Below are positions 1 to 64,000 of a DNA stretch of 64,000 bases, piece after piece (within the stretch, counting starts at the first letter, position 1; every line of letters begins with the position of its first letter). A program made the translations under genes and the position numbers. Origin of the DNA: Pseudomonas hefeiensis (lineage in GTDB: Bacteria > Pseudomonadota > Gammaproteobacteria > Pseudomonadales > Pseudomonadaceae); NCBI RefSeq assembly GCF_030687835.1, contig NZ_CP117449.1, positions 5,957,001 to 6,021,000 on the forward strand. The letters are read 5' to 3'. The notes under the pieces were generated by a model. That model searched no databases, was not told the origin of the DNA, and worked only from the letters and a program-made list of their open reading frames with translations.

Positions 1-1338
<1,338 letters not shown>

Positions 1339-1365
1339 TCGGCGCTGTCTCCTTGGTGGAGCGGA

Positions 1366-1456
1366 CCTGTGGGAGCGAGCCTGCTCGCGATGCAGACACC
1401 TTGATCTGACTGTCAGACCGAGGTGATGCCAATCGCGAGCAGGCTCGCTCCCACAT
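1366..1456. repeat. REP pair (BIME-like inverted repeat)
   Basis: Two inverted copies of the REP half-site, CTGTGGGAGCGAGCCTGCTCG at 1367-1387 region and its reverse complement near 1432-1454, separated by about 40 bp. They lie between ahcY and metF. This is the GCTCG variant of the repeat, the same variant hit by IS110 copy 1, but here it is uninterrupted. Confidence 0.9.
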
Positions 1457-1518
1457 GAGTCCGCTCCCACAAGAGATATGCAAGCCTCACCGGCCTACGA
1501 GTTTCCAAGGATATGACC

Positions 1519-2364
1519 ATGTCCCAAGACCGTCGCTACAGCTTCGAGTTCTTCCCGACGAAGACCGATGCTGGGCATGAAAAACTGATCGCCACTGCCC
1601 GTCAGTTGGCGAGCTACAACCCCGATTTCTTCTCCTGCACCTATGGTGCTGGCGGCTCGACCCGTGACCGCACGATCAACACGGTGTTGCAGCTCGAAAG
1701 CGAAGTCAAAATCCCGGCTGCCCCGCACCTGTCCTGCGTGGGTGACAGCAAAGCCGATCTGCGCAGCCTGTTGAGCCAGTACAAGGCTGCCGGCATCACA
1801 CGTATCGTAGCCCTGCGCGGTGACCTGCCCTCGGGCATGGGCATGGCGAGCGGCGAACTGCGCCACGCCAACGACCTGGTTGAATTCATTCGTGATGAAA
1901 CCGGTGAGCACTTCCACATCGAAGTGGCTGCCTACCCAGAGATGCACCCCCAGGCACGCAACTTCGAAGACGACCTGCTCAACTTCGTACGCAAGGCCAA
2001 CGCCGGCGCCAACAGCGCGATCACCCAGTACTTCTTCAACGCCGACAGCTATTTCTACTTTGTCGACCGCGTACGCAAGATGGGTGTCGACATTCCTGTC
2101 GTGCCGGGGATCATGCCGATCACCAACTACAGCAAACTCGCGCGCTTTTCCGACGCCTGCGGCGCAGAAATCCCACGCTGGATCCGCAAGCAACTGGAAG
2201 CCTACGGCGACGATACATCCAGCATCCAAAGCTTCGGAGAGCAAGTCATCACACAAATGTGTGAACGCTTGTTACAGGGCGGGGCGCCAGGGCTGCATTT
2301 CTATACCCTGAACCAGGCCGAACCCAGCCTCGCCGTATGGAATAACCTCAAACTGCCGCGTTAA
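1519..2364 (+). CDS. metF: 5,10-methylenetetrahydrofolate reductase
   Basis: Reduces 5,10-methylene-THF to 5-methyl-THF with a flavin cofactor, supplying the methyl group for methionine synthesis. The protein is a full-length MetF (281 aa) with the N-terminal FEFFPTKT motif, GDLPSG, and the TIM-barrel region QYFFNAD. Two in-frame ATGs occur at 1513 and 1519. The AAGGA at 1507-1511 is 7 nt from 1519 but only 1 nt from 1513, so I chose 1519. It follows ahcY, joining methyl donor supply with SAH removal, and has its own terminator. Confidence 0.96.
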   Translation: MSQDRRYSFEFFPTKTDAGHEKLIATARQLASYNPDFFSCTYGAGGSTRDRTINTVLQLESEVKIPAAPHLSCVGDSKADLRSLLSQYKAAGITRIVALRGDLPSGMGMASGELRHANDLVEFIRDETGEHFHIEVAAYPEMHPQARNFEDDLLNFVRKANAGANSAITQYFFNADSYFYFVDRVRKMGVDIPVVPGIMPITNYSKLARFSDACGAEIPRWIRKQLEAYGDDTSSIQSFGEQVITQMCERLLQGGAPGLHFYTLNQAEPSLAVWNNLKLPR

Positions 2365-2385
2365 TGACTTGGTTCGGCGGTGTAT

Positions 2386-2416
2386 AAAAAGGCCTTGGCG
2401 AAAACCAAGGCTTTTT
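2386..2416 (+). terminator. Rho-independent terminator after metF
   Basis: An AAGGCCTTGG / CCAAGGCTTTTT hairpin with a short CGAAAA loop and a T-run, 20 bp after the metF stop. Confidence 0.88.
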
Positions 2417-2499
2417 CGTTCGTCCGATCTCAAAAGACAACCAGGCCGCAAGCCAGAGGGCTCTAGCTATTTGCTGAGCTCTCGTCGTAACCTCAGGCC

Positions 2500-3276
2500 A
2501 TGCCCTTCATCGCCCGGTTATTGACTACCTTTTTTCTCCTTTACCTGAGCATGGATGCCCGGGCCGAGAAGTTGCGCATTGTCACCGAGCCCTGGGCACC
2601 TTATGTCTACGAAGAGAACGGCCAGGTCCGGGGACTCGACTACGAAACCACCGCCATTGTGTTCAAGCGCCTGGGCATTGATGTGCAATGGCAACTGCTG
2701 CCTTGGAAACGTTGTCTGGCGATGCTTGAGCAGGGCCTGGCGGACGGTGCGCTGGACATTTTCCACAGCAACGAACGCGACGCCATGCTGCTTTACCCCA
2801 GCGAACCGCTGTCGGACGTGGAGTTCGTGATGTTCTATGCCAACGCCCGCCCCCATCCGTTTCGCACCCTTGATGACCTGGGCGGCCTGACCGTCGGCAC
2901 GTCACCCGGTTATCTGTACAGCCAGGCCTTCAGTGAGTCGCCCCTGTTCAAGCGTGAAACGGCGCCTACCCATGAAGCCAACTTCGGCAAGTTGCAACTG
3001 GGCCGGATTGACCTGCTCATTACCGACCGCCGGGTGGGCCGGCACGTACTCAAGCAAATGCAACTGGGCGACCAGATCACCGAAAACCCCGTGGTCGTGA
3101 GCCGTCAAAGCCAATACCTGGCGGTGCGGCGCAACGCCGGGATGGACTTGCTGGTGCAGCGTTTCAGCGCCGAACTCAAGCGTTTCAAGCGCGAACCGGC
3201 CTATGCCGAGCTGATCGCCCGCTATGGCGCCGTTCCGTCTGCCGAGACCGAGCCGTCCAGCCCGGCGCAGCACTGA
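2500..3276 (+). CDS. Periplasmic solute-binding protein, family 3 (amino-acid type)
   Basis: Exported 258-aa protein. Residues 1-22 form a signal peptide ending DARA before EKLRIVTEPWAPY. The mature part has the bilobed SBP_bac_3 pattern seen in polar amino-acid-binding proteins (E-NGQ-RGLDYE near the start, ...VGTSPGYLYS in the second lobe). No permease or ATPase gene is adjacent, so it may be an orphan receptor or serve a transporter encoded elsewhere. The substrate cannot be told from the sequence. It ends with a Ser/Pro-rich tail. The next gene, rhlE, has its own promoter. Confidence 0.85.
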   Translation: MPFIARLLTTFFLLYLSMDARAEKLRIVTEPWAPYVYEENGQVRGLDYETTAIVFKRLGIDVQWQLLPWKRCLAMLEQGLADGALDIFHSNERDAMLLYPSEPLSDVEFVMFYANARPHPFRTLDDLGGLTVGTSPGYLYSQAFSESPLFKRETAPTHEANFGKLQLGRIDLLITDRRVGRHVLKQMQLGDQITENPVVVSRQSQYLAVRRNAGMDLLVQRFSAELKRFKREPAYAELIARYGAVPSAETEPSSPAQH

Positions 3277-3320
3277 AATAAACCGTTGAGCAGCAGGAAA
3301 GCGGCGCGCGGCGTTTGCTC

Positions 3321-3329
3321 TGTTATACT
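3321..3329 (+). promoter_or_regulatory. Extended -10 promoter for rhlE
   Basis: TG-T-TATACT is an extended -10 element with no good -35, about 215 bp before the rhlE ATG. It predicts a start site near 3336 and a leader of about 207 nt. Confidence 0.5.
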
Positions 3330-3335
3330 CCGGCC

Positions 3336-3542
3336 TTCCCGCCAGGCTCACGCCCGGACGCCCGGTCTTGCAAAAGGCATCCCGACACCGCTACAGCGCA
3401 GCTTCCAGCCCGCGCGAGCCCTGTCCGGACCTGCTTTCCAGACTCGGCAGGACCGGACGGGATGACGTCTTTTTGTTGAACGTCATTCGCGCCCGGCAAG
3501 ACTATCCCATTGGGCCAGGCCCTCACTAAAACAGGATTACTC
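3336..3542 (+). promoter_or_regulatory. Long structured 5' leader of rhlE
   Basis: Non-coding stretch with two clear hairpins on paper. GTCCGGaCCTGC (about 3423-3434) pairs with GCAGGaCCGGAC (about 3445-3456). ATGACGT (about 3461) pairs with ACGTCAT (about 3480) around a T-rich loop. Long leaders that control DEAD-box helicase genes are known in other bacteria; a regulatory role here is inference. Confidence 0.45.
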
Positions 3543-5408
3543 ATGTCCTTTGCTTCCCTCGGTCTCTCCGAGGCTTTAGTCCGCGCCATCGAGGCTGCCG
3601 GCTACACCCAGCCTACCCCGGTGCAACAGCGGGCCATCCCCGCCGTGTTGCAAGGTCGCGATCTGATGGTCGCGGCGCAGACAGGCACTGGTAAAACCGG
3701 TGGTTTTGCCCTCCCGATCCTGGAGCGGCTTTTCCCCAACGGTCACCCAGACAAATCCCAGCGTCACGGCCCGCGCCAACCGCGCGTCCTGGTCCTGACC
3801 CCAACCCGCGAGCTGGCGGCCCAGGTACACGAGAGCTTCAAGGTCTACGCTCGTGACTTGAAGTTCGTCAGCGCCTGCATTTTCGGCGGCGTGGGCATGA
3901 ACCCTCAGGTCCAGGCCATGTCCCGTGGCGTCGACGTGCTGGTGGCCTGTCCGGGCCGCTTGCTCGACCTGGCCGGCCAAGGCAGTGTCGATCTGTCCCA
4001 CGTGGAAATCCTCGTGCTGGACGAAGCCGACCGCATGCTCGACATGGGCTTTGTCCATGACGTGAAGAAAGTTTTGGCCCGCCTGCCCGCCAAGCGCCAG
4101 AATCTGCTGTTCTCGGCGACGTTCTCCAAGGACATCACCGACCTGGCCGGCAAGCTGCTGCACAACCCGGAACGCATTGAGGTCACACCGCCGAACACCA
4201 CCGTCGAGCGCATCGAACAACGTGTGTTCCGCCTGGCGGCCAGCCACAAGCGTGCCCTGTTGGCGCACTTGATTACCGCCGGTGCCTGGGAACAGGTCCT
4301 GGTGTTCACCCGCACCAAGCACGGCGCCAACCGCCTGGCCGAGTACCTGGACAAGCATGGCCTGCCGGCCGTGGCGATCCACGGTAACAAGAGCCAGAAC
4401 GCCCGCACCAAGGCCCTGGCTGACTTCAAGGCCGGCGAAGTGCGCATTCTGGTTGCCACCGACATCGCCGCCCGCGGCCTGGACATCGACCAGTTGCCCC
4501 ATGTGGTCAACTTCGAGTTGCCGAACGTCGATGAAGACTACGTACACCGTATCGGCCGTACTGGCCGGGCCGGCCGTTCGGGCGAAGCGATCTCGCTGGT
4601 CGCGCCGGACGAAGAGAAACTGCTCAAAAGTATCGAGCGCATGACCAAGCAGAAAATCGCTGATGGCGACCTGATGGGCTTCGATGCCAGCACCATCGAG
4701 GCCGAGAAGCCTGAAGTGCGTGAACGTCCGGACGTGCGCAACCCCCGCAATGCCCGTGGCCCTCGCGGTGACGGTCCAAATGGCGGCGGCGGTGGCGGCG
4801 GTCGTAAAGACAAAGGCAAGGACAAGGGCAAGGAAAAATCGGCCAGCACCAGTCGCGGCGAACGCCCGGCCCGCGAGCACAAGCCTCGCGAAGGTACCCC
4901 GGCCCGTGAACAGCAGCGTCCGGCACCACGCGCCGCTGCTGATCGCGCACCGGACGAGTTCCTGGACGACGATATCGACAACTTCGGTAACCGCGTCGAC
5001 TACGTGCCGCAGCAGAAACCGGCCCAGGGTCGCGGACGTCGTCCTGGCGCCCCGGCACAGGGTGCTGGTGCAGGTGCAGGTGCTCCTCGGGGCCAGTCCC
5101 AAGGGCGTCAGAACGGCCCGCGCAACAGCAACGGCTCGTCCACCGGCACCCCACCGGCCAAACGCAGCGGCCCGCGCAACGGCGCGCCTCGTGACGGCCA
5201 GGCCCGCCGCGAAGACTCCCGCCCTCGCCGTCCGGCCCGTGACGACCAGCCTCGTCAGGAACCCGCCGTGCAAGCCCCCCGTGGCAACCAGCCGAAGATC
5301 GTGCACAAGGAATCGAAGGTCGATCGTTTCCCGACGCCTGAACAGCTGGACCAACTGCCAAGCCGTCCACGGGGCGAGAAGCCGGCACTGCTGACCCGCA
5401 ATCGCTGA
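3543..5408 (+). CDS. rhlE: DEAD-box ATP-dependent RNA helicase with a basic disordered tail
   Basis: RhlE-type helicase of 621 aa that unwinds structured RNA in ribosome assembly, mRNA decay and cold adaptation. The conserved core runs to about residue 380: Q motif (YTQPTPVQQ, 22-30), Walker A AQTGTGKT (45-52), PTREL (87-91), DEAD (160-163), SAT (191-193) and [11 protein letters not shown]. The remaining 240 residues are low complexity, with a poly-Gly run, K/D/G repeats and many Arg/Pro/Gln, resembling the RNA-binding tails of Pseudomonas RhlE proteins. The start at 3543 has AGGA 8 nt upstream; an upstream TTG at 3510 would add 11 unconserved residues. A strong terminator follows. Confidence 0.95.
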
Positions 5409-5423
5409 GTTTCTCCAGGCCGT

Positions 5424-5459
5424 AAAAATGCCCCTGATCTCGCGATCAGGGGCATTTTT
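5424..5459. terminator. Rho-independent terminator after rhlE
   Basis: Near-perfect stem AAAAATGCCCCTGATC / GATCAGGGGCATTTTT, 15 bp after the rhlE stop, with a T-run on the + strand and an A-run upstream, so it may act both ways. Confidence 0.92.
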
Positions 5460-5494
5460 ATTTGAGTGACGCCGACTTCACCCTGTGGGAGATT

Positions 5495-5523
5495 CTATGT
5501 TGCAGGGCAACCCTGCAACATAG
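5495..5523. repeat. Perfect 13-bp inverted repeat at the right end of IS110 copy 1
   Basis: CTATGTTGCAGGG - CAA - CCCTGCAACATAG. It spans the transposase stop codon and sits 3 nt inside the element end. Copies 2 and 3 have no equivalent of this length. Confidence 0.9.
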
Positions 5524-6457
5524 GTGTCGGCTGGTACTCGCTCTGATTTTTCATCAAAGCAAATGCCACCCGGCATAACTTTCGGGCCAGCACCACCAAT
5601 GCCTGGGTTTTTGAGAAACCTCTCGCCAGGTATGACTCGTAGAACGGCTTCCATCTAGGCGAGCGGCGTGCTGTCATTGCAGCGATATGAGCCAATCGGC
5701 GTATCTCTGAATCGCCCTTCTTGGTGAGGTGCCGTTGACCCTTCTTTTTTCCGGAGTCATCGACCCTCAAGTCCATCCCCAAAAACGCGATAAATGCATC
5801 GCTGTCCGCAAAATCACCTCGCATGAAACTCGTCGCCAATCCAGTAGCGACCAGTTCACCAACGCCCTCGATGGCTTTGCAGCGGCCGATATTCGCCTCA
5901 ATTCCCGCTTCTTTGCTGACTTTTCGTAGCAACTTCTGAATGGCCTGAATCGCCTGTTCGAACGCCTTTTGCTGAGTGGCCAGCGTTTTTTTTAACAGAG
6001 GCTCATCGTGCCAGCTCAACATCAGGCCGGTATGGTTCTTGACCAGCGTCGCACGCCTATGAAGCAGGCTTTTTAACGTCGTGTAGGCTTTCGGTGGCGG
6101 GCTCCAGAGCCGCAACTCGTGCTGTTCATTGGTTAAATACCGCGCCAGCAGACGAGCATCACAAGGATCGTTCTTAGCCCGCTGGCCGATGCCGCGACGA
6201 TAATTGCTCACCCGATAAGCATCCACGACATAGACCTGATGCCCCATCGCATGAGCCAGCTCGACGGTGTCCAGGTGGTAGATGTTGGTTGCTTCGACGG
6301 CTAGAGCACTTTGGGCGGGCAACGTTTTAAGCCAGCGTTTGAGGGATGTTCGGTCATTCTTGATGGTGTCAGTGGTTTGCAGGTCATAGCGATAAACAAC
6401 AACTTCGGCCTTGGCTATATCAATACCAACAACCGTCTGCGAGGTAAGGATTGTCAT
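5495..6457 (-). CDS. IS110-family transposase (bridge RNA-type recombinase)
   Basis: Intact 320-aa IS110 transposase. The N-terminal RuvC-like DEDD domain has GIDIAK with D13, E55 in AVEATN, and D97/D100 in AKNDPCDARLL. The C-terminal Transposase_20 domain holds the DSGKKKG motif with the presumed catalytic S235. In this family the enzyme acts with a structured RNA from the element's own non-coding end to recombine donor and target. The start at 6457 has GAGG about 9 nt upstream. The last codons (MLQGCPAT-stop) lie inside a 13-bp inverted repeat at the element's right end. About half of the positions match copy 2 by eye. Confidence 0.95.
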   Translation of the reverse strand: MTILTSQTVVGIDIAKAEVVVYRYDLQTTDTIKNDRTSLKRWLKTLPAQSALAVEATNIYHLDTVELAHAMGHQVYVVDAYRVSNYRRGIGQRAKNDPCDARLLARYLTNEQHELRLWSPPPKAYTTLKSLLHRRATLVKNHTGLMLSWHDEPLLKKTLATQQKAFEQAIQAIQKLLRKVSKEAGIEANIGRCKAIEGVGELVATGLATSFMRGDFADSDAFIAFLGMDLRVDDSGKKKGQRHLTKKGDSEIRRLAHIAAMTARRSPRWKPFYESYLARGFSKTQALVVLARKLCRVAFALMKNQSEYQPTPMLQGCPAT

Positions 6458-6479
6458 AGCGAATCCTCGGAGCTAGGGT

Positions 6480-6645
6480 TTAGGTGCTTGTCGGGGTCTA
6501 CCTTTGCGCTGGCTTGCCTCTATTGTCGGTTTTACCGATGAATTCCTTATTGGCGCTTTGGGTAGAAGGGGCGGGACGAGAAGTCTCCCACGGTCCGTAC
6601 TGGCTAGAGTCGGAATCGAGCTTTTAGTCCCGCCCACCCCTTCAA
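6480..6645 (-). ncRNA. Putative bridge RNA of IS110 copy 1
   Basis: Predicted from the non-coding left end, read on the minus strand. Loop 1 is closed by a perfect 9-bp stem (6569-6577 with 6627-6635). Its 5' side carries GCUCG (complement of 6617-6621), matching the left half of the REP target. Its 3' side carries GUGGGAG (complement of 6585-6591), complementary to the right half CTCCCAC. Loop 2 is closed by UCUACC/GGUAGA and GCGC/GCGC. It holds GGAAUU (6541-6546) and GCAAG (6513-6517), which can pair with the element's ends AGAAT-CT and CTTGT if wobbles are allowed. Ends are approximate. Confidence 0.72.
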
Positions 6646-6660
6646 GTCTAAACATACAAG

Positions 6661-6741
6661 CGAGCCTGCTCGCGATTGCGTCGGCTCAGCCAGTACAGAT
6701 GTTGACTGACCCACCGCTATCGCGAGCAGGCTCGCACACAA
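6661..6741. repeat. REP pair carrying the insertion scar of IS110 copy 1
   Basis: CGAGCCTGCTCGCG at 6661-6674 is the right part of the interrupted REP, whose left part is CTGTGGGAG at 5483-5491. An inverted partner, CGCGAGCAGGCTCGC, follows at about 6720-6736. Confidence 0.88.
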
Positions 6742-6777
6742 AGGTCATGCGCGGTTCACAAGACTCCATACGGCAAT

Positions 6778-6816
6778 AAAAAACGCCCCTGATTCCAAGA
6801 TCAGGGGCGTTTTTTT
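6778..6816. terminator. Terminator downstream of yceI
   Basis: CGCCCCTGAT (6784-6793) pairs with ATCAGGGGCG (6800-6809), flanked by A-run and T-run, so it suits both strands. On the minus strand it closes the cytochrome b561-yceI transcript. Confidence 0.9.
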
Positions 6817-6830
6817 GTCAGGCGCGAAGG

Positions 6831-7427
6831 TTATTTCGCTTTGACACCTTCAAACGAAACGTACAGCTCGACCATGTCGGACGTTGGGCCCAGGTCTTTC
6901 TGCTTGCCGAAATCGGAACGCTTGATGCTGGTGGTCCCTTCGAAGCCAGCACGGTAGCCGCCCCAAGGGTCCTTGCCCTCACCCAGGAACGTGGCTTTGA
7001 CCACGACAGGCTTGGTCACGCCCAGCAGGGTCAGGTCACCGGTCACGTCGGCAGTTTCCTTGCCATCAGCGTTTTTGCCGGTGGACTTGACGCTGGTGGA
7101 AACGAAGGTGGCCTTGGCGAATTTGCTCGCGTTCAGGAAGTCGGCACTGGCGATGTGCTTGTCGCGCTCGGCGTGGTTGGTGAATACGCTGGCAGTGTTC
7201 ACGTTGAACTCGATCTTGCTGTCTTCAGGCTTGGCGGCGTCGAAGCTGAACTTGCCGTCGATGTCCTTGAAGGTACCAGTGATGTAGCTATAGCCCAAGT
7301 GGCTGATCTTGAAGTCGACGAAGGCGTGCTGGCCTTCCTTGTCGACCACATAATCGGCAGCCATGGCCTGGCCGGCCGACAGCAGGGCAGAACCGATTGC
7401 CAGGGCGGCGAGCGTTTTTTTCAACAT
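6831..7427 (-). CDS. yceI: YceI family periplasmic protein
   Basis: Exported 198-aa YceI protein, a lipocalin-like beta barrel that binds polyisoprenoid or similar lipids; the cellular role is not settled. The signal peptide is [12 protein letters not shown]...AMA, then [22 protein letters not shown], the family hallmark. The start at 7427 has AGGAA 8-9 nt upstream; a longer frame from 7460 lacks a signal-like start. It follows the cytochrome b561 gene on the same strand, a common pairing. The PAO1 counterpart at this locus (PA0423) has been described as the small secreted protease PasP, so protease activity is a possible alternative. Confidence 0.93.
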
Positions 7428-7459
7428 GCTTTCTATTCCTTTGGAGTCGAGGTTGAACA

Positions 7460-8011
7460 TCAGGCTTGGCGTCCCAGCATGCGCTTGAGGGTCGCGTCAC
7501 GGTCGATAAAGTGGTGTTTCAATGCTGCCAACGCATGAAGGCCGGAGAAAATTACCAGCGCCCATGCCAGGTAGAAGTGAATCTGGCCGGCAATGTCTGC
7601 CTGATCAGGCAGCCCAGACACCAGCGCGGGAACTTCAAACAAACCAAACACCGGAATCCCGACACCGTCAGCGGTGGAAATCAGGTAACCGGCAATCATC
7701 ACGGCGAACAGCCCGAGATACAGCGCGCTATGGCCGAGCTTGGCGCTGACACGGGTCAGGCGCCCATAGGTCTCCAGAGTCGGGGGCGGCGGGCTGACGA
7801 AACGCCAGCACACCCGCAACAACATGGCCGCCAGCAGCACCAGGCCAATGCTCTTGTGCAGGTCCGGCGCGTCTTTGCGCCAGGTGTCGTAGTAGTCCAG
7901 ACCGACCATCCACAGCCCCAGCGCGAACAGCCCGTACACCACCAGTGCAATGGCCCAGTGCAAAACGATGCTGACCCAGCCATAGCGAGAAGAAGAGTTG
8001 CGTAGCTGCAT
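7460..8011 (-). CDS. Cytochrome b561 family membrane protein
   Basis: Inner-membrane di-haem b-type cytochrome of 183 aa with four predicted helices. Conserved His residues lie in SIVLHWAIA (helix 1), DLHKSIG (before helix 2), KLGHSALY (helix 3) and [13 protein letters not shown] (helix 4). Family members move electrons between quinone and periplasmic acceptors. AGGAT precedes the ATG by about 8 nt. Its TGA abuts the yceI leader, and the two are probably co-transcribed. The electron partner is unknown; a role with YceI is inferred only from linkage. Confidence 0.9.
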
Positions 8012-8198
8012 TGCTCATATCCTGTGAAAACTGCGACCAAGACTAGCGAGTTATCTATCGATTTAAAGCGGAAATTTTTGCTTTGAAATATCGAGAAATA
8101 CGATGAAGAGTTTGGGCTGGGTGGGTTAAGGAAAGATTAAAGCCAATACAATGTGTGATCGAGGCGTGTCATGGAGCCATTAGGCGCCAGAAAGGGCC

Positions 8199-8277
8199 TC
8201 ATCGCGAGCAGGCTCGCTCCCGCATTTTGATCTGCATACACAAACCCTGTGGGAGCGCGCCTGCTCGCGATGCGGTT
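8199..8277. repeat. REP pair in the 319-bp cytochrome b561 / amine oxidase gap
   Basis: ATCGCGAGCAGGCTCGCTCCC at about 8200-8220 and inverted CTGTGGGAGCGCGCCTGCTCG at about 8248-8268. The rest of the gap (8012-8330) holds an AT-rich stretch at 8040-8110, probably the cytochrome promoter region, and the terminator at 8288. I see no gene in it. Confidence 0.88.
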
Positions 8278-8287
8278 TTACAGGCAA

Positions 8288-8317
8288 AAAAAGCGCGGCT
8301 GACTCACCGCGCTTTTT
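8288..8317 (-). terminator. Terminator of the amine oxidase gene
   Basis: AAAAAGCGCGG and CCGCGCTTTTT around CTGACTCA; 13 bp beyond the oxidase stop codon. Confidence 0.9.
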
Positions 8318-8330
8318 CTCGCACCACGCT

Positions 8331-10049
8331 TTACTGCGCCTGGGTCTCAGTCGCCGCGGGCTTGGCCGCCGGTTTCTTCACCGGAGCGGCTTTCTTCGCA
8401 GGCGCTTTTTTAACCGGTGCCTTGGCCGCAGGCTTTTTGGCCGTTGGTTTGGCCGTTGCCTTCTTCACCGGCTCAACTTTCGCCGGGGCGACCGGTGCAG
8501 GCGCTGGCACCGGGGCGGGTGCTGGAGCAGGTGCAACCGGCGCAGCGGCCTTGACCGGCTCCTTGTCCGAGTCGCCGCCAAACAGGTTGGTGAAGAAATT
8601 ACCCTTCTTCGCCGCCACCGCACCGGCAACTGCTGCCGCGGCCACCGGCACGACCTTGGCCGGCTCAAACGATTTGCCCGCCGCCAGGTCTTCAACCTGG
8701 CTGGCCGCCCGCTGCCCACTGCGCAACGCGCCTTCCAGGGTCCCTGGATACAAGGTGTCGGTGTGTTCACCGGCAAAGGCTACGCGCTGCAACGGCATTT
8801 CCCACAGACGCCAGTACTTGCTGATCTGGCCCGGCCCAAAGGCCAGGTACGCGCCGCCCATGGACGGGTCGGTGCTGTAGCGACGAATTTCATAACCAGT
8901 GAAGGCACCCCGGGCCTTCGGATAAAATGCGTGCAAGCGGATCAGCACCTGATCGGCGATCTGCTTGTCACCAAAGGCCTGCATCACTCGGGCGTTGTCG
9001 CCGGACAGATTGACGACCACATTGGCGCCGCCCTTCATGGCCGGCTCGATCCACATCATGCCCAGGCCGGTGTTGCTGTAGATCTCACCCGACATGCGCG
9101 CCTTGCTGTCCCAGACCGGGGTCTTGAACTTGAGCATGATCTGGTCGCGCCAGCCGTAGTTGGTGCCCTTGATCGCGCCCTGATGCCGGGCATCCAGGGC
9201 CGGGGTCAGCTGGATTTTGTTCAGGGCTCGCAACGGCACCGCCAGCACGACGTAATCCGCTTGGTAGCCGACGCTGCCAACCTTGACGGTGACGCCGTCC
9301 TTGTCCTGGGAGATGGCCGAGACGGGCGATCTGGTCTTGATGGTTTTCAGTTGCTTGACGAAGGCCTGGGCCAACACGGGGCTGCCACCCAGCAGACGCG
9401 CGGCGCGCAGGTCACGGTCGGATACACCACGATAGACCCGGGTCTGCTGGGCAAAATACAGCAACGACAGTCGCGACGGTTCGTCATAACGGGTACGAAT
9501 CTGCTGGTTTACCAACTGCCGCGCGGTAGCCGGCAATTGCAGTCGGTCGAGCCAGTTGGAGACGCTGATCTGGTCCAGTGCGTGCAACGTGTTGTTGGCC
9601 GATGGGTTCTGCGGGTCTTCAATGGAACGCGCCAGGTCGTCCAGAGTGGCTTCGTAGCGTTTAAGGGCTTCGGCCGTGGCCGGTTGCTTGGTCGCCAGGT
9701 CAGCAGTGGTGAGGTAGGTGCCGTCGATCAGATAGCTGGGGGTGCGCACGAATTCCGGGGCCGGCGTGGTGCTCAGCTTGAAGGTCGAGATGTATTTGTT
9801 CAGCACCGGCTGAGTCTTTTCGTTGCCGATCCATTCGCTGGTGGCCATGCCCGAACGGCCGCCCAGGCTTGGCTTGGCTTCCAGCAGGGTCACCAGCCAG
9901 CCTTTGTTCTGCAGCTCGTAGGCCGCCGTGAGCCCCGCCAGGCCGCCGCCGATGACGATCACCGTCGGTTGCTTGTCCTTGGCCAGCGCACAAACGCTGA
10001 AAAGCCCAATCACCACCAGCGCACAGGCGCGCAGCCAACCAGCAGACAT
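8331..10049 (-). CDS. Exported flavin monoamine oxidase-like protein with a histone H1-like tail
   Basis: FAD-dependent amine oxidase of 572 aa. Residues 1-23 look like a signal peptide (ALVVIGLFSVCALA). The dinucleotide-binding VIVIGGGLAG lies at 30-39, followed by LLEAKPSLGGRSG; the C-terminal FAD motif FAGEHTDTLYPGTLEGA ends the catalytic part near residue 450. Unusually it continues: an Ala-rich segment, an FFTNLFGG motif at 485-492, a Pro-Ala hinge, then about 60 residues of Lys/Ala/Pro repeats like the AlgP or histone H1 tail. The substrate is unknown. It is divergent from bioA. The tail shares the strand's GC-rich composition but is a different domain class from the oxidase. Confidence 0.86.
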   Translation of the reverse strand: MSAGWLRACALVVIGLFSVCALAKDKQPTVIVIGGGLAGLTAAYELQNKGWLVTLLEAKPSLGGRSGMATSEWIGNEKTQPVLNKYISTFKLSTTPAPEFVRTPSYLIDGTYLTTADLATKQPATAEALKRYEATLDDLARSIEDPQNPSANNTLHALDQISVSNWLDRLQLPATARQLVNQQIRTRYDEPSRLSLLYFAQQTRVYRGVSDRDLRAARLLGGSPVLAQAFVKQLKTIKTRSPVSAISQDKDGVTVKVGSVGYQADYVVLAVPLRALNKIQLTPALDARHQGAIKGTNYGWRDQIMLKFKTPVWDSKARMSGEIYSNTGLGMMWIEPAMKGGANVVVNLSGDNARVMQAFGDKQIADQVLIRLHAFYPKARGAFTGYEIRRYSTDPSMGGAYLAFGPGQISKYWRLWEMPLQRVAFAGEHTDTLYPGTLEGALRSGQRAASQVEDLAAGKSFEPAKVVPVAAAAVAGAVAAKKGNFFTNLFGGDSDKEPVKAAAPVAPAPAPAPVPAPAPVAPAKVEPVKKATAKPTAKKPAAKAPVKKAPAKKAAPVKKPAAKPAATETQAQ

Positions 10050-10273
10050 TCAGCGAACTCCGGAATAAAACGTAGGAACGATCAGTTTTTCGAGCCAGAC
10101 GGCTCAGAGAACGGCGAAGAATACGTCAGCCATCCCAGCGCCGCCAGCGGCGTCTATCGCCTTACTCAAGGTAGCAGGCGTGACACAATGGGTTGTCCCC
10201 AGGGCCGCCATTGCATAGGCTTGCGCGATTGTTTTGCCCGCGCCCGCCGCGAGCCGCCTCGAGGAGACTGTAT

Positions 10274-11680
10274 ATGGGCCTGAATAACCAGTGGATGCAA
10301 CGCGATCTCGCGGTGCTATGGCATCCTTGCACCCAGATGAAAGACCACGAAAAGCTGCCGCTGATCCCCATCAAGCGCGGTGAAGGCGTGTGGCTGGAAG
10401 ACTTCGAAGGCAAGCGCTACCTCGATGCCGTCAGTTCCTGGTGGGTCAATGTGTTCGGCCATGCCAACCCGCGAATCAACCAACGCATCAAGGATCAGGT
10501 CGATCAACTGGAACATGTGATCCTCGCCGGCTTCAGCCACCAGCCGGTGATCGAACTGTCCGAACGTCTGGTGAAGATGACGCCCGAAGGCCTGACCCGG
10601 TGTTTCTACGCCGATAATGGCTCGTCCTGCATCGAAGTGGCGATGAAGATGAGCTTTCACTACTGGATCAATCGCGGCCAGCCGGATAAAAAGCGCTTCG
10701 TCACCCTGAGCAACAGTTACCACGGCGAGACCATCGCGGCGATGTCGGTGGGCGATGTGCCGCTGTTCACCGAAACCTACAAGGCGTTGCTGCTGGACAC
10801 GATCAAGGTGCCGAGCCCCGATTGCTACCACCGCCCCGAAGGCATGGGCTGGGAAGAGCATTCGCGCAACCTGTTCGCAGCCATGGAGCAGACCTTGGCC
10901 GAACACCACGAGACCGTGGCCGCGGTGATCGTCGAGCCGCTGATCCAGGGCGCCGGTGGCATGCGCATGTATCACCCGGTGTACCTGAAACTGCTGCGCG
11001 AGGCTTGCGACCGCTATGGCGTGCATCTGATCCACGACGAAATCGCCGTTGGCTTCGGCCGCACCGGCACGATGTTCGCCTGTGAACAGGCCGGTATCAC
11101 CCCGGACTTCCTCTGCCTGTCCAAGGCCCTGACCGGCGGCTACCTGCCGCTGGCGGCGTGCGTGACGACCGATGAGGTCTACAGCGCGTTCTACGATGAC
11201 TACCCGACCCTGCGCGCCTTCCTGCATTCCCACAGCTACACGGGCAACCCGTTGGCCTGCGCGGCGGCCCTGGCGACGCTGGATATCTTCGAAGAAGACA
11301 ACGTCATCGAAAACAACAAGGCCCTGGCCCAACGCATGGCAAGCGCCACCGCGCATCTGGCCGATCACCCGAACGTGGCCGAAGTGCGCCAGACCGGCAT
11401 GGTCCTGGCCATCGAGATGGTCAAGGACAAGGCCAGCAAAACTGCGTATCCATGGCAGGAACGTCGTGGCCTGACGGTGTTCCAGCATGCCTTGGAACGC
11501 GGCGCGTTGCTGCGACCGCTAGGCAGCGTGGTGTATTTCCTGCCGCCGTATGTCATCACCCCCGAGCAAATCGACTTCCTGGCTGAAGTGGCCAGCGAGG
11601 GCATCGACATCGCCACCCGGGACAAGGTCAGCGTGGCGGTGCCGAAGGATTTTCATCCGGGGTTCCGGGATCCGGGCTGA
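10274..11680 (+). CDS. bioA: Adenosylmethionine-8-amino-7-oxononanoate aminotransferase
   Basis: PLP enzyme of biotin synthesis. It transfers the amino group of SAM to KAPA, giving DAPA. The 468-aa protein starts MGLNNQWMQRD; GAGGAGA sits 7 nt before the ATG at 10274. It carries the BioA-type WHPCTQMKDHE near the N-terminus, YADNGSSCIEVAMKM, HDEIAVGFGRTG, and the Schiff-base lysine motif CLSKALTGGYLP. The other bio genes are not nearby. The divergent 224-bp gap with the amine oxidase gene probably holds both promoters. rsmE follows after a REP-containing gap. Confidence 0.96.
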   Translation: MGLNNQWMQRDLAVLWHPCTQMKDHEKLPLIPIKRGEGVWLEDFEGKRYLDAVSSWWVNVFGHANPRINQRIKDQVDQLEHVILAGFSHQPVIELSERLVKMTPEGLTRCFYADNGSSCIEVAMKMSFHYWINRGQPDKKRFVTLSNSYHGETIAAMSVGDVPLFTETYKALLLDTIKVPSPDCYHRPEGMGWEEHSRNLFAAMEQTLAEHHETVAAVIVEPLIQGAGGMRMYHPVYLKLLREACDRYGVHLIHDEIAVGFGRTGTMFACEQAGITPDFLCLSKALTGGYLPLAACVTTDEVYSAFYDDYPTLRAFLHSHSYTGNPLACAAALATLDIFEEDNVIENNKALAQRMASATAHLADHPNVAEVRQTGMVLAIEMVKDKASKTAYPWQERRGLTVFQHALERGALLRPLGSVVYFLPPYVITPEQIDFLAEVASEGIDIATRDKVSVAVPKDFHPGFRDPG

Positions 11681-11695
11681 GCCTGGGCCTCCGCC

Positions 11696-11762
11696 ATCGC
11701 GGGCAAGCCTTGCTCCCACAGTTGATCGCACCGCCCTGTGGGAGCATGGCTTGCCCGCGATG
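11696..11762. repeat. REP pair between bioA and rsmE
   Basis: ATCGCGGGCAAGCCTTGCTCC (11696-11716) and inverted CTGTGGGAGCATGGCTTGCCC (about 11736-11756); the GCAAGCC variant, uninterrupted. Confidence 0.87.
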
Positions 11763-11808
11763 AGGCCATCAGCTTCAACCACGATATTTTTTCTTGCAGA
11801 GATTCCAC

Positions 11809-12528
11809 ATGAGACTGTCCCGCTTCTTCATCGACACCCCCCTCAGCCTCGGCGCTCACGAACTGCCCGAAGCCCAGGCCCACTACATCGGTCGGGTGCT
11901 GCGTATGGCCGAGGGCGATGCGGTGCAGGTGTTCGACGGCTCTGGCCAGGAGTTTCGCGGCACCCTGGCCGAAGTCGGCAAGAAGCGTGTGCGTGTGCAG
12001 TTGGACGAGCAATTCGCCGGACAGGTTGAATCGCCCCTGCGCATCCATCTCGGCCAAGGGCTGTCCCGGGGCGAGCGCATGGACTGGGCGATCCAGAAAG
12101 CCACCGAACTGGGCGTCAGCGAGATCACGCCGATTTTCAGCGAGCGCTGCGAAGTGCGCCTCAAGGACGAACGCGCCGACAAGCGCCTGCTGCACTGGCG
12201 CCAAGTGGCGATCAGCGCTTGCGAGCAATGCGGGCGCTCCACCGTGCCGGTGATCCACCCGCCGCTGCTGCTGGCCGACTGGCTGAAGCAGACCGACGCC
12301 GAACTGAAACTGGTGCTGCACCCGGTGGCCGAGCCGCTGGTCAGCCATGCCAGACCGTCGAGCCTGGCCTTCCTGATCGGCCCCGAGGGCGGTTTGTCGG
12401 ATGCCGAAGTTGAACAGGCCAAGACCGCCGGCTACCACGCAGCCCGCCTCGGCCCGCGTGTTCTGCGCACCGAAACCGCGCCAGTGGTGGCATTGGCCGT
12501 GGCGCAGCAGCTGTGGGGGGATTTCTAA
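11809..12528 (+). CDS. rsmE: 16S rRNA (uracil-1498-N3)-methyltransferase
   Basis: SPOUT-class methyltransferase (239 aa) that methylates U1498 of 16S rRNA using SAM. Start at 11809, MRLSRFFID; the family usually begins this way. The C-terminal knot carries FLIGPEGGLSDAEV and LGPRVLRTETAPV, the SAM-binding signatures. It follows bioA as in PAO1. Confidence 0.96.
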   Translation: MRLSRFFIDTPLSLGAHELPEAQAHYIGRVLRMAEGDAVQVFDGSGQEFRGTLAEVGKKRVRVQLDEQFAGQVESPLRIHLGQGLSRGERMDWAIQKATELGVSEITPIFSERCEVRLKDERADKRLLHWRQVAISACEQCGRSTVPVIHPPLLLADWLKQTDAELKLVLHPVAEPLVSHARPSSLAFLIGPEGGLSDAEVEQAKTAGYHAARLGPRVLRTETAPVVALAVAQQLWGDF

Positions 12529-12564
12529 CTCCCCCCGCAGATTCTGCTAGCACTGAAGACCCAT

Positions 12565-12654
12565 TGTGGGAGCGGGCTTGCTCGCGAATGCAATCTGTCA
12601 GTGACATCAATGTTGACTGACCCACCGCTTTCGCGAGCAAGCCCGCTCCCACAG
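12565..12654. repeat. REP pair after rsmE
   Basis: TGTGGGAGCGGGCTTGCTCG at 12565 and inverted CGAGCAAGCCCGCTCCCACA near 12633-12653; the GCCCG variant hit by IS110 copy 2, uninterrupted here. It lies between convergent rsmE and the hemolysin III gene. Confidence 0.9.
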
Positions 12655-12675
12655 TAGAGCTACGGTGTTCATGGG

Positions 12676-13293
12676 TCAGAGCACATAGAACAAAATCGCC
12701 ACAAAGTGCAGCAAACTGCCGGCGATCACGAACAGATGCCAGATGCCATGGGCGTGCCGCAACCGATGGTCCAGCGCGAAAAAGACAATGCCGACGGTGT
12801 ACAAGACACCGCCCGAGGCCAGCCAGGCAAATCCGGTGCTGCCCAGGGCCGCCAATAACGGTTTGACCGCCACCAGCACGATCCAGCCCATCACCGCGTA
12901 GATCACGATCGACAGGATTCGCGCTTCAGAGCGCGGCTTGATCTCCTGCAAGATCCCGATCAGCGCCAGCCCCCAGACAATCCCGAACAAGGTCCAGCCC
13001 CATGGCCCGCGCAGGGTGACCAGGCAGAACGGCGTATAGCTGCCGGCAATCAGCAGATAGATCGAAAAATGATCGACCTTCTGCATGATTTCTTTCTTGC
13101 GCCCGCGCACGCTGTGGTAAACCGTCGAAGCGCTGTACAGCACCAACAAGGTGAAGCCGTAGATGGCCACGCTGACGATCTTCCACGGATCGCCCGTCAT
13201 CCCGGCAATTACCAACAACCACACCGCCCCGATAAAAGCCGCCACCGCCCCGACCAGGTGGGTCCAGGCGTTGAGTCGCTCTCCGTGATACAT
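12676..13293 (-). CDS. Hemolysin III / YqfA family membrane protein
   Basis: A 205-aa inner-membrane protein of the PAQR-like hemolysin III family with seven predicted helices. Family His and Ser residues are present: ASTVYHSV, KVDHFSIYLLIAGSYTPF, and the C-terminal RHAHGIWHLFVI...LLHF. I start it at ATG 13293 (MYHGERLNAWTHL), the usual N-terminus, with GAGG upstream; the frame stays open to 13440 only because it reads through a REP. Function in Pseudomonas is undefined; haemolysis is not implied. Confidence 0.9.
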   Translation of the reverse strand: MYHGERLNAWTHLVGAVAAFIGAVWLLVIAGMTGDPWKIVSVAIYGFTLLVLYSASTVYHSVRGRKKEIMQKVDHFSIYLLIAGSYTPFCLVTLRGPWGWTLFGIVWGLALIGILQEIKPRSEARILSIVIYAVMGWIVLVAVKPLLAALGSTGFAWLASGGVLYTVGIVFFALDHRLRHAHGIWHLFVIAGSLLHFVAILFYVL

Positions 13294-13366
13294 CCAGTCC
13301 CACCTCACATTCCAAAACAGACGCCAAGGCTCAGGCTTGGCGCTACAAAGTGCAATGTTTAGCTCC

Positions 13367-13455
13367 CTGTGGGAGCAAGGCTTGCCCGCGATGGAGATAA
13401 CGCGATCTCCCAAGAGCCGAGTCGCCGGCATCGCGAGCAAGCTTTGCTCCCACAG
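13367..13455. repeat. REP pair upstream of mdcR
   Basis: CTGTGGGAGCAAGGCTTGCCC at 13367 and inverted ATCGCGAGCAAGCTTTGCTCC near 13430. It lies about 60 bp before the mdcR start. Confidence 0.87.
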
Positions 13456-13513
13456 ATCAACATCCCCCTACTGATTGGGGCACAATCGGGCGATACGAAT
13501 AAGAGTCCACCCC

Positions 13514-14428
13514 ATGCTGATCGACGAAGAATTGACCCTGAAAAAACTCGAAGTGTTCCTGGCCTTCATGCGCACCGGCAATCTTGCGCGGGCGGCGGCC
13601 GAGTTGCAGACCAGCAACGTCAGCGTACACCGGGCCATTCACTCGTTGGAAAGCGCCTTGCGTTGCCCGTTGTTCAAGCACGAGGGCCGCAACCTCACGC
13701 CTCTGGAAAGCGCTTACGTGCTGGAAGAACGCACCCAGAAGCTGATTCAGGACGTGGTCGAAAGCGTGCGCCTGACCCGTGAAGCCGCCGGGTTTTCCGC
13801 AGAGCGGTTCAAGCTCGGCTCACTGTACTCACTGACGGTCAAGACCGTGCCGCAGTTGATCATGGGCCTGAAGATCCGCCGCAGCGAACTGAACATCGAC
13901 CTGATTCTGGGCTCGAACATCGACCTGCTGTACAAGCTCAAGAACATGGAGGTGGACGCCATCCTGATCTCCCTGGACGACAGCGTGAACGACCCGGATT
14001 GCGAGCATATCGAGCTGTTTTCCGACGACATTTTTCTCGCCACGCCAGCCGACTCGCCCTTTGCCCAACGCAGCGAAGTCGATCTGGCCGAGGTGCGCGA
14101 CGAGACGTTCATCACCCTGACCCAGGGTTTTGCCACGCACCAGGACGGTATCCGGGTGTTCAAGCAGGCAGGGTTCGAACCGAAGGTGGCGATGCAGGTC
14201 AACGATATCTTCACCCTGCTGAGCATGGTCAGCTCCGGGGTGGGTTATGCGTTGCTGCCTGGACGAATTGCGGCGGTGTATGAGAACCGGGTGAAACTGA
14301 TCCCGTTGCAGGAAAGGTATCGGCTGCAGCAGCGCATTGGCGTGGTGTTCCTTAAAGCCAAGGAGCGTGATCCGAATTTGCTGGCGTTGTTGGCTGAGTG
14401 CCGGATGTATGCCAATCGCCAGGTTTGA
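13514..14428 (+). CDS. mdcR: LysR-type regulator of malonate utilisation
   Basis: LysR-family regulator of 304 aa. The N-terminal winged HTH reads LKKLEVFLAFMRTGNLARAAAELQ...VSVHRAIHSLE; the effector domain follows (residues about 90-300). It matches MdcR, which activates malonate decarboxylase genes in response to malonate. Start at 13514 (MLIDEELTL) with a GAG-type ribosome site. It is convergent to the mdc operon, with IS110 copy 2 between the two 3' ends. Its expected operator is the T-N11-A palindrome upstream of mdcA at 23053. Confidence 0.9.
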   Translation: MLIDEELTLKKLEVFLAFMRTGNLARAAAELQTSNVSVHRAIHSLESALRCPLFKHEGRNLTPLESAYVLEERTQKLIQDVVESVRLTREAAGFSAERFKLGSLYSLTVKTVPQLIMGLKIRRSELNIDLILGSNIDLLYKLKNMEVDAILISLDDSVNDPDCEHIELFSDDIFLATPADSPFAQRSEVDLAEVRDETFITLTQGFATHQDGIRVFKQAGFEPKVAMQVNDIFTLLSMVSSGVGYALLPGRIAAVYENRVKLIPLQERYRLQQRIGVVFLKAKERDPNLLALLAECRMYANRQV

Positions 14429-14442
14429 AACCGAGTCGCGGC

Positions 14443-14491
14443 CTTCGCGAGCAAGCCCGCTCCCACAGGGACACGCGGTCGACTGTGGGAG
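14443..14491. repeat. REP pair interrupted by IS110 copy 2
   Basis: CGCGAGCAAGCCCGCTCCCAC at about 14446-14466 is intact. The inverted partner CTGTGGGAG (14483-14491) is cut by the element and resumes as CGGGCTTGCTCGCG at 15669. Confidence 0.9.
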
Positions 14492-14515
14492 ATTCTATGG
14501 TGCCTGAATAGCCCG

Positions 14516-15462
14516 CTAAACACTTTTTGGCTGGTATTCGCTCTGGTTCTTCAACAGAGCAAATACCACTCGGGCAAGCTTGCGGGCCAGTGCCACCAAT
14601 GCCTGAGTCGTGCTGAGCCCTCGGGCTCTCAAGGCTTCATAAAACCCCTTCCATGCCGTTGTGCGACGCGCTGACATCGCGGCGTTGTGCATCAGCCTAC
14701 GCGCCTCCGGATCACCTCGCTTGGTCAGGCAGCGGCGGCCCTTTTTCTTCCCTGAATCCGATATGCGAAGGTCCAAACCTAGGAAGGCAATGAAGGCATC
14801 GGCATTTCTGAAGTCTCCGCGCTGGAAGGATGCGAGCAAACGGGCACCGCTCAATAGGCCAATGCCTTCGACTTTCATGCAGCGTTTGAGCTGATCCAGC
14901 AGCCCGGCTTCCTTCAATTCTGTCTGGATTGTTTTTTCAACCAGGGCTTCCAGTCTCTGCATGGACTTGATCTGGTTATTGAACGAGGTCTTGAGCAGCG
15001 GCTCGTTCGCCCAGCTTTGCTTAAGACTGACACGAGCTTGAACCACGGCCGCCCGGCGCCGGAAAAGGCTTATAAGCCGACGGTACAAAGGTGATGGTGG
15101 AGTCCAAGGGGTCAGATTTTGCCCTTCGTTTTTTAAATAACGGGCCAGTAGCTGAGCATCCAAAGCATCGGTTTTAGCGCGAACGTTCACCCCTTGCGGT
15201 AATGACTCAGTTCATAACCACCGACCATGTAAATCCTGCAATCGGCCCCATGCGCCAGATCGGCGAACTCCAAGTGATAGATATTGGTGGCTTCGATGGC
15301 GACATTCACTGGCGCAGACAAGGCTTTGAGCCATTTCTTGATCGCCGCTTTAGTGTTGGGGATCGTCTCGAGTCGATCTGATTCGGCGTGAAAAATCACC
15401 AACTCGTCTTTGGCGACATCAACACCTACGATCGGCTGAGTGATGGGGACAGGCATTGCCAT
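14516..15462 (-). pseudogene. IS110-family transposase with a single-base frameshift
   Basis: Starts at 15462 (MAMPVPITQPIVGVDVAKDE, GGAGG ribosome site) and carries the DEDD residues VGVDVAK and AIEATN. It stops at HYRKG-TGA near 15187. The next frame continues without loss as VNVRAKTDALDAQLLARYL... through DSGKKKGRRCLTKRGD to the normal end. The break is in a GGGG run (complement of CCCC at about 15191-15194); one extra G would restore the frame. An intact protein would be about 314 aa. Either a true inactivating deletion or a homopolymer sequencing error. No slippery sequence or stimulator typical of programmed frameshifting is evident, and IS110 transposases are normally single ORFs. Confidence 0.85.
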
Positions 15463-15489
15463 TGAAAATCCTCCGGGCTAAGGTTTGAA

Positions 15490-15652
15490 CACTTGAAGGG
15501 TTCACCCAGAGGCGCAGGCTTGTTCCTATCGTCGGTCTAGGCCAGATGCATTCTTTATCGGCGCTTGGGTGAAAGGAGGAGGGGTGAAATCTCCCACGGT
15601 CTGTACTGCGGCTAACAGTCAGAAGCGGACTTTGTCCCTCCTCCTCCCTTCA
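15490..15652 (-). ncRNA. Putative bridge RNA of IS110 copy 2
   Basis: Same layout as copy 1. Loop 1 is closed by GGAGGAGGG/CCCTCCTCC (15575-15583 with 15636-15644). Its 5' side holds AAGUCCGCU (complement of 15624-15632), matching target AAGCCCGCT in 8 of 9 positions; the ninth is a G-U wobble. Its 3' side holds GUGGGAG (complement of 15591-15597), complementary to CTCCCAC. Between them is a hairpin UCUG-ACUG/CAGU-A-CAGA. Loop 2 is closed by UUCACCCA/UGGGUGAA and holds AGAAU and ACAAG, matching the element's right end AGAAT-CT and left end CTTGT. Ends are approximate. Confidence 0.75.
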
Positions 15653-15716
15653 AGTCTTACCATACAAGCGGGCTTGCTCGCGAAGACGCCAGTCCTTTCA
15701 ACGAAGAGACTAAACC

Positions 15717-16481
15717 CTACCCCATCAACCCCCGCATGATCAGAAACAACAGCGAAGGCCCGAGCAAGCACCCGAGCGCCGTATAGAACGCCGCCGTCAG
15801 ACAACCATACGGCACCAGTTTCGGATCGGTGGCCGCCAAGCCGCCGGCCACGCCACTGGAAGTGCCCATCAACCCGCCAAAGATCACCGCACTGCGCGGA
15901 TTGTTAAGGCCAATCAAAGGTGCCACGAACGGCGTCGCCACCATCACCAGGATCGCCTTGATCAAACCGGCGGCGATGGACAGCGCCATCACCTCGGAAC
16001 TGGCACCAATCGCCGCGCCAGTGACCGGCCCGACAATGTAGGTCACCGCTCCGGCGCCGATGGTGGTCAGGCTCACCGCGTCGGTGTAACCGAAGGCCAT
16101 CGCCACTCCGACACCGGCGATGAACGAGGTGGCCACCCCGACGAACAACGCCAGCACCCCGACGAAACCGGCGCGCTTGAGTTCCTCGACACTCACGCCA
16201 AACGCCGTGGCGACAATGGCGAAGTCCCGCAGCATGGCGCCGCCCAGCAGGCCGATGCCCGAGAGCAGCGGAATGTCTACTACACCCTTCTGCCCTCCGG
16301 TCATCGCACCGCCGATGTACGACAGCACCAACCCCAGGAGAATCGCGATGGCCGAACCGTGCAGGCGGCCCTTGGTGAACGTGTCGCTGATCCAGTACGA
16401 CACCCACATGGTGATGCCGACAATCGCAAAGCCACTGAGCAGACCGTAGCCGGTGATCACTTTCATCATTGATTCGTACAT
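15717..16481 (-). CDS. madM: Malonate transporter subunit MadM
   Basis: A 254-aa inner-membrane protein with 7 or more helices and Gly/Ala-rich loops (GGAMTGGQKGVVDIP, GGLMGTSSGVAGG), matching MadM of the sodium-dependent malonate carrier MadLM. It starts at 16481 with GGGTGA upstream, 5 nt after the madL stop, so the two subunits are translated together. It is the last gene of the mdc operon. The single-gene carrier MdcF is absent, which fits MadLM as the uptake system. Confidence 0.93.
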   Translation of the reverse strand: MYESMMKVITGYGLLSGFAIVGITMWVSYWISDTFTKGRLHGSAIAILLGLVLSYIGGAMTGGQKGVVDIPLLSGIGLLGGAMLRDFAIVATAFGVSVEELKRAGFVGVLALFVGVATSFIAGVGVAMAFGYTDAVSLTTIGAGAVTYIVGPVTGAAIGASSEVMALSIAAGLIKAILVMVATPFVAPLIGLNNPRSAVIFGGLMGTSSGVAGGLAATDPKLVPYGCLTAAFYTALGCLLGPSLLFLIMRGLMG

Positions 16482-16486
16482 GGCAA

Positions 16487-16879
16487 TCACCCGACTGTCT
16501 TGGCGGAAACATCGCTTTCAGGCCCTTTGTTGCCGATGCGCACCAGCACCGGCACCATCGCAAAGGCAATCACCACCGCCAGGGTCCCGGCCAGAATCGC
16601 CATTGGCCCGCCCTTGAGCGCGCCATAGACGTTTTGCTGGGCCGCCATCGCGACCACGATAGGAATGTAGATCGCACTCCAGAATTCCACGCCGGCTTCG
16701 GACTTGCCCTTGAACAGCCCGCGTTTGCTCAGGTAACTGCCCAGGCCGATCAACAGCAGCATCGCAATGCCGACACCGCCGACGTTGGCCGGCACGCCGA
16801 TCAGCTTGCCCAGCAGCTCACCGATGAAAATACCCGCCAGGGTACAAAAGGCCAGAAACGCCACACCGTAAATAATCAT
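16487..16879 (-). CDS. madL: Malonate transporter subunit MadL
   Basis: A 130-aa inner-membrane protein with four predicted helices (MIIYGVAFLAFCTLAG..., ...GGVGIAMLLLIGLGSYL...), the small partner of MadM in malonate uptake. The longer frame to 17017 overlaps mdcH and is not conserved-looking; I use the ATG at 16879. It follows mdcH after a 67-nt gap, the only sizeable gap inside the operon. Confidence 0.92.
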   Translation of the reverse strand: MIIYGVAFLAFCTLAGIFIGELLGKLIGVPANVGGVGIAMLLLIGLGSYLSKRGLFKGKSEAGVEFWSAIYIPIVVAMAAQQNVYGALKGGPMAILAGTLAVVIAFAMVPVLVRIGNKGPESDVSAKTVG

Positions 16880-16946
16880 TGTTGTAGTCCTCAAAGTGCA
16901 TCGTCGAAGTTGTTGTTTTTGTGCTTCGCCAGCTTGAGTCGGTGGT

Positions 16947-17867
16947 TTAGGGTCGGCGGCGTCCCTCCTCTCTGAGCAACGTCTGCAAGGTGTCCAGGCG
17001 CGCACCGTCGAAAGCAATGACGGTGCCTTGCTCGAACACCCGACGCGCCAGTCCCGTCAAAACCGCACCCGGTGGCAGTTCGATCTGTAACCGCACGCCT
17101 CGCTCGTAGGCGCTTTGCACGGTGCCGCGCCAGTCCACCACGCGGCACATGTTGAAGGCCAGGTCCTCACGCAAGGCGTCGGTGTTCACCATGGGCCGGG
17201 CACGACTGCCGCTCAGATAACCCAACGAGGGCGCTTTCAACGGCACGTCGGCGAACGCCTGGGCCAGTGTCCGGGCCGGGACCTCCAGCAATGGACAGTG
17301 GGACGGTACGCTCACCGCCAGCCGACATGCTTTCGCGGCGCCTTGGCTGCGCGCCTTCTCGGCGACGATACCCATTGCCTGGTCACTGCCAGCAATGACC
17401 ACCTGGTTATCGGCATTGATGTTGGCCAGGTAAACCGGCGTCATGGCGCTGTGTACCTGCGCGAGCAACGCCTCCACCGTCGCAAGCTCAAGACCGATGA
17501 TCGCCGTCATGCCATAGCCTCGCGGATACGCCTGCTGCATCAGTTCGCCCCGCAGACTGACCAGCCGCAAGGCATCATCGAACTCCAGCGCACCGGCCAC
17601 CACCGCCGCCGGGTACGCGCCGATGGACAGGCCCGCGACGTAATCCGGCGCAGGTGCCTGCTCCAACAATTGCCGGGCCGCTGCCACACCAGCAATCAAC
17701 AGACACAGTTGCACGGCCCGGGTCGACTGCAACGCCTCGGTGCTGTCCAACTGTCGTACGTTTTCCCCCAGCACTTCACCGGCCTGTTCCAGCAGTTGCG
17801 GCGACACGCCCTGGAGCATGCCCGCTCGCTGCGCACCCTGGCCGGGGAATACCAAAAGGCTGCTCAC
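16947..17867 (-). CDS. mdcH: Malonate decarboxylase epsilon subunit (malonyl transferase)
   Basis: Malonyl-CoA:ACP transacylase-like protein of 306 aa that loads malonyl groups on the MdcC carrier protein. It has the LLVFPGQGAQ N-terminus, the nucleophile motif GLSIGAYPAAV, and the VPSHCPLL histidine motif. A GTG start at 17867 overlaps the mdcG TGA as GTGA, implying coupled translation; the longer ATG frame from 17894 would run into mdcG. Confidence 0.94.
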   Translation of the reverse strand: MSSLLVFPGQGAQRAGMLQGVSPQLLEQAGEVLGENVRQLDSTEALQSTRAVQLCLLIAGVAAARQLLEQAPAPDYVAGLSIGAYPAAVVAGALEFDDALRLVSLRGELMQQAYPRGYGMTAIIGLELATVEALLAQVHSAMTPVYLANINADNQVVIAGSDQAMGIVAEKARSQGAAKACRLAVSVPSHCPLLEVPARTLAQAFADVPLKAPSLGYLSGSRARPMVNTDALREDLAFNMCRVVDWRGTVQSAYERGVRLQIELPPGAVLTGLARRVFEQGTVIAFDGARLDTLQTLLREEGRRRP

Positions 17868-18484
17868 GCCACTTGCTCCAGCGCCGGTTGCCACGGATCA
17901 GTCACCAGACGCGCCTGAAGATTATCCTTGAGCAATACCCGCCGCGCCGCGCCGGCCCACTCGCGCAGGGCGACGGCGCCGAAGGGGGTTTGTAATTGCA
18001 TGTCTACGGCGCACGTCGAACCGTCCAGTTGCGTCAACAAATCCCGGGCCTGAATACGATCCAGCGGATGCGGTGTGCGCAGGATCAAATCCAGGTCACT
18101 GCGCGCATGCAGCGCCTCGATGCCACTGGCCAGTTCAAATCCGGCGCTGCCGCTGACGCCCCAGATCCAGCCGCTGGCATCCAGCATCGGCCGCAATTGA
18201 GCGAGCGCCTGCAACGCCGGCAAGTCACGGCGCAATGCGACATGGCAAAGATCCTCCGGGCGCACCCGGCGCTGGATCGCCGTCACCGGCATCGACGTGG
18301 CGTAACGCTGTTCCCGCAAGGCTCCGCGCACGCCCACGGCAATGTGCCCCGGCGTGCTCATCGCCCGCCGCACCACCACCGGTTGCCCAAGGCTGAGGGA
18401 CTCAATGACCCACGCCGGCGCATCCGCAGGCAACGGCTGTGGCGTCATTCCCCACAGCAGGTCGTGGGCCAGGAACGTGCTCAC
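17864..18484 (-). CDS. mdcG: Phosphoribosyl-dephospho-CoA transferase (holo-ACP synthase)
   Basis: A 206-aa enzyme that attaches the 2'-(5''-phosphoribosyl)-3'-dephospho-CoA prosthetic group to MdcC. The nucleotidyltransferase motif is GSAGFELASG...ARSDLDLIL. It starts with GTG at 18484, overlapping the mdcE stop as GTGA; the upstream ATG at 18601 lies inside mdcE. It works with MdcB, which makes the cofactor precursor. Confidence 0.93.
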   Translation of the reverse strand: MSTFLAHDLLWGMTPQPLPADAPAWVIESLSLGQPVVVRRAMSTPGHIAVGVRGALREQRYATSMPVTAIQRRVRPEDLCHVALRRDLPALQALAQLRPMLDASGWIWGVSGSAGFELASGIEALHARSDLDLILRTPHPLDRIQARDLLTQLDGSTCAVDMQLQTPFGAVALREWAGAARRVLLKDNLQARLVTDPWQPALEQVA

Positions 18485-19284
18485 CACTGCGCTCTCAACA
18501 ATTGGCGAACGGTGCTGGAGGCCGCACGATGCGTCGCCCCGAGGCGGCTGCTCAAGTCCCGAGGCGCGCCTGCCACGTCGTTGATCGCCTGTTGCAAGCA
18601 CTCCCTGACCCGTGCCAGATCCGCTGCGTTTGGTTGTTCAATCTGCTCCACCGACAAGGTTTCCCACAGCAACCCGAGGCTGGCAAAGCTGTCGATGTCA
18701 TAAGCCATCGGCGGCACGCTGGCGGCCAAGGCTTCAAGCTCTTCGACGCTGCGCAGGGTCACCCGCGCCGCCGAGGCCTTGCCCATGGCGTGGACCATCA
18801 CGCCTGGATCGCGTAAGGCGATCAACCGGTTAGCCTGATAACCGTGGGCCAGGAATGCCCCGGACATAGCCTTGCCCACCAGCAAACCAATCACCGGATG
18901 CCCGGCCAGCCGCGCTCGGGCATAACTGTCCGCCGCACCGGCCAGGGCCTGATGAATGCCGAGGGCTTCTTCGCGACGACCGTAGGCCTGGCTCGGCACA
19001 TCGACGATGGCGATCAGCGCGCGCTTGCTGGACGCATCGCGGTCGGCGTCAATGGCGTCATCCACGGCCTTGGCCAAGCCCCAGCCTTCCAGCAAACCGA
19101 CTTCACCGTTGCGGGCCCGAGGGAAACGGCTATCGGGATCGGCCACGACCGCCAACAGCCGCACGTTTTGCTCGCCCAGTGTGACGTCGGCCACTTTCAG
19201 CGAAGCGGGCAGTCCCCCCAACGGCCTGGCGCCGTCGCTCAGCGCCGCGAACCAGCGCAAGCCTCTCAACGAATACGAATTCAT
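18481..19284 (-). CDS. mdcE: Malonate decarboxylase gamma subunit
   Basis: A 267-aa codecarboxylase subunit. Together with MdcD it forms the carboxy-lyase that decarboxylates malonyl-S-ACP to acetyl-S-ACP, with a crotonase/carboxyltransferase-type fold (VGKAMSGAFLAHGYQANRLIAL). Its ATG overlaps the mdcD TGA as ATGA at 19281-19284. Confidence 0.95.
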   Translation of the reverse strand: MNSYSLRGLRWFAALSDGARPLGGLPASLKVADVTLGEQNVRLLAVVADPDSRFPRARNGEVGLLEGWGLAKAVDDAIDADRDASSKRALIAIVDVPSQAYGRREEALGIHQALAGAADSYARARLAGHPVIGLLVGKAMSGAFLAHGYQANRLIALRDPGVMVHAMGKASAARVTLRSVEELEALAASVPPMAYDIDSFASLGLLWETLSVEQIEQPNAADLARVRECLQQAINDVAGAPRDLSSRLGATHRAASSTVRQLLRAQW

Positions 19285-20132
19285 GGGCGTTCTCCCTGAT
19301 ACAACTGGCGAACCGCGGCCGGTTCGATTTGCACTTCAGTGTCCAGTCGGGCCAAACGTTGCAGGAACACCTCGGCCTGAGCGCTGCGGTGCTCGGCGGG
19401 TACGCCCAAATGCAACAACTGGCTGACTTGCTCGCGGATCTGCGTCACGTCATCGGCCACATAGCGGTCCACCAAGCCGGTGGCAAAGCGTTGCTCACCG
19501 CCGGTCAGGCTCCAGATGAACGGCCGATCACGGGAGTCATATTCATCGATCCCGGCTTCCTGCTCGATCACCTGCGGACCGTTCAGGCCCAGTCGCGCTT
19601 CCTGGGTCACCAACAAATAGCTGCACAGCCCGGCGGCGATGGACATGCCGCCAAAACAACCGACGCTGCCGGCCACCACACCGATGACGGGCTGGTACTG
19701 GCGCAAGTCGACAATCGCCGAATGAATCTCGGCAATCGCCGCCAGCCCGAGGTTAGCTTCCTGCAAACGCACGCCACCGGTTTCCAGCAGCAACACGGCG
19801 CGGGTCGGAATGCCTTTGCGGTTGTCCTCGGCGGCCAGCTCCAGCGCGCCGGCGATCTTCGCCCCGCCGACCTCGCCAAGGCTACCGCCCTGGAACGCAC
19901 CTTCGATGGCCGCGATCACCACTGGCAGGCCATCCAGCAAGCCCTTGGCGATCACCACACCGTCGTCGCTTTGCGGTACCACGCCCTGGCGCAGCAGCCA
20001 GGGCGACATGATCCGCTGGAAGGGATCGAGCAGTTCACGGAACGAACCGTCATCCAGCAGGGCTTTGGCCCGTTGCCGGGCACCCAGCTCGACGAAGCTG
20101 TGTTTGTTGAGCAACGCTGCGCTGTCAGTCAT
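19281..20132 (-). CDS. mdcD: Malonate decarboxylase beta subunit
   Basis: A 283-aa carboxyltransferase-like subunit of the decarboxylase. Key stretches are EGAFQGGSLGEVGGAKIAGALE, an oxyanion-type glycine-rich segment VAGSVGCFGGMSIAAG, and QVIEQEAGIDEYDSRDRP. I chose ATG 20132, which overlaps the mdcC stop by 8 bp; the longer frame to 20273 duplicates mdcC coding DNA in another phase. Confidence 0.95.
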   Translation of the reverse strand: MTDSAALLNKHSFVELGARQRAKALLDDGSFRELLDPFQRIMSPWLLRQGVVPQSDDGVVIAKGLLDGLPVVIAAIEGAFQGGSLGEVGGAKIAGALELAAEDNRKGIPTRAVLLLETGGVRLQEANLGLAAIAEIHSAIVDLRQYQPVIGVVAGSVGCFGGMSIAAGLCSYLLVTQEARLGLNGPQVIEQEAGIDEYDSRDRPFIWSLTGGEQRFATGLVDRYVADDVTQIREQVSQLLHLGVPAEHRSAQAEVFLQRLARLDTEVQIEPAAVRQLYQGERP

Positions 20133-20424
20133 GGCCGATCTCCTCGAAGCCTTGTTCCAGGCGCAAACGCACCACGCCGGGGGTGGCGCCGAAATCGTGG
20201 ATGTCGATAGACAGGGCCGGTGGCATCTGGCCGTCGAACATGCGGGCGAACAAGTGTTGCCAGCGTTGTTCACTGCCGTTGACCGAGGTCTGCACCTGAA
20301 TGGTCAACTTGCCCGCCAGGCCCGGCTCGATCAGCACTTCCAGGTCGCCCGAGCCGACGCAGCCCACCAGCGCCCGGCCCCGTGGCGGCTGCCCGGCGGG
20401 AAATTCAAAGGATAAGGTTTGCAT
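20125..20424 (-). CDS. mdcC: Malonate decarboxylase acyl carrier protein (delta subunit)
   Basis: A 99-aa carrier protein whose Ser25, in VGCVGSGDLEVL, is the expected attachment point for phosphoribosyl-dephospho-CoA. It starts at 20424, overlapping the mdcB TGA as ATGA. The acetyl/malonyl groups it carries are exchanged by MdcA and MdcH and decarboxylated by MdcDE. Confidence 0.94.
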   Translation of the reverse strand: MQTLSFEFPAGQPPRGRALVGCVGSGDLEVLIEPGLAGKLTIQVQTSVNGSEQRWQHLFARMFDGQMPPALSIDIHDFGATPGVVRLRLEQGFEEIGHD

Positions 20425-21299
20425 CAGCACACTCCTGGGAAGAGGCCATCGCCGCGCTCAATACGGTCGAGGAACAGGCAAGCGGCGAGCAAGTCGGCAG
20501 CGCCGCCGGGCGAGGCGTTCATGGCAATCAATTGTTGGTCCAGCGCATGCAACTGGCGACGACCGCCCAGGCTGGCGCTGCCGCCCGCGTCGAGCACCGC
20601 TTTGGCGCCGTACTGCATGGCCTGCAAACCCGGTTCGCCGGCGCGGTAGAGCACGCAGGTGTCGGCCAACGTCGTCATGATCGCCAGCAAGGCATCGAGC
20701 CGAGCGTTCTGTTCTCCCGCCCCCGCCGCGCGACTGCGCTTGAGTTGCGGCAGGGCCAGGCCGGTGACAGCCGGGAATGCCAGCTGTGCTTCTTCCCGGG
20801 CGCCGCGCACACCGTAGCGTTGGGCCACTTGAGCACCATGGCTGAAGGGTTTGGGGGCATAGCGATCTTCCAGCAAGGCCAGGCGGGCGGCTCTTAAAGC
20901 AACAGCGCTGGGAGTGCTGGATTCAGGTTCCAGCGCCATAGCAGCGACCAACAGGCCAAGGGCCCAGATGGCGCCGCGGTGGGTGTTCACGCCGTCGGTG
21001 GTAGCGAGCATCGCCGCTTCCCCCTCCCGGCCGATCCGCCCAAGGGCTTCGCGCAACGGCAGGCCGATCTCGCCGCATTCAAGGGCGGCGTCGGCCATTT
21101 CCTTGAATGCCGGCCACAGCGACAACGCCGAAGCGTGCATCAACCCCAGGTGCAGATCGGTGTGGGCGCCATTGCCGCGCCGATCTACCAGGGCCGGTTT
21201 GGGTGACAGATCGGCTTCGTCGATCAGCGCGTCCACCGCCATGTCGGCCAGACGCTCGGCCAGAGACAGGCTTTCCGGTTGCAGGTTGAAGGCGTGCAT
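20424..21299 (-). CDS. mdcB: Triphosphoribosyl-dephospho-CoA synthase
   Basis: A 291-aa CitG/MdcB-family protein that makes 2'-(5''-triphosphoribosyl)-3'-dephospho-CoA from ATP and dephospho-CoA, the precursor of the MdcC prosthetic group. Family signatures are [16 protein letters not shown] near the N-terminus, [16 protein letters not shown], and [13 protein letters not shown] near the end. The ATG directly abuts the mdcA stop. Confidence 0.94.
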
Positions 21300-22970
21300 T
21301 TACCAACTCCTGAATTTGGCGGGCGGGTTGTAGAGGCCACCGGACCACTCCACCAGGTCGGCCACACTCTTGGCGGCGAGCAACTCACGGGTGGCGTCGG
21401 TGCGGCGAATGCCGAGGTCTTCAGGCAGGGCTATCAAGCCTTCGCGGCGCATACGGGCAGTGTCTTTCGGGTTATGGCGCAAACCGATGGCAGTGACCCC
21501 GGCCACGGCGGCGATCATTGCTTGACGCTCTTCCAGAGAGCGAGCCTTGTACAGGTAGGCGATGCCCTCTTCGGTGAGCAAGTGGGTGACGTCGTCGCCA
21601 TAGATCATGATCGGCGCCAGGGGCATGCCGGCTTTTTTCGCCACCTCCACCGCGTCGAGGGTTTCGACGAAGGTGGGTTTGCCGCCCTCCTGGAAGGTCT
21701 CGACCATCTGTACCACCAGTTTCTTGCCCCGTTCGAGCAACGGCGCCTCGCCATCGCCGTGGCGCATGTCGAGCCAGGCCGGCGTGCCGTGACGGCGACC
21801 GCGCGGGTCGTGGCCCATGTTCGGCGCACCGCCGAAACCAGCCAGTCGGCCACGGGTCACCGTCGAAGAATGTCCGTCGCCGTCCACCTGCAAAGTGGCG
21901 CCGATGAACAGGTCCACCGCGTATTGTCCGGCCAGTTGGCAGACCATGCGGTTGGAGCGCAGTGAGCCGTCATGACCGGTGAAGAACACATCCGGCCGCG
22001 CGGCGATGTAGTTTTCCATGCCCAGCTCGGTGCCAAAGCAATGCACGCTTTCGACCCAGCCGCTTTCAATGGCCGGAATCAACGTAGGGTGAGGATTGAG
22101 GGTCCAGTTGCGGCAAATCTTGCCCTTCAAACCCAGGGACTCGCCGTAGGTCGGCAGGATCAGCTCGATAGCGGCGGTGTTGAACCCGATGCCGTGATTG
22201 AGGGACTGGACGTTGTGTTTCTCGTAGATCCCGCGAATCGCCATCATCGCCATCAACACATGCACCGGCTTGATATGGCGCGGGTCGCGGGTGAACAGCG
22301 GTTCGATGTAGAACGGCTTGTCGGCCACCACCACGAAATCGACCCAGGACGCCGGGATATCAACCCGTGGCAGGTCGGTGACATCGTCCACCAATTGGTT
22401 GACCTGAACGATGACGATGCCATCGCTGAAGGCCGCCGGCTCAATCAGCGCCGGCGTGTCTTCGGTACTGGGGCCGGTGTAGATATTGCCGGCACGGTCG
22501 GCCATGAACCCGGCCGAGAGCACCACGTTGGGAATCAGGTCCACCACCAGCCGGGCATAAAGTTCGATGTAGGTGTGAATCGCACCGACTTCCAGCAGGC
22601 CGTCTTCCAGCAGTTGGCTGATGCGCAGGCTCTGGGTGCCGGCGAAGGAAAAATCGAGTTTGCGGGCAATGCCGCGCTCGAACAGGTCCAGGTGTTCGGA
22701 GCGACCGACGCTAGGCATGATCATGTGCAGGTCGTGCAGCTTCGCCGGGTCGACTTTGGCCAGAGAGCGCGACAGAAAGTCCGCCTGCTTCTGATTATTG
22801 CCTTCCAGCACCACGCGATCACCCGGCAGGATCAACGCCTCCAGCGCCGCAACGATCTTGTCGGTGGGCAACACCACACCGTCGGCAAGCCCCTTCACCA
22901 GCTCGAGACGCCGCTGCTTTTCGCAACGCCGCCGCGTCCAGCGCGAGTCGGGGGATATTATTGTTGTCAT
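21300..22970 (-). CDS. mdcA: Malonate decarboxylase alpha subunit (acetyl-S-ACP:malonate ACP transferase)
   Basis: A 556-aa CoA-transferase-like subunit that exchanges acetyl for malonyl on MdcC, the first step of the catalytic cycle. Recognisable stretches include GDRVVLEGNNQKQADFLSR, LNHGIGFNTAAIELILPTY, and FGGAPNMGHDPRGRRHGTPA. I use ATG 22970 with GGAG 5 nt upstream; a GTG at 22976 is possible. It leads the operon mdcABCDEGH-madLM. About 83 bp upstream is a LysR-type palindrome, the probable MdcR site. Confidence 0.95.
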   Translation of the reverse strand: MTTIISPDSRWTRRRCEKQRRLELVKGLADGVVLPTDKIVAALEALILPGDRVVLEGNNQKQADFLSRSLAKVDPAKLHDLHMIMPSVGRSEHLDLFERGIARKLDFSFAGTQSLRISQLLEDGLLEVGAIHTYIELYARLVVDLIPNVVLSAGFMADRAGNIYTGPSTEDTPALIEPAAFSDGIVIVQVNQLVDDVTDLPRVDIPASWVDFVVVADKPFYIEPLFTRDPRHIKPVHVLMAMMAIRGIYEKHNVQSLNHGIGFNTAAIELILPTYGESLGLKGKICRNWTLNPHPTLIPAIESGWVESVHCFGTELGMENYIAARPDVFFTGHDGSLRSNRMVCQLAGQYAVDLFIGATLQVDGDGHSSTVTRGRLAGFGGAPNMGHDPRGRRHGTPAWLDMRHGDGEAPLLERGKKLVVQMVETFQEGGKPTFVETLDAVEVAKKAGMPLAPIMIYGDDVTHLLTEEGIAYLYKARSLEERQAMIAAVAGVTAIGLRHNPKDTARMRREGLIALPEDLGIRRTDATRELLAAKSVADLVEWSGGLYNPPAKFRSW

Positions 22971-23052
22971 GACCACTCCACGGGTTCGCTGTCGTGGAGG
23001 TCACATTAGGAGCGTTGTGGCGAGGGCATCAATCAAGCTCGGTGGCGGATCG

Positions 23053-23067
23053 TTACGCTTGGCGTAA
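23053..23067. promoter_or_regulatory. LysR-type operator (T-N11-A) upstream of mdcA
   Basis: Perfect dyad TTACGC-TTG-GCGTAA, containing T-N11-A, 83 bp before the mdcA ATG. It is the best candidate for the MdcR recognition site; MdcR is the only LysR gene in the window. Confidence 0.65.
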
Positions 23068-23082
23068 TGGTTGAACGCAGTT

Positions 23083-23395
23083 CCTGTGGGAGCGACGCAC
23101 AACCGGGAGAAACAGGTCGGCTATAAGGCCGCCTCGCGAGCAAGCTTTGCTCCCACAGATCTGATCAAACAGGTCTGATCAAACAGATCTGATTGGCGCA
23201 TACCCGCTAAAGCCAGGCCGGCTGTCAGGCCGCCATCGCGAGCAGGCTCGCTCCGACACTGCTTTCGGTCGTTTATAAGATCAGTGCCCACCGCCTATCC
23301 TGTGGGAGCCAAGCTTGCTCGCGATAGCGGTGGGTCAGCTTGCACCCATGCTGAATAAACCGCCGCCTTCGCGAGCAGGCTCGCTCACACAGTTT
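23083..23395. repeat. REP cluster with a short tandem repeat between mdcA and chpC
   Basis: The 458-bp gap 22971-23428 holds the mdcA regulatory region and then at least five REP half-sites in alternating orientation (about 23083, 23134, 23232, 23300 and 23370), some decayed. A 14-bp unit CAGATCTGATCAAA is repeated at 23156-23169, 23170-23183 (one change) and partly at 23184-23193. No gene is seen. Confidence 0.82.
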
Positions 23396-23428
23396 GATCG
23401 AAGTACAACCATTGCAACTTCGTATGTC

Positions 23429-23905
23429 TCAGGGTTTGTGGTGCTGAACCAACCCCGCAGCCACCACCAACTCTTCCAATGCCAACAAGTCCGGTACTTT
23501 CGCCACATGCTCCCCCACTTGCACCGCGGCCTGTTCCAGCCCGCACAACGGTACGTCGACGTAGCTCAGTTGGGTGTCGAGCTTGTAAGAGCGCGGAATG
23601 CCTTGTACCAGCAGCGCGATGAAACGCAGCTCCGGTCGGCCGCCGAGGGCGTTGAGGATGACGATGCGCACTCGCTCGCCAATGACGGTTTTCTGGCCGC
23701 AGGCCGACTCGAAGCTCAGCAACGGGATTTGCCGTTCGCGCCAGCTCACCCAACCCAGGAACCACGGCGGAGTGTCCATATCGAACGCGCTGCTCTGGTA
23801 ATCGATCAGCTCGGCCACGGCCACGTTTGGCAAGATCAGGTGCCGGTCGGCCAGGGGTAGCAGCAACCCGGTGATGTGCCCCGTTCGGGGGTGAAGATCA
23901 TGCAT
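23429..23905 (-). CDS. chpC: CheW-like accessory protein of the Pil-Chp system
   Basis: A 158-aa CheW-domain protein (LLLPLADRHLILPNVAVAELIDY..., FLGWVSWRERQIPLLSFE). It starts at 23905 and overlaps the end of chpA by 8 nt, as expected for ChpC, the last gene of the Pil-Chp operon. CheW proteins couple receptors (PilJ) to the kinase ChpA. chpB, a methylesterase gene that separates chpA and chpC in P. aeruginosa, is absent here. Confidence 0.88.
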   Translation of the reverse strand: MHDLHPRTGHITGLLLPLADRHLILPNVAVAELIDYQSSAFDMDTPPWFLGWVSWRERQIPLLSFESACGQKTVIGERVRIVILNALGGRPELRFIALLVQGIPRSYKLDTQLSYVDVPLCGLEQAAVQVGEHVAKVPDLLALEELVVAAGLVQHHKP

Positions 23906-26900
23906 GGGTTTTGCTCCAGCGGGCGATGCTGTCGAGCAGCACCGATTCCTGATACGGCTTGCCCAGGTAGTCGTTGACGCCGATGGCCATGGCACGTTCG
24001 CGGTGTTTCTGACCCGTGCGGGAGGTGATCATGATGATCGGCAGGTGGGCAAGGCGCGGGTCATTGCGCACTTGCGTGGCCACTTCGAAGCCGTCCATAC
24101 GCGGCATTTCGATGTCCAGCAACATCAGATCGGGGGAATGTTCAGCCAGCAGCGCCATGGCATCCACGCCGTCCTTGGCGGTAAGCACGTGCATGCCGTG
24201 GCGCTCCAGCAGGCGGCTGGTGACCTTGCGGACCGTCACCGAGTCGTCCACCACCAGCACCAGCAAGGGTCGCGGGTACTCGCCCTCGCCTTGCGCCGCT
24301 GCCGGGCGGCGTGGGGCCTGATGGGGCAAGGCGCGGATCGGTGCCAACAGGTCGAGAATCAACACCACCCGGCCGTCGCCCAGGATCGTCGCCCCCGACA
24401 AGCCCTGCACCGCCGAAAATTGCGGGCCGAGGCTCTTGACCACAATCTCCCGGGTCCCGGCGGTAGCATCCACTTGCACCGCGATATGCCGCTCGTTGCA
24501 TTGCATCAGCAGCACCGGCAACGGTTGGCTCTGGCCCAGCAGTTTCGGGCGAGCGCCGGTTTTCAATAGCTCACCCAGGTAGCACAACTCATAACGCTGC
24601 CCGGCGTAGGTGTAGGCAGGCGGGTCGAGCTGGTAATAGCCGTCCAGTTCAGCGGGCAACACCCGAACGATGCTTTCGATGGTATTGAGGGGGATGGCGT
24701 ACTGGTCTTCGTGACATTGCACCATCAACGCCCGGTTTACCGCCACGGTAAACGGCAAGCGGATGCGAAAATGCACGCCCTGCCCCGGCGTGGAGTCGAT
24801 AACCATGCCGCCGCCCAGTTGCCGCACCTCTTCGTGGACCACGTCCATGCCGACGCCGCGCCCGGAAATCTGGGTGATTTTTTCGGCGGTGGAAAAGCCC
24901 GGCTGCAGGATGAATTGCAGCACGTCTCGGTCGCTGATGTCGCTGTCCGGTGCTAGCAGGCCACGCTTGATCGCTTTGCTGCGCACCGCCTCCAGAGGCA
25001 CTCCGGCGCCGTCGTCGCGGATGTCGAAAATGATGTCGCCACCTTCGCGGGACAGGTCGAGGCTGATACGCCCCCGGGCCGGTTTGCCGGCAGCGATGCG
25101 CACGTCGGCCGGCTCCAGGCCGTGGTCGACGGCGTTGCGCAGCATGTGCTCCAGGGGCGCGGCCATGCGCTCCAGCACGCTGCGGTCCATTTCGCCTTCA
25201 GCATTGCCAACCACGAATTCCACGTCCTTGCCCAGTTCCTGCGCCACTTGCCGAACGATGCGTTTGAGCCGCGGCAACATGCGCTCGAACGGCACCATGC
25301 GCGTGCGCATCAGGCCTTCCTGGAGTTCAGTGTTGATACGCCCTTGCTGTTGCAACAGGTTTTCAGCGTCGTGGTTACTACGGTCGAGGGTCTCCTTGAG
25401 ATCGAGCAGGTCCGAGGCCGATTCGAACAGCGCCCGGGACAACTGCTGCAACTGGGAATGCCGGTCCATCTCCAGCGGGTCGAATTCTTCATAGCCCAGG
25501 CGCTCGGCCTCGACCTGCTGACGACTGAGGATCCGCCCCTGGGTTTCGGTATCAAGACGGCGCAACTGGTCGCGCATGCGCTCGATGGTGGTTTCCATCT
25601 CACCGAGGGCCACGCGCGCGTCGTTGACCTGCTGTTCGATACGCCCACGGAAAATCGAGGTTTCCCCGGCCAGGTTCACCAGGTCGTCGAGCAGTTCGGC
25701 GGAGACCTTGACCATGTCCGCGCCGTCGCTCGGGGTACCGGGCTCAGGTCTTGCGGGTGCAGGCGACGGGGTCGGTTCCGGCGCGGAGACGACCTTGGGC
25801 GCCTCGCTGTCCTGCGGATGATTCACCGCCTGGATCTGCGCGATCAGCCGGTCGGCGAGCGGGCACGGGTGGCCGGCGCGCACCGCATCGAGCATCTGCG
25901 CCAGCCGGTCATGGCTGCTTTGCAACAAAGCGAACAGCGCCGTAGTCGGCTGGAGCAACCCTGCCGATAAGCCTTCATAAAGATTTTCCAGCTCATGAGC
26001 CAAGTCGCCGATGGGTACGATTTCCACCATTCGCGCGCCGCCCTTGAGGGTGTGCAAGTCCCTCAGCAGGGTTTCCAGGGCCTGGCGGTTCGACGGTTCG
26101 TCCTGCCAGCGCAGCAGCGCTGAGCCGGCGCTGTCGAGAATGTCGAAACCTTCTTCAAGGAAGATTTCCAGCAGCTCCGGATCATGTCCGGCCCCCTCGC
26201 TCTGGATCGACCCGGCCGAATCGATTGGGTTCGGCTTGTCCTGACGGAACCGGCGAATGGCGTCGATCAGCGCAACGGGATCACCCAACGGCTGGCCCTG
26301 CTGCAACTGCCCGAGCAGCAGGTCGAGGCGTTCGTGACTGCTGCTGAGCAGTTGCTCCAGTTCCGCGCTGTGGCTGTAACGGCGGTCCACCAGCCCTTCG
26401 TAGAGGTTTTCCAGCTCCTGGGCCAGGTCGCTCACCGACCGGATATCGGCCATTCGCGCGCCGCCTTTGAGGGTGTGCAGGTCCCCGTTGCAACGAGGAC
26501 AGCGGCGCTGCATTGTCCGGGTCGGACAGCCATCGTTGCAGGGCCTGGGCGGCGCTTTCGAGAATATCCTGCGCCTCTTCGAGGAAGATCGAGGCAATGT
26601 CCTCGTCCACTGAGGTCTCAGCAGGGGCGTTGCGCTGCAGTTCAGCTGTCGCGTTCCCCAGTTCGCGGATGCTCAGGGTGCGGCTGCCATCGCTGCGGAT
26701 CAGGCCGGTAGCCGATGGGTCGAGGCTCTCCTGGAGCAAGCCCGCGCAGGGCTTGCACCCGCTCGGGCTGTGAATGCACATGTTGGCCGGCGGCCAGTTC
26801 ATCGAGCATGTCGATCAAGGCTTCATGGGCGCGTTGCGCTTCCTGGAAAAACACCTCGCTGACCGCCAGGCTGCTTTCTTCCACTGCACCATAGAGATCA

Positions 26901-29809
26901 AGCAAGGCTTCGCAGAGCTCGTCCACCGGGTGCAAGTCGGCCAGGTGCGCGCCTTCGCCGAGGGTGGTCAGCTCGTCCAGCAGTGCACTGAGTTCCTGGC
27001 CTTCGCCGGGGTGCTGCTGCCAACGGCGCAACAGGTTCTCGGCGTCAAGCAGGATGTCCATGCCCTGGGCGAGGAAGTTGTTGATCAGTTGTGGATCGCG
27101 CTTGGTCCGCAAGCCTTTGTCCGGTGCACTGAGGGCCGCTTGCAGGCGCTCGGCCAGCAGCGTTTGGGTTCGCTGGATCAGCTCTTCGGCGCCGGGAATC
27201 GGCGCCAGGGGGGCGTCGTGTAACTGACGCAAGCCCAGGCGCAACAGGCCCTCGGCTTCCAGCAGCAATTCAGTTTCATCAAGGTCGAGGGCGATCAGGT
27301 GCGCCTTGTATTCCCGGGCCAACTGGTCCATCGCGCCGGCCAGTTCGGCAATCGGCAACACGCCGGCCATTGATGCGCTGCCCTTGAGGGTATGCAAGGC
27401 TCGCTGCAATTCGTCGCTGGCTTGCAACGGCAAGTGTTCGGCAGCCTGGTCGAGAAAGCGATTGAGGCTGGCAAGGTGACCCTGGGCTTCGTTACCGAAT
27501 ATCTTCAGCAACAACGGGTCGAGGGCGGCGACATCCTGTGCGTCTTCGTCGTCGCCACCCTTTGCCAGCACATGGGCACGGGCGGCCAAACGGTCGACAT
27601 CGTCGCGCTGACGCTGGCGGCTGTCTGCAAATTCGCTCACCAGGGCCGGTAGCAACTGCACCGTGTCATCCAGCAACTGCCGGACCGCAGCACTTGGCTC
27701 AACGCTGCGCTCCAGCACCCGGTTGAGCAGGTTTTCCACGGCCCAAGCCAGCTCACCCAAAACCAGCGCCCGCACCATCCGACCACTGCCCTTGAGGGTA
27801 TGGAAAGCCCGACGCAGTTCAGCCAGGGCGCCGTGGTCGTCCGGGTGAGCGGACCAACGCGGCAGGTATTCGCGCAGAACGTCGAGCACCTCGTCGGTTT
27901 CCTCAAGGAAGACCTCGCGCAGCTCGTCGTCCACCGGATGCTCGTCCAGCGGCGGCGGCAGCAGGCTACCCGGCGTGCTCCTGGCCGGCGGGTTGACCGC
28001 CGAGACCGGGCTGGCCAGCACTTGAGCCAAAGACTGCACGGTCTGCGGGTCATCGAGCTCCTGCAAGTCTTGCATGACCTGGGCTTCGTTGGGGCTCAGT
28101 ACATCGTCAAGCAACGGCACACGGGCTTCGTCGGGGAAATAACCGAGGGCGCCCAGGCTCCGTTCGACCACGTCCAACAAGGGTTCGCCGAGCGTTTCCG
28201 GGTCTTCGTTCAAACGCTCCAGGTAGTATTCAAGGCCGCTTATCACATCGGCCAGGTGATCAAGCTCTTCCCAACCCGGCTGGGCGTGGTCCAACAGCAG
28301 ATGTTCACGGATGAAACCGTTGCAGGCCTCCACCAGGCTGGCGGCCCGGCTCAGGGGGATCATCGCCAGCGCGCCGCGCACCTGGGTCAGCAACGCCGGT
28401 AGCGCTTGCAGTTGTTCGCTGTTCCAGTCGGCGTCGATGTAGTCGACGATCATGTCCTTGGCCTGTTGCAGGCAGGTGTGGGCTTCCTTGATGACAATCT
28501 GGTGGATCTGGGTCAGGTCGGTGGTGGGCAGGTGGCTGTCTTCAGGGCTCTCGGGCTCGACGGTGCCGACCATGCCGGCCAGGGTGGCCTCGACGTAGAG
28601 CAAGGCCCCGGCGACATCCATGAGCGTCGCGTCATCCGGCTCGCGATGACCTTGGGCGAGGCTCAGGACTACCGCCAATTGATCGATGATCACTTTTCGC
28701 GGCTGACCGAAGCCAAGCACCGCCAGGGTGTCAGCGATCTGTCGCAGGGGTGCCAGCAAGCTGTCCAGCTCAGAGGCGTGCTGGCGGTCACTGCGCACGA
28801 ACAGGTCGAGCCGCTCCTTGACCCGCACCAGTTCTTCACAGAGTGCGGCGAGCACCGAGCGCATGGCATCACGGTCCGGTCCGGCCAGGCGTGCGCGTTC
28901 TTCGTCGACCATGGCGCTGTCGGGCAGCGCGTCGTCCAGTGAGTAGCGTTCTTTCATGATCTGCATCTGCCCGCTGGGATGTTCGGCCTTGGCAATATAG
29001 AACAACAAACTTGTTAGCAACTGTGGCGGCGCCGGTTGATTGATGCCTTGCATGCCCTGGTCCAACAGTCGCTTGAGTTCCTTGTCCGCCTCCTTGAACA
29101 GGCTGCGCAACGCCGGGCTATTGGCGATACGCCCCTCGCGCATGCCTTCGACCAGCGCCGACGCCACCTGCCACAACGCATTGAGCGGTGCTGCGGCGCA
29201 CAACCCTTCCAGGCGATGGAAGACCTTGGCCAGGTAGCCTAAATGGGTGGCGTCGCCCTGTTCGCGCAACAGGCCCACCAGGGCCACTTGCAGGGTCTGG
29301 CGCAATTTGCGCAAAGTGCTTGGCAGGTCCGGCGGCTCGAGTCGCTTCAAGGCCTCGTCGCTGAGTGGCGCGATCTGCGGCAACTCAGGACTGAACAGGC
29401 TGGTCTCCGACAACAGGCTCTCACCCCGGGCGCTGCGCAAATCATTGATCAATGGCAGCACCACCAACGGCAGGTCGCGGCGGGCGCCCTGTATGCGGTC
29501 CAGATAGATCGGCAACTGCCCAAGGGCCTGGCTCAACAGGCTGATGGCTTCGTCGCGATGGGCGATGCGGTTGTCCTGCAGGGCGACGCACAGCTGTTCC
29601 ATCTCCTCGGCCAGCAGCGCCGCGCCATAGAACTCGACCATCTGCAGGCCGCCATGCACCTGGTGGATGCAAGCCAGGCATTGCGCGAGGGCATCCGCCG
29701 CCTGCGGGTCGTCCACCAGGCGGTTGAGGGCCAGATGGGCCTGCTTCAGCGTTTCGGCAATCTCGCCCTTGACCCACTCCAGAGCCACATAGTCGTGCCG
29801 ATCACCCAT
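23898..29809 (-). pseudogene. chpA: Giant chemotaxis histidine kinase ChpA, two frameshifts in this sequence
   Basis: Would encode about 1970 aa: an N-terminal array of HPt-like modules (the clear ones carry HTLKGSGRM, HTLKGSAS and, twice, HTLKGGARM; others are degenerate, e.g. LTTLGEGAH), then dimerisation, ATPase (RNAVDHGL, DDGAGVPLEA), a CheW-like domain, and a receiver with MLLDIEMPRMDG. It starts at 29809 (MGDRHDYVALEWV). The frame breaks twice. An extra A (T on the coding strand) at 26738-26739 interrupts ALRGL-LQESLD, and an extra C (G) in CCCC 26483-26486 interrupts SLQR-DLHTLKGG. Between them the third frame encodes conserved-looking sequence (DIASIFLEEAQDILESA). Removing both bases restores one ORF. 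Either true inactivation or sequencing error. Confidence 0.85.
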
Positions 29810-29861
29810 AACCACTCCAATCAGGAGAACACACCACCACTGCGGGGAAGGGATTTCTCTG

Positions 29862-29947
29862 TTGGAGCAAAGCTTGCTTGCGATGCAGGCGCCGCGGTTC
29901 CCGAAGTACCGCGTTATCTTCATCGCGGGCAAGCCTTGCTCCCACAG
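29862..29947. repeat. REP pair between chpA and pilJ
   Basis: GTTGGAGCAAAGCTTGCTTGC (degenerate, 29861) and inverted ATCGCGGGCAAGCCTTGCTCC near 29922-29942. It abuts the pilJ stop codon inside the operon. Confidence 0.8.
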
Positions 29948-32005
29948 TCACACTTTTCCCTCATCAACAGCCGCCGCCGGCAAAGTAAAACCCGACACCG
30001 AACGACGCAACTGACTGGCCATTTTCGCCAGGTTGCCGATGCTTTCGGCGGTGGCGGTAGAGCCGGACGAGGTCTGGCTGGTGATTTGCTGGATCACGTT
30101 CATCGTCAAGGAAATCTGTCCCGCCGAGGTGGTCTGTTGCTGCGCCGCGTTGGAAATGCTCTGGATCAGCGCCGCCAGGGTTTTGGACACGCCTTCGATC
30201 TCTTCCAGGGCTACCCCGGCATCCTGGGCCAGCCGGGCGCCGCGCACTACTTCGGTGGTGGTCTGCTCCATGGAAATCACCGCCTCGTTGGTGTCAGCCT
30301 GAATCGCCCGCACCAGGGTCTCGATTTGCCGGGTCGCCGCCGAAGAGCGCTCCGCCAGCCGCTGCACTTCATCGGCCACTACCGCGAAACCGCGCCCGGC
30401 ATCACCGGCCATGGACGCCTGGATCGCGGCGTTGAGGGCGAGGATGTTGGTCTGGTCGGCAATGTCATCGATCAGGCTGACAATGTCGCCGATTTCCTGA
30501 GATGACTCACCCAGGCGTTTGATGCGCTTGGCCGTGTCCTGGATCTGCTCGCGAATGTTGTCCATGCCATGAATGGTGTTATGCACCACCTCGTTGCCCT
30601 TGTTGGCGATCTCCACGGAGCGCTCGGCCACCGCCGACGACTCGGCGGCATTGGCCGAGACCTGATCGATGGACTGGGCCATTTCATTGATTGAAGTCGA
30701 CGCTTCGGATATCTGCTGGGCCTGATGCTCGGAGGCCTGCGCCAGGTGCATGGCCGTCGCCTGGGTTTCCTGCACCGCAGCGGCGACCTGGCCGGCGGTG
30801 AGGTTGATGGTGGCCACGAGGTCACGCAGTTGGTCCACCGAATAATTGATGGAATCGGCGATGGTGCCGGTGAAGTCTTCGGTAACCGAGGCGGTGACGG
30901 TCAGGTCGCCATCGGCCAGGTCTTCGATCTCGTCCAGCAGGCGCATGATCGCGTTCTGGTTACGCTCGTTCTTTTCTGCGGTTTCACGCAACTGACGGTT
31001 GGTCTCGCGGACCATCACCAGTCCGATCAGGATGATCGACATCAGCGCCAACAGACCCAGCACATAGCCGCCAATGGCGTTTGTAGAACGTCCGCCGGCC
31101 AGGTTTTCGAACGCGGTGGCCAGGTGTGAAGCTTCGTCCAGCAAGGTTTGCGACAGATTGAAAATGTTGCCTGCCGACTCGCGGACCTTGAACAGCTCAG
31201 GAGAGGTTTCGAGGATTTCGTCCACCGAGCCGGAGACGAATTCGAAGAGTTCGCTGATCTCACTCAGGCGGGCCCGGGCATCGCGGTCCTGTACCTGGGA
31301 GATCTTCAAGGCCGGGTCACCTTGCGACATGCCATTGAGCACCTGACCAAAACGTGCGGCATCGCGGCCAAAGGTATCGGCGGCCTGGCTGGCGTTTTCA
31401 TCCCCCGCCAGCACGGTGTTCACCGCACCGAGAATCCGTTCGGCCAGCAACGACTGGCGCTGGGCCATAGCGACCTGCGCGGCAGGCGCGCCGCGTTGCA
31501 GGAGGATTTCGACGACTTTTTCGTACTCGACCTGCAATTGCGGCACGGTTTCGGCGAGGGTCGCCGCCACCTGATGCAGCGACAGCACGGTCTGTTCGCT
31601 GGACAGGATGGCATCAGTGTTCTTGAGCAGGCGCTCCCAGTCCAGCTGTACCGCACGCATCTGCGGACGCAGGGCCGCAGGTGCCGGTGGCAGGCCGGTC
31701 ACCGGGTCGCCCTGCTTCAGGTAGCCCCAGCGCTGGGCGAAATCATTGCGTGCCTCGCTCAGCAACTTGAACGCTGCGGCCTTGCCGGCGGCAGCCTCGG
31801 TGGCGTTCTTGGCAATGCGCTGGGACAGCACCCGCAACTCACCGGCATGGCCGATGTACTGCTTGTCGTAGTTGGACTGGGTGTTGAGGTAAGCGAAGTT
31901 GGCGAACAGCAGCATGATGAAGACAATCAGCGCGACAAACAGCACGATGATCTGCGAACGACTGCGCGACGCTTCCAGAGGCTTGCCTGTATTTGCTTTG
32001 ATCAT
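29948..32005 (-). CDS. pilJ: Type IV pilus chemoreceptor PilJ
   Basis: Methyl-accepting chemotaxis protein (685 aa) of the Pil-Chp pathway. TM1 spans about residues 18-38 ([16 protein letters not shown]); a long periplasmic sensor region follows; TM2 is [21 protein letters not shown]; then HAMP and the cytoplasmic coiled coil with the hairpin tip [18 protein letters not shown] use ATG 32005, since the frame above it reads REP sequence. It signals through PilI and ChpA to PilG and PilH. pilK, the methyltransferase gene that follows pilJ in P. aeruginosa, is absent. Confidence 0.95.
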
Positions 32006-32096
32006 CGGTTCTCGCCTGTACTGCCCAATCCAACCTACTTGCCGCTGCCAACTGTAAGCAAGCCTGTGTAGTGCAGTCTGCTCAATCAGTGTGACT

Positions 32097-32213
32097 CTGT
32101 GGGAGCAAGGCTTGCCCGCGATGAAAACGCCTCGGCCTCTTGAGGACCGCAGCGCCTGGATCGCGAGCAAGCTTTGCTCCCACAAAGCCCGCTCCCGCTG
32201 ACTCGCTCCCACA
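32097..32213. repeat. REP pair between pilJ and pilI
   Basis: CTGTGGGAGCAAGGCTTGCCC at 32097 and inverted ATCGCGAGCAAGCTTTGCTCC near 32160. It is followed by extra CGCTCCC fragments to 32213, including an AGCCCGCTCCC site of the type used by the IS110 elements. Confidence 0.85.
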
Positions 32214-32233
32214 AGGGACCGTGCGGCATCTCG

Positions 32234-32773
32234 TCAAACAGCTACATCCATGAACCCCGGCGACTGCGCCAGGGCAAACGGGCTGAACACCTGCCACTGC
32301 CGCTCGCCGCGAAACCGACCTTTGACGAAGACCGCCTCCGGGCCGTCAAGGTCGTCCATCAGCGTCGGCTCCAGGCTGTCTTGGGCAAAATGCTGCAATC
32401 CGAGGACTTCATCCACCAGCAACCCGGTAAAGATCTCGTCGTGATCGACCACCAGCACCCGCCGCTGCTTGCGCACGCTCGACAGCTCATGGCCGAAGAA
32501 ACCGCACACATCCATCAACGGCAACAAGCGCCCGCGCAGATTAGCCACTCCGCGAACCCACGGCTTGACCCCGGGCAAATGTGTGTAGCGCGGCTCGTGC
32601 AGCACTTCGCTGACTTCGCCCATCGGCGCCACGTACCAGTGCTCACCCAAGCGAAAGCCGATGCCGCTCCAACCGGCGCGGTGGGTCGGTTGTGACGGCA
32701 GGTCCGCCCCCAGCAGCCGGCAACGCCGGTCGATCTGCAGGAGCAGTTCGAATGCGGTCAGGGATTGGCTCAT
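32234..32773 (-). CDS. pilI: CheW-like coupling protein PilI
   Basis: A 179-aa CheW-domain protein linking the receptor PilJ to kinase ChpA. Recognisable parts are LGEHWYVAPMGEVSEVL, WVRGVANLRGRLLPLMDV and VDEVLGLQHF. It starts at ATG 32773, 10 nt after the pilH stop, in operon pilG-pilH-pilI-pilJ-chpA-chpC. Confidence 0.94.
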   Translation of the reverse strand: MSQSLTAFELLLQIDRRCRLLGADLPSQPTHRAGWSGIGFRLGEHWYVAPMGEVSEVLHEPRYTHLPGVKPWVRGVANLRGRLLPLMDVCGFFGHELSSVRKQRRVLVVDHDEIFTGLLVDEVLGLQHFAQDSLEPTLMDDLDGPEAVFVKGRFRGERQWQVFSPFALAQSPGFMDVAV

Positions 32774-32783
32774 GGCCCCGTCA

Positions 32784-33149
32784 TCAACCCGCCAGCACGT
32801 TGTTCAGGGTCTTGATCAGGGTTTCTTCGTCCACCGGTTTGGTCAGGTAATCCTTCGCGCCTTGGCGAGTGCCCCAAACCTTGTCGGTGTCCTGATCCTT
32901 GGTGGTGATGATGATCACCGGGATGTGGCCGGTGTCCGGGTCCTTGGTCAATTGGCGCGTGGCCTGAAAACCGTTGAGGCCAGGCATGACGATGTCCATC
33001 AGGACCGCGTCGGGTTTTTCCTGGCGGGCCAGAGCCACGCCGTCGGCGCCGTTTTCGGCCTTCAGGACCTGGTGGCCGTGCTTTTCCAGCATGCCGGTCA
33101 GTTTGTACATTTCAGTCGGCGAATCATCGACGATCAGAATTCGTGCCAT
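32784..33149 (-). CDS. pilH: Response regulator PilH
   Basis: Single-domain CheY-like receiver of 121 aa. Acidic pocket D8/D9 (ILIVDD), phospho-acceptor D52 in VLMDIVMPG, and the switch lysine in YLTKP. PilH is the brake or phosphate sink of the Pil-Chp system in P. aeruginosa. Start at 33149; the upstream GTG frame adds only four residues. Confidence 0.94.
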   Translation of the reverse strand: MARILIVDDSPTEMYKLTGMLEKHGHQVLKAENGADGVALARQEKPDAVLMDIVMPGLNGFQATRQLTKDPDTGHIPVIIITTKDQDTDKVWGTRQGAKDYLTKPVDEETLIKTLNNVLAG

Positions 33150-33197
33150 GGTGTTCCCCATTTTTCGTTGACCCCCAGGCCCGATGGCCGAGCGTCA

Positions 33198-33626
33198 TTA
33201 ATGTGCCTGGTGCGGCTGGACAGCGGCAAAGCCCGGAACAAGAGCCTGTATCGCGCCCAGCAATTCTTCCTTGCTGAAAGGCTTGGTCAAAAACTGATCG
33301 GAGCCGACGATGCGCCCCTTGGCCTTGTCGAACAAACCGTCCCGGGACGACAACATGATCACCGGCGTGGCCTTAAAAACACTATTGTTCTTGATCAGGG
33401 CGCAGGTCTGGTAACCGTCCAGGCGCGGCATCATGATGTCGACAAAGATAATGCCCGGATGATGGTCGGCGATCTTGGCCAGGGCATCGAAGCCGTCGAC
33501 AGCCGTGATGACCTCACAACCGACGTTGCGCAACAAGGTCTCGGCGGTGCGACGGATGGTCTTCGAGTCGTCGATGACCATGACCTTCAAGGCGCTGGGT
33601 TGCTGCTGCGTAAGATGCTCTGCCAT
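33198..33626 (-). CDS. pilG: Response regulator PilG
   Basis: CheY-like receiver of 142 aa with a short N-terminal extension; acidic pair D19/D20 and phospho-acceptor D63 in IIFVDIMMP. PilG promotes pilus extension and raises cAMP in P. aeruginosa. It is the first gene of the Pil-Chp operon, divergent from gshB; the 223-bp gap to gshB should hold both promoters. Start at ATG 33626 (MAEHLTQQQPSALKVMVIDD). Confidence 0.95.
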   Translation of the reverse strand: MAEHLTQQQPSALKVMVIDDSKTIRRTAETLLRNVGCEVITAVDGFDALAKIADHHPGIIFVDIMMPRLDGYQTCALIKNNSVFKATPVIMLSSRDGLFDKAKGRIVGSDQFLTKPFSKEELLGAIQALVPGFAAVQPHQAH

Positions 33627-33849
33627 TGCCACTGCAAACCGGTTTTTAACGCGTAAGTGTGAACGACAGCGCAAACCCTTGATGTTCAAGGCCCGCACGT
33701 CACATGCCAGCCTTTTTAGCACAGTCTCCATCGCCGATCTATCGGCCGCTCGGCACAGTGGTTTTTCCTTGACCGCCAATCTTCCGGGCGCCACTCTGAC
33801 GCCACTTTTTCACACCATTTGTGCCCATCAATTTTCGAGGAACCAAGCC

Positions 33850-34803
33850 ATGAGCGTACGCGTCGGCATTGTCATGGACCCTATCGCCCGCATTTCCTAT
33901 AAAAAGGATAGCTCGCTGGCCATGCTGCTGGCCGCTCAGAAACGCGGCTGGGAGCTGTTCTACATGGAGCAGCGCGACCTCTACCAGGCCGAAGGCCAGG
34001 CACGGGCGCGGATGAAGCCGCTGAAAGTCTTCGCCAACCCCGAAAAATGGTTTGAACTGGGCACCGAAAGCGATGCGCTGCTCAGCGACCTGGACGTGAT
34101 CCTCATGCGCAAGGATCCGCCGTTCGACATGGAGTTCGTGTATTCCACCTACTTGCTGGAGCAGGCCGAAAACGCCGGTGTGCTGGTGGTCAACAAACCC
34201 CAGAGCCTGCGCGACTGCAATGAAAAGCTGTTCGCCACGCTGTTCCCGCAATGCACGCCGCCCACCATTGTCAGCCGTCGCCCGGACGTACTGCGTGAAT
34301 TCGCCGACCATCACGGCGACGTGATCCTCAAGCCCCTGGACGGCATGGGCGGCTCCTCAATCTTCCGTCACACCGCCGGCCACCCCAACCTGTCGGTGAT
34401 CCTGGAAACCCTGACCTTGCACGGTCAGCAGCAGATCATGATCCAGGGTTACCTGCCGGCCATCGTCGATGGCGACAAGCGCATCCTGATGATCGACGGC
34501 GAACCGGTGGACTATTGCCTGGCGCGCATTCCCGCGGCCGGCGAAACCCGCGGCAATCTGGCGGCCGGCGGGCGTGGCGAGGCGCGTCCGTTGACTGAAA
34601 AGGACCGCTGGATCGCGGCCCAGGTCGGCCCGACCCTGCGGGAGAAAGGCCTGCTGTTCGTGGGCCTGGACGTGATCGGCGAGCACCTGACGGAAATCAA
34701 CGTCACCAGCCCGACCTGCATCCGCGAGATCGACAACGCCTTCGGCACCGACATCGGCGCGATGCTGATGGATGCCATCGATCAGAAGCTCAAGGCTCGT
34801 TGA
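33850..34803 (+). CDS. gshB: Glutathione synthetase
   Basis: ATP-grasp enzyme of 317 aa joining gamma-glutamylcysteine and glycine. It starts at 33850 (MSVRVGIVMDPI); GAGG is 9 nt upstream. Family motifs: DPIARISYKKDSS, LRKDPPFDMEFVYSTY, ILKPLDGMGGSSIF (ATP loop), and GLDVIGEHLTEINVTSPTCIREI near the C-terminus. The divergent pilG and the tonB gene downstream match PAO1 order. Confidence 0.97.
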   Translation: MSVRVGIVMDPIARISYKKDSSLAMLLAAQKRGWELFYMEQRDLYQAEGQARARMKPLKVFANPEKWFELGTESDALLSDLDVILMRKDPPFDMEFVYSTYLLEQAENAGVLVVNKPQSLRDCNEKLFATLFPQCTPPTIVSRRPDVLREFADHHGDVILKPLDGMGGSSIFRHTAGHPNLSVILETLTLHGQQQIMIQGYLPAIVDGDKRILMIDGEPVDYCLARIPAAGETRGNLAAGGRGEARPLTEKDRWIAAQVGPTLREKGLLFVGLDVIGEHLTEINVTSPTCIREIDNAFGTDIGAMLMDAIDQKLKAR

Positions 34804-34880
34804 TCCAGATCCTGCTGAAGGAAACCCACATTGCGTTATCATGCCCGGCCTGAAAAAAACGCGATGTTGGTTTCCTTGCC

Positions 34881-35777
34881 ATGACCCTCCCGTCCGATCT
34901 GCCCCAAGAGCTCGCCCATCGCGGCGTGCGCCCGGCTGATCGTCTCGGTTTTACCCTGTTCCTGGCGGCATTGATCCACTTGGCACTGCTGCTGGGCGTC
35001 GGGTTTGCCACGGTAGACCCCAAACAGATCAGCCAGACCCTGGAAATCACCCTGGCTACTTTCAAAAGCGAAGCCAAGCCACAGAAAGCGGACTTCCTCG
35101 CCCAGGAAAACCAGCAAGGCAGTGGCACCCTGGAAAAAAAGGCCACGCCCAAGACCACCCAGATCGCGCCGTTCCAGGACAATAAGGTGCAAAAGGTCAC
35201 ACCGCCGCCAGCGGCCAAGCCCGAGGTCCGGGAGACGGCGCCCAAGGCAGCCGTGACCACCGTGGCGCCGAAACCGAAAAAAGCCCCGGTCAAAGAAGAG
35301 GTCAGGCCCGACCCCAAACCCAAGGCCCCGCTGCCCACCTTTGACAGCGCCCAACTGTCCAGCGACATCGCCAGCCTGGAAGCCGAGCTGGCCCAGGAAC
35401 AGCAGCTATATGCCAAGCGCCCGCGTATCCACCGCCTGAGCGCCGCCTCGACCATGCGCGACAAGGGCGCCTGGTACAAAGATGAGTGGCGCAAGAAAGT
35501 CGAGCGCATCGGCAATCTCAACTACCCCGACGAAGCCCGGCGCAAGCAGATCTATGGCAACTTGCGGCTGCTGGTCTCGATCAACCGCGACGGCTCGCTG
35601 TATGAAGTGCTGGTGCTGGAGTCCTCCGGCCAGCCATTGCTGGATCAGGCCGCCCAGCGGATCGTACGCCTGGCCGCGCCGTTCGCACCGTTTACCGGGG
35701 ACCTGTCGGACATCGATCGCCTGGAAATCATCCGCACCTGGAAGTTCGCCCGGGGCGATCGCCTCTCCAGCAACTGA
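34881..35777 (+). CDS. tonB3: TonB-type energy transducer (TonB3-like)
   Basis: A 298-aa inner-membrane-anchored protein. The helix is about residues 23-43 (GFTLFLAALIHLALLLGV). A Lys/Pro/Ala-rich periplasmic linker (PPPAAKPEV..., APKPKKAPVKEE) spans about 80-150, then a short helical stretch, and the C-terminal TonB domain (about 205-290) with YPDEARRKQIYGNLRLLVSINRDG. It is syntenic with PA0406 tonB3, which is needed for twitching motility rather than iron uptake, and here too it adjoins the Pil-Chp operon. There is no exbB or exbD nearby. IS110 copy 3 lies just downstream. Confidence 0.88.
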   Translation: MTLPSDLPQELAHRGVRPADRLGFTLFLAALIHLALLLGVGFATVDPKQISQTLEITLATFKSEAKPQKADFLAQENQQGSGTLEKKATPKTTQIAPFQDNKVQKVTPPPAAKPEVRETAPKAAVTTVAPKPKKAPVKEEVRPDPKPKAPLPTFDSAQLSSDIASLEAELAQEQQLYAKRPRIHRLSAASTMRDKGAWYKDEWRKKVERIGNLNYPDEARRKQIYGNLRLLVSINRDGSLYEVLVLESSGQPLLDQAAQRIVRLAAPFAPFTGDLSDIDRLEIIRTWKFARGDRLSSN

Positions 35778-35837
35778 CACGCTTTAATGGTGGACATGGA
35801 GCCTGAACCTGCCGCAGATCCCTTGTGGAAGCCGGCT

Positions 35838-35931
35838 GTGTGGGAGCAAGGATTGCTCGCGATCCAGGCGCTGCGGTCCTCAAGAGACCGCGGCGTTTTC
35901 ATCGCGGGCAAGCCTTGCTCCCACACAGCCC
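35838..35931. repeat. REP pair bordering IS110 copy 3
   Basis: TGTGTGGGAGCAAGGATTGCTC at about 35837 and inverted ATCGCGGGCAAGCCTTGCTCC near 35900. The tail CACACAGCCCG (to 35931) runs directly into the element and is continued after it by CTCCCACA at 37177. Confidence 0.85.
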
Positions 35932-35957
35932 GCTTGTGTCTTGCGCTACGTTTAGAC

Positions 35958-36125
35958 TGAAGGTGAGAGCGGTGGGTGGCAAGCTGAATGCCCGGAGTGC
36001 TTAAAGCACGTGTGGGAGCCCATGCTGCCACTCACCTCTCCACTCTGGTCATTGAGCCCGAACAGTTGAACGAGCCCACCTCGAACAGTTACAAGCGTGG
36101 GCCAAGCCAGAGCGCTCTCACCTTG
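35958..36125 (+). ncRNA. Putative bridge RNA of IS110 copy 3
   Basis: Loop 1 is closed by GUGGGUGGCA/UGCCACUCAC (35971-35980 with 36025-36034). It holds GCCCG (35989-35993) identical to the left target half, a small GUGCU/AGCAC hairpin, then UGUGGGAG (36010-36017), exactly complementary to the right flank CTCCCACA. Loop 2 is closed by CUCUGG/CCAGAG (36042-36047 with 36106-36111). It holds ACAGUUG (36061-36067), identical to the last seven bases of the element, a CGAG/CUCG hairpin, and ACAAG (36090-36094), complementary to the element's first bases CTTGT. Ends are approximate. Confidence 0.8.
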
Positions 36126-36144
36126 AGTGTAAGAGGGTTTGGCC

Positions 36145-37077
36145 ATGTTTTCCTATCCAGCAGGTATTGATGTTTCAAAAGACAGTCTTCAGGTTCAGGT
36201 TGATCTCTTAGATGTTGGGGTGAGTTGCCCTAACGCTGAAGATGATTTTCCTGGATTAATTGGTTGGCTGCTGCTCCATCAGGTCACCCGTGTGTTGTTG
36301 GAAGCCACTGGCGGTTACGAGCGAAACGTCATGAAAGCGCTTCAGGCTGCAGGTTTTGAGGTCATTCGGATCAACCCCTGCCGAGCCAAGAGCTTTGCCA
36401 AAGCAATGGGACAACAAGCTAAAACCGACCCGATAGATGCGCGCCTCCTGGCGCAATTTGCAGCGGTCATCAAATCGGCTAACAGCCGGATCACAAGTGC
36501 CGAACAGGACGACTTGCGCGCACTGGTCCAGCAACGGGAAAACTTTACTCAGCAGAGAGATGACGACAAACGCAGATTTAAAACGGCCTCATCTGAGGCC
36601 GTTAAACCCGCGTTGCAGAGTCATATCGACTACCTGTGCGAAGCCATTAAGTTGATAGAAAAGATGATCCGTCAAAGCGCTGAAAGCCTGGACAGTGAAA
36701 AAGTCACTCGCCTGTGCTCGGTCAAGGGGATCGGTCTCGTCACGGCAGCCAGCGTAATGGCCTATCTTCCAGAGCTCGGCGAGGTTGGGCGACATCAGAT
36801 AGCCGCATTAGCAGGCATCGCCCCCTACAACGACGATAGCGGCACGCACAAAGGCCAACGCCATATCAGCGGCGGTAGGTTCTCCGCCAGGCGCGCTCTG
36901 TACATGGCCTGCTGGTCAGTGATCAGGTATCAGCCTGACTTCAATGCACGCTACAAGGCGCTGCGCGAGAAAGGCAAATGCGCGAAGGTTGCGCTCATCG
37001 CATGTATGCGGATCTTGTTGATACGTCTAAACGCAATGATCCGGGATGGTTCTGAGTGGAAGGGAGACGTCGCGTAG
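36145..37077 (+). CDS. IS110-family transposase (bridge RNA-type recombinase)
   Basis: Intact 310-aa IS110 transposase, clearly more distant from copies 1 and 2 than they are from each other. DEDD domain: GIDVSKD with D9, E53 in LLEATGGYER, D95/D98 in AKTDPIDARLL. The C-terminal domain has SVKGIGLVTAASVMAYLPELG, GIAPYNDDSGTHKGQRHI with the presumed catalytic Ser, and ARRALYMACWS. ATG 36145 has AAGAGGG 7 nt upstream; a TTG two codons earlier is less likely. It lies between tonB3 and algH without damaging either. Confidence 0.95.
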   Translation: MFSYPAGIDVSKDSLQVQVDLLDVGVSCPNAEDDFPGLIGWLLLHQVTRVLLEATGGYERNVMKALQAAGFEVIRINPCRAKSFAKAMGQQAKTDPIDARLLAQFAAVIKSANSRITSAEQDDLRALVQQRENFTQQRDDDKRRFKTASSEAVKPALQSHIDYLCEAIKLIEKMIRQSAESLDSEKVTRLCSVKGIGLVTAASVMAYLPELGEVGRHQIAALAGIAPYNDDSGTHKGQRHISGGRFSARRALYMACWSVIRYQPDFNARYKALREKGKCAKVALIACMRILLIRLNAMIRDGSEWKGDVA

Positions 37078-37270
37078 ATTGTGATTCCGGTTCCCTCAGA
37101 CAATTGCATAGCCCAGAGCTGTGGGAGGCTCGCTGCCTCTGAAAAAGATGGCTAAATAAACCATCCAAGACAGTTGCTCCCACATTTGATTGGTGTCGCC
37201 TGCCAGATTGAGGCATTTGCTACACATCCCCAGCTTGTCAGTTCGCCCCTGCGCCGCCACACTAGCGCCT

Positions 37271-37840
37271 ATGAAAAACGTCAGCCCCACCTACCTCAAG
37301 CATCACTTCCTGATTGCCATGCCGCACATGGCCGATCCGAACTTTGCCCATACCTTGACCTACATCGTCGAGCACACGGCCAATGGGGCCATGGGGCTGG
37401 TAATCAATCGCCCGCAGGAATTGAACCTGGCGGACATTCTTGAGCAGTTGCGCCCGGATGTAGAACCGCCACTCTTGTGCCAGCACGTTCCGATTTTCAT
37501 CGGCGGCCCGGTGCAGACTGACCGGGGCTTCGTGCTCCATCCGACAGGGCCGTCCTACCAGGCCACCGTGGACCTGGACGGCGTATCGCTGTCCACCTCC
37601 CAGGACGTGCTGTTCGCCATCGCCGATGGCGTAGGCCCGGAAAAAAGCCTGATCGCCCTCGGCTATGCCGGCTGGGAAGCCGGGCAACTGGAAGCCGAAC
37701 TGGCCGATAACGCCTGGCTGACCTGCCCGTTTGACGCCGACATCCTGTTCAACACCAGCAGCGAACTGCGCCTGGAAGCGGCGGCCAACCGGTTGGGGGT
37801 CAACCTCAGCCTGCTCACCAGCCAGGCAGGACACGCCTGA
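37271..37840 (+). CDS. algH: YqgE/AlgH family protein
   Basis: A 189-aa soluble protein of the UPF0301 family (YLKHHFLIAMPHMADPNFAHTL, GAMGLVINRPQ, FIGGPVQTDRGFVLH). In Pseudomonas it is called AlgH for effects on alginate production; its biochemical role is not established. ATG 37271 is used because the frame above reads IS and REP flank. Its stop overlaps the ruvX start (TGATG), so the pair is co-translated, as in most gamma-proteobacteria. Confidence 0.94.
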   Translation: MKNVSPTYLKHHFLIAMPHMADPNFAHTLTYIVEHTANGAMGLVINRPQELNLADILEQLRPDVEPPLLCQHVPIFIGGPVQTDRGFVLHPTGPSYQATVDLDGVSLSTSQDVLFAIADGVGPEKSLIALGYAGWEAGQLEAELADNAWLTCPFDADILFNTSSELRLEAAANRLGVNLSLLTSQAGHA

Positions 37841-38277
37841 TGGCCCTGCGCCTGCTGTTGGGCTTCGATTACGGCACCAAACAGATCGGCGTAGCGGTCG
37901 GCCAGGTGATTACCGGCCAGGCCCGCGAGTTGTGCACGCTGAAGGCGCAGAACGGCGTTCCGGACTGGAATCAGGTCGAAGCACTGATCAAGGAATGGAA
38001 ACCCGACGCCGTGGTGGTCGGCCTGCCGCTGAACATGGACGGCACGCCCAGCGACATGTGCGTTCGTGCGGAGAAATTTGCCCGCAGGCTCAACGGCCGC
38101 TACAACCTGCCCTTCTATACCCACGATGAGCGCCTGACCACGTTCGAGGCCAAGGGCGAACGCCTGGTACGTGGCGGTCAGAAAGGCAGTTACCGCGACA
38201 ACCCGGTGGACGCTATCGCGGCCGCCCTGCTGCTTCAAGGCTGGCTCGACGCCAACGCCGCCCTGTTCGAAACCTGA
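37840..38277 (+). CDS. ruvX: Holliday junction resolvase-like YqgF / pre-16S rRNA nuclease
   Basis: A 145-aa RNase H-fold nuclease required for 16S rRNA 5' processing. Motifs: LLLGFDYGTKQIGVAVG with the first catalytic Asp, VVVGLPLNMDG, DERLTTFEA, and DNPVDAIAAALLLQ with the last Asp. Its start overlaps the algH stop by one base. A terminator follows, separating it from pyrR. Confidence 0.95.
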   Translation: MALRLLLGFDYGTKQIGVAVGQVITGQARELCTLKAQNGVPDWNQVEALIKEWKPDAVVVGLPLNMDGTPSDMCVRAEKFARRLNGRYNLPFYTHDERLTTFEAKGERLVRGGQKGSYRDNPVDAIAAALLLQGWLDANAALFET

Positions 38278-38284
38278 TTTTTCT

Positions 38285-38312
38285 GAAAGCGCCGCCAGGG
38301 CGCTTTCTTTTA
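38285..38312 (+). terminator. Terminator after ruvX
   Basis: GAAAGCGCC / GGCGCTTTC with a 5-nt loop and a TTTT tail, immediately after the ruvX stop and 50 bp before pyrR. Confidence 0.75.
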
Positions 38313-38362
38313 GCGATAATCCGGGCCGCTGACCACCGGCCCGGAAACCTGAAGGAGCCAGC

Positions 38363-38869
38363 ATGAGCCTGCCCAATCCCGCCGAACTGATCAGCCAGAT
38401 GGCGATTCGTCTCACGGCGCACCTGGAACAACGCGGCATCAGCGAACCGCGCTACATCGGCATTCGCACTGGTGGCATCTGGGTCGCCCAGGCCTTGCTC
38501 GAAGAACTGGGCAGCGATGCGCCGCTGGGTACCCTGGATGTGTCGTTCTACCGCGACGACTTCAGCCAGAACGGCCTGCACCCGCAAGTACGCCCCTCGG
38601 CCCTGCCGTTCGAGATTGAAGGCCAGCATCTGGTATTGATCGACGACGTACTGATGAGCGGCCGGACCATCCGCGCCGCCATGAATGAACTGTTCGATTA
38701 TGGCCGCCCCGCCAGCGTGACCCTGGTGTGCCTGCTGGACCTGGACGCCGCCGAGTTACCGATCCGCCCGAACGTGGTCGGTGCGACGCTGACGCTGGCC
38801 GCTCACGAGCGAGTCAAGCTGTCCGGCCCCGCTCCGCTGCAACTCGAACTGCAAGACCTTGCCCTTTAA
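38363..38869 (+). CDS. pyrR: PyrR: pyrimidine regulatory protein / uracil phosphoribosyltransferase family
   Basis: A 168-aa PRTase-fold protein with the PRPP loop [17 protein letters not shown]. In Bacillus PyrR attenuates pyr transcription by binding mRNA; in Pseudomonas it lies in the pyrR-pyrB-pyrC' operon and regulates pyrimidine genes in another way. AAGGAG sits 8 nt before the ATG. No PyrR-type antiterminator was recognised in the short leader. Confidence 0.94.
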
Positions 38870-38893
38870 CTGCCCTTGTAAGAGTCCATTGCG

Positions 38894-39898
38894 ATGACGC
38901 CTCTCGAAACCAAGCGAGCGCTACAGCTCAACGATCAGGGCCAGCTGCGGCACTTCCTGTCCCTCGACGGCCTGCGCCGCGAGCTGCTGACAGAAATCCT
39001 CGACACCGCCGACTCGTTCCTCGAAGTCGGGGCGCGGGCGGTGAAGAAAGTCCCGTTGTTGCGCGGCAAGACCGTGTGCAACGTGTTCTTCGAAAACTCC
39101 ACCCGCACCCGCACCACCTTCGAACTGGCGGCCCAGCGGCTGTCGGCGGACGTGATCACCCTGAACGTCTCCACGTCTTCGGCGAGCAAGGGCGAAACCC
39201 TGCTCGACACCTTGCGCAACCTCGAGGCCATGGCGGCCGACATGTTCGTCGTGCGTCACGGTGATTCCGGCGCCGCGCACTTCATTGCCGAACATGTGTG
39301 CCCGCAGGTGGCGATCATCAACGGCGGCGACGGCCGTCACGCCCACCCGACCCAGGGCATGCTGGACATGCTGACCATCCGTCGGCACAAGGGCAGCTTC
39401 GAGAACCTGTCGGTGGCTATCGTCGGCGACATCCTGCACTCACGGGTGGCCCGTTCGAACATGCTGGCCCTCAAGACTCTCGGCTGCCCGGACATCCGCG
39501 TGATCGCGCCGAAAACACTGCTGCCCATTGGCGTCGAGCAATACGGCGTGAAGGTCTACACCGACATGACCGAAGGTCTCAAGGACGTGGACGTGGTGAT
39601 CATGCTGCGCCTGCAGCGCGAACGCATGACCGGCGGCCTGCTGCCCAGCGAAGGCGAGTTCTACCGCCTGTTCGGCCTGACTACCGCGCGCCTGGCCGGG
39701 GCCAAGCCGGACGCCATCGTCATGCACCCGGGGCCGATCAACCGCGGGGTGGAAATCGAGTCAGCGGTGGCTGACGGGCCGCATTCGGTGATCCTCAACC
39801 AGGTGACCTATGGCATCGCCATCCGCATGGCCGTACTGTCCATGGCCATGAGCGGGCAAACGGCCCAGCGCCAATTCGACCAGGAGAACGCCCAGTGA
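38894..39898 (+). CDS. pyrB: Aspartate carbamoyltransferase catalytic chain
   Basis: First committed enzyme of pyrimidine synthesis (334 aa). Carbamoyl phosphate site: [13 protein letters not shown]; aspartate and domain motifs: [21 protein letters not shown], and [11 protein letters not shown]. No pyrI regulatory gene is present; in Pseudomonas the catalytic chain pairs with the inactive dihydroorotase encoded next door. The stop overlaps the pyrC' start as GTGA. Confidence 0.97.
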
Positions 39899-41166
39899 AG
39901 CTCAGCATTCTCGGCGCACGCGTGATCGATCCGGCCAGCGGCCTGGATCAAGTAACGGACATCCATATCGATGCCTGCAAAATTGTCGCCCTTGGCGCCG
40001 CTCCGGCCGGTTTTACCGCCGTCGATACCCTCAACGCTCAAGGCCTGGTGGCCGCTCCGGGGCTGGTGGACCTGAACGTCGCCCTGCGCGAACCCGGTTA
40101 CAGCCGCAAAGGCAACATCGTCAGCGAGACCCGGGCCGCCGCCGCCGGTGGCGTGACCAGTTTGTGCTGCCCGCCGCAGACCAAGCCAGTACTGGATACT
40201 TCGGCCGTGGCCGAACTGATCCTCGATCGCGCCCGCGAGGCCGGCAACACTAAGGTTTTCCCTATCGGCGCGCTGAGCAAAGGCCTCGATGGCGAACAAC
40301 TGGCTGAACTCATTGCGCTGCGCGACGCCGGTTGCGTGGCGTTCGGCAACGGCCTGAACAGTTTCCGCAACACCCGTACCCTGTGTCGCGCCCTGGAATA
40401 CGCAGCGACCTTCGGCCTGACGGTGATCTTCAACTCCCAGGATCATGATCTGGCTGAAGGTGGGCTGGCCCACGAAGGCCCGACCGCCAGTTTCCTCGGC
40501 CTGCCGGGCATTCCGGAAACCGCCGAAACCGTGGCCCTGGCCCGGGACCTGCTGCTGGTGGAACAAAGCGGCGTGCGCGCGCACTTCAGCCAGTTGACCA
40601 GCGCCCGCGGCGCCGCGCTGATCGCCCAGGCCCAGGCTCGCGGCCTGCCCGTCACCGCCGATGTGGCGCTGTACCAACTGATCCTGACCGACGAAGCGCT
40701 GATTGACTTCAACAGCGTCTATCACGTCCAGCCGCCGCTGCGCACCCGCGCCGACCGTGACGGCTTGCGCGAGGCCGTGAAGTCCGGGGTGATCTCGGCC
40801 ATCTCCAGCCATCACCAACCCCACGAGCGCGATGCCAAGCTGGCACCATTTGGCGCCACGGAACCGGGCATCAGCAGCGTCGAACTGTTGCTGCCGCTGG
40901 CCATGACGCTGGTGGAAGACGGATTGCTGGACCTGCCGACCTTGCTGGCACGCCTGAGCAACGGGCCGGCCGAAGCGCTGCAATTACCGGTGGGTAAACT
41001 GGCAGTGGGCGCAGCGGCGGACCTGGTGCTGTTCGACACGGCAGCGTCCACCGTGGCCGGCGAAGCCTGGCGCTCCAAGGGTGACAACTGCCCGTTCCTC
41101 GGCCACAGCTTGCCGGGGGTGGTGCGTTACACCCTGATGGATGGGCGGATCACTCACCAGATCTGA
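39895..41166 (+). CDS. pyrC': Inactive dihydroorotase-like subunit of aspartate transcarbamoylase
   Basis: A 423-aa dihydroorotase homologue that starts with GTG inside the pyrB stop. The zinc-binding HxH motif of true dihydroorotases is replaced: the stretch after [10 protein letters not shown] reads [14 protein letters not shown] rather than HVHLREPG. That loss agrees with the known pyrC' pseudo-enzyme, which forms a dodecameric complex with PyrB and is needed for its activity. A separate active PyrC is expected elsewhere in the genome. Confidence 0.92.
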
Positions 41167-41175
41167 CACCGAGTC

Positions 41176-41283
41176 GCCTGCTTCGCGAGCAAGCCCGCTC
41201 CCACATGAGATCTTCGGTGGACACAAGATTTGTGAACACCTCGGATTCAATGTGGGAGCGGGCTTGCTCGCGAATGCAGGCGA
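41176..41283. repeat. REP pair after pyrC'
   Basis: CGCGAGCAAGCCCGCTCCCAC near 41184 and inverted TGTGGGAGCGGGCTTGCTCG near 41250; GCCCG variant, uninterrupted, between convergent genes. Confidence 0.9.
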
Positions 41284-41298
41284 CCCGGTCTAGCTGAT

Positions 41299-41727
41299 TT
41301 AGTGAAAAGCCCCACGCTTCTGCGCATTGCGAATCGAAACCTGATCGTTCAGCGTCCAGAAGTCATACAGCACCCCCAGGAAAAACACCCCGCCGGTCAG
41401 CAGGTAAAGGATGCCGGTGAGCCATTTGCCCTGGTACATGCGGTGCACACCCAGCACACCGAGAAACGTCAGCAGAATCCACGCCACGCTGTACTCGAGG
41501 GGACCCGGGGTGAAGCGCAGATCGGCTTCCCGATCCATGGCCGGAATCAGGAACAGGTCGATCAACCAACCGATGCCCAACAGGCCAAAGGTGAAAAACC
41601 AGATCGTGCCGGTGACCGGTTTGCCGTAATAGAAGCGGTGGGCGCCGGTAAAGCCGAAAATCCACAAGAGATAGCCGATCACTTTGCTGTGGGTATCGCG
41701 TAAAGCGTCCTGCTGATAGCTGTTCAT
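41299..41727 (-). CDS. TM2 domain protein with two repeats
   Basis: A 142-aa membrane protein made of two TM2-type repeats: KVIGYLLWIFGFTGAHRFYYG...IGWLIDLFLIP, and AWILLTFLGVLGVHRMYQG...GVLYDFWTLNDQV. Each repeat has the G-HRFY/HRMY signature between two helices. Function unknown; in bacteria such proteins are usually uncharacterised. It is convergent with pyrC' and divergent from the NlpC/P60 gene. Confidence 0.85.
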   Translation of the reverse strand: MNSYQQDALRDTHSKVIGYLLWIFGFTGAHRFYYGKPVTGTIWFFTFGLLGIGWLIDLFLIPAMDREADLRFTPGPLEYSVAWILLTFLGVLGVHRMYQGKWLTGILYLLTGGVFFLGVLYDFWTLNDQVSIRNAQKRGAFH

Positions 41728-41936
41728 GAATCGCCTCTTTTGCCTCGATAGATAAATTTGTTCGGATTATTTGTGACTTTTTTATGGATTGCCGACAAGC
41801 GGTCTCGCGCGTCTGGAACCCGGTAAACCCCCGCGCTGTCTGGGTTCTGTCAGATAATCAGCTCAATATGTCGCAATTATGCGGGTTTGCCCCCAGGTTG
41901 CGATTCGACAAACGGCCTCGGAACACTAAAAAAAGC

Positions 41937-41945
41937 TGTTATAAA
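41937..41945 (+). promoter_or_regulatory. Extended -10 promoter of the NlpC/P60 gene
   Basis: TG-T-TATAAA about 30 bp upstream of the ATG; predicted start near 41952. No clear -35. Confidence 0.45.
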
Positions 41946-41976
41946 GTTGCGCGCTTACCTTCAAGAGCCCTGCCTA

Positions 41977-42588
41977 ATGCGTCCATTTTTCAAGACATGG
42001 CTAACCATTTGCCTATTATTGCCCTTGGCCGCCCACGCCACCAATCGTGAGCAACGTCTTCCCAACGTCAACGGCTACACCCCTAAATCCCATGTTTCTG
42101 CTCCTTCGAGCAAGAACAAGCGAAATGCTCAGCGTTTGAGCAGCGTCAATAGCAAGCTGGTTCCGGTCATGACTGCCAAGACGAGCAGCAACGTCTTGAG
42201 CCGTGCCGTGAACGTACTGGGAACACCTTACCGTTGGGGCGGCAGCAGCCCAAGCAAAGGTTTCGATTGCAGCGGCCTGGTGAAATACGCCTTCAACGAT
42301 GCCACCTTCGACCTTCCGCGCACGTCCAACGCGATGGCCAGCGGTCACGGTCAGAAGGTCGATCGCAAGGACCTCAAGCCTGGCGACCTGATTTTCTTCA
42401 AACTCAAGAGCCGCCGTGTCAACCACGTGGCCATCTACCTGGGCAACGACCGCTTCATCCACGCCCCGCGTCGTGGCAAGTCGGTGACCATCGATACCTT
42501 GAACAAGCCGTACTGGAACAGCCACTACGTCCTTGCCAAGCGGATTCTGCCCAAAGAGCCGAAAGGGATGCAGGTGGTTCAGCGCTGA
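41977..42588 (+). CDS. NlpC/P60 family cell-wall peptidase
   Basis: Exported 203-aa cysteine peptidase of the Spr/MepS type that cuts peptidoglycan peptides. The signal peptide is residues 1-22 (TICLLLPLAAHA); there is no lipobox Cys, so it is periplasmic rather than a lipoprotein. A Ser/Lys-rich linker follows to residue 65. Catalytic C98 in GFDCSGLVKYAF, H150 in RRVNHVAIYLG, and H162 in RFIHAP form the triad. Start at 41977; the frame above it is upstream DNA. Confidence 0.93.
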   Translation: MRPFFKTWLTICLLLPLAAHATNREQRLPNVNGYTPKSHVSAPSSKNKRNAQRLSSVNSKLVPVMTAKTSSNVLSRAVNVLGTPYRWGGSSPSKGFDCSGLVKYAFNDATFDLPRTSNAMASGHGQKVDRKDLKPGDLIFFKLKSRRVNHVAIYLGNDRFIHAPRRGKSVTIDTLNKPYWNSHYVLAKRILPKEPKGMQVVQR

Positions 42589-42621
42589 TTTGAAAGTGGC
42601 ATATTTGCCAGTTCAAGCAAA

Positions 42622-42715
42622 ACTGTGGGAGCGAGCCTGCTCGCGATAGCCGTACATCCGTCAACTTCAATGTTGGCTGATCCAACGCTATCGCGAGCAG
42701 GCTCGCTCCCACAGG
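42622..42715. repeat. REP pair between the NlpC/P60 gene and pilT
   Basis: CTGTGGGAGCGAGCCTGCTCG near 42623 and inverted CGCGAGCAGGCTCGCTCCCAC near 42691; GCTCG variant, uninterrupted. Confidence 0.9.
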
Positions 42716-42733
42716 GGTTTCTGTAGCCGATCC

Positions 42734-43768
42734 TCAGAAATTATCCGGCGTACGCGCCCGCTCCCGCGCGTGCTCGCGGCTGATCAGCCCCTTGTTCAGC
42801 AGATCCTTCAAACACATATCCAATGTCTGCATCCCCAGCGACCCACCGGTCTGGATCGCCGAGTACATCTGCGCCACCTTGTCCTCGCGGATCAGGTTAC
42901 GGATCGCCGATGTACCCAGCATGATTTCATGAGCCGCGACCCGGCCGCCGCCAATCTTCTTGACCAGCGTCTGTGAAATCACCGCCTGCAAGGATTCGGA
43001 CAACATCGAACGAACCATGGATTTCTCATCCCCCGGGAACACATCCACTACCCGGTCGATGGTCTTGGCCGCCGAGGTGGTGTGCAGGGTGCCGAACACC
43101 AGGTGACCGGTTTCGGCGGCGGTCAGAGCCAGGCGGATGGTCTCCAGGTCACGCATCTCCCCCACCAGAATCACGTCCGGGTCTTCGCGCAGGGCTGAGC
43201 GCAGGGCCGTGGAGAAGCTTTGGGTGTCACGGTGCACTTCGCGCTGGTTAATCAGGCATTTGCGCGGTTCGTGGACAAACTCGATGGGGTCTTCGATGGT
43301 GAGGATGTGATGGTGTTTGTGGGTGTTGAGGTAGTCGATCATCGCCGCCAGGGTGGTGGACTTGCCGGAGCCGGTCGGCCCGGTCACCAACACCAGCCCG
43401 CGAGGCGCCTCGGTCACTTTGCGAAACACTTCGCCCATCCCCAGGTCTTCCATGGTCAGGACTTTCGACGGGATGGTCCGAAACACCGCACCTGCACCGC
43501 GATTCTGGTTGAACGCATTGACCCGGAACCGTGCGACGCCCGGCACGTCGAAGGAAAAGTCGGTCTCCAGAAACTTCTCGTAATCTACCCGCTGCCGGTC
43601 GTTCATGATGTCGTAGATCAGCTCATGGACCTGCTTGTGGTCCAGGGCCGGCAGGTTGATCCGCCTCACATCGCCATCGACACGAATCATTGGCGGCAGC
43701 CCGGCGGACAAGTGCAGGTCCGATGCGCCCTGCTTGGCGCTGAACGCCAGTAACTCAGTGATATCCAT
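42734..43768 (-). CDS. pilT: Type IV pilus retraction ATPase
   Basis: Hexameric retraction motor of 344 aa. Walker A GPTGSGKST at 130-138, the Asp box region ILTIEDPIEF, Walker B DVILVGEMRDLETI, and the His box TGHLVFGTLHTTSA; the C-terminal AIRNLIRE motif marks PilT rather than PilB. ATG 43768. It is divergent from yggS as in PAO1, but the accessory motor gene pilU, normally next to pilT, is missing here; the NlpC/P60 gene lies in its place. Confidence 0.95.
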   Translation of the reverse strand: MDITELLAFSAKQGASDLHLSAGLPPMIRVDGDVRRINLPALDHKQVHELIYDIMNDRQRVDYEKFLETDFSFDVPGVARFRVNAFNQNRGAGAVFRTIPSKVLTMEDLGMGEVFRKVTEAPRGLVLVTGPTGSGKSTTLAAMIDYLNTHKHHHILTIEDPIEFVHEPRKCLINQREVHRDTQSFSTALRSALREDPDVILVGEMRDLETIRLALTAAETGHLVFGTLHTTSAAKTIDRVVDVFPGDEKSMVRSMLSESLQAVISQTLVKKIGGGRVAAHEIMLGTSAIRNLIREDKVAQMYSAIQTGGSLGMQTLDMCLKDLLNKGLISREHARERARTPDNF

Positions 43769-43821
43769 AGCGCTCCTCAATTCCAGTAGAATGCCGCGAA
43801 CCTCACCGCTGGCGCTTCTTT

Positions 43822-44508
43822 ATGTCCACGATAGCAGACAACATTGCCCAGGTTAGATCGCGTATCCGCGCAGCCGAACAAGCCGCCCACCGCGACGAAC
43901 ACAGCGTGCAGCTGCTGGCGGTGAGCAAGACCAAGCCCGCCCAGGCGCTGCGTGAAGCCTATGCCGCCGGCCTGCGGGACTTTGGCGAGAACTATCTGCA
44001 GGAGGCGCTGGGCAAACAGGCCGAACTGACCGACCTGCCCTTGATCTGGCACTTCATCGGCCCCATTCAATCGAACAAGACGCGCGCTATCGCCGAACAT
44101 TTCGACTGGGTGCACTCCGTGGATCGCTTGAAAATTGCACAACGCCTGTCCGAGCAGCGCCCGGCCGACCTGCCGCCGCTGAACATCTGTATCCAGGTCA
44201 ACGTCAGCGGCGAAGACAGCAAATCCGGCTGTACGGCGGCGGATCTGCCCGCTCTGGCCAGCGCCATCAGCGCGTTGCCACACCTGAAGCTGCGCGGGTT
44301 GATGGCGATTCCCGAGCCAACCGAAGAACGTGCCGCCCAGGATGCCGCCTTCGCAGCGGTTCAACGCTTGCAAGCCGATCTGAAGCTACCGCTGGACACC
44401 CTTTCCATGGGCATGAGCCATGACCTGGAATCCGCCATTGCCCAGGGCGCCACCTGGGTGCGGATCGGTACAGCCCTGTTTGGCGCTCGCGACTATAGCG
44501 CTAGCTAG
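43822..44508 (+). CDS. yggS: Pyridoxal phosphate homeostasis protein YggS
   Basis: A 228-aa PLP-binding protein with alanine-racemase-like barrel; K36 in LLAVSKTKP should hold PLP. Other motifs: FGENYLQEA, WHFIGPIQSNK, LSMGMSHDLESAIAQGATWVRIGTALFG. It buffers PLP and affects amino-acid pools. It begins the yggS-proC-yggT cluster, 43 bp before proC. Confidence 0.95.
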   Translation: MSTIADNIAQVRSRIRAAEQAAHRDEHSVQLLAVSKTKPAQALREAYAAGLRDFGENYLQEALGKQAELTDLPLIWHFIGPIQSNKTRAIAEHFDWVHSVDRLKIAQRLSEQRPADLPPLNICIQVNVSGEDSKSGCTAADLPALASAISALPHLKLRGLMAIPEPTEERAAQDAAFAAVQRLQADLKLPLDTLSMGMSHDLESAIAQGATWVRIGTALFGARDYSAS

Positions 44509-44550
44509 TCGTAAGCCATGCTGACTCAACTCTCTAATCAAGGACCTGTC

Positions 44551-45369
44551 ATGAGCAACACACGTATTGCCTTCATTGGCGCCGGCAACATGGCCGCCAG
44601 CCTGATCGGCGGCCTGCGGGCCAAGGGTCTGGACGCTTCGCAGATTCGCGCCAGCGATCCGGGTGCCGAGACTCGCGCCCGGGTGAGCACAGAGCACGGC
44701 ATCGAAACGTTCGCCGACAACGCCCAGGCCATCGAGGGCGTGGACGTCATCGTGCTGGCGGTCAAGCCACAAGCGATGAAAACCGTTTGCGAGGCCCTTC
44801 GCCCAAGTCTCAAACCCCATCAGATGGTGGTGTCGATCGCCGCCGGCATCACCTGCGCCAGCATGAACACCTGGCTCGGCGCCCAGCCGATCGTGCGCTG
44901 CATGCCCAACACCCCGGCGCTGCTGCGCCAGGGCGTCAGTGGGCTGTTCGCGACCGCACAAGTGACCGCTGAACAGCGCCAGCAGGCCGAAGAGTTGCTA
45001 TCGGCCGTAGGCCTGGCGCTGTGGCTGGAAACCGAGCAGCAACTGGATGCAGTGACGGCGGTGTCCGGCTCGGGCCCGGCATACTTTTTCCTGCTGATCG
45101 AAGCCATGACCGCCGCCGGTGAAAAACTCGGCCTGCCACGGGAAACCGCCGCCAAGCTGACGTTGCAGACCGCACTGGGCGCCGCCCACATGGCAGTGTC
45201 CAGCGATGTCGATGCGGCCGAACTGCGGCGCCGGGTGACTTCACCTGCCGGCACCACCGAAGCGGCTATCAAATCGTTCCAGGCCGGGGGCTTCGAAGCC
45301 CTGGTGGAAAAAGCACTCGGCGCCGCCGCGCACCGCTCGGCCGAAATGGCCGAACAACTGGGCCAATAA
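44551..45369 (+). CDS. proC: Pyrroline-5-carboxylate reductase
   Basis: Final enzyme of proline synthesis (272 aa), reducing P5C with NAD(P)H. Rossmann motif FIGAGNMAASLIGG at the N-terminus; C-terminal motifs VSGSGPAYFFLLIEAM and RRRVTSPAGTTEAAI are the family signature. ATG 44551 follows AAGGA; yggT starts 10 bp after its stop. Confidence 0.96.
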   Translation: MSNTRIAFIGAGNMAASLIGGLRAKGLDASQIRASDPGAETRARVSTEHGIETFADNAQAIEGVDVIVLAVKPQAMKTVCEALRPSLKPHQMVVSIAAGITCASMNTWLGAQPIVRCMPNTPALLRQGVSGLFATAQVTAEQRQQAEELLSAVGLALWLETEQQLDAVTAVSGSGPAYFFLLIEAMTAAGEKLGLPRETAAKLTLQTALGAAHMAVSSDVDAAELRRRVTSPAGTTEAAIKSFQAGGFEALVEKALGAAAHRSAEMAEQLGQ

Positions 45370-45379
45370 GGAGCCATTC

Positions 45380-45970
45380 ATGATCGGATTGAACACTGCA
45401 GCGGTCTACGTGCTGCAAACCCTCGGCAGCCTGTACCTGCTGATCGTGCTGCTGCGCTTTGTGCTGCAACTGGTGCGCGCCAACTTCTACAACCCGCTGT
45501 GCCAGTTCATCGTCAAGGCCACCCAGCCGTTGCTCAAGCCGCTGCGCCGGATCATTCCGAGCGTGTTCGGCCTGGACATGTCATCGCTGGTCCTGGCGAT
45601 CATCGTGCAACTGGCGCTGATGGCCCTGACCCTGCTGCTGACCTACGGCACCACCGGCAACCCGCTGCAATTGCTGATCTGGTCAATCATTGGCGTGACC
45701 GCGCTGTTCCTGAAGATTTTCTTCTTCGCCCTGATCATCAGCGTGATCCTGTCCTGGGTCGCTCCCGGCAGCCACAATCCGGGCGCCGAACTGGTGAACC
45801 AGATCTGCGAGCCGGCGCTGGCACCGTTCCGCCGCATCGTGCCGAACCTCGGCGGGCTGGATATCTCGCCGATCCTGGCGTTCCTGGTGCTCAAGCTGAT
45901 CGACATGCTGGTGATCAACAACCTGGCGGCGATGACCATGATGCCGCAAATCCTGCGTCTGCTGATCTGA
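45380..45970 (+). CDS. yggT: YggT family integral membrane protein
   Basis: A 196-aa inner-membrane protein with two repeated YGGT units, each a helix pair: [27 protein letters not shown]..., then [24 protein letters not shown].... Possibly osmotic or transport related; function unknown. AAGGAG is 6 nt before the ATG. It is co-directional with yggS-proC and probably in one transcript. Confidence 0.92.
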
Positions 45971-46002
45971 CCCAATATCGGCCTGATCAGTCAGCACTCC
46001 TC

Positions 46003-46030
46003 TCTGTGGGAGCAAAGCTTGCTCCCACAG
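46003..46030. repeat. Compact REP hairpin after yggT
   Basis: CTGTGGGAGCAAAGCTTGCTC running straight into CCACAG: a nearly perfect palindrome of about 28 bp, a collapsed REP pair. It may also terminate yggT. Confidence 0.8.
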
Positions 46031-46125
46031 GGTTTGCACCCGCCGAACAATCAGCTCCGGCCTTTGCTTGCCGCTTGCCACAGCGGTCTTTAGACTTACG
46101 CCTCATTTCAACGAGAGCAGGGTCG

Positions 46126-47265
46126 ATGCCAGCTGCCTTTCCCCCCGATTCCGTTGGTCTGGTGACGCCGCAAATGGCGCATTTCAGCGAGCCCCTGGCC
46201 CTGGCCTGCGGTCGTTCGTTGCCAGCCTATGACCTGATTTTCGAAACTTACGGCACCCTCAATGCCACGGCGAGCAATGCCGTGCTGATCTGCCACGCCT
46301 TGTCGGGGCATCACCACGCCGCCGGCTACCACAGCATCGACGACCGCAAACCTGGCTGGTGGGACAGCTGCATCGGCCCGGGCAAGCCCATCGACACCAA
46401 CAAGTTCTTCGTCGTCAGCCTGAACAACCTCGGCGGCTGCAACGGTTCCACCGGCCCCAGCAGCCTCAACCCGGACACCGGCAAGCCCTTTGGCGCCGAT
46501 TTCCCGGTGCTGACCGTGGAAGACTGGGTCCACAGCCAGGCACGCCTGGCCGATTGCCTCGGCATCGGCCAGTGGGCTGCGGTGATCGGCGGCAGCCTGG
46601 GCGGCATGCAAGCCCTGCAATGGACCATCACTTACCCGGACCGCGTGCGCCACTGCCTGGCAATCGCCTCGGCTCCCAAGCTGTCGGCGCAGAATATCGC
46701 CTTCAACGAAGTGGCGCGCCAGGCGATCCTCACCGATCCCGAATTCCACGGTGGTTCGTTCCAGGAACACGGCGTGATCCCCAAGCGCGGGCTGATGCTG
46801 GCGCGGATGGTCGGGCATATCACCTATCTGTCCGACGACTCCATGGGCGAGAAATTCGGCAGGGGTCTCAAGAGCGAAAAGCTCAACTACGACTTCCACA
46901 GCGTCGAATTCCAGGTGGAAAGCTACCTGCGCTACCAGGGCGAGGAGTTCTCCGGACGCTTCGATGCCAACACCTACCTGTTGATGACGAAAGCCCTGGA
47001 CTATTTCGATCCGGCGGCGAACTTCGACAATGACCTGGCGAAAACCTTTGCAGGCGCCACCGCCCGTTTCTGCGTGATGTCATTCACCACCGACTGGCGC
47101 TTTTCCCCGGCCCGCTCGCGGGAACTGGTGGACGCGCTGATGGCCGCCCGCAAGGACGTCTGCTACCTGGAAATCGACGCGCCCCAGGGTCACGACGCCT
47201 TTTTGATCCCGATCCCGCGCTACCTGCAGGCGTTCGGCAACTACATGAATCGTATAACGCTGTGA
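46126..47265 (+). CDS. metX: Homoserine O-acyltransferase (probably O-succinyl)
   Basis: Alpha/beta-hydrolase enzyme of 379 aa that activates homoserine for methionine synthesis. Nucleophile S157 in [27 protein letters not shown] near the acyl-CoA site, and the His motif QGHDAFL near the C-terminus. MetX proteins of Pseudomonas have been reported to use succinyl-CoA, so O-succinyltransferase is the likelier activity. ATG 46126 follows a GAGAG stretch; the frame continues upstream through yggT in another phase. metW follows 7 bp later, the usual pair. Confidence 0.93.
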
Positions 47266-47272
47266 GGACGCC

Positions 47273-47893
47273 ATGAGAGCCGATCTGGACATCATCCAGG
47301 AATGGATCCCCGCCGGCAGCCGCGTGCTCGACCTGGGCTGCGGCAACGGCGAACTGCTGACCTGGCTGCGCGACCACAAGCAAGTCACCGGCTACGGCCT
47401 GGAAAACGATGCGGACAACATCGCCGAGTGCGTGGCCAAGGGCATCAATGTCATCGAGCAGGACCTGGACAAGGGCCTCGGCAACTTCGCCAGCAACAGC
47501 TTCGACGTCGTGGTCATGACCCAGGCGCTGCAAGCGGTGCACTACCCGGACAAGATCCTCGACGAAATGCTGCGGGTCGGGCGCCAGTGCATCATCACCT
47601 TCCCCAACTTCGGTCACTGGCGCTGCCGCTGGTACCTGGCGAGCAAGGGGCGCATGCCGGTGTCGGAGTTCTTGCCCTACACCTGGTACAACACGCCGAA
47701 CATCCACTTCTGCACCTTCGAGGATTTCGAGGCGCTGTGCCGCGAACGCCAAGCCAAGGTCATCGATCGCCTGGCGGTGGACCAGCAGCACCGCCACGGG
47801 TGGGCCAGCAAGCTATGGCCTAATCTGTTAGGTGAAATAGGCATCTATCGGGTCAGCAGCCCAGGCCTTGCCGATCATCAGGTCGCGGTGTGA
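47273..47893 (+). CDS. metW: Methionine biosynthesis protein MetW
   Basis: A 206-aa SAM-methyltransferase-fold protein with VLDLGCGNGELLTWL as motif I. It always accompanies metX and is needed for methionine synthesis in Pseudomonas, perhaps by supporting the acyltransferase. GAGG upstream; 7-nt gap after metX. Confidence 0.95.
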   Translation: MRADLDIIQEWIPAGSRVLDLGCGNGELLTWLRDHKQVTGYGLENDADNIAECVAKGINVIEQDLDKGLGNFASNSFDVVVMTQALQAVHYPDKILDEMLRVGRQCIITFPNFGHWRCRWYLASKGRMPVSEFLPYTWYNTPNIHFCTFEDFEALCRERQAKVIDRLAVDQQHRHGWASKLWPNLLGEIGIYRVSSPGLADHQVAV

Positions 47894-47918
47894 ACCCCGG
47901 CCTTACCAGGAGCACGAC

Positions 47919-48353
47919 ATGAAACGTCTAGCGTTGTTTCTCATCACCGCCTGCCTGAGCGCCGGGGCCATGGCCGCGGATGTCATCAAGAGCGATCGAA
48001 AGGAAGTGTTCGGCGACATCACCGTGCACTACAACACCTTCAATTCCACCTTCCTGACGCCGGACATCGCCAAGGCTGCCGAGCTGACTCGCAGCAAGAA
48101 CCAGGGCGTGATCAATGTTTCGGTGATCAAAGGCGGCAAGCCATTGATGGCCCAGGTCAGTGGCACGGTGAAGGACCTGACCAGCAAGACAGTCCCCCTC
48201 ACCTTCCGCCAGATCACCGAACAAGGCGCGATCTATTACATCGCCCAGTATCCAGTGGACCAACAGGAAACCCGCACCTTTGAAATCAAGGTGCAGACCG
48301 GCGACAAAATCAACACCATCAACTTCAACCAGGAACTGTTCCCCGGCGAATGA
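47919..48353 (+). CDS. DUF4426 exported protein
   Basis: A 144-aa protein with a signal peptide ([19 protein letters not shown]) and a single beta-rich DUF4426 domain ([20 protein letters not shown]). Function unknown. I start at 47919 with AGGAG upstream. Its stop is embedded in the rdgB start (ATGATGA), a coupled arrangement conserved in Pseudomonas. Confidence 0.9.
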
Positions 48354-48946
48354 TGAATTTCACCCAACTCGTACTGGCCAGCCACAACGCCGGCAAACTC
48401 AAGGAACTCCAGGCCATGCTCGGCGGGTCGGTGCAACTGCGCTCGATTGGCGAGTTCAGCCAGGTCGAACCTGAAGAAACCGGCCTGTCATTCGTCGAGA
48501 ACGCCATTCTCAAGGCCCGCAATGCCGCGCGCATTAGTGGCCTGCCGGCGCTGGCCGACGATTCCGGGCTGGCGGTGGACTTTCTCGGCGGTGCGCCGGG
48601 CATCTATTCAGCCCGCTACGCAGATGGCAAAGGCGACGCGGCGAACAACGCCAAGCTGCTCGACGCCCTCAAGGACGTGCCTGAAGCCGAGCGCGGCGCG
48701 CAGTTCGTGTGTGTGCTGGCCCTGGTGCGCCATGCCGACGATCCGCTACCGATCCTCTGCGAAGGCTTGTGGCACGGACGCATCTTGACCTGCGCCAGCG
48801 GCGAGCACGGCTTTGGCTACGATCCGCTGTTCTGGGTGCCGGAGCGCAACTGCTCCAGCGCCGAGCTGGGTCCGGTGGAAAAAAACCAGCTGAGCCACCG
48901 CGCGCGCGCCATGGCTCTGCTGCGCCAACGCCTGGGCCTGCAATGA
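48350..48946 (+). CDS. rdgB: dITP/XTP pyrophosphatase
   Basis: A 198-aa house-cleaning nucleotide pyrophosphatase of the Ham1/RdgB family. Motifs: [50 protein letters not shown], and HGFGYDPLF. Tandem ATGs at 48350 and 48353 overlap the previous gene's stop; the second may be the real start. The stop overlaps hemW (ATGA). Confidence 0.96.
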
Positions 48947-50142
48947 TCGATGAGTCCCCCGCACCTCTGATCCATGGCGGTGCGCAAACGCCTCGGGCGC
49001 CGCTGCCAGTGCTGCCGCCCCTGGCGTTGTACATCCACATCCCGTGGTGTGTACGCAAATGCCCGTATTGCGACTTCAACTCCCATACCGCCAGCCCGCA
49101 ATTGCCGGAAGAGGAGTACGTCGACGCATTGCTGGCCGATCTCGACCAGGACTTGCAGGCGGTGTATGGCCGGGAACTGAGCTCGATCTTTTTCGGCGGC
49201 GGCACTCCAAGCCTGTTCAGCGCCCAGGCCCTGGGCCGCCTGCTCAAAGGTGTCGAGGCGCGAATCCCCTTCGCCCATGACATTGAAATCACCCTGGAAG
49301 CCAACCCAGGGACCTTCGAACAAGAGAAATTCGTCGCATACCGGGCACTGGGCATCAATCGCCTGTCCATTGGCATCCAGAGCTTCCAGGAAGCCAAGCT
49401 CAAGGCTTTGGGCCGGATTCATAACGGTGACGAAGCTGTGCGCGCCGCCGGCATGGCCCGTCAGGCCGGGTTCGACAATTTCAACCTGGACCTGATGCAT
49501 GGACTGCCCGATCAATCCCTGGACGACGCCTTGAGCGACCTGCGCCAGGCCATTGCCTTGAAGCCAACGCATTTGTCCTGGTATCAACTGACGCTGGAAC
49601 CCAATACGGTGTTCTGGAACCAGCCGCCGACACTGCCGGAAGACGACACGCTGTGGGACATCCAGGAAGCCGGCCAGGCGTTGCTGGCCGAGCATGGCTA
49701 CGCCCAATACGAAGTCTCGGCCTATGCCCAACCCGGCCGGGCGGCGCGGCATAACCTCAATTACTGGAGTTTCGGCGACTTCATCGGCATCGGCGCGGGC
49801 GCCCACGGCAAGCTCAGCCATCCGGACGGGCGTATTGTGCGCACCTGGAAGACCCGCCTGCCCAAGGACTACCTCAACTCAGCCAAACGCTTCCTGGCCG
49901 GCGAGAAAACCCTGAGCAATGAAGAACTGCCCTTCGAGTTCCTGATGAACGCGCTACGCCTGACCGAAGGCGTGGACGCGCGGCTTTACCCCGAGCGCAC
50001 CGGTCTGTCCTTGCAAAGCCTGGCCGAAGGCCGGCGCGAGGCCGAACAAAGCGGGTTGTTGCGGGTCGAACCGGCACGTCTGGCAGCCACTGAGCGCGGA
50101 CAGTTGTTTCTCAATGACTTGTTGCAGAAATTTTTGAGCTAA
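48943..50142 (+). CDS. hemW: Radical SAM protein HemW
   Basis: A 399-aa radical-SAM protein with the cluster motif C36-x3-C40-x2-C43 in [12 protein letters not shown]. Downstream are [22 protein letters not shown] and IGAGAHGK. The HemN-type fourth cysteine is absent, so it is HemW, a haem chaperone, rather than coproporphyrinogen dehydrogenase. ATG overlaps the rdgB stop. Confidence 0.95.
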
Positions 50143-50159
50143 TCACACAAGGAAACCCC

Positions 50160-50483
50160 ATGGATCTGGTACTCGACCTGCTCGCCACCGTGTCCCGCTG
50201 GAGCCGCAGCAACCTGTCGGAAATCTCCCTGGCATTGGTAGGCTGCCTGCTGGTGCTGTTTGGCGCAGACATCAAGGGTTGGGTCGAACAACGCCTTGGC
50301 AATATTGCCGGGGCCTTGCGCGTCCCGCTGATCGCCCTGCTGTGCATGATCGGCAGCGGCGCGGCCCTGATCTACGCCACGCCATGGATTGTCCGGGGGT
50401 TGAGCCAGTTCAACAACTACAGCCTGGCGCCGGTGTTGTTGGTGGTGCTGGTGTTGATTGGGGTGGTGGCGGATCGTCGCTGA
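50160..50483 (+). CDS. DUF3392 small membrane protein
   Basis: A 107-aa inner-membrane protein with three predicted helices (LALVGCLLVLFGADIKGW, VPLIALLCMIGSGAALIY, LAPVLLVVLVLIGVVA). AAGGAAA lies 8 nt before the ATG and the gene follows hemW by 17 bp, so they are probably co-transcribed. Function unknown. Confidence 0.88.
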   Translation: MDLVLDLLATVSRWSRSNLSEISLALVGCLLVLFGADIKGWVEQRLGNIAGALRVPLIALLCMIGSGAALIYATPWIVRGLSQFNNYSLAPVLLVVLVLIGVVADRR

Positions 50484-50504
50484 TACAGAGCACACCACAA
50501 ACAA

Positions 50505-50658
50505 ATGTGGGAGCAAGGCTTTGTGGGGTGAGCTTCTGTGGTAGCAAGCTTTTTGGGATGAGCTTCTGTGGGAGCAAGGCTTGCCCGCGATAGCAGCGCC
50601 TCAGGATCAACTTGAACCCCGGGTTGCCTGCATCGCGAGCAAGCTTTGCTCCCACAGT
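50505..50658. repeat. REP cluster with an internal 30-bp tandem duplication
   Basis: Units start at 50506, 50537 and 50567: TGTGGGAGCAAGGCTTTG..., TGTGGTAGCAAGCTTTTTG..., then a normal REP, each of the first two ending TGAGCTTC. An inverted REP closes the cluster near 50635-50657. Confidence 0.82.
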
Positions 50659-50663
50659 TTTCC

Positions 50664-51392
50664 TTAAGCCACCTTCTCGAACTTCAAGTCCCAAACCCCA
50701 TGCCCTAGTCGTTCGCCACGGCGTTCGAACTTGGTGATCGGTCGTTCTGCCGGGCGCGGCACGCATTTGCCGTCTTCGGCCAGGTTACGGTAGCCCGGGG
50801 CGACGTTCATCACTTCCAGCATGTACTCGGCGTAAGGCTCCCAGTCGGTAGCCATGTGCAGCACGCCGCCGACCTTCAACTTGCTGCGCACCAGTTCAGC
50901 GAACGACGCCTGGACGATACGGCGCTTGTGATGACGGCTCTTGTGCCAAGGGTCGGGGAAGAACAGCATCAGCCGGTCGAGGCTGTTGTCGGCCACGCAG
51001 CGGTTGAGCACTTCAATGGCGTCGCAGTCGTAGACCCGCAGATTGGTCAGCCCTTGGGTCAACACGCCGTTGAGCAGCGCGCCCACACCGGGACGGTGGA
51101 CTTCCACACCGATGAAATCCTGCTCCGGCGCCGCGGCGGCCATTTCCAGCAGCGAGTGGCCCATGCCGAAGCCGATTTCCAGCGAGCGCGGCGCCGAACG
51201 GCCGAACACTTGGTCAAAATCCACCGGCGCATCGGCCAGGGGCAGGACGAACCGCGGCGCGCCCTGGTCCAGGCCGCGTTGCTGGCCTTCGGTCATGCGC
51301 CCGGCGCGCATCACAAAACTCTTGATGCGGCGATGTTGGCGCTCTTCGCCTTCTTCCGGGAGGACAGGCGTGTCGTTCGATTCAGTCATCAA
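50664..51392 (-). CDS. trmB: tRNA (guanine-N7)-methyltransferase
   Basis: A 242-aa enzyme forming m7G46 in tRNA. Motif [18 protein letters not shown], then [30 protein letters not shown] (the family hallmark) and [14 protein letters not shown] could be 51392 or 51389. It follows thiG by 6 bp on the same strand. Confidence 0.96.
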
Positions 51393-51398
51393 TGGCTC

Positions 51399-52193
51399 TT
51401 ACTTGATCAGACCATCCAGCGGCGAGGAGGCGCTGGCGTAGAGTTTTTTCGGCATGCGCCCGGCGAGGTACGCCAGACGCCCGGCCACAATGGCGTGCTT
51501 CATGGCTTCGGCCATCAGGATGGGTTGCTGGGCATGGGCAATGGCCGAGTTCATCAGCACCGCCTCACAGCCCAGCTCCATGGCGATAGTGGCGTCAGAG
51601 GCAGTGCCGACGCCGGCATCCACCAACACCGGAATCTTGGCTTCTTCCAGGATGATCTGCAGGTTGTACGGGTTGCAGATCCCCAGGCCCGTGCCGATCA
51701 GGCCGGCCAGTGGCATCACCGCGATGCAGCCGATTTCCGCCAGTTGACGGGCGATGATCGGGTCGTCGCTGGTGTACACCATCACGTCGAAACCTTCCTT
51801 GACCAGGGTTTCGGCGGCCTTGAGGGTTTCGATCACATTGGGGAACAGGGTTTTCTGGTCAGCCAGGACCTCCAGCTTCACCAGGTTGTGGCCGTCGAGC
51901 AGCTCACGGGCCAGGCGGCAGGTGCGCACAGCCTCGATGGCATCGAAGCAACCGGCGGTGTTGGGCAGGATGGTGTAGCGATCTGGCGGCAGGATATCCA
52001 GCAGGTTCGGTTCGCCCGGGTTCTGGCCGATGTTGGTGCGGCGCACGGCAACGGTCACGATTTCGGCGCCCGAGGCTTCGATGGCCAGGCGGGTTTCTTC
52101 CATGTCGCGGTATTTACCGGTGCCAACCAGCAAACGCGACTGGTAGGTACGACCGGCCAGGACGAAGGGCTTGTCGCTACGAACGATGCTCAT
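51399..52193 (-). CDS. thiG: Thiazole synthase
   Basis: A 264-aa TIM-barrel enzyme forming the thiazole ring of thiamine from deoxyxylulose phosphate, dehydroglycine and ThiS-thiocarboxylate. Schiff-base lysine in NLVKLEVL; phosphate motifs [13 protein letters not shown] and [11 protein letters not shown]. It is preceded by thiS, its sulfur carrier partner. No TPP riboswitch was recognised upstream. Confidence 0.96.
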
Positions 52194-52247
52194 GGGAAAT
52201 CCTCTGTTGGGGTGAGGTTCTTGCGAAATGCTGTGAAACAGACGACG

Positions 52248-52448
52248 TTAACCGCCGCCGATGGCGTGTACCACTTCGACAGAATCACCGTCGCTCAACG
52301 TGGTTTCAGCGTGCTGGCTGCGCGGGACGATATCCAGATTGAGCTCCACCGCGACGCGGCGTCCGGTAAGTTCCAGACGGGTCAGCAGGGCCGCAACGGT
52401 TTCACCGTCGGGCAGATCAAGGGGTTCGCCGTTCAACTGAATGCGCAT
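52248..52448 (-). CDS. thiS: Sulfur carrier protein ThiS
   Basis: A 66-aa ubiquitin-fold carrier ending in the required Gly-Gly (VVHAIGGG). It starts at 52448 ([15 protein letters not shown]); the upstream in-frame Met adds six residues without support. It is activated at the C-terminus by ThiF/ThiI and used by ThiG, encoded 54 bp downstream. Confidence 0.94.
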
Positions 52449-52538
52449 GCCGGATGCCGCCATCATTTTTAGGGGCTGGCATTCTAGCCCGATCAGTCTG
52501 GACGACCCAAGCCATTCGTCATGAATTGGACCGTGCGG

Positions 52539-52910
52539 TCAGCCCAACCGCCAGGCGGCAAGCCCCAGGCACAACCAGCCGATCAGGAACGCCACCCCAC
52601 CGAACGGCGTGATAATGCCCAGTTTGCTGATGCCGGTCATCGTCAGTAAATACAGGCTGCCGGAGAACAGCAGGATACCGATCACAAATGAAATCCCGGC
52701 CCAGGTGACGATACGTCCGGGGATGTGTGTGGCCAGCAGCGCGACGCCCAGCAACGCCAGGGTGTGTACCAACTGATAGGTGACACCGGCGTGGAAGATC
52801 GCCAGGTAATCGGCGCTCAGGCGGTTTTTCAGGCCATGGGCGGCGAATGCCCCCAGTGCCACGCCGGTGAAGCCGAAAAAAGCAGCCAGCATCAGAAAAC
52901 TACGCAGCAT
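52539..52910 (-). CDS. DUF423 family membrane protein
   Basis: A 123-aa protein with four helices and the N-terminal LGAFAAHGLK motif typical of DUF423 (YwdK/YgdD). Function unknown. ATG 52910; it is divergent from mtgA across a 73-bp gap that carries the mtgA promoter. Confidence 0.92.
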   Translation of the reverse strand: MLRSFLMLAAFFGFTGVALGAFAAHGLKNRLSADYLAIFHAGVTYQLVHTLALLGVALLATHIPGRIVTWAGISFVIGILLFSGSLYLLTMTGISKLGIITPFGGVAFLIGWLCLGLAAWRLG

Positions 52911-52921
52911 GAGAACTCCAG

Positions 52922-52950
52922 TCAGACTCGGTGGACAGGGTCTGTATAAT
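52922..52950 (+). promoter_or_regulatory. Sigma70-like promoter of mtgA
   Basis: TATAAT (52945-52950) with a weak -35 TCAGAC (52922-52927) at 17-bp spacing; predicted leader of about 27 nt. Confidence 0.6.
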
Positions 52951-52983
52951 GGCCCGCTCGACGGGTTCGGCCAAGCCATCTCT

Positions 52984-53706
52984 ATGTTGCGTTCATTGTT
53001 TCGACGATTCGTTAAAGCCCTGCTCTGGTTCGCCGTCGGCAGCGTTGTCCTGGTGCTGCTGTTTCGCGTGGTGCCGCCACCGTTCACCGCGCTGATGATC
53101 GAGCGCAAGGTTGAATCCTGGTTCAGTGGCGAGCCGATCGACCTGCAGCGTACCTGGCAACCCTGGGATCAGATTTCCGACAACCTCAAAGTCGCGGTAA
53201 TCGCAGGTGAGGATCAGAAATTTCCCGAGCACTGGGGCTTCGACTTCGGTGCGATCCAGGCCGCGCTTACCCATAACGGACGCGGTGGCTCGATTCGCGG
53301 CGCCAGCACCCTCAGCCAGCAAGTGTCCAAGAACCTGTTCCTGTGGCCGGGCCGCAGCTGGCTGCGCAAGGGTCTGGAAGCCTGGTTTACCGCGCTGATC
53401 GAAATGCTCTGGCCCAAGCAGCGGATCCTCGAGGTGTACCTCAACAGCGTCGAGTGGGATGACGGTGTGTTCGGCGCCGAAGCCGCGGCACGGCATCACT
53501 TTCGGGTGAGCGCCGACGCATTGTCCCGGCAACAGGCCAGTCTGCTGGCGGCGGTCCTGCCCAACCCCCGAGTATGGAGCGCCGCACGCCCAAGCCCGTA
53601 TGTACTGCGTCGCGCGAACTGGATTCGGCGGCAGATGAGCCAGTTGGGGGGCGACAGCTATCTGCTGGGACTCAATGACTCGCGACGGGCGCCTTGGGCG
53701 CAATAG
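52984..53706 (+). CDS. mtgA: Monofunctional biosynthetic peptidoglycan transglycosylase
   Basis: Membrane-anchored GT51 glycosyltransferase of 240 aa that polymerises lipid II. TM about residues 12-30; catalytic E76 in IAGEDQKFPEHWGFD; STLSQQVSKNLFLW and the second Glu region LNSVEWDDGVFGAEAAA. It lacks a transpeptidase domain. The frame continues upstream to 52867 but that part overlaps the divergent gene. Confidence 0.95.
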   Translation: MLRSLFRRFVKALLWFAVGSVVLVLLFRVVPPPFTALMIERKVESWFSGEPIDLQRTWQPWDQISDNLKVAVIAGEDQKFPEHWGFDFGAIQAALTHNGRGGSIRGASTLSQQVSKNLFLWPGRSWLRKGLEAWFTALIEMLWPKQRILEVYLNSVEWDDGVFGAEAAARHHFRVSADALSRQQASLLAAVLPNPRVWSAARPSPYVLRRANWIRRQMSQLGGDSYLLGLNDSRRAPWAQ

Positions 53707-53720
53707 ACCACACCCTGAAG

Positions 53721-53760
53721 ATCCCCTGTGGGAGCGGGCTTGCTCGCTCCCACAGGGGAT
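53721..53760. repeat. Compact REP palindrome after mtgA
   Basis: ATCCCCTGTGGGAGC ... GCTCCCACAGGGGAT, 15-bp arms around GGGCTTGCTC. A REP pair with the central part deleted. Confidence 0.85.
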
Positions 53761-53787
53761 CTGCGTCGAGTCCAATATTGAGCACAC

Positions 53788-53826
53788 AAAAAAACGCCCC
53801 GATCATCACTGATCGGGGCGTTTTTT
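53788..53826. terminator. Bidirectional terminator between mtgA and rpoH
   Basis: AACGCCCCGATCA / TGATCGGGGCGTT with a short loop, A-run on one side and T-run on the other; serves convergent mtgA and rpoH. Confidence 0.93.
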
Positions 53827-53842
53827 ATTGCTGTTGCGCAGG

Positions 53843-54697
53843 TCAGGCAGCAATCGACGTCTTGAGCTTGTTCATCGCGCTTTTCTCGAGCTGACGAATC
53901 CGCTCGGCCGACACGTTGTACTTCTGCGCCAGGTCGTGCAGCGTGGCTTTTTCCTCGGCCAGCCAGCGCTGGTAGAGAATGTCACGGCTGCGCTCGTCCA
54001 GCACTTCCAGGGCCTCGTGCAGGTTGGTGTTGGAGTTGTCGCTCCAGTCGGCGTCTTCCAGTTGACGCGCCGGGTCGTACCGGTGGTCTTCCAGATAGTT
54101 GGCCGGCGACTGGAAAGCGCTGTCGTCGTCCGCTTCGGCGGCCGGGTCGAAGGCCATGTCATGGCCGGTCAGACGACTTTCCATCTCGCGCACTTCCCGT
54201 GGCTCAACGCCCAGGCTTTCGGCAACGCGATGGACTTCTTCATTGTTCAGCCAGGCCAGACGCTTCTTCTGGCTGCGCAGGTTGAAGAACAGCTTGCGCT
54301 GGGCCTTGGTGGTCGCGACTTTCACAATGCGCCAGTTGCGCAGGATGAACTCGTGAATTTCCGCCTTGATCCAATGCACCGCAAACGACACCAGACGCAC
54401 ACCCATTTCCGGGTTGAAACGCTTGACCGCCTTCATCAGGCCGACGTTGCCTTCCTGGATCAGGTCGGCCTGGGCCAGCCCGTAGCCGGAATAGCTGCGG
54501 GCGATATGTACTACAAAACGCAGGTGGGCGAGCACCATCTGCCGAGCCGCCTCAAGATCCTGCTCATAATAGAGACTCTCGGCCAGTTCACGCTCCTGCT
54601 CGGGCGTCAGCAAAGGGATGCTGTTCACCGTGTGCACATAGGCCTCCAGGTTCGCACCCGGGACCAGAGCATAAGCAGGTTGCAAAGAAGTGGTCAT
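53843..54697 (-). CDS. rpoH: RNA polymerase heat-shock sigma factor (sigma 32)
   Basis: A 284-aa sigma factor. Region 2: [35 protein letters not shown], split by family-typical residues; the RpoH box QRKLFFNL is at about 133-140; region 4.2 HTH in the C-terminus ([21 protein letters not shown]). ATG 54697 has GGAGG 9 nt upstream. The 112-bp gap to ftsX contains the promoter region (a TTGACC at 54794-54789 on the minus strand) and a GCAGT/ACTGC dyad in the leader; thermosensing by the leader is possible but not demonstrable by eye. Confidence 0.96.
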
Positions 54698-54809
54698 ACG
54701 AAAAAACCTCCGACTCACATAACTCGTGCAGTTCAGCACTGCGAAAATTGACCGGGAACCGTAGGACAAGTTCCCACAAAAACCGAAAGGTCAATACGCG
54801 CAAAAAACA

Positions 54810-55832
54810 CTATTTTGGAGCAAGCTCACGCAAGTGGCGTGCTACCGCAATCCATGCACCGATATAACCCAACAGTACCGCGCCAAGCAAGAGCGACAGA
54901 CCGTCGGCGACTGGCACTCCGGCCAGGGAAAAATCACTGCCGTACAAACCGGCCAGCCCCACTACCGCATCATTCAGCCAGTCCAGGCCAAACGCCAATA
55001 CGCCCCAGGACAGAATCCCGGCACCAAAGCCATACAGCGCCCCCATATAAAGGAAGGGCCTGCGCACATAACTGTCCGTACCGCCGACGAGTTTAATCAC
55101 TTCTATCTCGGTGCGGCGGTTTTCAATATGAAGACGAATGGTATTGCCTATCACCAAAAGTAATGCAGAAACCAAAAGCACCGTCAGACCGAAGACAAAC
55201 CGGTCGCCGAGCTTGAGGATCGCCGCAAGACGCTCGACCCAGACTAGATCAAGTTGCGCCTGCTGTACCTTCGGCAACTCGGAAAGTCTTTGTCTTAATG
55301 CTTCAAGGGTGGGCTTGTCGACTTCGTCCGGCGTCACCAGCACCACACCTGGCAGCGGGTTTTCCGGCAGTTCCTTGAGGGCATCGCCCAGGCCGGACTG
55401 CTGCTGGAATTCTTCCAGCGCTTGCTCGCGACCAATGTATTCGGCGTCTGCCACACCCGGCATAACCTTGATCTGCTCGCGCAACGCCTGGCCGTCGCCC
55501 TGGCTCGCGTCCAGTTGCAGGTACAGGGAAATCTGCGCCGCACGCTGCCAGGAGCCACCCAGGCGCTCCACATTACTTAGCAATAATGACAGGCCCATGG
55601 GCAAACTCAGGGCCACCGCCATCACCATGCAAGTGAAAAAACTGCCGATCGGTTGCTTGCCCAGGCGCTTCAGGCTGTCCAGCAAACTGGCGCGATGGCT
55701 TTCAACCCAGGCGTGAAACAGTGTCGCGAAATCCGGACCGTCGTCATCGTCGCGCTTCTTCTTTGACGGCTGCGGATCGGAGGCTTTCGGGGCCACGCGT
55801 TCGGCGACCTTGGGGCTGCGGGTCGCACTCAT
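54810..55832 (-). CDS. ftsX: Cell division protein FtsX
   Basis: A 340-aa membrane subunit of the FtsEX complex, which activates periplasmic septal amidases. The N-terminal cytoplasmic part is basic and acidic (KKKRDDDDG); TM1 (FFTCMVMAVALSLPMGLSLLL) is followed by a large periplasmic loop, then three C-terminal helices with the FtsX permease motif. It overlaps ftsE by 4 bp. Confidence 0.95.
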   Translation of the reverse strand: MSATRSPKVAERVAPKASDPQPSKKKRDDDDGPDFATLFHAWVESHRASLLDSLKRLGKQPIGSFFTCMVMAVALSLPMGLSLLLSNVERLGGSWQRAAQISLYLQLDASQGDGQALREQIKVMPGVADAEYIGREQALEEFQQQSGLGDALKELPENPLPGVVLVTPDEVDKPTLEALRQRLSELPKVQQAQLDLVWVERLAAILKLGDRFVFGLTVLLVSALLLVIGNTIRLHIENRRTEIEVIKLVGGTDSYVRRPFLYMGALYGFGAGILSWGVLAFGLDWLNDAVVGLAGLYGSDFSLAGVPVADGLSLLLGAVLLGYIGAWIAVARHLRELAPK

Positions 55833-56500
55833 ACGCCAGCCTCCCCGTCACCGATCAGTCGACCGCGTTGCAAGGTGAGCATACGGTGACGCATGCGTGC
55901 GATCAGGGCCAGGTCGTGACTGGCAATCAGCACGCTGGTGCCCAAGCGATTGATGTCTTCGAATACGCCCATGATTTCCGCCGCCAGACGCGGGTCCAGG
56001 TTACCGGTAGGTTCGTCCGCCAGCAGCAAGGCCGGGCGATGAACGATGGCACGGGCGATGCCCACGCGCTGTTGCTGGCCGGTGGACAGGTCGCCCGGGT
56101 ACAGATCGGTCTTGTCCGACAGGGCCACACGCTCCAGGGCCGAATCCACGCGCTTGTTGATCTCGGCCTTGGACAGACCAAGAATCTGCAAGGGCAGCGC
56201 CACGTTGTTGAACACCGTGCGATCGAACAGCAACTGGTGATTCTGGAACACCACGCCGATCTGCCGGCGCAAGTAAGGAATCTGGGCATTGCTGATGGTG
56301 CTCAGGTCCTGGCCGGCCAACAGCAGTTTGCCGGTGGTGGGCCGTTCCATCGCCAGCAACAGGCGCAGCAAGGTACTTTTACCGGCGCCCGAGTGGCCGG
56401 TGACAAACAGAAACTCGCCACGACGGACCCGAAAGCTCAGCTCATGCAAGCCGACGTGACCGTTCGGATAGCGTTTACCGACCTGTTCGAAACGAATCAT
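55829..56500 (-). CDS. ftsE: Cell division ATP-binding protein FtsE
   Basis: A 223-aa ABC ATPase. Walker A GHSGAGKST at 35-43, signature LSTGQQQ at 138-144, Walker B and D-loop ADEPTGNLD at 161-169. It drives FtsX conformational change at the divisome. Starts inside the ftsY stop (4-bp overlap), so ftsY-ftsE-ftsX form one translationally coupled operon. Confidence 0.96.
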   Translation of the reverse strand: MIRFEQVGKRYPNGHVGLHELSFRVRRGEFLFVTGHSGAGKSTLLRLLLAMERPTTGKLLLAGQDLSTISNAQIPYLRRQIGVVFQNHQLLFDRTVFNNVALPLQILGLSKAEINKRVDSALERVALSDKTDLYPGDLSTGQQQRVGIARAIVHRPALLLADEPTGNLDPRLAAEIMGVFEDINRLGTSVLIASHDLALIARMRHRMLTLQRGRLIGDGEAGV

Positions 56501-57939
56501 GAATGCTCCCGCTCGGCAAACAATGCCTGGACAAAGGGCTCGGCTTCAAAGGTGCGCAGGTCGTCGATGCCTTCACCCACGCCAATGTAGCGAATCGGCA
56601 GGCCAAACTGCTTGGCCAGGGCGAAAATCACCCCGCCCTTGGCGGTGCCGTCGAGCTTGGTCAGGGCCAGCCCGGTCAGTTGGACGGTCTGGTTGAACTG
56701 CTTGGCCTGGTTAATCGCGTTCTGGCCGGTGCCGGCGTCCAGCACCAACAGCACCTCATGGGGCGCGTCGGCATCGAGTTTGCCGATCACCCGGCGAACC
56801 TTCTTCAACTCTTCCATCAGGTTGTCTTTGGTGTGCAGGCGACCGGCTGTGTCGGCGATCAGCACATCGATGCCACGGGCCTTGGCGGCCTGCACGGCGT
56901 CGAAAATTACTGAAGCGGAGTCGGCGCCGGTGTGCTGGGCAATTACCGGGATCTTGTTGCGCTCGCCCCACACTTGCAGCTGTTCGACCGCGGCGGCGCG
57001 GAAGGTGTCACCGGCGGCGAGCATGACTTTCTTGCCCTCCAGCTGCAGCTTCTTCGCCAGTTTGCCGATGGTCGTGGTCTTGCCAGCGCCGTTGACGCCC
57101 ACTACCAGGATCACGAACGGCTTGTTCTGCGAGGCAATCAGCAGCGGCTGCTCCACCGGCTTGAGCATGTTGGTCAACTCGCCCTGCAGAGACTTGTACA
57201 AAGCGTCGGCGTCGGTGAGCTGCTTGCGCGCCACCTTTTGAGTCAGGCTCTGGATGATCACCGATGTCGCCTCGACGCCGACATCGGCGGTCAGCAAGCG
57301 GGTTTCGATGTCTTCCAGCAATTCGTCATCGATGACTTTCTTGCCCAGGAACAGGCTGGCCATGCCTTCGCCGATACTGGCGCTGGTCTTGGACAGGCCT
57401 TGTTTGAGACGGGCGAAGAAGCCGACCTTGTTCTCTTCGGTGGCAGGCGCTGGCTCTGCCGGAGCTGGCAATTCAACTACGGCAGGCTCCGGTTCAGGGG
57501 CGGCTGGGGCAGCAACGGGCGTAATGGCAGGCGCTGACACCTCGACGATCGGCTCCACAACCGGGGTCGCGACAGGCTGCGTCAGTACCGGAATCGGCGG
57601 GGCGATATGCGGCGCCTGTGCATCCTCCACCAGCCCTACCGGCTCTTCCGCCACGGGCAAGGTCAGCCAGGGGGTTTGCCCTTCGGGCGGGGTCAGCGGT
57701 TGCTCGGTCGCCGGTTCAGCGCTCAGCTCAGGCTCAGGCTCGGCCGGTTGCAATACGGGCTCGACAATCGGCAGGACAATTGGGGCAGCTTGTTCGGCCA
57801 CCGCCTCGGCGTCGGGCTCAGGCAGCGGTTGCGGCTGTTCGACGACGGTTTCCTGCGGCTTCTTGCGCAGCCACCCGAACAGGCCTTTTTTCTCGCCAGC
57901 CGCAGCTGGGGTTTTCTTGTCGTCGTTGGAACCAAACAT
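56497..57939 (-). CDS. ftsY: Signal recognition particle receptor FtsY
   Basis: A 480-aa SRP receptor GTPase for co-translational membrane targeting. Residues 1-30 include a basic amphipathic stretch ([12 protein letters not shown]); residues 35-165 are an acidic, Pro/Val/Ala-rich linker, longer than in many relatives; the N domain follows ([15 protein letters not shown]); the G domain has GVNGAGKT at 281-288, then DTAGRL and [10 protein letters not shown]. First gene of ftsYEX. It is divergent from the M16 peptidase genes. Confidence 0.96.
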
Positions 57940-58283
57940 GGAGGACGGCTATCTCACGGTAGCGACGCGCCATCAGGGCGCCTCGGTGATAAATATTCGA
58001 TGCTGAACAGACTGCGTTTCACCCAGCTTGTTCACGCGCAACATTTTGTCGAGTTGTCCCCAGGACACCTCAAGGTCGATTTTTTCGAAGGACTGGCACG
58101 GCATTATCGGCGAAAACGCTGGGATCAACGAACAAACCCAGCGCTTCTTCCGGGAACCCAAACAGCCCAGGACCGAGAAAAGGCCCGATAGGCGTGGCCG
58201 CCAGTAAAACGGATCAGTATCCTAGCACCCTCTCGCCCGCCGACGCTAAGACCTAGCGGGCAGCCCAACAGGTTTAAACACGA
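57940..58283. other. 344-bp divergent gap between ftsY and the M16 genes, with a possible 63-codon ORF
   Basis: No REP is present. An ATG at 58000 opens a 63-codon plus-strand frame to 58191 (MLNRLRFTQLVHAQHFVELS..., ending DREKAR). It is basic and has no good ribosome site. I cannot recognise it; it may be chance or a remnant. The promoters of both flanking operons must lie here; AT-rich TAAATATTC sits at about 57990. Confidence 0.4.
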
Positions 58284-59639
58284 ATGAATGCTCTTGCCCG
58301 CCGTGCTGCAGGCCTGCTGCTCAGCACAGTTTGTCTGCCTTTTTCAGCCTTGGCTGCCGATCCACAACCCACCCATGAATTTACCCTCGACAATGGCCTG
58401 AAGGTCGTAGTGCGCGAAGATCATCGCGCGCCGGTGGTGGTGTCCCAGGTCTGGTACAAGGTTGGCTCCAGTTATGAAACCCCGGGCCAGACCGGTTTGT
58501 CCCACGCCCTGGAACACATGATGTTCAAGGGCAGCTCGAAAGTCGGCCCCGGGGAAGCCTCGCTGATCCTGCGCGACCTTGGCGCCGAGGAGAACGCCTT
58601 CACCAGCGATGACTTCACCGCGTATTACCAGGTGCTGGCCCGCGATCGCCTGGGCGTTGCCTTCGAACTGGAAGCCGATCGCATGGCCAGCCTGCGCCTG
58701 CCGCCGGAGGAGTTCAGCCGCGAGATCGAGGTGATCAAGGAAGAGCGCCGCATGCGCACCGACGACAAACCCATGTCCAAGGCCTACGAACGCTTCAAGG
58801 CCATGGCTTACCCGGCCAGCGGTTACCATACGCCGACCATCGGCTGGATGGCCGACCTGGAGCGGATGAAAGTCCAGGAACTGCGCCATTGGTATGAATC
58901 CTGGTACGCGCCGAACAACGCAACCCTGGTGGTGGTCGGCGACGTCACGCCCGACGAGGTCAAGACGTTGGCCCAGCGTTACTTTGGCCCGGTTGCCCGG
59001 CGCGAGGTGCCGCCGGCTAAGATCCCACTGGAGCTGGCCGAACCCGGCGAGCGGCAGATTACCCTGCATGTGCAGACCCAACTGCCAAGCCTGATGCTGG
59101 CCTTCAACGTGCCGAGTATCGCCACCACCACCGACAAACGCTCAGTCAATGCCCTGCGGCTGATCTCGGGCTTGCTGGACGGCGGCTACAGCGGGCGGAT
59201 CCCGACCCAGCTGGAACGCGGCGAAGAACTGGTGTCCGGCGGTTCGTCGAGCTACGACGCCTTTACCCGTGGCGACACGCTGTTCACCTTGTCGGCCACG
59301 CCCAACACCCAGAAAAACAAAACCATGGCCCAGGCCGAGGCCGGTCTGTGGCGCTTGCTTGAGCAGTTGAAAACCACTGCCCCGACCGCCGAGGAACTGG
59401 AGCGCGTCCGCGCCCAGGTCATCGCCGGCCTGGTGTACGAGCGCGATTCGATCACCAGCCAGGCCACCGCCATCGGCCAGCTGGAAACGGTCGGTTTGTC
59501 CTGGAAACTGATGGACACCGAACTCGCCGAACTGCAAAGCGTGACCCCGCAAGATATCCAGAAGGCAGCCCAGCTGTATTTCACCCGCTCGCGCCTGAGC
59601 GTCGCGCACGTCCTGCCCGAGGAGAAAGCTCATGAGTGA
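58284..59639 (+). CDS. M16 family zinc metallopeptidase (catalytic subunit)
   Basis: A 451-aa exported peptidase with signal peptide residues 1-25 (LLLSTVCLPFSALAA). The inverted zinc motif HALEH (H74, E77, H78) is followed by the distal Glu in LGAEENAFTS. It has M16B subfamily length. The stop overlaps the next gene by 8 bp; such pairs form a heterodimer with one active and one inactive half, cutting short periplasmic peptides. Physiological substrate unknown. Confidence 0.94.
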   Translation: MNALARRAAGLLLSTVCLPFSALAADPQPTHEFTLDNGLKVVVREDHRAPVVVSQVWYKVGSSYETPGQTGLSHALEHMMFKGSSKVGPGEASLILRDLGAEENAFTSDDFTAYYQVLARDRLGVAFELEADRMASLRLPPEEFSREIEVIKEERRMRTDDKPMSKAYERFKAMAYPASGYHTPTIGWMADLERMKVQELRHWYESWYAPNNATLVVVGDVTPDEVKTLAQRYFGPVARREVPPAKIPLELAEPGERQITLHVQTQLPSLMLAFNVPSIATTTDKRSVNALRLISGLLDGGYSGRIPTQLERGEELVSGGSSSYDAFTRGDTLFTLSATPNTQKNKTMAQAEAGLWRLLEQLKTTAPTAEELERVRAQVIAGLVYERDSITSQATAIGQLETVGLSWKLMDTELAELQSVTPQDIQKAAQLYFTRSRLSVAHVLPEEKAHE

Positions 59640-61122
59640 GCGCAAATCACCGCGTCTGGTGCTGATCGCTGTGGTGTTGGTCGCCCTGATCGGCGCCCTG
59701 GCCTTTTACCTGTCGCCATCCAATGACACCGACGCCAGCCAGGCGCTGGACAAGGCCAAAGCCAGCAACAAGCTGCAATCTTTGGCCGAACTGGACGGCA
59801 AGGCCCCCAGCCGTCGCCAGCTCGACGTACAAACCTGGAAGACCGCTGACGGCGCCAAGGTGATGTTCGTCGAAGCCCGGGAACTACCGATGTTCGACCT
59901 GCGCCTGACTTTCGCCGCTGGCAGCAGCCAGGACGGCGATACGCCCGGCCTGGCGCTGTTGACCAACGCCATGCTCAATGAGGGCGTAGCTGGCAAGGAT
60001 GTCAGCGCCATTGCCCAAGGGTTCGAAAGCCTCGGTGCCGACTTCGGCAACGGTGCCTTGCGAGACATGGCCCTGGCGTCACTGCGCAGTCTCAGCGCGG
60101 TGGACAAGCGTGAGCCGGCGCTGAAGCTGTTCGCCGACGTCGTCGGTAAACCGACCTTCCCCGCCGACTCCTTTGCGCGCATCAAGAATCAGTTACTGGC
60201 CGGCTTCGAGTACCAGAAGCAGAACCCCGGCAAACTGGCGGGGCTGGAACTGATGAAGCGCCTGTACGGTGACCATCCGTATGCCCATTCCAGTGACGGC
60301 ACCGCGCAGAGCATTCCCGCGATCACGCTGGCTCAGGTCCAGGCGTTCCACGCCAAGGCCTATGCCGCCGGCAACACCGTAATAGCACTGGTGGGAGACC
60401 TGTCCCGCGCCGAAGCCGAAGCGATTGCCAACCAGGTATCCGCCGCGCTGCCCAAAGGCCCGGCGCTGGCGAAGACCGTGCAAGCGGTTGAACCGAAGGC
60501 GAGCATTGGTCATATCGAATTCCCGTCCAAACAGACCAACCTGATGCTCGCACAACTGGGCATCGATCGGGATGACCCGGACTATGCGGCCGTGTCCCTG
60601 GGCAACCAGATTCTCGGCGGCGGTGGCTTCGGCACCCGACTGATGACCGAAGTCCGGGAAAAGCGTGGCCTGACCTACGGCGTGTATTCAGGCTTCTCGC
60701 CGATGCAGGCCCGTGGCCCGTTCATGATCAACCTGCAGACACGCGCCGAAATGAGCGAAGGCACGCTGAAACTGGTACAGGATGTGTTTGCCGATTACCT
60801 GAAGAACGGCCCGACCCAAAAAGAACTCGATGACGCCAAGCGCGAGCTGGCCGGTAGTTTCCCGCTGTCCACCGCCAGCAACGAAGACATCGTCGGCCAG
60901 CTCGGAGCCATGGGTTTCTATGACTTGCCACTCAGCTACCTGGAGGACTTCATGCGTCAGTCCCAGGAACTGACCGTCGAACAGGTCAAGGCCGCACTGA
61001 ACAAACACCTGAGCACGGATAAAATGGTCATCGTCACCGCCGGCCCGACCGTGCCGCAAAAGCCGCTGCCGGCCCCCACTGAAAAACCTGCCGAGCAACC
61101 GCTCGGGGTTCCGGAGCACTAA
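59632..61122 (+). CDS. M16 family protein lacking the zinc motif (partner subunit)
   Basis: A 496-aa homologue anchored by an N-terminal helix (LVLIAVVLVALIGALAFYL). At the place of HxxEH it has LALLTNAMLNEG, so it cannot bind zinc in the usual way. It retains the C-terminal M16 features (LGGGGFGTRLMTEVREKRGLTYGVYS), including the Arg-Tyr pair that completes the partner's active site in M16B heterodimers. It overlaps rsmD by one base. Confidence 0.93.
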   Translation: MSERKSPRLVLIAVVLVALIGALAFYLSPSNDTDASQALDKAKASNKLQSLAELDGKAPSRRQLDVQTWKTADGAKVMFVEARELPMFDLRLTFAAGSSQDGDTPGLALLTNAMLNEGVAGKDVSAIAQGFESLGADFGNGALRDMALASLRSLSAVDKREPALKLFADVVGKPTFPADSFARIKNQLLAGFEYQKQNPGKLAGLELMKRLYGDHPYAHSSDGTAQSIPAITLAQVQAFHAKAYAAGNTVIALVGDLSRAEAEAIANQVSAALPKGPALAKTVQAVEPKASIGHIEFPSKQTNLMLAQLGIDRDDPDYAAVSLGNQILGGGGFGTRLMTEVREKRGLTYGVYSGFSPMQARGPFMINLQTRAEMSEGTLKLVQDVFADYLKNGPTQKELDDAKRELAGSFPLSTASNEDIVGQLGAMGFYDLPLSYLEDFMRQSQELTVEQVKAALNKHLSTDKMVIVTAGPTVPQKPLPAPTEKPAEQPLGVPEH

Positions 61123-61733
61123 TGGCCCGCCCATCCAATTCCAGCAAGAAACCCGTGCACAACGGTGTGAACCAGTTGCGCATCATCGGCGGCCAATGGC
61201 GCAGCCGGCGCTTGAGCTTCCCCGACGCGCCGGGCCTGCGCCCAACCCCGGACCGGGTGCGTGAAACCCTGTTCAACTGGCTCGCGCCCTACGTGGCCGG
61301 CGCTCGGGTACTCGACCCGTTTGCCGGCAGCGGTGCATTGTTTCTTGAGGCGTTGTCTCGTGGCGCCGTCATGGGTCAGGCACTGGACGCCAGCAGCCTG
61401 GCGGTCTCCAGCCTGAAGGAGCACCTGGGCACACTGCGTTGCACCGTCGGCCAGGTGCAGACCGCCGACGCGCTGCGCTATCTGGACAGCCAGCCGGCGA
61501 CGCCTTTCGACCTGGTGTTCCTCGACCCGCCTTTCAATCAGAACCTGCTGCCAGCCGTTTGCACCTTGCTCGAAGAACGTCATTGGCTAGCCGACGATGC
61601 CTGGGTCTACACTGAAAGCGAAGCCGCCCCGTCCACCCTGGGGTTGCCGGGCAACTGGCGCCTGCATCGTGAACAGAAATCCGGACGGGTGTATTACGCG
61701 TTGTGGCAACGTGTGGCAGAGGCCGTTGGCTGA
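61122..61733 (+). CDS. rsmD: 16S rRNA (guanine-966-N2)-methyltransferase
   Basis: A 203-aa enzyme with LRIIGGQWRSRRLSFP at the N-terminus, ARVLDPFAGSGALFLEAL as motif I, and the catalytic VFLDPPFN motif. Start ATG overlaps the stop of the M16 partner gene (TAATGG). Confidence 0.96.
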   Translation: MARPSNSSKKPVHNGVNQLRIIGGQWRSRRLSFPDAPGLRPTPDRVRETLFNWLAPYVAGARVLDPFAGSGALFLEALSRGAVMGQALDASSLAVSSLKEHLGTLRCTVGQVQTADALRYLDSQPATPFDLVFLDPPFNQNLLPAVCTLLEERHWLADDAWVYTESEAAPSTLGLPGNWRLHREQKSGRVYYALWQRVAEAVG

Positions 61734-61756
61734 ACAGCTGGCCAGTGCATCGAGAA

Positions 61757-62752
61757 ATGATCGTGTCTGCTGCATCTGAACGTTTCGTCCCGGCCCTGGG
61801 CCTTGGCAACCCGCACTTGCAAACCTTGTGGGGGCCGTTGTGGCGCAAGACCACCCACATCGCTCGGGAACGTGAGCGCCTGTGGCTGGAGGACGGCGAC
61901 TTTCTCGATCTCGACTGGCATGGCCCTCACCGAGTCGATGCGCCACTGGTGCTGGTGCTTCACGGCCTGACCGGCTCTTCCAACTCGCCCTACGTGGCCG
62001 GCCTGCAACAGGCTCTTGGCAGTCAGGGCTGGGCCAGCGTAGCGTTGAACTGGCGCGGTTGCTCGGGAGAACCGAACCTGTTGCCCCGCAGCTATCACTC
62101 CGGGGCCAGCGAAGACCTGGCCGCCGCCATCGCCCATCTGCGGGCCCGACGGCCCTTGGCACCGCTGTTTGCAGTGGGGTATTCACTGGGCGGTAACGTG
62201 TTGCTCAAGCACCTGGGGGAAACGGGTGACGACAGTCAGTTGCAAGGAGCGGTCGCGGTTTCAGTACCGTTTCGCCTCGACCAGTGTGCCGATCGCATCG
62301 GACAGGGGTTTTCCAGGTTTTATCAGGCCCATTTCATGCGCGAGATGGTGGCCTACGTGCGCAACAAGCAACGCCAGTTCCAGCACGACGGACGCCACGA
62401 AGGGTTGGCGACTCTCACGGCGCTGGGCTCGCTGGAAAACATGCGCACCTTCTGGGACTTCGATGGGCGGGTGACGGCGCCACTGCACGGCTTCTCTGAC
62501 GCGGCGGATTATTACCGCCGCGCCTCCAGTCGTTACTTTCTTGGCAGGATCAGCACGCCGACCCTGGTCATTCAGGCCTGCGACGATCCTTTTGTGTTTC
62601 CCCACAGCTTACCCGAGCCTGGCGAGTTGTCCGCCTCTACCCAGCTTGAACTGCATGCACAAGGCGGGCATGTGGGTTTTGTCGACGGGAGCTTGCGCCG
62701 CCCAGGGTATTACCTGGAGCGGAGAATCCCCAGTTGGCTGGCGGGCCTGTAA
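61757..62752 (+). CDS. YheT family alpha/beta hydrolase
   Basis: A 331-aa hydrolase of the YheT/ABHD type (LGNPHLQTLWGPL N-terminus, VLHGLTGSSNSPYVA, nucleophile Ser in VGYSLGGNVLLKHLGE, His near HAQGGHVGFVDG). Substrate unknown, perhaps an ester. ATG 61757, 24 bp after rsmD. The frame above overlaps rsmD. The last residues IPSWLAG close the protein. Confidence 0.92.
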   Translation: MIVSAASERFVPALGLGNPHLQTLWGPLWRKTTHIARERERLWLEDGDFLDLDWHGPHRVDAPLVLVLHGLTGSSNSPYVAGLQQALGSQGWASVALNWRGCSGEPNLLPRSYHSGASEDLAAAIAHLRARRPLAPLFAVGYSLGGNVLLKHLGETGDDSQLQGAVAVSVPFRLDQCADRIGQGFSRFYQAHFMREMVAYVRNKQRQFQHDGRHEGLATLTALGSLENMRTFWDFDGRVTAPLHGFSDAADYYRRASSRYFLGRISTPTLVIQACDDPFVFPHSLPEPGELSASTQLELHAQGGHVGFVDGSLRRPGYYLERRIPSWLAGL

Positions 62753-62877
62753 TGCAGAAGCTGAGGAGTGCAACGAGGCTGCGATCTTTCCCGACCACTT
62801 GAGGCCAGAGTGAAGGCAAGATCAAAAGATCGTCCGAACGCGACCCGAACCTTCGCCAGCTCCTAGGGGGCCTGCAT

Positions 62878-63732
62878 TCAGTCGCCGACGGCCCTTTGTC
62901 TTTGGGGATCTGTGATCCACTCGCTCCACGAGCCGGCATACAACCGCCCTAACGGATACCCCGCCAGGCACAAGGCAAACAGGTTGTGGCATGCCGTCAC
63001 GCCGGAGCCGCAATAGGCCACCAATTCCGTCGGCGAGCGTCCTCCCAGTTTCTCGGCGAATCGCTGCTTGAGCTGGTCGACTGGCAGGAAGCGCCCGTCA
63101 GCCCCCAGGTTCTCGGTGAACGCTGCGCACTGCGCGCCCGGAATATGTCCGGCCACCGGATCGATCGGCTCGACTTCGCCCTTGAAACGCGGCAACGCCC
63201 GGGCATCGAGCAGGGTCATGTCCGGCTCACCGAGACGCTGCTCAAGCGCCTCGGCACTGAGTAGCAGGGTCGCGTCCGGTGAACCACTAAAGGTCCCGGG
63301 ACCGTTGACCGGTGGATCGAGACTCAAGGGCAAACCGGCACCATGCCAAGCCTTGAGCCCGCCGTCGAGGAGGTAAACGCCATCGCGTTTACCCAGCCAG
63401 GCCAGCAACCACCAGGCCCGGGCGGCATAGGCACCGGGACCGTCGTCATACAAAACGATGTCGCTGTCGTTGCCGATCCCCCAGGCCCGCAAACGCTTCA
63501 TCAGGACCTCAGGCTCCGGCAGCGGATGGCGGCCGGTCACGCCTTTGGTCACCGGCCCACTCAGGTCCCGCTCAAGATCGGCGAATGATGCCCCGGCAAT
63601 ATGGCCTTCGGCGTAACTGCGCTGGCCGTAGTCCGGGTCCTCCAGGGCAAAACGACAATCGAGGATCACCAGCCCGGGCTGTGACCTCCTGTGTTCCAGG
63701 GCTTGGGGACTGATGAGTTGCGCAATGGGCAT
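62878..63732 (-). CDS. sseA: 3-mercaptopyruvate sulfurtransferase / tandem rhodanese
   Basis: A 284-aa protein with two rhodanese domains. The catalytic loop C241-GSGVTA in the second domain is the mercaptopyruvate type. The first domain lacks a Cys at the matching loop (YDDGPGAYAARAWW) and is structural. Convergent with the YheT gene; the 125-bp gap between them holds nothing I can identify. Confidence 0.93.
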   Translation of the reverse strand: MPIAQLISPQALEHRRSQPGLVILDCRFALEDPDYGQRSYAEGHIAGASFADLERDLSGPVTKGVTGRHPLPEPEVLMKRLRAWGIGNDSDIVLYDDGPGAYAARAWWLLAWLGKRDGVYLLDGGLKAWHGAGLPLSLDPPVNGPGTFSGSPDATLLLSAEALEQRLGEPDMTLLDARALPRFKGEVEPIDPVAGHIPGAQCAAFTENLGADGRFLPVDQLKQRFAEKLGGRSPTELVAYCGSGVTACHNLFALCLAGYPLGRLYAGSWSEWITDPQRQRAVGD

Positions 63733-63765
63733 AACGGGCTCCTGTGGCTCGAACGAATTTGAATC

Positions 63766-64000
63766 CTACGGCCCTTCCTCCAGGGTCTGGGCCAGGGGGA
63801 CATAGAACTCTTTGAACAGCGCATCCACCGCTTCGCGGGCCTGATCAGTCACGAAACCGGCCTCTAGCACCAGTACTTGATAGACACCGCGCTTGATGGC
63901 CTGCTCGCTCAAGTGGTTGGAATTTTCCCGTGTGGTGCAGAGGAAACGGACCCAGGACGTGAGAATGATCCAGGCATTAAGGGTCAGGGACTCGATTTGC
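63766..64000 (-). CDS. C-terminal part of a TetR-type regulator, cut by the window edge
   Basis: Open minus-strand frame of 77 codons from the window end to a TAG at 63766, all helical: QIESLTLNAWIILTSWVRFL... ending VPLAQTLEEGP. It resembles the ligand-binding C-terminus of TetR/AcrR repressors; the HTH is outside the window. The assignment rests on this tail only. Confidence 0.5.
   Translation of the reverse strand, partial: QIESLTLNAWIILTSWVRFLCTTRENSNHLSEQAIKRGVYQVLVLEAGFVTDQAREAVDALFKEFYVPLAQTLEEGP

Follow-up and report, generated by a model that had tools for sequence, protein, structure and literature searches.

An IS110-group insertion sequence in Pseudomonas REPs with a predicted bridge RNA that matches its target and its own ends

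IS110-family elements have been described in the REPs of Pseudomonas before. A 2006 paper described how ISPpu9 and ISPpu10 insert into the REPs of Pseudomonas putida (PMC1525189), and the legend of Extended Data Fig. 10c in Durrant 2024 gives ISPpu10 as one of six elements for which a bridge RNA with the full set of four guides is predicted (PMC11208160). The element analysed here resembles ISPpu10 both as an IS110-family element in Pseudomonas REPs and in its predicted bridge RNA with four guides, the comparison being with published descriptions, which give ISPpu10 a 2-bp direct repeat (PMC1525189; PMC11208160). With IS621 of Escherichia coli, as presented in two papers, it shares a DEDD and serine recombinase, a CT core, REP targets and a bridge RNA with two split loops in the left end (PMC11208160; PMC11208158), but its guides and target are different. 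ISEc21 is also of the IS110 family and has an upstream non-coding RNA, the seekRNA, in which a bottom-strand match comes before a top-strand one, as in our element; experiments have shown this RNA to be necessary for transposition, and ISEc21 differs in its target and in having the target matches within a 74-nt seekRNA (PMC11187229). Since ISPpu10 of Pseudomonas REPs is a worked example in Durrant 2024, the mechanism class is not new; the bridge-RNA mechanism is already known, and the present element is a sound new example of it. Our reading, to which we give a probability of about 0.94, is that this IS110-group insertion sequence, whose recombinase gene is intact, encodes a bridge RNA guiding it to its target and to its own ends.

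The window, i.e. the whole 64,000-nt stretch of DNA that was analysed, corresponds to positions 5957001-6021000 of a 6.45-Mb single-contig genome. Positions 35933-37176 on its plus strand hold an IS110-group insertion sequence of 1244 bp whose first bases are the core CT. It starts with CTTGT (35933-35937) and its last seven bases are ACAGTTG (37170-37176), directly followed by CTCCCACA (37177-37184). Both borders are common to six full copies in the genome, four of them identical and the others at 93% (L005) and 92% (L006). All six have the left half-site GCCCG (35928-35932 in the window) and, on the right, the core CT with the half-site CCCACA (37177-37184), reading GCCCG|CT and CT|CCCACA; CT is present at both borders of each and the insertion point is fixed. 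The outer flanks vary among the copies beyond these half-sites. The site of the window copy is slightly atypical, ...CTCCCACACAGCCCG|CTCCCACA, yet its half-sites are unchanged. In the 92% copy the transposase frame is disrupted and the left end has one more base ahead of its first hairpin; its guides and flanks match all the same.

The intact target is abundant in this genome, as the 13-mer GCCCGCTCCCACA occurs 606 times (307 and 299 on the two strands) and the reversed control once. We take these target repeats to be REPs, a label that follows the literature. The earlier note had proposed to compare the flanks of all genomic copies with the guides, and the six full copies all fit. Two solo right ends agreed in part, one (L007) being flanked by CTCCCACA and the other (L008) by the deviating CCCCCACG. 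Only the terminal 30-36 nt of the element are left at these two places (4274894-4274923 and 5038162-5038197 in the genome), where they are joined to CTCCCACAG or CCCCCACGG; the two truncations end at almost one point, and no left end was seen near either. An empty site that joins the two flanks had also been expected. G010, the best match for the region among 38 genomes searched, has in the same gene interval an intact REP pair that ends in GCTCGCTCCCACA, and the element is absent from that interval. This REP is one base off the target, and hence lends support to an exact empty site but falls short of proof.

The IS110 recombinase gene (36145-37077, plus strand) matches the Pfam domains DEDD_Tnp_IS110 (PF01548) and Transposase_20 (PF02371), with E-values of 4.1e-23 and 2.6e-16. 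By coordinates the element extends 212 nt upstream of the start codon and 99 nt beyond the stop, lengths that agree with the long non-coding left end and the shorter right end of the IS110 group. The window protein has both the RuvC-like DEDD domain and the C-terminal Tnp domain with its serine, and can be aligned to the recombinases of IS621 and ISCro4, for which structures are solved. The residues D9, E53, D95, D98 and S232 align with the catalytic residues of IS621 and are invariant across ten aligned rows, the window row among them. A repeated in-frame TGA in the group at 59% identity was considered as a case of recoding and rejected, as it is the natural stop, four residues before the alignment end; the look-up covered nine of the ten stop-bearing matches, and the remaining one, L071, is a broken copy in its own right.

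The left end ahead of this gene has the structure of a bridge RNA. A covariance model, R1, which we built on 20 relatives and on none of the copies in this genome, finds a predicted bridge RNA at 35964-36119 on the plus strand with 156.7 bits (E 5e-34). Across the genome the six copies score strongly (150-157 bits) and four other matches reach at most 25 bits. The window holds no second strong match. The predicted bridge RNA sits in the left end, whereas in the IS1111 group it lies in the right end, and this sets the element apart from that group. The fold of 35940-36140 has a z-score of -5.3. Aligning 25 left ends yields 40 consensus pairs, and compensatory changes, present in 17 of them, support the structure. 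The target loop is divided by the hairpin GUGC-UUAAA-GCAC (35997-36009); pairs 1-3 of its four are unchanged in all 25 sequences and the fourth is kept in all 25, once as UG. The fold, the compensatory changes, the covariance model and the guide-flank covariation described below together bear out the IS621-type layout of two stem-closed loops, each split by a hairpin, that had been proposed.

The functional RNA could instead come from the opposite strand, as it is modelled in the Rfam family sX15 (RF02234). This family matches the minus strand at 35957-36122 with 43.1 bits, below its cut-off of 55, and ISPpu9 has a stable antisense RNA to its leader (PMC8450116). The base pairs of the first-loop stem point the other way: eight of its cells are G-U or U-G and none is A-C or C-A, the pattern that a sense-strand RNA predicts. 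The outer stem has five G-U or U-G cells against three A-C cells, the latter corresponding to G-U if read from the opposite strand. The best score of R1 on the opposite strand at the same place is 20.4 bits against 156.7 on the sense strand, and the polarity of the guides fits a sense RNA. We find an RNA made from the minus strand hardly credible as the functional one. The only other Rfam matches, MIR169_6 and mir-621, were judged to be hairpin look-alikes and set aside.

Four guides can be read in the window copy. The left target guide is AUGCCCG (35988-35994), of which GCCCG (35990-35994) pairs and matches the left flank, with which it covaries. The right target guide UGUGGGAG (36011-36018) complements CTCCCACA, core included, at 8/8 positions. 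In the second loop the left donor guide ACAGUUG (36062-36068) equals the final seven bases of the element, and the right donor guide ACAAG (36091-36095) complements CTTGT at 5/5 positions. Every sequence match that the earlier note had claimed between the left end, the flanks and the element's own ends therefore exists; its right-end features lie where it had placed them and its left-end ones had been placed one base too low.

These matches might be chance likenesses, or short REP remnants captured in the left end. Each is short by itself: in 100,000 dinucleotide shuffles of 35950-36144, GCCCG occurred in 22,964, the 8-mer in 1,146, the 7-mer in 3,299 and ACAAG in 29,249, so that two of the four are found in 23% and 29% of shuffles. 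All four in the given order and spacing occurred in none of the 100,000, and hence the two 5-mers are weak alone but the full four-guide layout is not chance, in line with the earlier expectation that agreement at four places would be very improbable. Moreover, the register of the guides is fixed relative to the hairpin across relatives, the stems covary by compensation, and the permutation tests of guides against flanks given below contradict such an origin as well, which we regard as extremely unlikely. The left target guide is the weakest part, with a match of only five bases. AGCCCG recurs just upstream of the left donor guide, and relatives whose targets are very dissimilar keep GCCCG at that place. 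Because this second GCCCG is conserved whatever the target, GCCCG can be assigned to the first loop only by way of the relatives.

The guides change together with the flanks across relatives. Close relatives (E <= 1e-40) were found in 34 of 398 same-genus genomes, own genome included, and the guides of their copies were read in the register set by the GUGC...GCAC hairpin. Our copy table has 94 rows, of which four are duplicate places (L036, L027, L028, L125), leaving 90 distinct copies. Thirteen of these lacked the hairpin register or the right flank (L090, G188b, G339, G269, G132), leaving 77, and for 27 of the 77 no left flank was read, the border having been missed by the search string or lying beyond a contig end, leaving 50. 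The right guide matches at 7/7 bases in 75 of the 77 distinct copies with readable guide and flank, own copies included, while the left guide matches at 5/5 in 28 of the 50 copies with a readable left flank and in 45 of 50 if G-U-type wobbles are allowed (79/81, 30/52 and 47/52 with the duplicates kept).

We compared own with swapped flanks or ends for three of the guides by 100,000 permutations, in which each distinct flank among 41 rows was represented once. The right target guide matched 7.08 versus 5.82 of 8 bases (n=12), the left donor guide 6.73 versus 5.49 of 7 (n=11) and the left target guide 4.50 versus 3.68 of 5 (n=12), each at p <= 1e-5, values that overstate independence somewhat because the representatives are related. 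The right guide without the core gave p = 0.018. For the left target guide p was 0.0002 at seven rather than five bases and 0.0008 with the whole RNA rather than the 5' arm of loop 1, this arm having been picked after the alignments had been seen; the left-target test was run without own_window, G188b, G339, L159, L170, L171, L173-L179 and L184, which are outside the aligned architecture. The borders of single-copy types were placed by motif.

Guides that vary with their flanks include ATTCG (G018), GCCCC (G309), CTCCTAC (G364) and CTTCCTAC (G161), the CTCACTC type in G188b and G339, a further variant CTGAATTA, and TAACAC or TAACGC paired with CTGA(A/G)TTA in relatives that bear sX15. L115, a G018 copy whose wider flanks are of another kind, still has ATTCG|CTCCCAC, as its own guides demand, and the right donor guide reads AUAAG in elements that begin with CTTAT (L142-L145, L147). 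Mismatches were seen as well. The flank is GCCCC against the guide GCCCG in three G165 copies, GGCCG against GCCCG in one G308 copy and AGCCC against GCCCC in one G188 copy; the right guide mismatches in two G156 copies, and two of the four G188b copies have the flank CTCTCTC where the guide reads CTCACTC. Among distant class-level relatives, L173 and L175-L178 have the right flanks CTTGTTA(G/T), which we take to be attC-like, and their left donor guides track the ends ACAGTCG, ACAGTCA, ATAGTCT and ATAGTCA, with one mismatch in L178.

One might suppose that the structured left end only serves to regulate the transposase mRNA as its 5' leader, a role proposed for that of ISPpu9, with the recombinase itself recognising REP hairpins and the guide matches only reflecting a common target. 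REPs are palindromic, the same REP position is used by three IS110 types in the genome, and in ISPpu9 the 5' leader is indeed structured and has an antisense RNA (PMC8450116), all of which would suit this explanation. However, it predicts neither guides that track changed flanks such as ATTCG, CTCCTAC, CTTCCTAC, CTCACTC and CTGAATTA (p <= 1e-5) nor ordered matches to the element's own ends, because recognition by protein alone gives no reason for either, and we judge it quite improbable. With a bridge RNA as the preferred reading, the same natural guide variants are material for testing the code, and they could probe its tolerance of G-U wobbles and of left guides without core pairing.

The nucleotides next to the guides follow the published pattern in part. 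The IS621 structure paper describes handshake nucleotides, which follow the right guides and form pairs with the partner DNA once strands have been exchanged, and covariation of these nucleotides among IS110 orthologues has already been published (PMC11208158). In the window copy the right target guide is followed by CC (36019-36020), whose first C pairs with donor position 7 (G) and whose second is unpaired with T6; the right donor guide is followed by CG (36096-36097), which pairs with target positions 6-7 (CG). Across relatives, the first handshake nucleotide behind the right target guide and donor position 7 form a pair in 39 of 41 rows, or in 36 of 38 without the second copies own_window, G310b and G018b, and the second nucleotide pairs in 24 of 41. 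Position 1 also pairs where the donor ends in GA (UC), GG (CC), CA (UG) or CT (AA). The handshake in loop 2 is not consistent across relatives, with 27 of 40 rows at position 1 and 20 of 40 at position 2. The result in loop 1 confirms the published pattern.

The left guides differ from those of IS621, where the core is said to belong to all four pairings and CU is the core in the guides (PMC11208160); in the window element GA follows the left guide of the target loop and AA that of the donor loop. CU follows the left target guide in none of the 17 rows from own to G364 (47-100% identical), which have GA, AA, CG or AG there, and it is present in G188b and G339 (both 39% identical) and in five sX15 rows of the attC type. 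We treat core pairing of the left guides as a trait of IS621 and not as diagnostic of the family. The right target guide is also longer in the window element (8 nt with the core) than the G77-G80 of the IS621 structure. Our analysis shows, by sequence alone and with controls, that an IS110 element in Pseudomonas REPs obeys the bridge-RNA code, one handshake position included.

A mechanism can be proposed by analogy with IS621 and ISEc21. The 5' non-coding region would be transcribed into a bridge RNA of about 155-170 nt, which would bind its own recombinase. Loop 2 would read the joined ends of an excised circle (ACAGTTG, CT, TGT), and recombination at CT, presumably by the serine chemistry of IS621, would insert the element with no target bases lost and with CT at both ends. 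A putative promoter at the circle junction keeps its register in many types, and in the window element it matches at 7 of 12 positions, near the shuffle mean of 6.6 and thus no better than shuffles.

The Rfam family sX15 (Xanthomonadaceae) appears to model the opposite strand of IS110 bridge RNAs, as the bridge RNAs predicted for IS110 relatives line up with its reverse complement. It matches at 54 places in 26 of the 149 genomes of G409's family, which is probably Xanthomonadaceae, judging from Rfam's description of sX15. We examined 30 of the 54 places, 20 of which exceed the family cut-off; four end at a contig end, leaving 26 assessable. At 20 of these 26, and at 13 of the 18 assessable loci above the cut-off, the start of an IS110 transposase lies 27-40 nt downstream on the strand opposite to sX15. 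One locus has a partial IS110 transposase at 117 nt, and none was found at the expected place at five of the 26 (L146, L150, L151, L164, L167). A weak sX15 match of 35.8 bits, also counted among the 54, falls on the same strand as the bridge RNA and overlaps a strong match. R1 was run on 11 of the 30 loci and matched 10, each on the strand opposite to sX15, with 66-78 bits at L140-L147, 32 at L150 and 25 at L151; it gave no match at L164. L146, L150 and L151 are thus bridge-RNA-like without a detectable adjoining IS110 transposase, and are perhaps remnants or RNAs used in trans. Flanks were read at twelve loci: five (L142-L145, L147) are in TAAC(A/G)C|CTGA(A/G)TTAA sites with matching guides, and seven (L153, L154, L157-L159, L161, L163) are at CTCCTAC sites. 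The former sites presumably resemble integron attC sites.

A connection of sX15 with IS110 bridge RNAs would put right how this database family is interpreted. We found no published account of it in the literature searched, the primary sX15 report being outside that search; one paper with both sX15 and Rfam in its text gives no more than the name, the words sX15 and Rfam are absent from the main text of Durrant (PMC11208160), and sX15 from the wording of the related sX13 paper. Should the sX15 strand exist as an RNA, as opposed to being an error of the model, an antisense transcript could bind up the guides and so modulate transposition, to which Asr9, reported to affect ISPpu9, offers a parallel. 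That IS110 bridge RNAs have such natural antisense partners, the sX15 strand being one, is a speculation that we consider doubtful.

Two further IS110 types lie in the window on the minus strand, at 5534-6427 and 14531-15208, and are 24-29% identical to the window recombinase. Five and three copies of them in the genome were read (L017-L024), L025 being an additional partial match. Their left ends have AGCUCG or GUCCG, plus GUGGGAG stretches. The right flank is CTCCCACA in all eight copies, and hence one REP position is common to three distant IS110 types.
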